Below, in pieces: positions 1 to 35,382 of a DNA stretch of 35,382 nt. The notes beneath the pieces were generated by a model. It did not search any database. It was not told the origin of the DNA and worked only from the letters and a program-made list of their open reading frames with translations. The position numbers and the translations under genes are program-made. The stretch is from an uncultured Chloroflexota bacterium (lineage in GTDB: Bacteria; Chloroflexota; Limnocylindria; Limnocylindrales; Limnocylindraceae). Location of the stretch: NCBI GenBank assembly GCA_903944295.1, contig CAJARA010000076.1:1-35382 (forward strand), in the 5' to 3' direction. The first letter of the stretch is position 1. Each line of letters opens with the position of its first letter.

Positions 1-443
1 CTGAGCGTCTTACGGAAGAAGGTCTGATCTAGTTCGCGCCAGAGCTTCTCGCCGCGACGCATGAATGCTGGGATCCCCGCCGCATCACGCGGATCGAGCG
101 CCCCGAAGCTTGCGGCGAGTTTGGTGAGATCGCTTGATGTCTCCAGAACGCTGCCGTCCGCAAAGAAGGTGCGCGATGCTGGCTCAACGGGGAGGAGGGT
201 CAGATCGTCGCTGCGCGTTGCGCCAGCGGCGGACCAGAGCTGATCGAAGAGTTCGGGGAGGGTGAAGATCGTGGGGCCGCTATCCCAGCGGTATTGCCCG
301 ATCTCGCGTCGACCCATCTTGCCGCCAGGACGCGTGCCGCGCTCAATGACGGTGACGTGGACGCCGGCGGCTGCGAGGCGAATGGCGCTGGCAAGGCCGG
401 CGAGCCCGGCACCAACAACAACGACGCGCTTCTTGCTGGTCAC
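1..443 (-). CDS. FAD-dependent phytoene desaturase-like oxidoreductase (partial, N-terminus only)
   Basis: Not in the ORF track (runs off the edge). Reverse strand from GTG at 443 reads MTSKKRVVVVGAGLAGLASAIRLAAAGVHVTVIERGTRPGGKMGRREIGQYRWDSGPTIFTLPELFDQL..., a GxGxxG Rossmann FAD motif with the typical phytoene desaturase N-terminus. GTGA overlap with the upstream gene's stop. Confidence 0.85.
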   Translation of the reverse strand, partial: MTSKKRVVVVGAGLAGLASAIRLAAAGVHVTVIERGTRPGGKMGRREIGQYRWDSGPTIFTLPELFDQLWSAAGATRSDDLTLLPVEPASRTFFADGSVLETSSDLTKLAASFGALDPRDAAGIPAFMRRGEKLWRELDQTFFRKTL

Positions 444-1378
444 GCTCGTTGGCGGGCGCGGAGTGCGGATCGGCCCACGGATGCACCGAGGGCGATCAGT
501 GTGCCAACGATTGCCACGGCTCCCGCTGCCACTGCCGATTCAAAGGGAACCTGCAGCAGGACGAGCATGGTGATGGATGCGCCGATCAACACGTTAGTAA
601 TCAGGAAGAGTCGATAGAGCCTGCGGCCCGCTTCGCCCGTTGCATCGCGACCGATCAGTGAGAGCGAGAGGTAGGGGAGCGCCACGGCAAATGCGAGCGG
701 TGAGCCGGCGATGCTCGCCGCACCGAGTCCAACCAGCACGAACCATGCGGCGGAGAAGATGGCGGTGTTGCGCCGCCCTAGCAGGACGGCGATGGTGCGC
801 ACGCCCGCGGCGGCATCTTCGTCGCGATCGGTGATGGTAGTCAGCGCATGTGCGCCGATCCCCCAGGCGGCGAAGACGAGCACGTGTGGTGCAACAAGGT
901 CGCCCCCGCCCGCGGCGTGGATTCCCACCTGGAGTGGGATCGCATAAAGAACATTGGTGAGCGAATCAAGGATCGGTCGCCCTTTTAGGCGCGTAGGCGG
1001 AGCGTTGTAGGCGGCCGAGAGGATCAGCAGCAGCCCGAGCGAGGCGAGCGTGAGCGGTGGGAACTGCGTTGCGGTGAAGGCGAGGAAGGGGAGCAGCAGG
1101 AGAGTGCTAACGATCGCGTGCTTTGCGAGGAGTGGCTTCGGCGTCAGGGCGCCCTCAACGCCACCCTTGCGCGGGTTGCGCGCGTCAGTCTCAAAGTCGA
1201 AGTAATCGTTTGGTGCATGAAGGAAGTAGTTATACGGAAAGAGGAAGAAGGCGAAGAGGACCAGGTCGCTCGGCTGCAGTGCGCCGCGCGTGGCGAGGAG
1301 GCCCCAGAGGAGTGGCATGGAGGTGTTGAGCCAGAGGAGTGGCCGCGAGATCTCGACCGCTTTGGTGATGTTCTTCAT
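440..1378 (-). CDS. UbiA-family prenyltransferase (possible carotenoid/lycopene elongase-type)
   Basis: MKNITKAVEISRPLLWLNTSMPLLWGLL...NDYFDFETDARNPRKGG...; NDxxDxxxD motif and second motif DRDEDAAAGVRT; multiple TM segments. Start moved from the ORF-track M at 1540 to ATG 1378. Confidence 0.85.
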   Translation of the reverse strand: MKNITKAVEISRPLLWLNTSMPLLWGLLATRGALQPSDLVLFAFFLFPYNYFLHAPNDYFDFETDARNPRKGGVEGALTPKPLLAKHAIVSTLLLLPFLAFTATQFPPLTLASLGLLLILSAAYNAPPTRLKGRPILDSLTNVLYAIPLQVGIHAAGGGDLVAPHVLVFAAWGIGAHALTTITDRDEDAAAGVRTIAVLLGRRNTAIFSAAWFVLVGLGAASIAGSPLAFAVALPYLSLSLIGRDATGEAGRRLYRLFLITNVLIGASITMLVLLQVPFESAVAAGAVAIVGTLIALGASVGRSALRARQRA

Positions 1379-1384
1379 AGGCCC

Positions 1385-1407
1385 ATCGTAGGGGAGGCGG
1401 CTACACT
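1385..1407. promoter_or_regulatory. candidate overlapping divergent promoter (TACGAT on -, TACACT on +)
   Basis: TACGAT reverse strand (1390-1385) 6 nt before ATG 1378; TACACT forward (1402-1407) 8 nt before ATG 1416. Confidence 0.45.
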
Positions 1408-1415
1408 TAGTCGCT

Positions 1416-1439
1416 ATGTCGAATGAGCAGCAACCATGA
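1416..1439 (+). other. candidate leaderless mini-ORF (MSNEQQP*) overlapping the J-domain gene start
   Basis: ATGTCGAATGAGCAGCAACCATGA; TGA overlaps ATG 1436 as ATGA; ATG lies 8 nt after a -10-like TACACT. Confidence 0.4.
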
Positions 1440-2143
1440 AGCGCGGCGACCGTAGTCCGCACGAGGTGCTCGGCCTGACGCCTGGGGCGAGCGCCGAGGA
1501 GATCCGTGGCGCGCGCCGGCAGCTCGCTCGCACGCATCACCCTGACAACTTCTCTGGCGACGCGGCGGGGGCGCGGAAGGCGACCCGTGAGATGGCGCTG
1601 ATCAACGCCGCCGCCGAGGCCTTGCTAGCCGAAGCCTGGGCCGCCGAAGATCCCGCCACGGTGGTGCCGCCACGCGGTGGGCACCGCCCTGAGGCGCCGG
1701 TGACCGGTCGCGTGGAGCTCCCGAACGCGCCGCGCTTCAACGCGCGCACCAGCGAGCCAACGAGTGTGAACTGGCGACCAGAGGCGCCGTGGCCAACGCG
1801 CCCCGCCGCACGACCGAGCGGTCCACTCCCCGGCACACCAGCGGGACCGGTGCGACGCCGCGTCGACCCAGCCGCCGCACTGCGCCCACGCATCTCACTC
1901 GAAGCGGCACGCGAGTTTCTCTTCGCATTCGGTCGCTACGCCGGACTCACCGTTGGTGATGTTGCGCTGCGCGACCCTGGTTATCTCGCCTGGTGCATTG
2001 ATAACGTGCGCCGCGATCCAGATCTTGTGCAAGCGGCGGATCTTGTGCTGACGCAGCTGATGGAGGAGTACGGCATGGAGCGCCCAGCGCGTGGCAGCCT
2101 GCACCGACCATCGCCAGTCGGATTCGATGGAGTCTCCGACTGA
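1436..2143 (+). CDS. J-domain (DnaJ-like) protein
   Basis: N-terminal J domain SPHEVLGLTPGASAEEIRGARRQLARTHHPDNFSGD with HPD motif; Pro/Arg-rich linker; C-terminal domain unrecognised. Confidence 0.8.
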   Translation: MKRGDRSPHEVLGLTPGASAEEIRGARRQLARTHHPDNFSGDAAGARKATREMALINAAAEALLAEAWAAEDPATVVPPRGGHRPEAPVTGRVELPNAPRFNARTSEPTSVNWRPEAPWPTRPAARPSGPLPGTPAGPVRRRVDPAAALRPRISLEAAREFLFAFGRYAGLTVGDVALRDPGYLAWCIDNVRRDPDLVQAADLVLTQLMEEYGMERPARGSLHRPSPVGFDGVSD

Positions 2144-2733
2144 TGCGCCGCGTCACGCTCCTTCTTGCGATCGTGTTGGCGGGTGGCGTTGCTGTTGGTT
2201 GTGCACCGAGCACGCCGCCTGACGGGAGTCTCCCCTGCGATCCGAGCATTGACTCACAGCGCGCGGCGGGCTTTGACACCGTACTGGAGGCGACAGTGCC
2301 ACTTGCGGCGTTTGATGGGAGTCCAATCACCGTTGACTCTGGACGCGAATGCTCAGAGAAGCGCCTCGGACCACTCTGGGGTGCTGGAGTTCGCGAGCTG
2401 CGATCTGCTGGCGGCATCTTTGACCTTGGGAGCGAGACGGGGTATTCCGTTGTCACCTACCGCGCCAACGAGCTAACGCTCGACGCGCTTGCCTACGCCT
2501 TTCAGCGTGGCGCATCAACCGGCCGCAAGACACAGGACATCCAGATTGAGAAGGTGAGCGTTGGTGTATGGCCTGGTAGCCGCATGACGCTGCTCAACGG
2601 TGATCATCGTCAGGTGATCGTCCTCTTCCAGGTACCTGGCGAAGCTGGTCAGGTGCGCGGGCTGCTCACCTCGGATCTCTCCAACGCCACGATCACCGAA
2701 CTTCTTGCGCGATACGAACTCGCGCTGAAGTAG
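2143..2733 (+). CDS. putative lipoprotein of unknown function
   Basis: MRRVTLLLAIVLAGGVAVGCAPS signal peptide with lipobox-like VAVGC; TGATG overlap with the preceding gene. Confidence 0.65.
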   Translation: MRRVTLLLAIVLAGGVAVGCAPSTPPDGSLPCDPSIDSQRAAGFDTVLEATVPLAAFDGSPITVDSGRECSEKRLGPLWGAGVRELRSAGGIFDLGSETGYSVVTYRANELTLDALAYAFQRGASTGRKTQDIQIEKVSVGVWPGSRMTLLNGDHRQVIVLFQVPGEAGQVRGLLTSDLSNATITELLARYELALK

Positions 2734-2738
2734 CGAGC

Positions 2739-2761
2739 CGCGCGCGTCTATATCGCGCGCG
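2739..2761. terminator. candidate bidirectional hairpin terminator between convergent genes
   Basis: CGCGCGCG (2739-2746) - TCTATAT - CGCGCGCG (2754-2761), an 8-bp all-GC stem followed by TTATTT on +, exactly between convergent stops. Confidence 0.55.
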
Positions 2762-2762
2762 C

Positions 2763-3101
2763 TTATTTAGCGGCGAGTTCTTTCAGGCCGAAGCGCGACT
2801 CGAGCTGCTCCGCGGTCTGGAATCCAACTGCGCCAACTGGCTGCGCGCCAGCGCCCTTGAAGAAGGCGATCGTTGGAATCGACATGATGTTGAAGGCGCG
2901 CTGCAGGCTTGGATTCTCGTCAACGTTCACCTTGACGATGTCGACCGTGCCGTCGTACTGCGCGGCGAGCTTCTCAAGCTCTGGGGCGACCAGCTTGCAT
3001 GGGCCGCACCATGGGGCCCAGAAGTCCACGATCACTGGTCGTGGGGAGTTGGCGACATCCGCCTCAAACGATGCATCAGTGGTGTGCTTGATCTCCGCCA
3101 T
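2763..3101 (-). CDS. trxA: thioredoxin
   Basis: WAPWCGPCK active site, FNIMSIPTIAFFKGG-type cis-Pro loop, 112 aa. Confidence 0.95.
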   Translation of the reverse strand: MAEIKHTTDASFEADVANSPRPVIVDFWAPWCGPCKLVAPELEKLAAQYDGTVDIVKVNVDENPSLQRAFNIMSIPTIAFFKGAGAQPVGAVGFQTAEQLESRFGLKELAAK

Positions 3102-3149
3102 GCTCTCCCTCGCCTTCGCTACTGGCGGCTAGCGCCGCCGCTCCCGCTC

Positions 3150-3155
3150 ATTCTA
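3150..3155 (-). promoter_or_regulatory. candidate -10 box (TAGAAT) for trxA
   Basis: TAGAAT on the reverse strand about 50 nt upstream of trxA; followed by a GGCGGC-TAGC-GCCGCC hairpin (3124-3139). Confidence 0.4.
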
Positions 3156-3201
3156 CCGACGATCGGCTCCTAAGGCAGCCGCCCGCGGGTAGGATGCGGG
3201 T

Positions 3202-3609
3202 ATGGCTGAACGTACCGCTCCGATCCGCGTCCTGATCGCCAAGCCGGGCCTGGACGGCCATGACCGTGGTGCCAAGGTGCTGGCGCGCGGCCTGCGCGAC
3301 GAGGGCTTTGAGGTGATCTACACCGGAATCCGCCGCACCACGGAGGCGATCATCGCCGCCGCCATTGAAGAGGATGTTGACGTGGTCGGCTGCTCGATCC
3401 TCTCTGGCGCACACGCCACCCTCCTCCCAAAGGTTGTCGCTGGACTCCGCGACGCTGGCGCTGCCGATGTCTTGGTTGTAGCTGGCGGCATCATCCCTGA
3501 AGAGGATCGCGCCGGACTTCAGGCGGCGGGGATCGCCGCCATCTTCGGCCCAGGGAGCACCATTGCGGAGATTGCCACCTACCTACGGGCGCATGTCCGA
3601 AGTAACTGA
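3202..3609 (+). CDS. cobalamin (B12)-binding domain protein, methylmalonyl-CoA mutase small/C-terminal subunit
   Basis: IRVLIAKPGLDGHDRGAKVLARGLRDEGFEVIYTGIRRT: DxHxxG B12-binding motif and mutase-type sequence. Confidence 0.92.
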   Translation: MAERTAPIRVLIAKPGLDGHDRGAKVLARGLRDEGFEVIYTGIRRTTEAIIAAAIEEDVDVVGCSILSGAHATLLPKVVAGLRDAGAADVLVVAGGIIPEEDRAGLQAAGIAAIFGPGSTIAEIATYLRAHVRSN

Positions 3610-4516
3610 TCAGCACGGCGCCGCACTGCGCACCACACGCGAGCTCGCCCAGGCGATCAGTAGCGTTGAGCGCGGCGGTCCGGCGGCAGATGCGCTGATT
3701 CAGACGGCGCTGACACGACTCGCCAGCGAGCGAAGTCAGAACGCGGTGGTGATCGGCGTTACCGGAGCACCAGGCGCAGGGAAGAGCACCCTTGTCGGCG
3801 CACTCGCGGAACGTGCACGTGCGGCCGGCCGTCGCGTTGCGATCCTCGCCGTTGACCCGTCTTCTGTACAGAGTGGCGGCGCACTCCTTGGTGATCGCGT
3901 GCGCGTTGAGGAGCGGCCGGGGGATGAGGGTCGCTTCGTTCGCTCCATTGCTACGCGCGGCAGCGGTCGCTCGCTCTCGCACACCGCCGCCGCAGCGTCG
4001 CTCCTTGTTGAGGCGGCAGGATTCGATCTTGTCTTTATTGAGACGGTTGGTGCAGGCCAGGCGGATCTCGGCATCGTGCGCCTTGCCGACCTTGTGCTGC
4101 TCGTTGAAGGACCAGAGGGTGGCGATGAGGTGCAGGCGATGAAGGCGGGCCTCCTTGAATCGGCGCACCTTGTTGTGGTCAACAAGTCTGATCGCCCAGG
4201 CGCCGATCGCGCCGTTGAGCGACTCCGCTCCGGCCTAGCGCTCGGTCACGATGCGCCGGAAGTACTGCTTGCGTCAGCGGTTGATGGGAGCGGCGTCGCT
4301 GAGCTACTTACTGCGCTTGAAGGACTCGCCGTGACGCGGAGCGGCGGCGGTCTACAGCGCCGCATTGCGGCGCACCTCGCCGCTGCGGTGGAGGCGCGCG
4401 CCGCGCTGCGACTTCGCGACGCAGAGTCAGATGGTCGCCTTGCCGCGCTTGCGCAGAGCATTGCAACCGGCGAGCGCCCGCTGAGTGGCGCCGTTGACGA
4501 ACTTCTGAAGGGCTAG
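3593..4516 (+). CDS. meaB: methylmalonyl-CoA mutase-associated GTPase MeaB
   Basis: GVTGAPGAGKSTLVGAL (Walker A), VDPSSVQSGGALLGDRVRV, FIETVGAGQ, NKSDRPGAD. Start ATG 3593 chosen over 3563; overlaps the B12 subunit by 17 nt. Confidence 0.93.
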   Translation: MSEVTDQHGAALRTTRELAQAISSVERGGPAADALIQTALTRLASERSQNAVVIGVTGAPGAGKSTLVGALAERARAAGRRVAILAVDPSSVQSGGALLGDRVRVEERPGDEGRFVRSIATRGSGRSLSHTAAAASLLVEAAGFDLVFIETVGAGQADLGIVRLADLVLLVEGPEGGDEVQAMKAGLLESAHLVVVNKSDRPGADRAVERLRSGLALGHDAPEVLLASAVDGSGVAELLTALEGLAVTRSGGGLQRRIAAHLAAAVEARAALRLRDAESDGRLAALAQSIATGERPLSGAVDELLKG

Positions 4517-4526
4517 CGAGGCTTCC

Positions 4527-5477
4527 TTGTTGATGCTTCGCACGGTCGTTGGGGCACTTCTCGGCACACTGCTCGCCCTCGCCGCCGGGGTTGGTGGCCC
4601 TGCACTCTCCCTCGACGCGCCGATTCCCGCCGCACGCTTTGTTGGTGCGGCGCCTGAGAGTGCACCGCTCGTCAACCTTGTCGTGCTCGGTGATAGCTAC
4701 GCGTCGGCGGCGACGCCGTTTGATCGCGGCACACTTGCTCTGCTCGGTGCGCCGAGCGTCTGCGCGCGTGGCCCCGCATGGCCGCGCCTTCTCAACCCAA
4801 CATCGATCCGCCTCTCGTTGACACACGTCTCATGCAGCGGCGCCGTGGTGCCAGATCTGATCGACCGCCGCATGCGCGCGAACGAGCCGGTGCAGATCCA
4901 GGCGCTGAGTGCGGAGACGGATCTTGTGATGCTCGGCATTGGCGGCAACGACACGGGCTTCAGTGAAGTCTTCTCCGCCTGTCGCTTTGAGGCGCCAGTA
5001 CGCTGTCGCGAGGTTGCCGATCAGATGGCGCCGCGTACCGCTGCGCTCAGTGGCACCCTGGTGCGCCTCTATCGCGAGGTGCTGCGCCGCGCGCCAAATG
5101 CGCTGGTGATCGTTGTCCTCTACGCCGACTCGCTTCCGCTCGCTGGTGAACCTGGGCTTGATGCATGCGCTGCGTTGCGCGCGCCAGGCGACGAGATCTC
5201 CGACGCGGACCTTCTGATTCTTGACGAGTGGGGGAGGGCGATCGGCGAGCAGGTGACCGGGGCGATTGCCACAGTTGCTGATCCTCGCTTGCGGACTGCT
5301 GACATGGCCGACGCCTTTGCGGGGCACAAGATCTGCGCAACGGAGCCCTGGCAGTGGGGGCGAGATGGCGACATCCCGTTCCATCCGAACGCAGCTGGCC
5401 ACGCCGCACTCGCCGCACGCCTCAGTCAGCTCTTGGACGGCCTGGAGGCGGACGGGGCGATTTCAGGGCGTCCCTAG
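4527..5477 (+). CDS. SGNH/GDSL-family hydrolase, probably secreted
   Basis: N-terminal hydrophobic segment; NLVVLGDSYASAA (GDSL block), GIGGNDTGFS (GxND), C-terminal DIPFHPNAAGHAALA (DxxH-like). Confidence 0.85.
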   Translation: MLMLRTVVGALLGTLLALAAGVGGPALSLDAPIPAARFVGAAPESAPLVNLVVLGDSYASAATPFDRGTLALLGAPSVCARGPAWPRLLNPTSIRLSLTHVSCSGAVVPDLIDRRMRANEPVQIQALSAETDLVMLGIGGNDTGFSEVFSACRFEAPVRCREVADQMAPRTAALSGTLVRLYREVLRRAPNALVIVVLYADSLPLAGEPGLDACAALRAPGDEISDADLLILDEWGRAIGEQVTGAIATVADPRLRTADMADAFAGHKICATEPWQWGRDGDIPFHPNAAGHAALAARLSQLLDGLEADGAISGRP

Positions 5478-5553
5478 CGCTTACTCGGCGACCCGTGACG
5501 CGCGCCCGGTACGCCGTGTGCGGCCAACGCCGCGCTCCACTATCCTTCCGCGT

Positions 5554-5628
5554 GGGCCGGTAGCTCAGCGGTAGAGCAAGTGACTCTTAATCACTAGGTC
5601 GTGGGTTCGAATCCCACCCGGCTCACCA
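5554..5628 (+). tRNA. tRNA-Lys (anticodon CTT), CCA encoded
   Basis: Acceptor GGGCCGG/CCGGCTC, D arm TAGCTCAGCGGTAGAGC, anticodon stem AGTGA-CTCTTAA-TCACT, T arm GTGGG-TTCGAAT-CCCAC, discriminator A then CCA. Confidence 0.95.
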
Positions 5629-5701
5629 GGAGACTGGTTTCCTTTCGCGTCGATCCTGAGAGGTCGCAGGCGGTCCCGTGAGACCGGAGAGGAGTGAACG
5701 A

Positions 5702-6883
5702 ATGAGTGACGCTGTACGCCGCACACTGGCACCGTACCGTCGCTCCCTTATCCCACTTCCAGAGTCAGCCTCCGTTGTTGATGCGCGCATCGGCGATCAC
5801 GGCCCCGCACTCCTCACCCTTGAAGATGGGAGCGTCTTCCCCGGTGTTGCCTGGGGTGCGCCGATCGCCGCTGGTGGCGATCTTGTGGTGAACACAAGCC
5901 AATCTGGCTACCAGGAGATCTGCACCGACCCGAGCTACGCCGGCCAAGTGGTGCTGATGACGTATCCGCTGATCGGAAACTACGGCCGTTTGATCGCGGA
6001 TGATCAATCATCGCGCCCTTGGCTACGCGGCCTCATTGTTGCGAACGCCACCGCAGCGATCACGGAAGACGCGGCGCAGATCGCCGCGCTGCTACGACTG
6101 CATGGTGTCCCCGCGATCGCTGGTGTTGAGACCCGCAGCCTCGCACGCCGCCTTCGCGAGACAGGGGCGCAGCGCGCCCGCATCTCTGCGCCGTGGGAGT
6201 CGGACGCGGAGGCGGCAATCGCCGCAACGCGTGCGCTGCCGCGCTGGGAGGATCAAGATTTTGTCGGGCAGGTTTCGCCAACTAGCGTGCAGACGCACGG
6301 AGAGGCGAGCGAGCCGCTCGTTGCGGTGATCGACTTTGGGCTGAAGGCGAACATCGTGCGCGCGCTCCGCACACGTGGCTTCCGCGTCCGCGTTCACCCG
6401 CATACGGCAACGATTGACGAAGTGCTGCAGGGTGGTACGAGCGGCGTGGTCCTCTCGCCAGGACCGGGTGACCCGGCGCGACTTGAAGGTCCCGTCGCAC
6501 TTGCGCGCGCGCTGATCAAGAACGGCCTACCACTCCTTGGCATCTGTCTCGGCCATCAGATCATCGGTCGCGCCGCTGGCGCATCAACACGTCGACTCGC
6601 CGTTGGCCATCACGGTGCGAATCATCCGGTGCGCGATCTGCCAAGTGGCAGCGTCTACGTCACAGCGCAAAACCATGAGGTGGAAGTGGTGGGCGAGACG
6701 CTCCCAGTGGCGTCAGGGTTTGAGGTGAGCCAGATCAATCTGAATGACAACTCTGTTGAAGGGCTGCGACACACCAGCCTCCCGATTGAGACGGTGCAAT
6801 ACCACCCAGAGGGTTCGCCGGGACCGCTGGACGCAACGCCGGTCTTTGATCGATTTGCGCGCGCGATTGAGGCGAGCAGATGA
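5702..6883 (+). CDS. carA: carbamoyl-phosphate synthase small subunit
   Basis: LLTLEDGSVFPGVAWG; VVNTSQSGYQEICTDPSYAGQVVLMTYPLIGNYG; glutaminase motif LLGICLGHQIIGRAAG. Start ATG 5702 preceded by GGAGAGGAGTG. Confidence 0.96.
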   Translation: MSDAVRRTLAPYRRSLIPLPESASVVDARIGDHGPALLTLEDGSVFPGVAWGAPIAAGGDLVVNTSQSGYQEICTDPSYAGQVVLMTYPLIGNYGRLIADDQSSRPWLRGLIVANATAAITEDAAQIAALLRLHGVPAIAGVETRSLARRLRETGAQRARISAPWESDAEAAIAATRALPRWEDQDFVGQVSPTSVQTHGEASEPLVAVIDFGLKANIVRALRTRGFRVRVHPHTATIDEVLQGGTSGVVLSPGPGDPARLEGPVALARALIKNGLPLLGICLGHQIIGRAAGASTRRLAVGHHGANHPVRDLPSGSVYVTAQNHEVEVVGETLPVASGFEVSQINLNDNSVEGLRHTSLPIETVQYHPEGSPGPLDATPVFDRFARAIEASR

Positions 6884-9800
6884 GTGACGTGCGACCGCCG
6901 AAGCCGAAGAGCGTCCTGATCATTGGATCGGGTCCGGTGGTGATTGGGCAGGCGGCGGAGTTTGACTACGCAGGGACGCAGGCGTGTCGCGCGCTGCGCG
7001 CCGAGGGGATTCGCACCATTTTGGTGAACTCAAATCCTGCAACGATCATGACCGACCCATCCGTTGCCGATGCGGTGTATCTGGAGCCACTCACCGTTGA
7101 GGTGATTGAACGAATTATTGCGTTCGAGAAGCCCGAAGGGCTGCTCGCTGGACTCGGCGGACAGACGGCACTCAACCTTGCCGTTGCACTCTCAGATGCT
7201 GGCGTCTTTGAGCGACATCCGATTCGCCTCCTCGGCACGCCGCTTGCGGCGATCAAGATGGCGGAGGATCGCGAGCTCTTCCGGGCGATGTGCGACCGCA
7301 TCGGTCAGCCAACGGCGCCGAGCGCCATCGTTGAGGGGGAGACGCAAGCGGCGCGTGACGCGGCGGCGACGGCGGCACTTTTGCAGATCGGACTCCCTGC
7401 GATCGTGCGACCAGCCTTCACGCTCGGTGGAACGGGTGGCGGGATCGTGGTGACGGAGGAGGAGTACTGGGAGCGCGTCCGAAGCGGCCTGCGCGCCAGC
7501 CCGATCGGCCAGGTCATGGTGGAGCGCTGCCTCGTTGGCTGGCAGGAGATTGAGTACGAGGTGATGCGCGATGCGGAGGGGACCTGCATTGCGGTCTGCT
7601 CCATGGAGAACGTTGACCCACTCGGCGTACATACGGGTGACAGCATCGTGGTTGCCCCCGTTCAGACACTCCCAGATCCTGTGCATCAGCGACTGCGCAG
7701 CGCCTCGCTCGACATCATCCGCGCGCTCGGCGTGGAGGGTGGCTGCAACGTGCAGCTCGCCCTCTCGCCCGACTACCGCGATTACGTGGTGATTGAGGTG
7801 AACCCACGCGTCAGTCGCAGCTCGGCGCTGGCGAGCAAGGCCACCGGGTATCCGATCGCGCGCGTGGCGGCGCAGATCGCCATTGGCCGCACGTTGCGCG
7901 AGATTCCTAATGCGGTAACGGGCACCACGGTTGCGGCATTTGAACCGGCGCTCGACTACATCGTGGTGAAGCTGCCACGCTTCCCGTTCGACAAGTTCCC
8001 TGGCGCAGATCGACTTCTTGGCAGTCAGATGAAGGCGACGGGCGAAGTGATGGCGATCGACCGTACGTTCGGTGCCGCACTCAACAAGGCGCTCCGCTCC
8101 ATGGAGCAGAAGGGGAGCGGGCCAACCGCGGAGGAGGCGTCATGGGACGGCGAACTCGCCGCAATCAGCGCGCGCGGCGGCAAAGGCCTTAAGGAGTTCC
8201 TCCGTCCGTCTGATTCGCGACTCTGGCGACTTCTTGCTGCGATGCGGCGCGGTGTCAGTGCTGACGCGGTGCATGAGGCGACGGGAATTACGCGCTGGTT
8301 CTTGGCAGAGTTTGAGCGACTCATCTCCATTGAGCACCGTGTGCGAGAGGCGGGGCGCACGCTGATTGGGCCAGATCCAGCATCCATCTCTCTTCTCGCC
8401 ACAGCGAAGCGTTCGGCGATCGGCGACGAAGATCTGGCACGCATCTCTGGCTTGGATGAAGCGCGCATCACCACGCGGCGTGCGCAGCTCGGCCTCACGC
8501 CAGGCTACGCAATGGTGGATACCTGTGCCGCAGAGTTTGCGGCGGTGACGCCGTACTTCTACAGCACCTTCGCCGCGGCCGGCTCACCCGCCGAGGCGCC
8601 GCCCGTACCGCGACCGGCGGCACTGGTGATCGGCTCTGGTCCCGTGCGCATTGGGCAGGGGATTGAGTTCGACTACTGCGCGGTGCGCGCCGCTGAGCGG
8701 CTACGCGAACGCGGCTGGTCCGCGGTGATGGTGAATAGCAACCCGGAGACGGTCTCCACCGACTTTGACGCCTCCACGCGCCTCTACTTTGAGCCGCTCG
8801 ATGCGGAATCAATCATGGAGATCATCCGCGCTGAGTCGCCAGAGGGAGTGGAGACACTCCCCGCATTCGTGCAGTTCGGCGGTCAGACGCCACTGAACCT
8901 TGCCGCGCCACTCGCCGCCGCAGGCGTCCCGCTCCTTGGCGCATCACTCGAGGCGATCGACGAGACAGAAGACCGCGTCCGCTTCGCCGCGCTCCTCGAC
9001 CGTCTCGGCATCCTGCAGCCGCAGGGCGGCCTCGCCCGCAGTCGCGCCGATGCGCTCGCGCTCGCCGAGAAGATTGGCTATCCGGTGATCGTGCGCCCGT
9101 CATACGTGATCGGCGGGCTCGCGATTGACTTCGCCTACACGCCAGACGATCTGACGCGCCAACTTGAACGAATCGGCGAGATCGCTGCGGCACGTCCGCT
9201 GCGCATCGACCGCTTCCTGGAAGGGATCGAGATTGATATTGATGCGGTGACGGACGGTGAGACGGTGCTGATCCCTGGACTTCTTGAGCATGTGGAGCTC
9301 GCTGGCGTGCACTCTGGCGACTCGATCGCCGTCTATCCGCCGCAGCGCATCTCTGCTGAGCGCCAGGCGGAGGTCGCCGAGATCTTCATGCGGCTGGTGC
9401 GCGAGATTGGCGTTCGCGGTCTGGTCAACGCGCAGTTCATCGTGCGCGAGGAGGGGATCTACCTGATCGAGGTGAACCCACGCGCCAGCCGCACCGTACC
9501 GTTCATGAGCAAGGTGACGGGGATCCCAATGGTGCCGCTCGCGGTAGACATTGCACTCGGCGACACGCTGGCGAGCGCCGGCTACCGCTCGGGCGTGGCA
9601 TCTGCGCCGACCGGCGTTGCGGTGAAGGCGCCAGCATTCAGCACCGCAAAGCTGCGTGGTGTGGATCCAACGCTCGGGCCATTCATGCAGAGCACCGGCG
9701 AGGTGATCGGGATCGGCACCAGCGCACGCGATGCGATCGGGAAGGCGCTGATCGCCGCAAACCTCCTCCCGCCGCCACCGCGCGAGGGGCAGCGCATCGT

Positions 9801-10206
9801 TCTTCTGAGCATCGCCAACCGCGACAAGGGGCTCCTGGCGCAACTGGCGCAGCCGCTGGTAGAGGCTGGATACGACATTGCCGCAACGCCAGGGACGCGT
9901 GACGCGCTCGCGGCGATCGGCATCAGTGCATCGGTGGCCGCCCCACTCGGTACTGGTGGAGGGGTCGGCGCGCCAGAGATCGTGGAGCTGATCCGATCTG
10001 GTGCGATCTGTGCCGTAGTGAATACGCCATCGCCGCAGAGTGGCGTCCTTCGCGATGCGTTGGAGATTCGGCTCGCCGCGGTGGAGGAGGGGGTGCTCTG
10101 CCTCACCACGATGGAGACCGCCGTTGCCGCCGCTGAATCGCTCGCCGTGCGCCGTTCACTCGCGAGTGTTGCGATCAGCCCGCTCAGCGGCGAGGGACTC
10201 CGGTAG
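6880..10206 (+). CDS. carB: carbamoyl-phosphate synthase large subunit
   Basis: 1108 aa with two homologous ATP-grasp halves (VLIIGSGPVVIGQAAEFDYAGTQACRALRAEGIRTILVNSNPATIMTDP and ALVIGSGPVRIGQGIEFDYCAVRAAERL), MGS-like C-terminus. Confidence 0.97.
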   Translation: MSDVRPPKPKSVLIIGSGPVVIGQAAEFDYAGTQACRALRAEGIRTILVNSNPATIMTDPSVADAVYLEPLTVEVIERIIAFEKPEGLLAGLGGQTALNLAVALSDAGVFERHPIRLLGTPLAAIKMAEDRELFRAMCDRIGQPTAPSAIVEGETQAARDAAATAALLQIGLPAIVRPAFTLGGTGGGIVVTEEEYWERVRSGLRASPIGQVMVERCLVGWQEIEYEVMRDAEGTCIAVCSMENVDPLGVHTGDSIVVAPVQTLPDPVHQRLRSASLDIIRALGVEGGCNVQLALSPDYRDYVVIEVNPRVSRSSALASKATGYPIARVAAQIAIGRTLREIPNAVTGTTVAAFEPALDYIVVKLPRFPFDKFPGADRLLGSQMKATGEVMAIDRTFGAALNKALRSMEQKGSGPTAEEASWDGELAAISARGGKGLKEFLRPSDSRLWRLLAAMRRGVSADAVHEATGITRWFLAEFERLISIEHRVREAGRTLIGPDPASISLLATAKRSAIGDEDLARISGLDEARITTRRAQLGLTPGYAMVDTCAAEFAAVTPYFYSTFAAAGSPAEAPPVPRPAALVIGSGPVRIGQGIEFDYCAVRAAERLRERGWSAVMVNSNPETVSTDFDASTRLYFEPLDAESIMEIIRAESPEGVETLPAFVQFGGQTPLNLAAPLAAAGVPLLGASLEAIDETEDRVRFAALLDRLGILQPQGGLARSRADALALAEKIGYPVIVRPSYVIGGLAIDFAYTPDDLTRQLERIGEIAAARPLRIDRFLEGIEIDIDAVTDGETVLIPGLLEHVELAGVHSGDSIAVYPPQRISAERQAEVAEIFMRLVREIGVRGLVNAQFIVREEGIYLIEVNPRASRTVPFMSKVTGIPMVPLAVDIALGDTLASAGYRSGVASAPTGVAVKAPAFSTAKLRGVDPTLGPFMQSTGEVIGIGTSARDAIGKALIAANLLPPPPREGQRIVLLSIANRDKGLLAQLAQPLVEAGYDIAATPGTRDALAAIGISASVAAPLGTGGGVGAPEIVELIRSGAICAVVNTPSPQSGVLRDALEIRLAAVEEGVLCLTTMETAVAAAESLAVRRSLASVAISPLSGEGLR

Positions 10207-10222
10207 CGGCTACAATCTATTC

Positions 10223-10612
10223 ATGCAACTTGAGTATGTAGCCGGCGCATGCAACATCGGTCCTGAGGAGATCACGCGCCGCAAGCGTGCCGCTGCAGCG
10301 GGCCTTGCCGCCACGCTCTTCCTTGGCGCAGCGCTCCTTGCACTCGGTGCACCAAGCGGCCTCGGACCACGCCTCCTCATTGCACTCCCGCTGACTGGCG
10401 CCGCAATTGGATGGATCCAGGCGCGTCGACGCTTCTGCATGGCGTATGGTCTCGCTGGCACCTTCAACCTTGAGAAGATCGGCAACATGTCGCGCGTTGC
10501 AGGCGCTGCCGCGCTCGCCGCCGATCGCCGCACCGCGCTGATCATTGCTGCACAAGGGCTCGCCGTTGGGCTTCTCGGTGCGCTCCTCTTTTCCCTGATC
10601 CCGCTGAACTAG
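10223..10612 (+). CDS. small two-TM membrane protein of unknown function
   Basis: MQLEYVAGACNIGPEEITRRKRAAAAGLAATLFLGAALLAL...GWIQARRRFCMAYGLAGTFNLEKIG...; hydrophobic segments and CNIGPEEI / FCMAYGLAGTFNLE motifs. Start ATG 10223 rather than the track's 10040. Confidence 0.75.
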   Translation: MQLEYVAGACNIGPEEITRRKRAAAAGLAATLFLGAALLALGAPSGLGPRLLIALPLTGAAIGWIQARRRFCMAYGLAGTFNLEKIGNMSRVAGAAALAADRRTALIIAAQGLAVGLLGALLFSLIPLN

Positions 10613-10627
10613 CGGAGGCAGACACAC

Positions 10628-11923
10628 GTGTCTGATCCACTGCCGATCCCACTGAAGGAGAGCAGGCTCGCCAACGGCCTTCGCCTGATCACCGTGGTTG
10701 ATCGCACCGCACCGATCGCAACAGTGAACCTCTGGTATCACGTTGGATCCAAGGATGAGCGACCGGGTCGCACTGGCTTTGCGCATCTCTTTGAGCACCT
10801 GATGTTCCAGGGTTCCGCAAACGTCTCAAAGGCTGAACATCTTTCGTTGATTGAATCTGTTGGTGGAAGTGCGAACGCCACCACGTGGCTCGATCGCACC
10901 AACTACTTCGCCACGGTGCCAGCCGAGTGGGTGGAGCTGATCCTCTGGATGGAGGCGGACCGACTCGGCACACTCCTCGCCGCACTCGATCAGGCGAACC
11001 TTGATAACCAGCGCGATGTGGTGAAGAACGAGAAGCGCTCCAGCTACGACAACCAGCCATACGGCACCGCTTACCTTGAGCTGCTCGCGCTCGCCTACCC
11101 GAAGGGGCATCCGTACCACCACCCAACGATCGGCTCCATGGAAGATCTCGACGCGGCGAGCCTGCAGGATGTGCACGACTTCTTCGCCACCTGGTACGCG
11201 CCGAATAATGCGGTGCTCACCGTTGTTGGCGACATTGATGAGGCGGAGATCGCCGCTGCGGTTGAGCGACACTTTGGTGGCATCGCCGCAAACAGCGAAC
11301 TCCCAGAACATCCGAACCTTGCACTGAGCGCACCACTCGGCGGTGAGATTCGGAAGACGGTGAAGGATAAAGTTCCAGATCCGCGTCTCCACCTCGCCTT
11401 CCGCGCACCAGTCCTTGCGAGCCCCGACCTTCCTGCGCTCGAGATCGCCTGCCAGATCCTTGCCGGTGGCCGCGGGAGCCGCCTGACGCGGCGTCTGGTG
11501 CGCCAGGAGCAGGTGGCGCAGGATGCTGGGCTCTCCGTCCTCCCGTTCGTTGGCGGTGCGTCGCTCGTTGTGGGCTCCGCAACGCTCCGTCCTGGGGCGA
11601 ACGCCGCAAAGATGGAGTCGCTCTTCTTTGAGGAGCTCGCCGGACTCGCCGCTACGGGACCAACGGCGAACGAGATGGAGCGCGCTCGTGCGCTTATTGA
11701 ATCAGAAGAGATGTCGCTCCGCTCCGATCCTGAATCGATCGCCGACCAGATCGGCATGTACGCCACCCTCCTCAACGACCCTGGTCGGATCAATCGCGAC
11801 CTTGCGATCTATCAGGCGGTTGACGCTGCCGCAGTGCAGCGCGCGGCGGCGCTCTTCTCTGCAGAGAACCGCGTGGTGCTCTGGTACGAACCAGTTGAGC
11901 AAGCTGCGGTGGAGACAGCATGA
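10628..11923 (+). CDS. M16-family zinc metallopeptidase (catalytic subunit)
   Basis: HLFEHLMFQGS (inverted HxxEH zinc motif) with downstream E; GTG start with GGAGG upstream. Confidence 0.92.
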   Translation: MSDPLPIPLKESRLANGLRLITVVDRTAPIATVNLWYHVGSKDERPGRTGFAHLFEHLMFQGSANVSKAEHLSLIESVGGSANATTWLDRTNYFATVPAEWVELILWMEADRLGTLLAALDQANLDNQRDVVKNEKRSSYDNQPYGTAYLELLALAYPKGHPYHHPTIGSMEDLDAASLQDVHDFFATWYAPNNAVLTVVGDIDEAEIAAAVERHFGGIAANSELPEHPNLALSAPLGGEIRKTVKDKVPDPRLHLAFRAPVLASPDLPALEIACQILAGGRGSRLTRRLVRQEQVAQDAGLSVLPFVGGASLVVGSATLRPGANAAKMESLFFEELAGLAATGPTANEMERARALIESEEMSLRSDPESIADQIGMYATLLNDPGRINRDLAIYQAVDAAAVQRAAALFSAENRVVLWYEPVEQAAVETA

Positions 11924-13293
11924 GCGCGCAGCGACCGGGCCCAGGGAGTCCACGCGAGTACCGCTTCCCGCGCTCAGTTGAGCATCTCACCGCGAGCGGT
12001 CTTCGCATCATCGTCTTACCGATGCCGGCGCGACCACTCGCCTCCGTACAACTCCTCCTCCCAGGTGGGGCGGCGCTAGAGACGGCGAGCAACTCCGGCC
12101 TCACTGCGGCGCTTGCGCGACTCCTCACTGAGGGAGGGGAGCAACACGATGCGGATCAACTTGTTGAGGCGAGCGAGCTGCTCGGTGCGAAGATCGGCGC
12201 AGAGGCTGGATGGGAGAGCGTTGTGATCGGCGCTTCGCTGCCAGCGAGCCGTCTCGCAGGGATCCTCGACCTGGTCGCGGAGATTGCACTCGCGCCACGC
12301 GTCCCCGAGCGCGAGGTAGACCGCGTCAAGGCGTTGCGACTCGCGGCGATTGAGCAGTCGCAGGCGAGCCCACGTGCGCGCGCCAGCGAGGCGCTGATCG
12401 CGGAAATCTATGGCGCATCCGCTGCCTACTCACGCCCGATGGGCGGCACGCGCGAAAGCGTGGCGGCGATCAGTCGCGATGCGCTGATGGAGCGCCACGC
12501 GCTGCTCCTCGGCGCAGGGGTGCCCACTGTGGTGATTGCCGGAGAGCTTGAAGCTGCCGAAGTGATTCGCACGGTTGAGTCGAGTCCGCTCGCGCAACTG
12601 CGCGCCGCGGCCCCAGTCGCGCCAACTGCAGCGGATGCACCATCACCCGGCGGCGCTGGGACCGCGGCTGCGCCGCGACTCCTCCTCCTTGATCGACCGG
12701 GATCGGTGCAGTCTGAGCTGCGCATCGGGAAGGTCGGTCGCTCTCGCCTTGATCCGCTCTTCTACGCCGCGCTAATTCACTCAGAGGTGCTCGGCGGCCT
12801 CTTCGGCTCACGCCTGAACCGCGTGCTGCGTGAAGAGAAGGGCTACACCTACGGTGCCGCCGCAGGCTTTGAGTTCCGTCGCGGACGTGGACCGTTCACT
12901 GCGCGCACGGCGGTGGAGAGTTCTGTCACAGCACCTGCGCTCGTTGAGGCGCGCGTGCAGATCGCCTCCATGACGCCGCAACCACCATCAGATGACGAAC
13001 TCAACGCGGCGCGTCAGTACCTTCGCGGCACCTTCCCGTTGCGCTTCGGCTCCGCCTCACCAGTTGCCGGTGCCGTTGCAGGACTTGTTGCCGTGGGGCT
13101 CGAGCCTTCCGAACTTGATCGCTTCCAGTCGGCGATTGATGCGGTGAGCGGTGACGAGGTTGCGCGCGTTGCTGCGGCGCTCGACGCTGAGACCGAACGC
13201 ATCGTGGTCGTTGGTGATGCGGCAACTGTTGCCACACCACTGCGCGACGCCGGATTCGCCGTAGAGGTTCGCGGCGATGCGAGGGACGCATGA
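11920..13293 (+). CDS. M16-family peptidase-like protein (non-catalytic partner)
   Basis: M16 fold sequence (LRIIVLPMPARPLASVQLLLPGGAALE...; REEKGYTYGAAAGFEFRRGRGPF) but the HxxEH position reads LARLLTEGG. ATGA overlap with the catalytic gene. Confidence 0.88.
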   Translation: MSAQRPGPGSPREYRFPRSVEHLTASGLRIIVLPMPARPLASVQLLLPGGAALETASNSGLTAALARLLTEGGEQHDADQLVEASELLGAKIGAEAGWESVVIGASLPASRLAGILDLVAEIALAPRVPEREVDRVKALRLAAIEQSQASPRARASEALIAEIYGASAAYSRPMGGTRESVAAISRDALMERHALLLGAGVPTVVIAGELEAAEVIRTVESSPLAQLRAAAPVAPTAADAPSPGGAGTAAAPRLLLLDRPGSVQSELRIGKVGRSRLDPLFYAALIHSEVLGGLFGSRLNRVLREEKGYTYGAAAGFEFRRGRGPFTARTAVESSVTAPALVEARVQIASMTPQPPSDDELNAARQYLRGTFPLRFGSASPVAGAVAGLVAVGLEPSELDRFQSAIDAVSGDEVARVAAALDAETERIVVVGDAATVATPLRDAGFAVEVRGDARDA

Positions 13294-13865
13294 CCGAGCA
13301 GGGGGTGATCGTCATCATTGGCAGCCCAACGGCACTGCCAGATACGAGCGGGGTGCACCAGGCTGGGGGGCTCGCGATCCGGGTTGCCGCTGAACTTGTT
13401 CGGCGCGGTGAGCGCGTGGAGCTTGTTGGTCGTGTTGGTGCGGATGCGGCGGGCGATCAGGCGATCCTCTCCCTCTCGCGCGACGGGATCGGTCATGTTG
13501 CGCTGTTGCGCGACCCCGCACTGGTGACCCCAACTGGCGACGTGGCACACGGCATTCCCGTAGATGCGGGGGACGTGCAGCTCGGTCTTCGCTATTTGAC
13601 GAGCTTCACTACGGTGCTGCTGATTGATCCGCTTGATTCCTCCGTTGTTCGCCAGGTGACAGAAGACGCCTCGTTTGTTGGCGCGCAGCTGATCATCGTT
13701 GCGAAGAGCCCCCTTCCCGCTGACGGCTCAGCCGCGTCTGCAGCGCTAGGGGGAGGCTCGCCGCCACCCCTCTTCATCCCGCGCCCCCAGGTTGAGGGGC
13801 CAGAGTTTGACGTCCTCCTCGTTGGGCTCGCCGCTACGGAGCGCGGCGCTGAGGCGGGGGTCTAG
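13290..13865 (+). CDS. half-length PfkB/ribokinase-like protein
   Basis: QAGGLAIRVAAELVRRGERVELVGRVGADAAGDQAILSLSRDGIGHV matches PfkB N-terminal signature; ends at 191 aa with no recognisable C-terminal DTxGAGD ATP/anion-hole motif. Confidence 0.65.
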   Translation: MTEQGVIVIIGSPTALPDTSGVHQAGGLAIRVAAELVRRGERVELVGRVGADAAGDQAILSLSRDGIGHVALLRDPALVTPTGDVAHGIPVDAGDVQLGLRYLTSFTTVLLIDPLDSSVVRQVTEDASFVGAQLIIVAKSPLPADGSAASAALGGGSPPPLFIPRPQVEGPEFDVLLVGLAATERGAEAGV

Positions 13866-15055
13866 TGGAGCTAGACGAGCTACTTGAGTCGAGCGGGCCG
13901 ATCAGCCCCAGTGACGCTGGCCGCCTGATTGACGCTGGTGCCGATGCGCTGGACGCGGGTGACGCCGAGCTTGCCCTGAACTACTTCCTGCGTGCCGCAG
14001 AGACCGGTCAGCTTGAACTAGCGGGTCGTGGCGCGATTGGGGCCGCTGAATCACTCGTACGACTTGGGCGCGATGACGAAGCGGTTGAACTCCTAGAAGA
14101 GGCGGCAGAGAGTGGCGACCGCGAAGTTCGCTTTGTTGCGCGACGCCGCCTCGCAGTGCTTCACGTCACTGCTGGCAAGCTTCCACAGGCGCTGAGCGAA
14201 TACCAGCGCGCTGAGCGCGACGCGCCAACGGAGGCGGCGCGTGCAGAGATTGCGGCTCGGATCGGCTGGCTTACCCAAGAGACGGGTGGGAGCAAGCTGC
14301 GTTCACGTCTCGCCTTCTCTCGATCGCGCAGCGGCGGCAGAGAGCGCCTCCTCCCACTCGCCATGGTCGGTGTCACCGCCGTTGTCTCTGTTGCGGCACT
14401 CGCCTCATCGGCGATCCTTGAGCCCCTCGCGTTGATCAAACTTGACGTGACGCGCGGCGACCTGCTCACCCTTGAACCGTGGCGACTCCTCACGGTTGCC
14501 CTCGTTCATGGCAGTCCGCTGCATCTGCTCTTCAACCTCTTCGCTATGGATCTTGGCGCGCGACTCGTGCAGCGACTCTACGGTGCGCAGCGACTCCTCC
14601 TCTGGTATCTCCTCGGCGTGATCGCCGCATCGCTCGCGAGTGCGATCTGGTCACCGCTCACGCCATCTGTTGGCGCATCTGGTGGCGTCTTCGCCCTCTT
14701 CGGTGTGGCGCTCGGCGCAGAGTGGGCACATCGGCCACTCGTTGAGCGCGGCGTTCGCGCAGCGCTTGGCCAGATCGGCGGGCTGATCCTTGTCAACCTC
14801 CTCTTCGGTCTCGGCACGAGCGTTGTGGGTGGTGGCATCGACAACGCGGCGCATATTGGTGGCCTGGTCTTCGGTCTCCTCCTTGGCGTCTTCATTGCGC
14901 CAACGCGAGCCGAGTCGATGCGGAGCCGTTGGAGCGGCCTCGCCGCCAGCCAGTCGCGAGAGGGTGCCGCGACACTCATCCTTAGCGTGCTGCTCGTGCT
15001 GATCTTTGTGAACTGGTTGAGCTTGGCGCAGCTCCGCGTCCAACTGCCGATCTAG
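13865..15055 (+). CDS. rhomboid-family intramembrane serine protease with N-terminal TPR-like region
   Basis: WRLLTVALVHGSPLHLLFNLFAM, GASGGVFALFG (GxSG catalytic Ser), AHIGGLVFGLLLG (catalytic His); N-terminal helical repeats. GTG start overlapping previous stop (TAGTG). Confidence 0.88.
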   Translation: MELDELLESSGPISPSDAGRLIDAGADALDAGDAELALNYFLRAAETGQLELAGRGAIGAAESLVRLGRDDEAVELLEEAAESGDREVRFVARRRLAVLHVTAGKLPQALSEYQRAERDAPTEAARAEIAARIGWLTQETGGSKLRSRLAFSRSRSGGRERLLPLAMVGVTAVVSVAALASSAILEPLALIKLDVTRGDLLTLEPWRLLTVALVHGSPLHLLFNLFAMDLGARLVQRLYGAQRLLLWYLLGVIAASLASAIWSPLTPSVGASGGVFALFGVALGAEWAHRPLVERGVRAALGQIGGLILVNLLFGLGTSVVGGGIDNAAHIGGLVFGLLLGVFIAPTRAESMRSRWSGLAASQSREGAATLILSVLLVLIFVNWLSLAQLRVQLPI

Positions 15056-15057
15056 TC

Positions 15058-15837
15058 GTGTTCGCCACGCTCTTGGAGCCTGCCGCCTTCGCAGCAACGT
15101 TTGAAGAGCGGCTCGCGCTGGTGCAGCGTCTTGGCGGGCCCTTCTTCACCAGTGATCCAGAGGAGCTACGTCAGGCACGTGCCGCGGGCCTTCAGGCCGC
15201 CTACCTCGTTGTTGATCAGAACGGGCGCGATCTTGTTGCTGCGGTGCGTGGCGCTCTGGCGATCCAGCCAGAGATCGTTGCGATTCGCACCGATCGCTTG
15301 AGCGTCGCGCAACTGCACAACGCGAAGGAGTTCGAAGAGCTCGCCGCGGCACTCGTCGCCGCCGAAGGCGTTCACCGGATGATCGTTGCCGTAGATTCGC
15401 CAATCGCGCCGCTCAGCGCGGCGGAGTGGGGGAGGCTCCCGGCAGAGAGTCTCGTGATTGATCCGATCGGCGACCCGGACGCATGGCGCGCCGCCGCCAC
15501 ACTCCCTGGTGATCGTGGCCTCGTGTTGGGACTCGTACCGTCACCAGGAGCCACTGCCGCCGCAGAGCCACGCGAGGTGCTCCTCTGGGGGCTGCGCTAC
15601 GCAGCGTCACTCGGTGGGCGTGGTGGCGCACGCATCGGTTTCACCGAGCGTCCGCGGCCGCTCTCTCTACAACGTGAACAGACGGTTGTTGATGCCGTAG
15701 CGTCGGAGCGGAGCGTTGCACTACTCGCCGAACTTCTGCGACTGACTGGCGCCAACGAGGCGACGCTGCGCGACGAGCTTGATCCGCGTTCGTTCAGCCC
15801 GGCGGCGCAGCGACTGGAGAAGCGTCGTGACGGTTGA
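15058..15837 (+). CDS. hypothetical protein, possibly TIM-barrel (MetE/UroD-like)
   Basis: 259 aa ORF in the operon between rhomboid and MBL genes; RGLVLGLVPSPGA...EVLLWGLRYAASLGGRGGARIGF only faintly resembles MetE/UroD C-terminal regions. Confidence 0.6.
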   Translation: MFATLLEPAAFAATFEERLALVQRLGGPFFTSDPEELRQARAAGLQAAYLVVDQNGRDLVAAVRGALAIQPEIVAIRTDRLSVAQLHNAKEFEELAAALVAAEGVHRMIVAVDSPIAPLSAAEWGRLPAESLVIDPIGDPDAWRAAATLPGDRGLVLGLVPSPGATAAAEPREVLLWGLRYAASLGGRGGARIGFTERPRPLSLQREQTVVDAVASERSVALLAELLRLTGANEATLRDELDPRSFSPAAQRLEKRRDG

Positions 15838-16498
15838 GCTGCTCGTCCTCCCGATTGGCCCGCTCCGAACGAACGTTTCACTGATCGGCGACACGGCGCG
15901 CCGCGAGGCGGTGGTGATTGATCCTGCAATCCCGTCGCTTGCCGAACTTGTTGCTCAGCTGGCAACACGCAACTGGCAACTCGTCCTCGCCCTCTCAACG
16001 CATGGGCATTGGGATCACACGGGAGAGCTCGCCGCACTCGCATCGCATGTTCGGGCCCACGAAGGTCGGGAGCTCGCGATCGGGTCACACCCGCTCGACC
16101 GACATCGACTAGAAGATCCGCGACCGATGGCGGCGCCGTTCCCTATCCCCGCGGTGATTCCGACACGAGACCTGCAGGAGGGCGACCAGATCACGGCGGG
16201 GGAGATTAACCTTCTCGTGATGCATACACCCGGACACACGGAGGGCTCTATCTCGCTGCACGATCGCGCAGCGGGGATCCTCTATAGCGGCGACACGCTC
16301 TTCCAGGGTGCATGGGGGCGTACCGATCTCCCTGGTGGTGATGATGCGGCGATGATCGAGTCACTCGCGCGCCTCGCCACACTTGATCCAGCAACGCGCG
16401 TGATCCCTGGGCACGGGCACGAGACGCGTATTGGCGATGAGTCCGACTGGATCGCGCGAGTTGTGCAGAGCGGCACGCTGCGGATGGAGCGGCGATGA
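15827..16498 (+). CDS. MBL-fold (glyoxalase II-like) metallohydrolase
   Basis: LALSTHGHWDHTGELAAL (HxHxDH), MHTPGHTEGSISL, LYSGDTLFQGAWGRTDLPGG, VIPGHGHET. Start GTG 15827. Confidence 0.93.
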   Translation: MTVELLVLPIGPLRTNVSLIGDTARREAVVIDPAIPSLAELVAQLATRNWQLVLALSTHGHWDHTGELAALASHVRAHEGRELAIGSHPLDRHRLEDPRPMAAPFPIPAVIPTRDLQEGDQITAGEINLLVMHTPGHTEGSISLHDRAAGILYSGDTLFQGAWGRTDLPGGDDAAMIESLARLATLDPATRVIPGHGHETRIGDESDWIARVVQSGTLRMERR

Positions 16499-17223
16499 GT
16501 GACGAGGCAGCTCTCCTTCGCGAACTGGTGCGCGACGGCGTGATTGGTGGAGCGCTCGCCGCACACGTTGCGCTACTTGCAGATGCTGGCGTGCCACTGG
16601 TCGTGGCAGGCAGCAGTTCAGGACTCGCTACGCGCGTTGCAGGCGCATTCGCCGCCGCATCTCCCGTCCCTGGAGCTGCGGAGAGTGGTCGTGAGATTGA
16701 GATTAAGAGTGGGCACTACTTTGAGTGGCTCGCCGATCCAACGGGGATCGGCTGTATGGATCCGCTGGCTGGGAGTGCGCCGCGCAGTCCGCGCAGCAGC
16801 CGCCTCCGCATCGCCGGTCTCCTGAGCGGCCTTGATCCTGTGACGGCGCGTACAGCTCTTCGTGCGCTAAGCCGTGGCTTCCCCGCACTGATTGAGGCGC
16901 GTGCGACGGGCCTTGCAGAGCTTCTCGACGCGCTGCGCGCAGATCCGCACCGCGTCCCCGAAGATGATCTGCGCCGACTCGGCCTCGTCCTCTGCCTGGA
17001 CGCAACCAACCTCACCGCGGCGCACCTGATGCGCAGCGCCGAGACGGGGGATCGTCGCCCGCCGGCACTCCTCGCCGTCTGGGATGCGACGCGCGCCGTA
17101 TGGGACGACTTTGCCTGGGCCGCCGTACCAGAGCTTGCTGAGCGTTGCGGAGTTTCGCAGCCGGCATACGAGGTTCGGCATGCCGAGCGACTTCAGATCC
17201 TTGAGGCTGGCGAAATTCAGTGA
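16495..17223 (+). CDS. hypothetical protein, possibly degenerate secretion-ATPase-like (P-loop lost)
   Basis: ADAGVPLVVAGSSSGLATRVAGAF sits where a Walker A would be but lacks GK[ST]; RTALRALSRGFPALIEARATGLAELLDALRADPHRVPEDDLRRLGLVLCL resembles the C-terminal part of T2SS/T4SS CpaF-like ATPases. Confidence 0.5.
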   Translation: MSDEAALLRELVRDGVIGGALAAHVALLADAGVPLVVAGSSSGLATRVAGAFAAASPVPGAAESGREIEIKSGHYFEWLADPTGIGCMDPLAGSAPRSPRSSRLRIAGLLSGLDPVTARTALRALSRGFPALIEARATGLAELLDALRADPHRVPEDDLRRLGLVLCLDATNLTAAHLMRSAETGDRRPPALLAVWDATRAVWDDFAWAAVPELAERCGVSQPAYEVRHAERLQILEAGEIQ

Positions 17224-17260
17224 TGGTGAGCGCAGTGAGGCGCCGCGCTATCATTTCTTC

Positions 17261-17278
17261 ATGAGCCAGTCCGCATGA
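17261..17278 (+). other. candidate leaderless mini-ORF (MSQSA*) overlapping the aldolase start
   Basis: ATGAGCCAGTCCGCATGA begins 6 nt after TATCAT (17249-17254); its TGA overlaps ATG 17275 in an ATGA arrangement. Confidence 0.4.
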
Positions 17279-18681
17279 GCCACGTTGCCACCTCGCCCGC
17301 AGATCTGCTGCAGGCGCTGAACGGGTCGCTGCACGTTGCCACTGACGGCTCACTGACGGTGGTCAACGCCGATCTCTTGCGCACGAGCGGCGCAGCGATC
17401 ATCGCCTGGAGCGCCGCGTTCTCCACAGATGAGGCGACGGTGAAGAGTGCGCAGTGGATCGCACGTGCCGCAGCTGCGGCGAGCGGCGTCTATAGCGCGA
17501 GCATCGCACCGCTCTACGCCGCCCGTGCGGCGGGGGTTTATGAGGGGCTGAGCGTTCCGGCGATCAACCTCCGCTCACAGGTCTTTGACATGGCACGCAG
17601 CGCGCTCGAGTGCGCTGCGAAGATGGGCGGTGCGGCGCTGATCTTTGAGCTCGCCCGCTCGGAGCAGACCTACACCTTCCAGCGTCCGGTCGACTATGCC
17701 ACCAGCATTTATGCCGCCGCGATCGCCGCCGGCTGGCGTGGCCCGCTCTTCATTCAAGGGGACCACTACCAGTTCGTTGCGAAGAAGTACGCCGCCGATC
17801 CTGATGCGGTCGCCGCAGAGATCGCGCGCGCCTGCAGGCTCGCCGTTGATGCTGGGTACCGCAACATCGACATTGATGCCTCCACTCTCGTTGACCTCTC
17901 GCAGGCAACTGTTGCCGAGGAGCAGCGCGTCAACGTTGAGCGCAGCGCTGAGGCGGCGGCACTGATCCGCTCCATTGAGCCGAGCGGTGTTGAGATCAGC
18001 ATCGGCGGTGAGATCGGCGAAGTTGGCACAAACAACTCCACCGTTGAGGAGCTCGCCGCCTACCTAGACGGCTTTGATGTCGCGCTTGCGCGGCTACGAC
18101 CTGGCGCGCGGGGCCTGAGCAAGGTCTCCGTGCAGACAGGGACGAGCCACGGGGGCGTGCCACTTCCAGGTGGCGGCGTTGCCGAAGTTGCGCTCGACTT
18201 TGGCGTGCTGGAACGACTCGGGAAGCTGGCGCGCGAGCGCGGCCTCGCCGGTGCGGTACAGCACGGCGCCTCCACGCTTCCAGAAGATCTCTTCCACCGA
18301 TTCCCAGAGGTTGGCACCGCCGAAGTGCATCTCGCCACCGGATTCCAGAACACGCTCTACGACCACCCATCCTTCCCAACGGAGCTGCGCAGCGAGATCT
18401 CGGCATGGCTGCACGCCAACGCCGCCGACGAGGCGAAGCCTGGCGATAGCGAAGAGCAGTTCATCTATCGCACGCGGAAGAAGGCGCTGGGGCCCTTTAA
18501 GCGCCAGCTCTGGGATCTCTCCGGCAAGGGCGAGATCCTCGAGACACAGCGAGATCGATTTACGTCGCTCTTCACGCAGCTTGGTGTTGCTGGGACGCGC
18601 GACCTTGTGGGGAAGTGGGTTCCTGAACTTTCTGATCCGCTCCCTGCGGCGCCGAGCGAGCTGATCAGCGCCGCGCGCTAG
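17275..18681 (+). CDS. class II fructose/tagatose-bisphosphate aldolase-like protein (long form)
   Basis: FIQGDHYQF...NIDIDASTLVDLS...ISIGGEIGEVGTNNSTVEELAAYLDGF...GLSKVSVQTGTSHGG; 468 aa, longer than typical class II aldolases. Confidence 0.75.
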   Translation: MSHVATSPADLLQALNGSLHVATDGSLTVVNADLLRTSGAAIIAWSAAFSTDEATVKSAQWIARAAAAASGVYSASIAPLYAARAAGVYEGLSVPAINLRSQVFDMARSALECAAKMGGAALIFELARSEQTYTFQRPVDYATSIYAAAIAAGWRGPLFIQGDHYQFVAKKYAADPDAVAAEIARACRLAVDAGYRNIDIDASTLVDLSQATVAEEQRVNVERSAEAAALIRSIEPSGVEISIGGEIGEVGTNNSTVEELAAYLDGFDVALARLRPGARGLSKVSVQTGTSHGGVPLPGGGVAEVALDFGVLERLGKLARERGLAGAVQHGASTLPEDLFHRFPEVGTAEVHLATGFQNTLYDHPSFPTELRSEISAWLHANAADEAKPGDSEEQFIYRTRKKALGPFKRQLWDLSGKGEILETQRDRFTSLFTQLGVAGTRDLVGKWVPELSDPLPAAPSELISAAR

Positions 18682-18689
18682 ACACTCGC

Positions 18690-20030
18690 TTAGCTGCGCT
18701 TCACTCCAGCTGCGTCGAGCGACTCCTCAAGAATCTTCAGCGCCAGATCAACCTCTTCCGCCGTGGTCACAAGTGGCGGGATGATGCGAATCACCTGGGC
18801 GTAGGCTCCGGCGGAGAGAAGGAGCATCTTCCGCTTGTTCGCTTCGGCAATGACGCGCTTCACCGCATCTGGATCCGGGACTCGACCGTCGCCTTCGCCC
18901 GGCTTGACGAACTCAAGGGCGAGCATCAGCCCGAGGCCGCGCACGTCGCCGATCCCTGCACGACCCGCCGCGATCTTCTTGAGGCCGGCGAGCATCTGCG
19001 TCCCGCGCGTGGCCGCATTTTCAACGAGCTTCTCGTCCTCAATCACATCAAGGGTTGCGAGGGCGGCGGCGCAGGCGACCACGTTGCCGCCGTACGTTCC
19101 GCCGTGCGTCCCTGGCGCCCAGCTCTCAAGGAGCTCCTTGCGCGCGATGATGCCGGAGAGTGGCAGCCCTGAGGCGATCCCCTTCGCCATCACCAGGATG
19201 TCCGGCTCAACGTTCTGGTGCTGCACTGCGAACATCTTTCCGGTGCGACCGAAGCCGGTCTGCACCTCGTCCGCAATGAGCAGGATGCCGAGTTCGCGTG
19301 TCAGTTCACGGAGGCGCGGGAGGAATCCCGCTGGCGGCACAACGTAGCCACCCTCACCGAGTACTGGCTCAACAACAACGGCGGCAACATCTTCTGCGCT
19401 CGCGAGCGTGTGGAGGGTGAGATCCCACTCCTCCTCCCAGCGGCAGCTGCATCCGGCGCAAGAGCCGCCACTTCCGGGTGTGCCCGCGTCGCGCGCCGCA
19501 ACCGGTGCGCGGTAGCAGGAGGGGAATGCGGTGCTATAGACAGATCCTGGAAGCGGCTCAAAGTGGCCGCGGTAGACGTTCTTTGCGGTGGTCATCGCCA
19601 TGGTCTGCGCGGTGCGGCCGTGATATCCGCCGCGGAAGACAAGGATCACGCGGCGCTTCGTTGCGCGGCGCGCCAACTTCACCGCCGCCTCAATCGCCTC
19701 ACTCCCGGAGTTGGAGAGGAAGACGCCCCATGGTCCACCTGGGAGCACTTTGCTGAGACGTTCGTGGAGTCGTAGTCCTGGCTCGTGATAGACGATGTTC
19801 TGCTGGCCGTGGATCAGCTTTGTCGCCTGTTCAGCGATCGCCGCCGCGATCTTCGGATGTGCGTGACCAGTGTTCACCACGCCGATCCCTGAGGTGTAGT
19901 CAAGCCAGCGCTCGCCAGCGCGGTCGATCAGCCAGGAGCCCTCGCCACGCTCAACATCAACGTTGCCGGCGCGGCCCCAAACCGGGGCGATGACCTCGTG
20001 CCCTGGGATCGGACCACCCTTGCTGCTCAT
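18690..20030 (-). CDS. class III PLP-dependent aminotransferase (4-aminobutyrate/putrescine-type)
   Basis: LDYTSGIGVVNTGHAHPKI; IEAAVKLARRATKRRVILVFRGGYHGRT; ILLIADEVQTGFGRTGKMFA; VMAKGIASGLPLSGIIARKELL. Overlaps the ABC permease gene. Confidence 0.9.
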   Translation of the reverse strand: MSSKGGPIPGHEVIAPVWGRAGNVDVERGEGSWLIDRAGERWLDYTSGIGVVNTGHAHPKIAAAIAEQATKLIHGQQNIVYHEPGLRLHERLSKVLPGGPWGVFLSNSGSEAIEAAVKLARRATKRRVILVFRGGYHGRTAQTMAMTTAKNVYRGHFEPLPGSVYSTAFPSCYRAPVAARDAGTPGSGGSCAGCSCRWEEEWDLTLHTLASAEDVAAVVVEPVLGEGGYVVPPAGFLPRLRELTRELGILLIADEVQTGFGRTGKMFAVQHQNVEPDILVMAKGIASGLPLSGIIARKELLESWAPGTHGGTYGGNVVACAAALATLDVIEDEKLVENAATRGTQMLAGLKKIAAGRAGIGDVRGLGLMLALEFVKPGEGDGRVPDPDAVKRVIAEANKRKMLLLSAGAYAQVIRIIPPLVTTAEEVDLALKILEESLDAAGVKRS

Positions 20031-20839
20031 GGCTTCAGGTTAGCGCGGCGGCGCTGGAGGAGGGCGCCAATAGCAACGAGCGAGACCGTCACCACGAAGA
20101 AGAGGGTGGCGAACGCGTTCACCTGCGGCGGGATTCCCTTCTGCACCTTCAGATAGATGTAGACGGGGAAGGTCTGCACCTGCCCGGCGTTGAAGCGCGT
20201 GATGACGAAGTCGTCCAGGGAGAGTCCAAAAGCCAAAACCGCACTCGCCGCAATCCCAGGGAGGATCAGCGGGAAGGTGACGCGCCAGAAGGTCTGCCAC
20301 GGCGTTGCGCCAAGGTCGGCCGCCGCCTCTTCTAGTCGCATATCAAAGCCGGCGAGACGCGCCTTCATCGTGACCACCACGTAGCTCACGTTAAACATCA
20401 CATGGGCGAGGATCAGTGTGATCTCGCCGAGCGGGATGCGTAGCGTGACGAAGAGGGTGAGGAGCGAAGCGCCAAGAACGATCTCAGGGGTGGCGAGTGG
20501 GAGGAATACGAAGAGGTCGATCGCCTTTCGGAACCTGAACTGATAGCGCACCAGCGCCATCGCCATGAGCGTGCCGATGGTGGTTGCGATGATGGTTGAG
20601 ACGAGTGCGATGCGCAGCGAGATGCCGACCGCACTGACCAGCGTTGGATCGCGGAAGAGGGTGAGCCAGTTATCAAAGGTAAACGAGGCCCACGAGTAGT
20701 TGGAACGGCCGATCGGATCGTTGAAGCTAAAGAGGGCGACGGTCAGGATCGGGAGGAGCAGGTAGAGGAGGGCGAGCGATGCGTAGATGGTGAGAAATCT
20801 AGATGCCGCCACCGCTGCAATCTTTCGGATGATGCTCAT
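20027..20839 (-). CDS. potC: spermidine/putrescine-type ABC transporter permease
   Basis: Multiple TM, EAAADLGATPWQTFWRVTFPLILPGIAAS (EAA loop); next to potB/potD/potA. Confidence 0.9.
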   Translation of the reverse strand: MSIIRKIAAVAASRFLTIYASLALLYLLLPILTVALFSFNDPIGRSNYSWASFTFDNWLTLFRDPTLVSAVGISLRIALVSTIIATTIGTLMAMALVRYQFRFRKAIDLFVFLPLATPEIVLGASLLTLFVTLRIPLGEITLILAHVMFNVSYVVVTMKARLAGFDMRLEEAAADLGATPWQTFWRVTFPLILPGIAASAVLAFGLSLDDFVITRFNAGQVQTFPVYIYLKVQKGIPPQVNAFATLFFVVTVSLVAIGALLQRRRANLKP

Positions 20840-21711
20840 TAGATCGCCTTTGAGGTGAGTTCGTCGGTGCCGAGGAGTCGGCCATAGAGCGCGACGCCAG
20901 CGAGGATCAGCACCATCAGCATGAAGCTGAGTGCCGCCGCGGTTGGGTAGTCCCGATCAACAAGGAACTGGCGCTGGATGACATTGCCAACCATCGTGGT
21001 GTTTGGATTGCCGAGAAGTTCCGCGTTGATGAAGTCGCCGATCGCAGGGATGAAGGTGAGGAGAGAGCCGGCGAAGATGCCGGGCATCGCCAGCGGGAGT
21101 GTGACGCGACGGAAGGCACCCCAGCTCGTTGCGTAGAGATCCTGCGCCGCCTCAAGGAGGCGGCGGTCGATCTTCTCCAGCGAGACGTAGATGGGGAGGA
21201 TCATGAACGGCACAAAGTTGTAGGCGATCCCTGCGATTACCGCGAAGGGCGTATCAAGGAAGCGCGCCGCAGGATCCACGAGGCCTGCCGCCTTCAGTGG
21301 CCCAAGGATGATTGAGTCGTCACCCAGGATGGTTCGCCAACCGATCGTGCGCAGCAGGTACGAGGTGAAGAATGGTGCAACGACGAGGAAGAGGAGCGCG
21401 CTGCGGGCACGCCCCGCCTTGAAGGCGATGAAATAGGCGAGTGGGAATGCGATCGCAAAGCAAATCAGCGTTGCCGCAAACCCGTACTGGATTGAGCGTG
21501 CGTACTGCTGCTGATACTTACCCAGCGCGTCCGTATAGTTCGTCCAATTCGAGAAGCTAAAGCTGAACCCACTCTCGAGTGTACCGCTCCAGAAACTGCT
21601 CGCAAACATCTGGATGTTTGGCGCAAGGTAGAACGAGACAAGCCAGACGAGGCCCGGGAGGAGCAGAAGGAGCGGGACGAGCGCCGGATGGCGCCGAATC
21701 ATACCCATCAA
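20839..21711 (-). CDS. potB: spermidine/putrescine-type ABC transporter permease
   Basis: LLEAAQDLYATSWGAFRRVTLPLAMPGIFAG (EAA loop), six-TM type profile. Confidence 0.9.
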   Translation of the reverse strand: MMGMIRRHPALVPLLLLLPGLVWLVSFYLAPNIQMFASSFWSGTLESGFSFSFSNWTNYTDALGKYQQQYARSIQYGFAATLICFAIAFPLAYFIAFKAGRARSALLFLVVAPFFTSYLLRTIGWRTILGDDSIILGPLKAAGLVDPAARFLDTPFAVIAGIAYNFVPFMILPIYVSLEKIDRRLLEAAQDLYATSWGAFRRVTLPLAMPGIFAGSLLTFIPAIGDFINAELLGNPNTTMVGNVIQRQFLVDRDYPTAAALSFMLMVLILAGVALYGRLLGTDELTSKAI

Positions 21712-21733
21712 CTCGTCTCAGTCAGTGAGGCGA

Positions 21734-22930
21734 TCAGCCGCCGACGCCTTCGACGATCCCGCTGAACTGCTCGTCAAAGTAGGCCTGGTCTTCTGCGCTC
21801 ACATCACCCCAGACCTTCAGGCGCGACTTGGTTGCCGCGTCTGGGAAGATCAGCGGGTTCGTTGCCAGCGCAGGATCGATCTTGGCGATCTCCTCCGCAG
21901 CGCCCTTCACAGGGCAGATGTACTGGACGTAGGCCTCAACGATCGCCGCGATCTCAGGGCGGTAATAGAAGTCGATCCAGAGCTCAGCGGTGTACTTGTT
22001 CTTCGCCCCCTTCGGGATCAGCATGTTGTCCGTGGCGTACATGCCGCCCTCATCTGGGACAACGAAGTCGAGCTCTGGCTTATCCAACTTGATGATCCCC
22101 ACGTCGCCGGACCAGGCGATCGCCGCGTAGGCAGAGTCGCTGATGAGCAGCTCTGTGTAGCCCTGGCTCGCAAGCTTGCGCACCTGACCTGAGTTGATCT
22201 CCCCCTGGAGGGTGGCGATCGCAGCGTCAAAGGTTGGACGCGTTGGAACGGATGGATCGGCGCCGTTGCCGAGCATCACGAGACCAACCGTGTCGCGCAG
22301 CTCGGTGAGCAGTACGACCTTCCCCTTGAGTGTTGGATCCCAGAGTCCTGAGAACTTCGTGAATGGGGTTGTCTTCTTGGTGTTGATGCCGAGGCCGGTC
22401 ATCAGCGACTGCCACGGTGCAAGGTAGTCGTTGCTTGAATCTGCAGCGCGCCCCTTGAACTCGTCAGCGAGGTTCGCCACGAAGTTCGGCATGTTTGCCT
22501 TGTCGAACTTCTCCGCCCAGCCAAGGTCAACGATCTTCTTCGCCATCCACGTTGTTGGCGTGACGATGTCCCAGCCGGTGTCCTGGCCCGCCTCAAGCGG
22601 CGCCTTGATCGTGCCGAAGAACTCGTCGTTATCCAGAAGCACCTCTTGGTAGTTCACGCGTGTGCCGTACTCCGCCTGGAATCGGCGGAGGCTCTCTGAG
22701 GTGTCTGCCGTTGCGGTGTCAACGCCGTCATCAACGTCGATGTAGTAGGTCCAGTTGGCGAAGTTGATCGCAGCAGCTGGCGTCTTATCGCCCCCCGTGC
22801 TCTCTGTCGGCTCGGTAGAGGCGCCAGAGGTTCCGCATGCGGCGAGGAAGGCGGCGGCACCAGCAACGGCACCAGCCTTCAGCACTGTTCGTCGATCGAG
22901 TTCCATTCCCATCTTCTTCTCGGTGCTCAT
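21734..22930 (-). CDS. potD: polyamine-type extracellular solute-binding lipoprotein
   Basis: MSTEKKMGMELDRRTVLKAGAVAGAAAFLAACGTS (Tat-like plus lipobox); NFANWTYYIDVDD...; GWDIVTPTTWMAKKIVDLGWAEKFD. Start ATG 22930 with AGGAGGAG upstream. Confidence 0.9.
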   Translation of the reverse strand: MSTEKKMGMELDRRTVLKAGAVAGAAAFLAACGTSGASTEPTESTGGDKTPAAAINFANWTYYIDVDDGVDTATADTSESLRRFQAEYGTRVNYQEVLLDNDEFFGTIKAPLEAGQDTGWDIVTPTTWMAKKIVDLGWAEKFDKANMPNFVANLADEFKGRAADSSNDYLAPWQSLMTGLGINTKKTTPFTKFSGLWDPTLKGKVVLLTELRDTVGLVMLGNGADPSVPTRPTFDAAIATLQGEINSGQVRKLASQGYTELLISDSAYAAIAWSGDVGIIKLDKPELDFVVPDEGGMYATDNMLIPKGAKNKYTAELWIDFYYRPEIAAIVEAYVQYICPVKGAAEEIAKIDPALATNPLIFPDAATKSRLKVWGDVSAEDQAYFDEQFSGIVEGVGG

Positions 22931-22949
22931 TGCTCTCCTCCTTCTGCGC

Positions 22950-24047
22950 CTAAGCGCTTGCGGCATCGCCAACGACGAAGCCATGTTCCGGTTTCCAGGT
23001 GAGTGTGACCTGCTCCCCAGGTCGCCAGGTGTCACTTCGCGTCGTGCGGTCAATGTTCTGCTCGCTGACTAAGAGTCGTAGCCCGCCCTTCCCTTCAACA
23101 ACGTACTGCGTGATCACGCCGAGGTAGCTCGTATCAACAACGGTCCCTTCAAGTGTGTTCCCCTTCGACTGCTGACCGCGCTCCAGGAGGGTCAGTTTTT
23201 CTGGGCGCACGCCGATCGCGCCGCTGCTCCCAATATCGCCGAGGCTTTTCGGTGCGCGAACGACTGCGCCAGAGGGGAGGGTGACCGTCCAGTCATCGCC
23301 ATCGCTGCCAACCTTCCCCTCAAGGAGATTGCTCGCGCCAACGAAGCCGGCGACGAAACGTGTTGATGGTCGCTCGTAGAGTGTCTCTGGGCCGGCGAGC
23401 TGCTCATAGCGCCCCTTATTCATCACGGCGATGCGGTCGGACATCGTCATCGCCTCCTCTTGGTCGTGGGTGACATAGATGAAGGTGATCCCGACCTCTC
23501 GCTGGATGCGCTTCAGTTCAATGCCCATCTGCTTGCGCAGCTTTAGGTCGAGCGCGCCGAGCGGCTCATCAAGGAGGAGGACGGCGGGCTCATTGACGAG
23601 CGCGCGTGCAAGGGCAACGCGCTGTGCCTGTCCTCCAGAGAGTTGTGCTGGGACACGCTTCTCGTAGCCGATGAGCTGCACCAGCTCCATCGCTTCGCCA
23701 ACGCGTCGCTTCAGTTCGTCGCCCTTAATGCCGGAGCGGCGCAGGCCGAAGGCGACGTTCTCGTAGATCGTCAGATGCGGGAAGAGTGCATAGCTCTGGA
23801 AGACGGTGTTGACGTCGCGCTCGTAGGCGGGGAGGAAGGTGACATCAACACCCTTCAACTCAATCAGGCCGCTCGTCGGCTGCTCGAAGCCGCCGATCAT
23901 GCGGAGTGTCGTGGTCTTGCCACAACCGGATGGTCCGAGCAGGGTGAAGAACTCGCCGTCGCTCACGTCAAGGGTGATCGCGTCGACCGCGATCGCATCC
24001 CCGAACTTCTTGGTCACGTTAACCAGCCGGACGTCGACTTCAGCCAC
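22950..24047 (-). CDS. potA: polyamine-type ABC transporter ATP-binding protein
   Basis: LLGPSGCGKTTTLRMIGGFE (Walker A), LSGGQAQRVALARALVNEPAVLLLDEPLGALD, TOBE-like C-terminus. GTG 24047 preferred because GGAGGTGA lies 8 nt upstream; 24065 GTG is the alternative. Confidence 0.93.
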   Translation of the reverse strand: MAEVDVRLVNVTKKFGDAIAVDAITLDVSDGEFFTLLGPSGCGKTTTLRMIGGFEQPTSGLIELKGVDVTFLPAYERDVNTVFQSYALFPHLTIYENVAFGLRRSGIKGDELKRRVGEAMELVQLIGYEKRVPAQLSGGQAQRVALARALVNEPAVLLLDEPLGALDLKLRKQMGIELKRIQREVGITFIYVTHDQEEAMTMSDRIAVMNKGRYEQLAGPETLYERPSTRFVAGFVGASNLLEGKVGSDGDDWTVTLPSGAVVRAPKSLGDIGSSGAIGVRPEKLTLLERGQQSKGNTLEGTVVDTSYLGVITQYVVEGKGGLRLLVSEQNIDRTTRSDTWRPGEQVTLTWKPEHGFVVGDAASA

Positions 24048-24055
24048 CCTCGGGG

Positions 24056-24094
24056 TCACCTCCACAGTGCGCTCCGCGCGTCGCTCCTCAACAT
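24056..24094 (-). other. candidate 12-codon upstream leader ORF of potA (MLRSDARSALWR*)
   Basis: ATGTTGAGGAGCGACGCGCGGAGCGCACTGTGGAGGTGA; ATG in the loop of CCTCA-TGT-TGAGG hairpin; stop codon lies inside the potA Shine-Dalgarno GGAGGTGA. Confidence 0.35.
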
Positions 24095-24106
24095 GAGGAC
24101 GTGCAG

Positions 24107-24135
24107 AGCGTATGACCCACGGGGGGTGGGGTCAA
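24107..24135 (-). promoter_or_regulatory. sigma70-like promoter of the pot operon with embedded inverted repeat
   Basis: Reverse strand TTGACC (24130-24135) - 17 nt - TACGCT (24107-24112); spacer contains TGACCC-N10-GGGTCA (24113-24134). Confidence 0.65.
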
Positions 24136-24149
24136 ACGGCGTTGCGGGG

Positions 24150-24155
24150 TACGAT
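24150..24155 (+). promoter_or_regulatory. candidate -10 box (TACGAT) for the Mrp gene, divergent from the pot promoter
   Basis: TACGAT 82 nt upstream of ATG 24237; no clear -35. Confidence 0.4.
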
Positions 24156-24236
24156 GTGGAGGAGTGGTGACAGCCCCGCCCTGAGCACGATCAGCGGGCC
24201 TCTGACCGAGAGATCGACCAAGAGATAGGAGGGTGA

Positions 24237-25313
24237 ATGGCCGAGATCAGCGAGGCGACGGTGATGCAGGCGCTCAGCGCCGTGCAGGAGCCCGAGCTCG
24301 GCAAGGACATCGTCACCCTAGAAATGGTGAAGGAGCTCGCCTTAGACGGCTCGAACGCCAGCCTGATGATCGAGCTGACCACCCCCGCCTGTCCGTTGAA
24401 AGACGTCATTGAGCGGGACATCCGCGGCGCCCTTGATGGGATCGGCGTGCAACTCACCGAACTCCGCTGGGGGGCGAAGGTGCGCCGCGCCGCTGCGCCG
24501 AGCCAGGAGAAGCTCCTGCCGAACATTCGCAACGTTGTCGCTGTGGCTTCGGGGAAGGGGGGCGTTGGAAAGAGCACCGTCTCCGTCAATCTCGCCGTTG
24601 CGCTGGCGCAGAGTGGTGCGCGCGTCGGACTTCTTGATGCGGACATCACAGGACCGAACCTTCCGCAGATGCTTGGTGCAACTGGCACGCCGAAGTCGAG
24701 CCCTGGCGGAAAGATTGAACCGATTGAGCGCCACGGTGTGAAGTTGATTTCCATCCAGTTCTTCGTCCCAGAGGGCCAGCCGATTGTTTGGCGCGGCCCG
24801 CTCATCGGCGGGGCGATCCAACAGTTCCTGCGCGACGTTGAGTGGGGCGACCTCGACTATCTCGTTGTTGACCTTCCACCCGGAACATCCGACGCGCAAC
24901 TCACCCTCGCGCAGGCGGTGCCGCTCGCCGGTGCGGTGCTCGTCACCACGCCACAAGATGTTGCACTCGCCGATGTGACCAAGGCGCTCGCAATGTTCCG
25001 CCGCATGAACGTGCCGATCCTTGGCATTGTGGAGAACATGTCGTCGTTCGCCTGCCCGCACTGCGGCGAGCAGACAGAGATCTTCGGTCGTGGTGGCGCC
25101 GAGCGACTCGCAAAAGAGGAGCAGCTTGAAATGCTCGGACGGGTGCCACTGGAGATGGCGGTGCGCCAAGGTGGCGACGCTGGCATCCCTGCCGTTGCGC
25201 AGCGCGAGGCGGGTCCTGCAGCGATCGCACTCAAAGAGGTTGCCGGAGCGGTTGCCGCGCGGCTTGCGGTGCGTGCCGCGAGCGAGAGCGGTACCACGCT
25301 CACAATCGCGTAA
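24237..25313 (+). CDS. mrp: Mrp/ApbC/NBP35-family iron-sulfur carrier P-loop ATPase
   Basis: N-terminal MIP18-like domain (ALSAVQEPELGKDIVTLEMVKEL), VASGKGGVGKSTVSVNLAVALAQ, VENMSSFACPHCGEQTEIFG (CxxC). SD AGGAGGGTGA. Confidence 0.95.
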   Translation: MAEISEATVMQALSAVQEPELGKDIVTLEMVKELALDGSNASLMIELTTPACPLKDVIERDIRGALDGIGVQLTELRWGAKVRRAAAPSQEKLLPNIRNVVAVASGKGGVGKSTVSVNLAVALAQSGARVGLLDADITGPNLPQMLGATGTPKSSPGGKIEPIERHGVKLISIQFFVPEGQPIVWRGPLIGGAIQQFLRDVEWGDLDYLVVDLPPGTSDAQLTLAQAVPLAGAVLVTTPQDVALADVTKALAMFRRMNVPILGIVENMSSFACPHCGEQTEIFGRGGAERLAKEEQLEMLGRVPLEMAVRQGGDAGIPAVAQREAGPAAIALKEVAGAVAARLAVRAASESGTTLTIA

Positions 25314-26044
25314 TGCCAGAGCGCGAACGCAGCGAAGCGAGCTTTAGCGAATCAATTGATCAGCTGATCGGCGCGATTCGCGCCCTCCTGTTCGGCCACT
25401 GGTCGCTCTTCCGCGCAGAGCTCGGTGCGATCGCTCGCGATGTTGTCATCACCCTAATCGGCGCCGCAGCGATCGTTTCGCTGATCGTCACCGCACTGCT
25501 TGGCCTCCTCATTGCACTCTTCCTCATCCTTGGTGAAGGCCTCTTCGGATCGCAGCTCTGGGGTGCGGCGCAGATGACGCTGCTCCTCCTCTCACTCGCT
25601 GCGGCGATCGCCTCCTCCATCCTCCGCATTCCAACCGGACGCCGTGGACGGGCACTCGTGCTCGGCGCGCTCACTGGAGTTGGTGTGTTGCTACTGACGC
25701 TCCTTCCGCTTGCCTGGGAGCCAGGTCCTGCATCCGGCCTTGCGCTCACGCTGCTCCTCACCGTGGTCCTCGTTGATCTACTGCTCGGGCTGCGCAACTT
25801 TGAGACGCAGCGCTTCACTGATCGTTTCATGCCACTCGCGAGCGAAGCGGAGCTGCGCGCAACGGCGCAAGCGCTGGAAGATCTTCGTGAGGAGGCACTC
25901 GGAGGCGTTGCCGCTGAGGTAGGGGAGGCGATCGGGAGTGCCGACGCTGCGATTGGGACACTCCGTCGCAGCATCACGCGCGTTGCTGAGACGCTGACAC
26001 GCGCCGCTGAGCGGATTCGACCTGATCGCGGCGGTGACGCATGA
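25313..26044 (+). CDS. membrane protein, phage-holin-III/YqjE-like N-terminal region
   Basis: SIDQLIGAIRALLFGHWSLFRAELGAIARDVVITLIGAAAIVSLIVTALLGLLIALFLILGEGLFGSQLWGAAQMTLLLL; several TM helices and a helical C-terminus; TAATG overlap with mrp. Confidence 0.65.
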   Translation: MPERERSEASFSESIDQLIGAIRALLFGHWSLFRAELGAIARDVVITLIGAAAIVSLIVTALLGLLIALFLILGEGLFGSQLWGAAQMTLLLLSLAAAIASSILRIPTGRRGRALVLGALTGVGVLLLTLLPLAWEPGPASGLALTLLLTVVLVDLLLGLRNFETQRFTDRFMPLASEAELRATAQALEDLREEALGGVAAEVGEAIGSADAAIGTLRRSITRVAETLTRAAERIRPDRGGDA

Positions 26045-26496
26045 GCGGAGGCGCGAGCGAACGCACGCACGAGCAGCGTGTAGAGGCGCTCCTTGATGCG
26101 CGACCGAACGTTGCGCGCGAAGCCCAGCAGCTGCGTAGTGCGCGAAGTGCATCAGTGGAGGGTTCGCGCAGCATTGCGCGAAGGCTCCGACCGAGTGGCG
26201 GCCTTGGGAAGGAGCTGCGCGAACATCCGCTCCAGGTGATCGGACTTCTCGCCGCCCTCTCCCTCCTCGGGTTGCGCTGGCTCACTGGGGCTCGCACGCC
26301 GCGGACGAGTGAGGAGGCCACACGTGGATCAGCAGAGAGGAGTGGCGTGGTCGGCGCGTTTGCTGCCGGACTCGCCGCTGCCGCTGCGGAGAAGGGTGGC
26401 CGCGCCGTGATTGATGCGCTCCTTGATCCACGACCGAACGCTGCGCGTAGCGGTGGGCGGGTGGACGAAACGGGCGGATCCACCCATGATGTTTAG
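26041..26496 (+). CDS. hypothetical protein with terminal LLDxRPNxAR repeats
   Basis: 151 aa, ATGA overlap with previous gene; EALLDARPNVAREA near N-terminus and DALLDPRPNAARSG near C-terminus; two hydrophobic stretches. Confidence 0.65.
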   Translation: MSGGASERTHEQRVEALLDARPNVAREAQQLRSARSASVEGSRSIARRLRPSGGLGKELREHPLQVIGLLAALSLLGLRWLTGARTPRTSEEATRGSAERSGVVGAFAAGLAAAAAEKGGRAVIDALLDPRPNAARSGGRVDETGGSTHDV

Positions 26497-26582
26497 GGGC
26501 GAGTGGCGAAATGGTAGACGCGCCAGCCTTAGGAGCTGGTGTCGGTAACGACGTGTGAGTTCGAGTCTCACCTCGCCCACCA
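26497..26582 (+). tRNA. tRNA-Leu (anticodon TAG), CCA encoded
   Basis: Acceptor GGGCGAG/CTCGCCC, anticodon stem CCAGC-CTTAGGA-GCTGG, long variable arm GTCG-GTAA-CGAC, T arm GTGAG-TTCGAGT-CTCAC, A then CCA. Confidence 0.95.
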
Positions 26583-26602
26583 TCAAGGTGCAACATCTCC
26601 GC

Positions 26603-26608
26603 TATCGT
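26603..26608 (+). promoter_or_regulatory. candidate -10 box (TATCGT) for leaderless tig
   Basis: TATCGT followed by 7 nt then ATG 26616, no SD. Confidence 0.45.
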
Positions 26609-26615
26609 TGACCGC

Positions 26616-28052
26616 ATGAAGGTCACCTCTACACCTGGTCCAAAGAGCAGCGTGCTCCTTGAGATCGTCATGCCCGCCGACGAGGTGGCATCGGCGATCA
26701 GCAGTGCGGTGCGCCAGGTTGCATCCCGCAGCCGCATTCCAGGCTTCCGTCCCGGTAAGGCGCCACGCGCCGTAGTAGAACGATTCGCTGGCCTCACGGG
26801 AATCTTGGAAGAGGCAACAGAGATTCTGATTGAGCGCGGGTATCGCAAGGCAATCATGGAGTCAGACACACTCCCGTTGACGAGCCCGAAGATTGAGGCA
26901 CAGCCAGTAGTGGAGGGTGTTGAGTACAGCTTTTCCGCCACCGTCTCCGTTCCGCCAGAGGTGAAGCTTGGCGACTATCAGAAGTTCAAGTTCACGCCAA
27001 CCTTTGAAGAGCCCGACGCAAAGAAGGTTGATGCCGTCATTGACGATCTCCGCGACAGCTACGCGGTCCTGACACCAGTGACAGAGCGTGGCGCCGCGAT
27101 GGGCGACTACGCCATCATCTCGTTCACCGGCTATCGCGCGAAGGACGACTCGCCAATTGACGGCGCCGCCTCCGAGCGCATGCCGATCGTGCTCGGTTCC
27201 GAGCGACTTATTCCAGGTTTTGAGGCGCAGCTTACGGATGCAAAGATCGGCGACGCGACGACCGTCTCAGTGACCTTCCCGGACGACTATCAGGAGGAGT
27301 CGCTGCGCGGCGTGGCGGCACGATTTGAGGTGGTGATCCAAGAGTTGCGCGCGCGCATCCCGCCGCCACTTGATGACGCCTTTGCTAAGCAGGTGGCAAA
27401 CGTTGAGAACGTGGACGGGCTTCGTGCTGAGATCTTGACGCGACTGAAGTCGAGCGCCGCCGATCGCGGCCGCCACGAGTTTGCCGACAAGATCGTGGAG
27501 TACGCCATGGAGAACGCCACCGTTGAGATCCCTGATCCGCTGATCGAAGAGGAGATCGACGGACTAGTGGATGAGTTGGCACGATCGATTGCACGACAGG
27601 GACTCTCCTTTGATCAGTACCTGGAAGCGGCGGGGAAGAGTGCCGAAGAGATTCGCGGAGAGCTCCGCGATCGTGGTGAGCGCCGTGCACGCACCCTGCT
27701 CGTCCTCTCCGCCGTTGCCGGCGCCGAGGGGATCCAGGTCCCAGAGGAGCTCATTGATGAAGAGGTGCGCCGAGCGCAGCCGCAGGTGCAGGGGCAGCGG
27801 AAGCTGGAGGCGTATCTCGCCTCAGAGCGCGGCCGTCGCGCCATTCGCGCCTCGCTCCGCCGCTCGCTCGTGGTGGAGAAGATCGTTGAGGACTGGTTTG
27901 ATGCCAACCCGAGCGCCTGGCCGAACTGGGGACCCGAGCGCCCGCCACGCCCCGTGCTCACTCCCGCCCTCAGCCCTGCGGCGAGCCTCACGAGCGGGTC
28001 GGCTGACGCCCCCAAAGCGAAGCGTTCGCCCGCAAAGCGCTCCGCCAAGTAA
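26616..28052 (+). CDS. tig: trigger factor
   Basis: [21 protein letters not shown] ribosome-binding signature; PPIase FKBP-like middle ([11 protein letters not shown]); long C-terminal chaperone domain plus basic tail. Confidence 0.93.
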
Positions 28053-28084
28053 ACTCACCCTCCACACAACGAGAGGAGGGGTCA

Positions 28085-28687
28085 ATGCTCGTACCAATGG
28101 TGATTGAGTCGTCCAGTAAGGGCGAACGCGCCTACGACATCTGGTCACGCCTCCTCAAGGAGCGCATCATCTTCCTCGGCGCAGGCGTTGAAGACGACAT
28201 TGCGAACCTGGTGATTGCGCAGCTCCTCTTCCTCGATGCTGAGGATCCCGAGAAGGAGATCTTCCTCTACATCAACAGCCCAGGCGGCGTGATCACCTCT
28301 GGCTTGGCGATCTACGACACGATGCAGTACGTGCGCGCACCAGTGAGCACCATCTGCACGGGAATCGCCATGTCAATGGGCGCCGTCCTGCTCGCTGCAG
28401 GTGCGCCTGGCCGACGCTTCGCGTTGCCGCACAGCCGCATCATGATCCACCAGGGCTCAGGCGGATTTCGTGGCAACACGCCAGACGTCTTCATCCAGGT
28501 GAAGGAGATGGAGAAGCTGGTCAAGACCACCCAAGAGATCCTCGCCGCGCACACCGGTCAGCCGATCGACAAGGTGGTGAAGGATACCGACCGCGATCTC
28601 TTCCTCTCGCCAGAGGAGGCGGTGGAGTACGGCATCATTGACGAGGTCTACAAGCTCCCTCCAATCGTTCCGCCAAAGAGGAAGTGA
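28085..28687 (+). CDS. clpP: ATP-dependent Clp protease proteolytic subunit
   Basis: [41 protein letters not shown] (Ser), [10 protein letters not shown] (His). SD GAGGAGGGG. Confidence 0.97.
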
Positions 28688-28696
28688 GCGAACGCG

Positions 28697-30088
28697 ATGG
28701 CGGCTTCGGACGACGGATCTACTAGCGGCGGACCGCGCGAAGGGTCGCGTAGCGGCGGTCGCCGCGTGAAGGCTGGCGGGCCCGGAAGTGGCTCATATCG
28801 CTGCTCGTTCTGCCGCAAGACGCAGGAGCAGGTTCGCAAGCTGATCGCAGGACAGGGCGTCTACATCTGCGACGAGTGCATTGCGCTCTGCGCCGAGATC
28901 GCCGTTGACCCTTCGCCGAGTGCGCCAGTGCGAAGCAATCCGTGGGGTGACACCACGCCAACGCCGCGCGAGTTTCATGCCGCGCTGAACGAGCATGTGG
29001 TCAGCCAAGAACGTGCGAAGCGTTCGCTCGCCGTTGCGGTACACAATCACTATCAGCGCATCGCCGCACCCGCTTCGCCAGATGGCGTAGAGATCGCCAA
29101 GTCAAACATCCTTCTTGTTGGCCCAACCGGCTCAGGGAAGACGCTCCTTGCGCAGACGCTCGCGCGCTTCCTTGACGTGCCCTTCTGCATTGCCGACGCC
29201 ACCAGCCTCACCGAGGCGGGCTACGTTGGTGAGGACGTTGAGAACATCCTGCTGCGCCTGATCCAGGCGGCTGATGGTGATATTGAGCGCGCACAGCGCG
29301 GCATCATCTACATCGATGAGATTGACAAGATCACGCGCAAGGCGGAGAACCCATCGATCACGCGCGACGTCTCTGGTGAAGGAGTGCAGCAGGCACTCCT
29401 CAAGATCATTGAGGGGACCGTGGCGAACGTTCCGCCACAGGGTGGCCGGAAGCATCCGCATCAGGAGTACCTCCAGATTGACACCACCAACATCCTCTTC
29501 ATCTGCGGTGGTGCATTCGAAGGGCTGGACAAGATGGTTGCTGATCGCGTTGGGCGACGTGGGATTGGCTTCGGCTCAGATGCGCCGAAGGGGAGCGACG
29601 AGCGAGAACGTGTTCTGGAGCAGTTGATGCCAGACGATCTCCTTCGCTACGGACTGATTCCAGAATTTATTGGACGCCTCCCAATGGTGGTGGCTCTCGA
29701 CCGTCTGACGCTTGATGACCTGGTGGCGATCCTTGTGCAGCCGAAGAGCGCACTCGTGAAGCAGTACCAGCGACTCTTTGAACTTCACAAGGTTGAGCTG
29801 CAGTTCACCCCAGGCGCGCTGCGCGCAACGGCGGAGAAGGCGCTCGCGCGAAAGACGGGCGCGCGTGCGCTGCGCGCTGTGGTGGAAGAGACGCTCCTCA
29901 ACACCATGTATGAGATGCCAGATCGCCGCGACGTTCGCCGCTGTGTTGTGACGGAGGAGGCCGTCACCGACGGCGTGTCGCCACTTCTACTGAGCGAATC
30001 AGAGATCGGCACCGTAACGAGTGATGCAAAGCGGGCGGCAGGCCCACTGCAGCGCCCACGCAAGGCGGCGCCGCGCGCTTCGGCGTGA
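28697..30088 (+). CDS. clpX: ATP-dependent Clp protease ATP-binding subunit ClpX
   Basis: C4 zinc domain [62 protein letters not shown]-type [10 protein letters not shown]. Confidence 0.97.
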
Positions 30089-32778
30089 GCGCTCCGCGCG
30101 AGCTCGGCTCCTCCTACACCCCGAGCGAGATTGAGCCGCAGGTTGCGGCGCGTTGGGCGGCAAGCGACTACGGCAACCCAGAGGGGGGCGATAGCGTTGC
30201 CAAGGCGGAGCTCCCGCCGTTCACGATCATCATGCCGCCGCCAAACGTCACTGGTGGCCTGCATGTGGGACACGCACTCTTCGTTACGCTTGAAGACCTG
30301 CTGACGCGCCGCGCGCGCATGGAGGGGCGACCAACACTCTGGCTTCCCGGTGTTGACCACGCCTCAATTGCGGCGCAGTTCGTACTCGACAAGATCATTG
30401 CGGAAGAGGGGGAGAGTCGCAGCAGCCTCGGGCGCGATCGCTACCTGCAGCGGATGGATCGCTTCATGGAGGAGACGCGCGGCGTCATCCTTGGACAATT
30501 CCGCCGCCTCGGCGCATCCGCCGATTGGGGTCGCACCCGCTTCACCATGGACGAGGTTTCGAGCCGCGCCGTGCGCACCGCATTCGCCACGCTCTACGAG
30601 CGCGGTCTCGCGTATCGCACCGAGGCGCTGGTCAACTGGTGCCCAGGCTGCAAGACGAGCGTCTCGGACCTTGAGTCGATTGCCGTAGAGGAGAGCGGGC
30701 AGATCTGGGAGATCCGTTATCCGTTGGAGGGTGGCGCACCTGGTGAAGGGATCGTTGTCGCCACCACACGACCTGAGACGCTGCTCGGGGACAGCGCCGT
30801 TGCGGTGCATCCAAGCGATCCACGCTACGCACAGCTGATCGGAAAGCGCGTGATCATTCCGTTTGTTGACCGGCCCGTCCCGATCCTTGGTGACGATTTT
30901 GTTGACCAGGCGTTCGGCACTGGTGCGGTGAAGGTGACGCCAGCACACGATCCGAACGACCGCGAGGTGGGACTGCGACATAATCTTCCAGCGCTGACGA
31001 TCTTGGATGAGGCGGCGCACATTGTGGCTGATGCGCCGAAGCCGTTCGCTGGGATGGAGCGATTCGCGGCGCGGAAGGCGATCGTGGCGGCGCTTGACGC
31101 GCTCGGTCTGCTCGTCTCGGTGAAGCCTCATACGGCAAATCCGGCGCGCTGCCAGCGCAGCAACGACATCCTTGAGCCGCGCCTGCGCACACAGTGGTTC
31201 ATCCGCACCAAGCCGCTTGCAGAGAAGGCGCTCGCCGCCACGCGTTCAGGGAAGACGCGCATTGTCCCTGCGCACTTTGAGAAGACGTGGGAGCACTGGC
31301 TCACCGAGATTCGTGACTGGAACGTGAGTCGCCAGCTCTGGTGGGGGCATCGCATCCCCGCCTGGTACTGCGCCGATGGCCACATCACCGTAAGTGCCGC
31401 AGTTGAAGGTCCAAGCGGTTGCAGCGAGTGCGGGGCGCTCGCTGAGAGCTTGGTGCAGGAGAGCGACATCTTTGACACCTGGTTCAGCTCTGGTCTCTGG
31501 CCGTTTAGCACGCTCGGTTGGCCAGATCAGACGAGCGATCTGAAACGCTACTACCCGTCGCAAGTCATGGAGACGGGTCACGACATCCTCTTCTTCTGGG
31601 TGGCGCGCATGATGATGCTCGGTATTGAGCTGATGGGCGAGCCGCCATTTGAAACGATCTACCTGCACGGCATGGTGCGCGACCCTGAGGGTCAGAAGAT
31701 GTCCAAGACGAAGGGGAACGTGGTCGACCCGCTCTCACTGATTGATGAGATCGGCGCCGACGCGCTGCGCTTTGCGCTCGTCTCTGGAACATCCGCCGGC
31801 GCCGATCAGCGCCTCTCACCAGAGAAGCTGGAGAACGCGCGCAACTTCATGAACAAGCTCTGGAACGCGGCGCGCTACGTGCTCGGCGCACGTCCTCCTG
31901 AGGTGACGGGTGAGCGTCCCGACGCAGCAAGTGCGCAGGCGGCGGCGGGTGAGTTTGGCGCATGGTTTGCGTCGCGCATCAGCACGGCGGTTGAAGATGT
32001 TGACCGCAACCTGACCGGATACGGATTCTCTGAGGCGGCGCAGCGCATCTATGACGCGATCTGGGCTGAGTACTGCGACCAGGCGATTGAGCTCGCCAAG
32101 GTCACCCTCGCCGACGAGACACGCCCCGCCGCAGAGCGCGCCGCCGTCTGGTGGACGCTGGTGGATGGACTCGATGCGCTACTACGCCTCCTTCACCCAA
32201 TCGCGCCGTTCATCACCGAAGGGATCTGGGAGGCGCTGCCGCACCGCGAAGGTGAGGCCGGACTCCTCGCCACCGCCGCCTGGCCCGAGCGACACGCTCC
32301 TGCGGCGAAGGGTGGTCGCAGTTCCATTGATCAGTGGCTCGACCTTGTGCGCGAGGTGCGCGCGGCACGAACCAGCGCGAAGCTCCCAGCCGGCGCATGG
32401 GTCCCGCTCACCGTTGCCGCCCCCGCCGACCTTGCCGCGTCAGGCGAGCGCCTTCGCGCCGCGATTGAGCGACTTGCGCGCGTAAAGCCACTCACCATTG
32501 CCGCCTCACTCCCTGACGGCGAAGAGGGTCTCCTGGTGGTCTCGAACGCGCTCACTGGCCGACTGATGCCACCACAAGCAGATGCGGCAACGATTGGCGC
32601 GGATCGCGCGCGTCGTGATCGTGATCTTGCCGCCGCGCGTACACAACTCACCGCCGCAGAGGCGCGTCTCGCCGACCCATCATTCACCGGAAAGGCGCCA
32701 GCGGCGGTTGTTGCTGGCGCAGAGCGCCGTGTTGCGGAGCTCCGTGACGAGATCGCACGCCTTGAGCGGGGGAGCTGA
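30085..32778 (+). CDS. valS: valyl-tRNA synthetase
   Basis: [15 protein letters not shown] (HIGH), [17 protein letters not shown] (KMSKS), C-terminal coiled coil; GTGA overlap with clpX. Confidence 0.96.
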
Positions 32779-33056
32779 TGCCCTTCTACGACTATCACTG
32801 CACGCGATGCGACACGACGGTGGAGTTGCTACACGGCATTGAGGATGAGACGAAGCGCACCCACGAAGGGTGTGGCGGTGCACTTGATCGTCAGTTCTCG
32901 GCAACGAGCGTCCACTTCAAGGGGAGCGGCTGGGCAAAGTTGGAGCGACGAGAGAGTTCAGCGTCAACGGCAGCCCCTACAGCCTCCGCAACCCCAGCGC
33001 CGAGCAGCCCGTCGACTCCAACGCCAGCGGCAAAGCCGAAGGCGGGCGGCGAGTAA
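32778..33056 (+). CDS. FmdB-type zinc-ribbon protein
   Basis: [21 protein letters not shown]...THEGCGGALDRQFSATSVHFKGSGWAK; TGATG overlap with valS; low-complexity Ala/Pro/Ser/Thr tail. Confidence 0.85.
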   Translation: MPFYDYHCTRCDTTVELLHGIEDETKRTHEGCGGALDRQFSATSVHFKGSGWAKLERRESSASTAAPTASATPAPSSPSTPTPAAKPKAGGE

Positions 33057-33098
33057 CTTCTGCTGCACTCTGAGCGGCTCGACGTAGGCCGGATTGAG

Positions 33099-34019
33099 TT
33101 AGGCGAGCGGTGTCGTAAAGAAGTTCACGATCTGTTCGGCAACCTCCACCGCAACGGCGATCTGCGCATCAACGGTCTGCGCGCCGAGATGCGGAGCAAG
33201 GATGGTGTGCGGTGCCGTGAGGAGCGGCGACCCAACTGGCGGCTCAGTGGCGAAGACGTCAATCCCAGCGCCCCCAAGTGCGCCAGAGGTGAGCGCCGCC
33301 GCAAGAGCTACTTCATCAACAAGGCTCCCGCGGGCAACGTTGAGGAGTACTGCCCCGCGCTTCATCTTGGCGATCTCGGCTGCGCCGATCAGCGGCCTAT
33401 CTCCGAGTGCTGGCACATGGAGGGTGATGATGTCTGACTCCATCAGCAGTTGATCAAGTGTCTGTAGCTTGATGCCGAACGCCGCCGCCTGCTCTGCTGT
33501 CAGGACAGGATCGCTTGCGACAACCTCCATCTCAAACGCCGCAGCGCGTTTCGCCACCGCTTGGCCAATGCGTCCGAACCCAATAATGCCGAGTCGTTTG
33601 CCACGTAGCTCAAAACCCTTCAGTTCGCCGCGGATCCATGCGCCACTTCGTACGGAGGCGTCGCCACGCGGCACGTGTCGCGCCACGGCGAGGAGGAGGG
33701 CGAAGGTCTGTTCTGCCGCCGCGATCGTATTGCCGTTTGGTGCGTTGACCACGCGAATGTTCGCGCGCTCCGCTGCCGCTGCGTCGATATTGTCAATTCC
33801 AACACCGGCGCGCCCGATGATCTTCAGTTGAGGCCCAGCGGCGATCAGCGCAGCATCAACTTGAATCTGCGATCGGACGATGAGCGCGTCGGCGCCAGCA
33901 AGGGCGGAGAGGAGCTCCTCGCGTGGCTTACCTGTGAGGTCTGCAATCTCATGGCCTGCAGCCTGCAGCGCACGCAGTCCATCGGCGGCGATCGCCTCGG
34001 CGACGATGATGCGTGCCAT
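33099..34019 (-). CDS. serA: D-3-phosphoglycerate dehydrogenase-like 2-hydroxyacid dehydrogenase (short, no ACT domain)
   Basis: IIGRAGVGIDNIDAAAAERANIRVVNAPNGNTIAAAE; LGIIGFGRIGQAVAKRA; VLLNVARGSLVDEVAL; 306 aa. Confidence 0.88.
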   Translation of the reverse strand: MARIIVAEAIAADGLRALQAAGHEIADLTGKPREELLSALAGADALIVRSQIQVDAALIAAGPQLKIIGRAGVGIDNIDAAAAERANIRVVNAPNGNTIAAAEQTFALLLAVARHVPRGDASVRSGAWIRGELKGFELRGKRLGIIGFGRIGQAVAKRAAAFEMEVVASDPVLTAEQAAAFGIKLQTLDQLLMESDIITLHVPALGDRPLIGAAEIAKMKRGAVLLNVARGSLVDEVALAAALTSGALGGAGIDVFATEPPVGSPLLTAPHTILAPHLGAQTVDAQIAVAVEVAEQIVNFFTTPLA

Positions 34020-34031
34020 CGGCCCGCGCGT

Positions 34032-34364
34032 TTAGGCGCTGATGAAGCCGGTCAGTGTCGCAACGATCCAGATCGCGGCGAGGAGACCAAGGAGCGCACC
34101 GTATGTTGCGAGAATGCGACGGAGGTCGCGACGTACCACAGGGAGTTCGGCACTGACCTCTGCGGCGAGCCGCTGCGTTGAGGCGGTTCGGCTTCCAATA
34201 CTGATCGGCGCGGCTGGTACGTTGACCACGCGTGGCGCGTTGAGGCTCGCCTCAAAGGAGGCGGCCGCCAACTCTTCGGCTGCGGTAAGACCACGCTTCA
34301 CCGGCGTATGGCGCACCTTCTTTGGGCGCTGGTCGGGTCGGAAGCGCTTCTCTGGTTTCGCCAT
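34032..34364 (-). CDS. small single-TM protein of unknown function
   Basis: MAKPEKRFRPDQRPKKVRHTPVKRGLTAAEELAAASFEASLN...LLGLLAAIWIVATLTGFISA; ATG 34364 with GAGGAGGAG upstream; ORF-track N-terminus (34736) rejected. Confidence 0.65.
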   Translation of the reverse strand: MAKPEKRFRPDQRPKKVRHTPVKRGLTAAEELAAASFEASLNAPRVVNVPAAPISIGSRTASTQRLAAEVSAELPVVRRDLRRILATYGALLGLLAAIWIVATLTGFISA

Positions 34365-34404
34365 GACTCCTCCTCGTGATGGGTCCTGCTGCCGCGTCTT
34401 GGGC

Positions 34405-34410
34405 AGGATA
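34405..34410 (-). promoter_or_regulatory. candidate -10 box (TATCCT) upstream of the small TM protein/serA pair
   Basis: TATCCT on reverse strand, about 40 nt upstream of SD-bearing ATG 34364. Confidence 0.35.
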
Positions 34411-34450
34411 GCGGAGTCTGCGTGACGACTAGTTGGCACAGGGGGGCTGA

Positions 34451-34456
34451 TACGAT
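34451..34456 (+). promoter_or_regulatory. candidate -10 box (TACGAT) for leaderless DUF4446 gene
   Basis: TACGAT followed by 7 nt then ATG 34464. Confidence 0.4.
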
Positions 34457-34463
34457 CGGGGGG

Positions 34464-34967
34464 ATGGAAAATCAGACGACAACCCTCCTCGCTGGTGCAG
34501 CCGTAGCGCTTGGGGCGCTCGGGCTCCTGCTCGCGCTCCTCGCCCTTCGGCGCGCAGGTGCTGCGAAGCGAGCCCTCGGAGAACTGATGAGCGAGGGGGA
34601 GGCGACCACCGGTGGGGCGCAGCTGACTCGGGCGCTCGCTGGAGTTGCCGAGCATGCAACCCGACTCGCTGTGAGTGAGGGACGCCTGACCGAACTTGAG
34701 GCGGCTGCGGATCGCGCGGTGAGCCGTGTTGGACACGTCCAGTTCCAGGCTTATGACGACGCGGGAGCTGGACAGAGCAGTTCACTCGCCCTCCTTGACG
34801 ATGGTGGGAGCGGCGTTGTGATCACCACGCTTCATGCGCGTGTTGGAACGCGCATCTATGTGAAGCGTGTGATGAACGGAACCAGTGAGACAACGCTTGG
34901 AGAAGAGGAGCGCGCGGCGATTGAGGCGGCGATCGCCCAGCCAGGCGGTACGCGCCGCACACGGTGA
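34464..34967 (+). CDS. DUF4446-family protein
   Basis: N-terminal TM; FQAYDDAGAGQSSSLALLDDGGSGVVITTLHARVGTRIYVKRVMNGTSETTLGEEERAAIEAAI matches the recalled DUF4446 pattern. Confidence 0.8.
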   Translation: MENQTTTLLAGAAVALGALGLLLALLALRRAGAAKRALGELMSEGEATTGGAQLTRALAGVAEHATRLAVSEGRLTELEAAADRAVSRVGHVQFQAYDDAGAGQSSSLALLDDGGSGVVITTLHARVGTRIYVKRVMNGTSETTLGEEERAAIEAAIAQPGGTRRTR

Positions 34968-35382
34968 CGCCACGCGCGCCGCGTAGCGCTGCACCGCAAG
35001 ACAAAGAGCCAGGGGGCATTGACCAGATCCCAGTCTGGACGGGAGTTTCGGTCCGTGCGCCACGCGCCTTCCGTGACGGCCTTGCGCATCTCCTCAACGA
35101 TCTGAACGACGAGCAGTATGCGGCGGTCACCTACGGCGAAGGTCCACTTCTGGTAGTTGCTGGCGCCGGCACAGGGAAGACGCAGGTGATTACACGGCGT
35201 GTCGCCTGGCTGATCGCCGAACAGCGCGCACTCCCTGAGGAGATCCTTGCGCTGACATTCACCGACCGCGCCGCGGAGGAGATGCAGGGACGCGTCGACC
35301 GTCTCGTGCCGTACGGGTACGCCACCACGCCAATCAAGACCTTCCACGCGTGGGGCGATGAGTTGCTGCGTGAAAACTCGCA
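34964..35382 (+). CDS. UvrD/Rep-family superfamily 1 DNA helicase (partial, N-terminus)
   Basis: Not in the ORF track (runs off the edge). From GTG 34964: ...LNDEQYAAVTYGEGPLLVVAGAGTGKTQVITRRVAWLIAEQRALPEEILALTFTDRAAEEMQGRVDRLV...; Q motif and Walker A. Confidence 0.92.
   Translation, partial: MTPRAPRSAAPQDKEPGGIDQIPVWTGVSVRAPRAFRDGLAHLLNDLNDEQYAAVTYGEGPLLVVAGAGTGKTQVITRRVAWLIAEQRALPEEILALTFTDRAAEEMQGRVDRLVPYGYATTPIKTFHAWGDELLRENS

Follow-up and report, generated by a model that had tools for sequence, protein, structure and literature searches.

The aldolase locus and its mini-ORF

The window, by which we mean the whole stretch of DNA analyzed (35,382 nucleotides), comes from an incomplete MAG of 1.2 Mb in 158 contigs. 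The host is a Candidatus Aquidulcis-like MAG with relatives among the freshwater Chloroflexota, several of them Candidatus Aquidulcis. A gene for a class II fructose-bisphosphate aldolase-like protein is preceded there by a promoter-like element and a very short open reading frame, in the following arrangement.

16495–17223, plus strand: upstream gene, 242 amino acids, syntenic in the genus
17223–17264, plus strand: possible relay ORF, MVSAVRRRAIISS followed by a stop, overlapping the stop of the upstream gene as TGATG and the mini-ORF start as ATGA
17249–17254, plus strand: TATCAT, predicted −10 element of a leaderless-type promoter, at the TANNNT-N6 peak and the same in the sister species
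17261–17278, plus strand: mini-ORF ATGAGCCAGTCCGCATGA (MSQSA and stop), its start predicted to be the transcript +1, of equal length in relatives
17275–17278, plus strand: ATGA tetramer, the gene start over the mini-ORF stop, in all three insert-carrying species
17275–18681, plus strand: class II fructose-bisphosphate aldolase-like protein, 468 amino acids (PF01116)

Re-reading of the sequence bears out the layout described in the initial annotation: TATCAT is separated by a six-base spacer (TTCTTC) from ATG 17261, which opens the series of codons ATG AGC CAG TCC GCA TGA, and the TGA at 17276–17278 overlaps ATG 17275 of the aldolase-like gene. No in-frame start lies 5′ of 17275 within a 12-codon open stretch, and no Shine-Dalgarno-like sequence was seen before 17275 in the window sequence. 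Programmed −1 frameshifting was also considered at the mini-ORF, in which inspection by eye found no slippery heptamer. Ahead of the aldolase gene, positions 10628–17223 are occupied by a run of same-strand genes, several of which abut or overlap by four bases and which include two M16-like peptidases, a rhomboid and a protein with a metallo-beta-lactamase fold; the 242-residue product encoded at 16495–17223 has no Pfam or NCBIfam match.

A TANNNT element shortly before an ATG is a known signature of bacterial leaderless genes (PMC3160421). On the basis of simple ORF-based gene calls, three genomes of the genus have 36, 27 and 25 cases of TANNNT placed 6 nt before an in-frame ATG, versus 0–6 at most other distances. 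The TATCAT-N6-ATG arrangement matches this genus-wide signature, as expected of the leaderless-type promoter proposed initially, and it is reasonable to predict that the mini-ATG at 17261 is the +1. The promoter score of this site in the window is 7.5, compared with a lower quartile of 7.7 for leaderless genes, and that of the corresponding site in a distant congener (L010/L087; site L218) is 9.2, compared with a leaderless-gene median of 9.7.

Distribution of the two states across the genus

Orthologs of the aldolase-like gene are present in 17 of 19 genomes of the genus or family. In 14 of these 17 congeners the gene itself is directly leaderless, starting 6 nt after a TANNNT element, which contradicts the initial description of it as leaderless-incompetent. 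An insert of 14 nt separating the promoter from the gene start is found only in the window species, its sister species and the one distant congener, whose aldolase-like proteins are, respectively, 97% (sister) and 76% (distant congener) identical to that of the window species. Each insert carries a five-codon ORF that ends in ATGA, with the peptides MSQSA in the window, MSRSA in the sister species (L002/L082, a separate assembly) and MRSIA in the distant congener. The three carriers do not form one group on either protein or DNA trees, so that at least two state changes are needed; either two gains of the mini-ORF or one gain followed by losses could account for them. Since every ATG-initiated aldolase gene in the congeners opens with ATGA, the ATGA overlap by itself is not special. 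Between the window species and its sister, 4 of 14 mini-ORF bases are different, compared with 51 of 651 flanking bases (p = 0.02), and this change of peptide under a retained layout favors a role in cis.

Outside the genus, GGAG-like sequences often precede the aldolase start, and to the eye the leaderless state of this gene looks derived within the lineage. When the insert is compared with the first 14 bases of the gene, 7 of 11 positions match in each of two species (p about 0.01 in both) and 4 of 11 in the third, which faintly hints at tandem duplication of the gene's first 14 nt as one possible origin of the insert.

Other coupled genes and the leaderless background

A comparable arrangement is found elsewhere in the window, at a DnaJ-like gene.

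1402–1407, plus strand: TACACT, predicted −10 element, with an 8-nt spacer
1416–1439, plus strand: mini-ORF (MSNEQQP and stop) coupled to ATG 1436, the coupled layout being present in seven genomes of the genus
1436–2143, plus strand: protein of 235 amino acids with a J domain and an ExoX-like C-terminal motif, from sequence and domain matches

The same architecture as at the aldolase gene had been ascribed to this site; the mini-ORF and the ATGA overlap stand, but the spacer is 8 nt and not 6, so ATG 1416 may lie 1–2 nt inside the transcript instead of exactly at +1. Among the seven genomes, the mini-ORF is 20 nt long in four (MSNEQQP or MSIERQP; G000, G004, G010 and G017) and 23 nt long, with a GTGA overlap, in the other three, encoding MCVAVSST in two (G002 and G015) and MSSARRSK in one (G012). 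Two further genomes (G014 and G005) have their equivalent ATG in the reading frame of the DnaJ-like gene, which thereby has a leaderless-type start. Both states likewise occur at a gene for a SIS-domain protein, which is coupled in G005, whereas G004, G012 and G000 have it in the directly leaderless form. The recurrence suspected from two occurrences in the window thus extends to the DnaJ-like gene in seven genomes, the aldolase gene in three species and the SIS-domain gene, and comparison between genomes at the aldolase and DnaJ-like genes shows the layout kept and the peptides divergent. The pairing of an N-terminal J domain with an ExoX-like C-terminal motif in the 1436–2143 protein is itself unusual.

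How often such coupling arises by chance was gauged in about 1.8 Mb from four genomes of the genus, counting short out-of-frame ATG frames near gene starts as coupled if they formed an ATGA-type or TGATG-type overlap. At a spacing of 6 from the TANNNT element, 5 of 5 such frames are coupled, versus 35 of 92 at spacings of 10–39 (p = 0.010); widening the spacing to 6–8 gives 8 of 12 (p = 0.058). When a minimum promoter score is required, coupling is seen in 3 of 3 frames at spacing 6 and in 6 of 9 at spacings of 6–8, whereas frames that lack a promoter show it in 268 of 874 cases (p = 0.03 each). The share of coupled frames among the controls is thus 31–38%, a high rate that is due partly to about half of the genes beginning with ATGA: in the same sample, 57 of the 110 in-frame ATGs at TANNNT-N6 are followed by A. 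The enrichment over controls anticipated in the initial annotation therefore appears at N6, where it rests on three to five cases (p = 0.01–0.03), and is weaker at N6–8, where its significance depends on the control; as some of the genomes counted are related and the gene calls are rough, it is modest, suggestive and supportive only.

Proposed mechanism and alternatives

We consider the most probable explanation, judging from the sequence comparisons, to be a coupled leaderless mini-ORF that delivers ribosomes in cis and arose by a 14-nt insertion. Transcription from the TATCAT promoter would start at A17261, giving an mRNA that begins with AUG; a ribosome would initiate there in the leaderless mode, synthesize MSQSA, terminate at UGA 17276–17278 and re-initiate on the overlapping AUG 17275 to produce the aldolase-like protein. 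The mini-ORF would be a ribosome delivery step and its peptide irrelevant. The insertion would have parted the transcription-start AUG from a formerly directly leaderless gene, and would have been tolerated because 14 equals 2 modulo 3 and the gene begins with ATGA, so that the new frame ends on the old start; any 2 modulo 3 insert before an ATGA gene would yield this layout automatically, if it begins with ATG and contains no earlier stop. Because frame and overlap persist as the peptide drifts, termination-reinitiation coupling would best explain the layout.

It is also conceivable, although unlikely, that the mini-ATG is simply unused, the transcript having a leader of roughly 14 nt without a Shine-Dalgarno sequence, with direct initiation at ATG 17275 and the mini-ORF a harmless coincidence. 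Since coupling is present in 31% of the short upstream ATG frames used as controls, one such coincidence would not be rare, and the numbers at hand are small. However, the aldolase gene has the exact N6 spacing together with the coupling in two distinct lineages, coupling with drifting peptides is seen in other genes as well, and a 5′-terminal AUG should be used in an organism in which leaderless AUGs are in wide use.

Less probable still is an operon-long chain, in which translation would pass from the upstream gene via TGATG to ATG 17223, through 13 codons to the ATGA at 17261, into the mini-ORF and on to the aldolase, the internal promoter being secondary. The chain is exact in the window, and reading by eye shows the relay ORF counterpart to be intact in the sister species; in G014 (L086), moreover, the upstream gene ends as ATGA on the aldolase start. 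Against this, the upstream gene of G005, which has the mini-ORF, stops with a TAA nine bases before it; in other congeners 20–36 bases separate the stop of the upstream gene from the aldolase start, and no relay can be seen; and at the DnaJ-like gene there is no upstream gene of this kind, the ORF at 440–1540, though large, being on the opposite strand. The relay ORF at 17223–17264, which has no readable counterpart in G005, may be due to chance. In G014 a leaderless-type promoter also lies inside the 3′ end of the gene upstream of the aldolase.

Short leaderless upstream ORFs can be attenuators, and a peptide that regulates the gene in cis or trans could be imagined here. Cysteine-directed examples have been proposed in mycobacteria (Shell et al. 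2015, PMC4633059), but the aldolase peptides (five residues each) are not conserved and share no repeated residue theme, and the mini-ORF region has no match to a riboswitch or other RNA in Rfam. Peptide attenuation, for which a conserved or residue-biased leader peptide would be expected, was rejected as highly improbable. An assembly frameshift that hides a true in-frame start at the upstream ATG, the error named in the initial annotation as fatal to its proposal, is a negligible prospect even for a sequence known from a MAG only, as the same 14-nt spacing occurs in the sister assembly (L002/L082) and, with a different sequence, in the distant congener (L010/L087), and in the directly leaderless orthologs the protein begins at the residue that ATG 17275 encodes.

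Relation to known systems

The initial annotation knew of no general class of this kind; one has in fact been described. In mycobacteria, leaderless "coupled" small ORFs end as RTGA on the next gene, are enriched relative to random sites (23 of 220 versus 32 of 1000), and can keep their layout while the peptide diverges (Shell et al. 2015, PMC4633059). The ATGA at 17275–17278 is the same RTGA stop/start overlap, and the five codons of the window mini-ORF are the lower limit of the 5–50 codons by which that class is delimited. The mycobacterial class is documented by transcription-start maps, ribosome profiling and protein N-termini, whereas the Chloroflexota case is known from sequence; it belongs to another phylum, and both the directly leaderless and the mini-ORF state are found among its orthologs. 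Gene pairs with termination-reinitiation at ATGA or TGATG (PMC6728339, PMC12548453) have the same overlap and a presumed ribosome handover, but there the upstream frame is a gene, and here it is a five-codon, non-conserved ORF. MIRU insertions at mycobacterial start codons (PMC12548453) are also inserted DNA, with an internal ORF that ends in a −4 overlap on the gene and spares its expression; the insert in the window differs in being only 14 bases long, with no sign of a mobile repeat, and in lying beside a leaderless-type promoter. Ribosome delivery is a proposed function of short upstream ORFs (2025 review, PMC12548453).

The window mini-ORF is thus probably best read as a Chloroflexota case of the mycobacterial class and not as a new device, which would extend that class to this phylum; no earlier report of coupled leaderless small ORFs in Chloroflexota was found in the literature searched. 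The existence of orthologs in both states opens the origin and cost of mini-ORFs to study. In leaderless-rich freshwater bacteria, gene callers may misplace starts or miss mini-ORF frames.

Possible switching between states

A broader and more speculative proposal, which we advance tentatively, is that the 5′ ends of genes in leaderless-rich genomes are prone to lose frame through short indels because their AUGs are tied to the transcription start, and that RTGA mini-ORFs are a recurrent rescue, with genes switching between the directly leaderless and the coupled state via 2 modulo 3 indels. If so, the aldolase, DnaJ-like and SIS-domain cases would be snapshots of this process.

As a separate observation, an ABC transporter gene (L200, 8655–8700; L259, plus strand, near 507–551) is preceded by an ORF of 14 codons at a spacing of 7 nt, coupled to it through TGATG; this ORF is of equal length in G000 and G004 and encodes a partly different peptide in the two.
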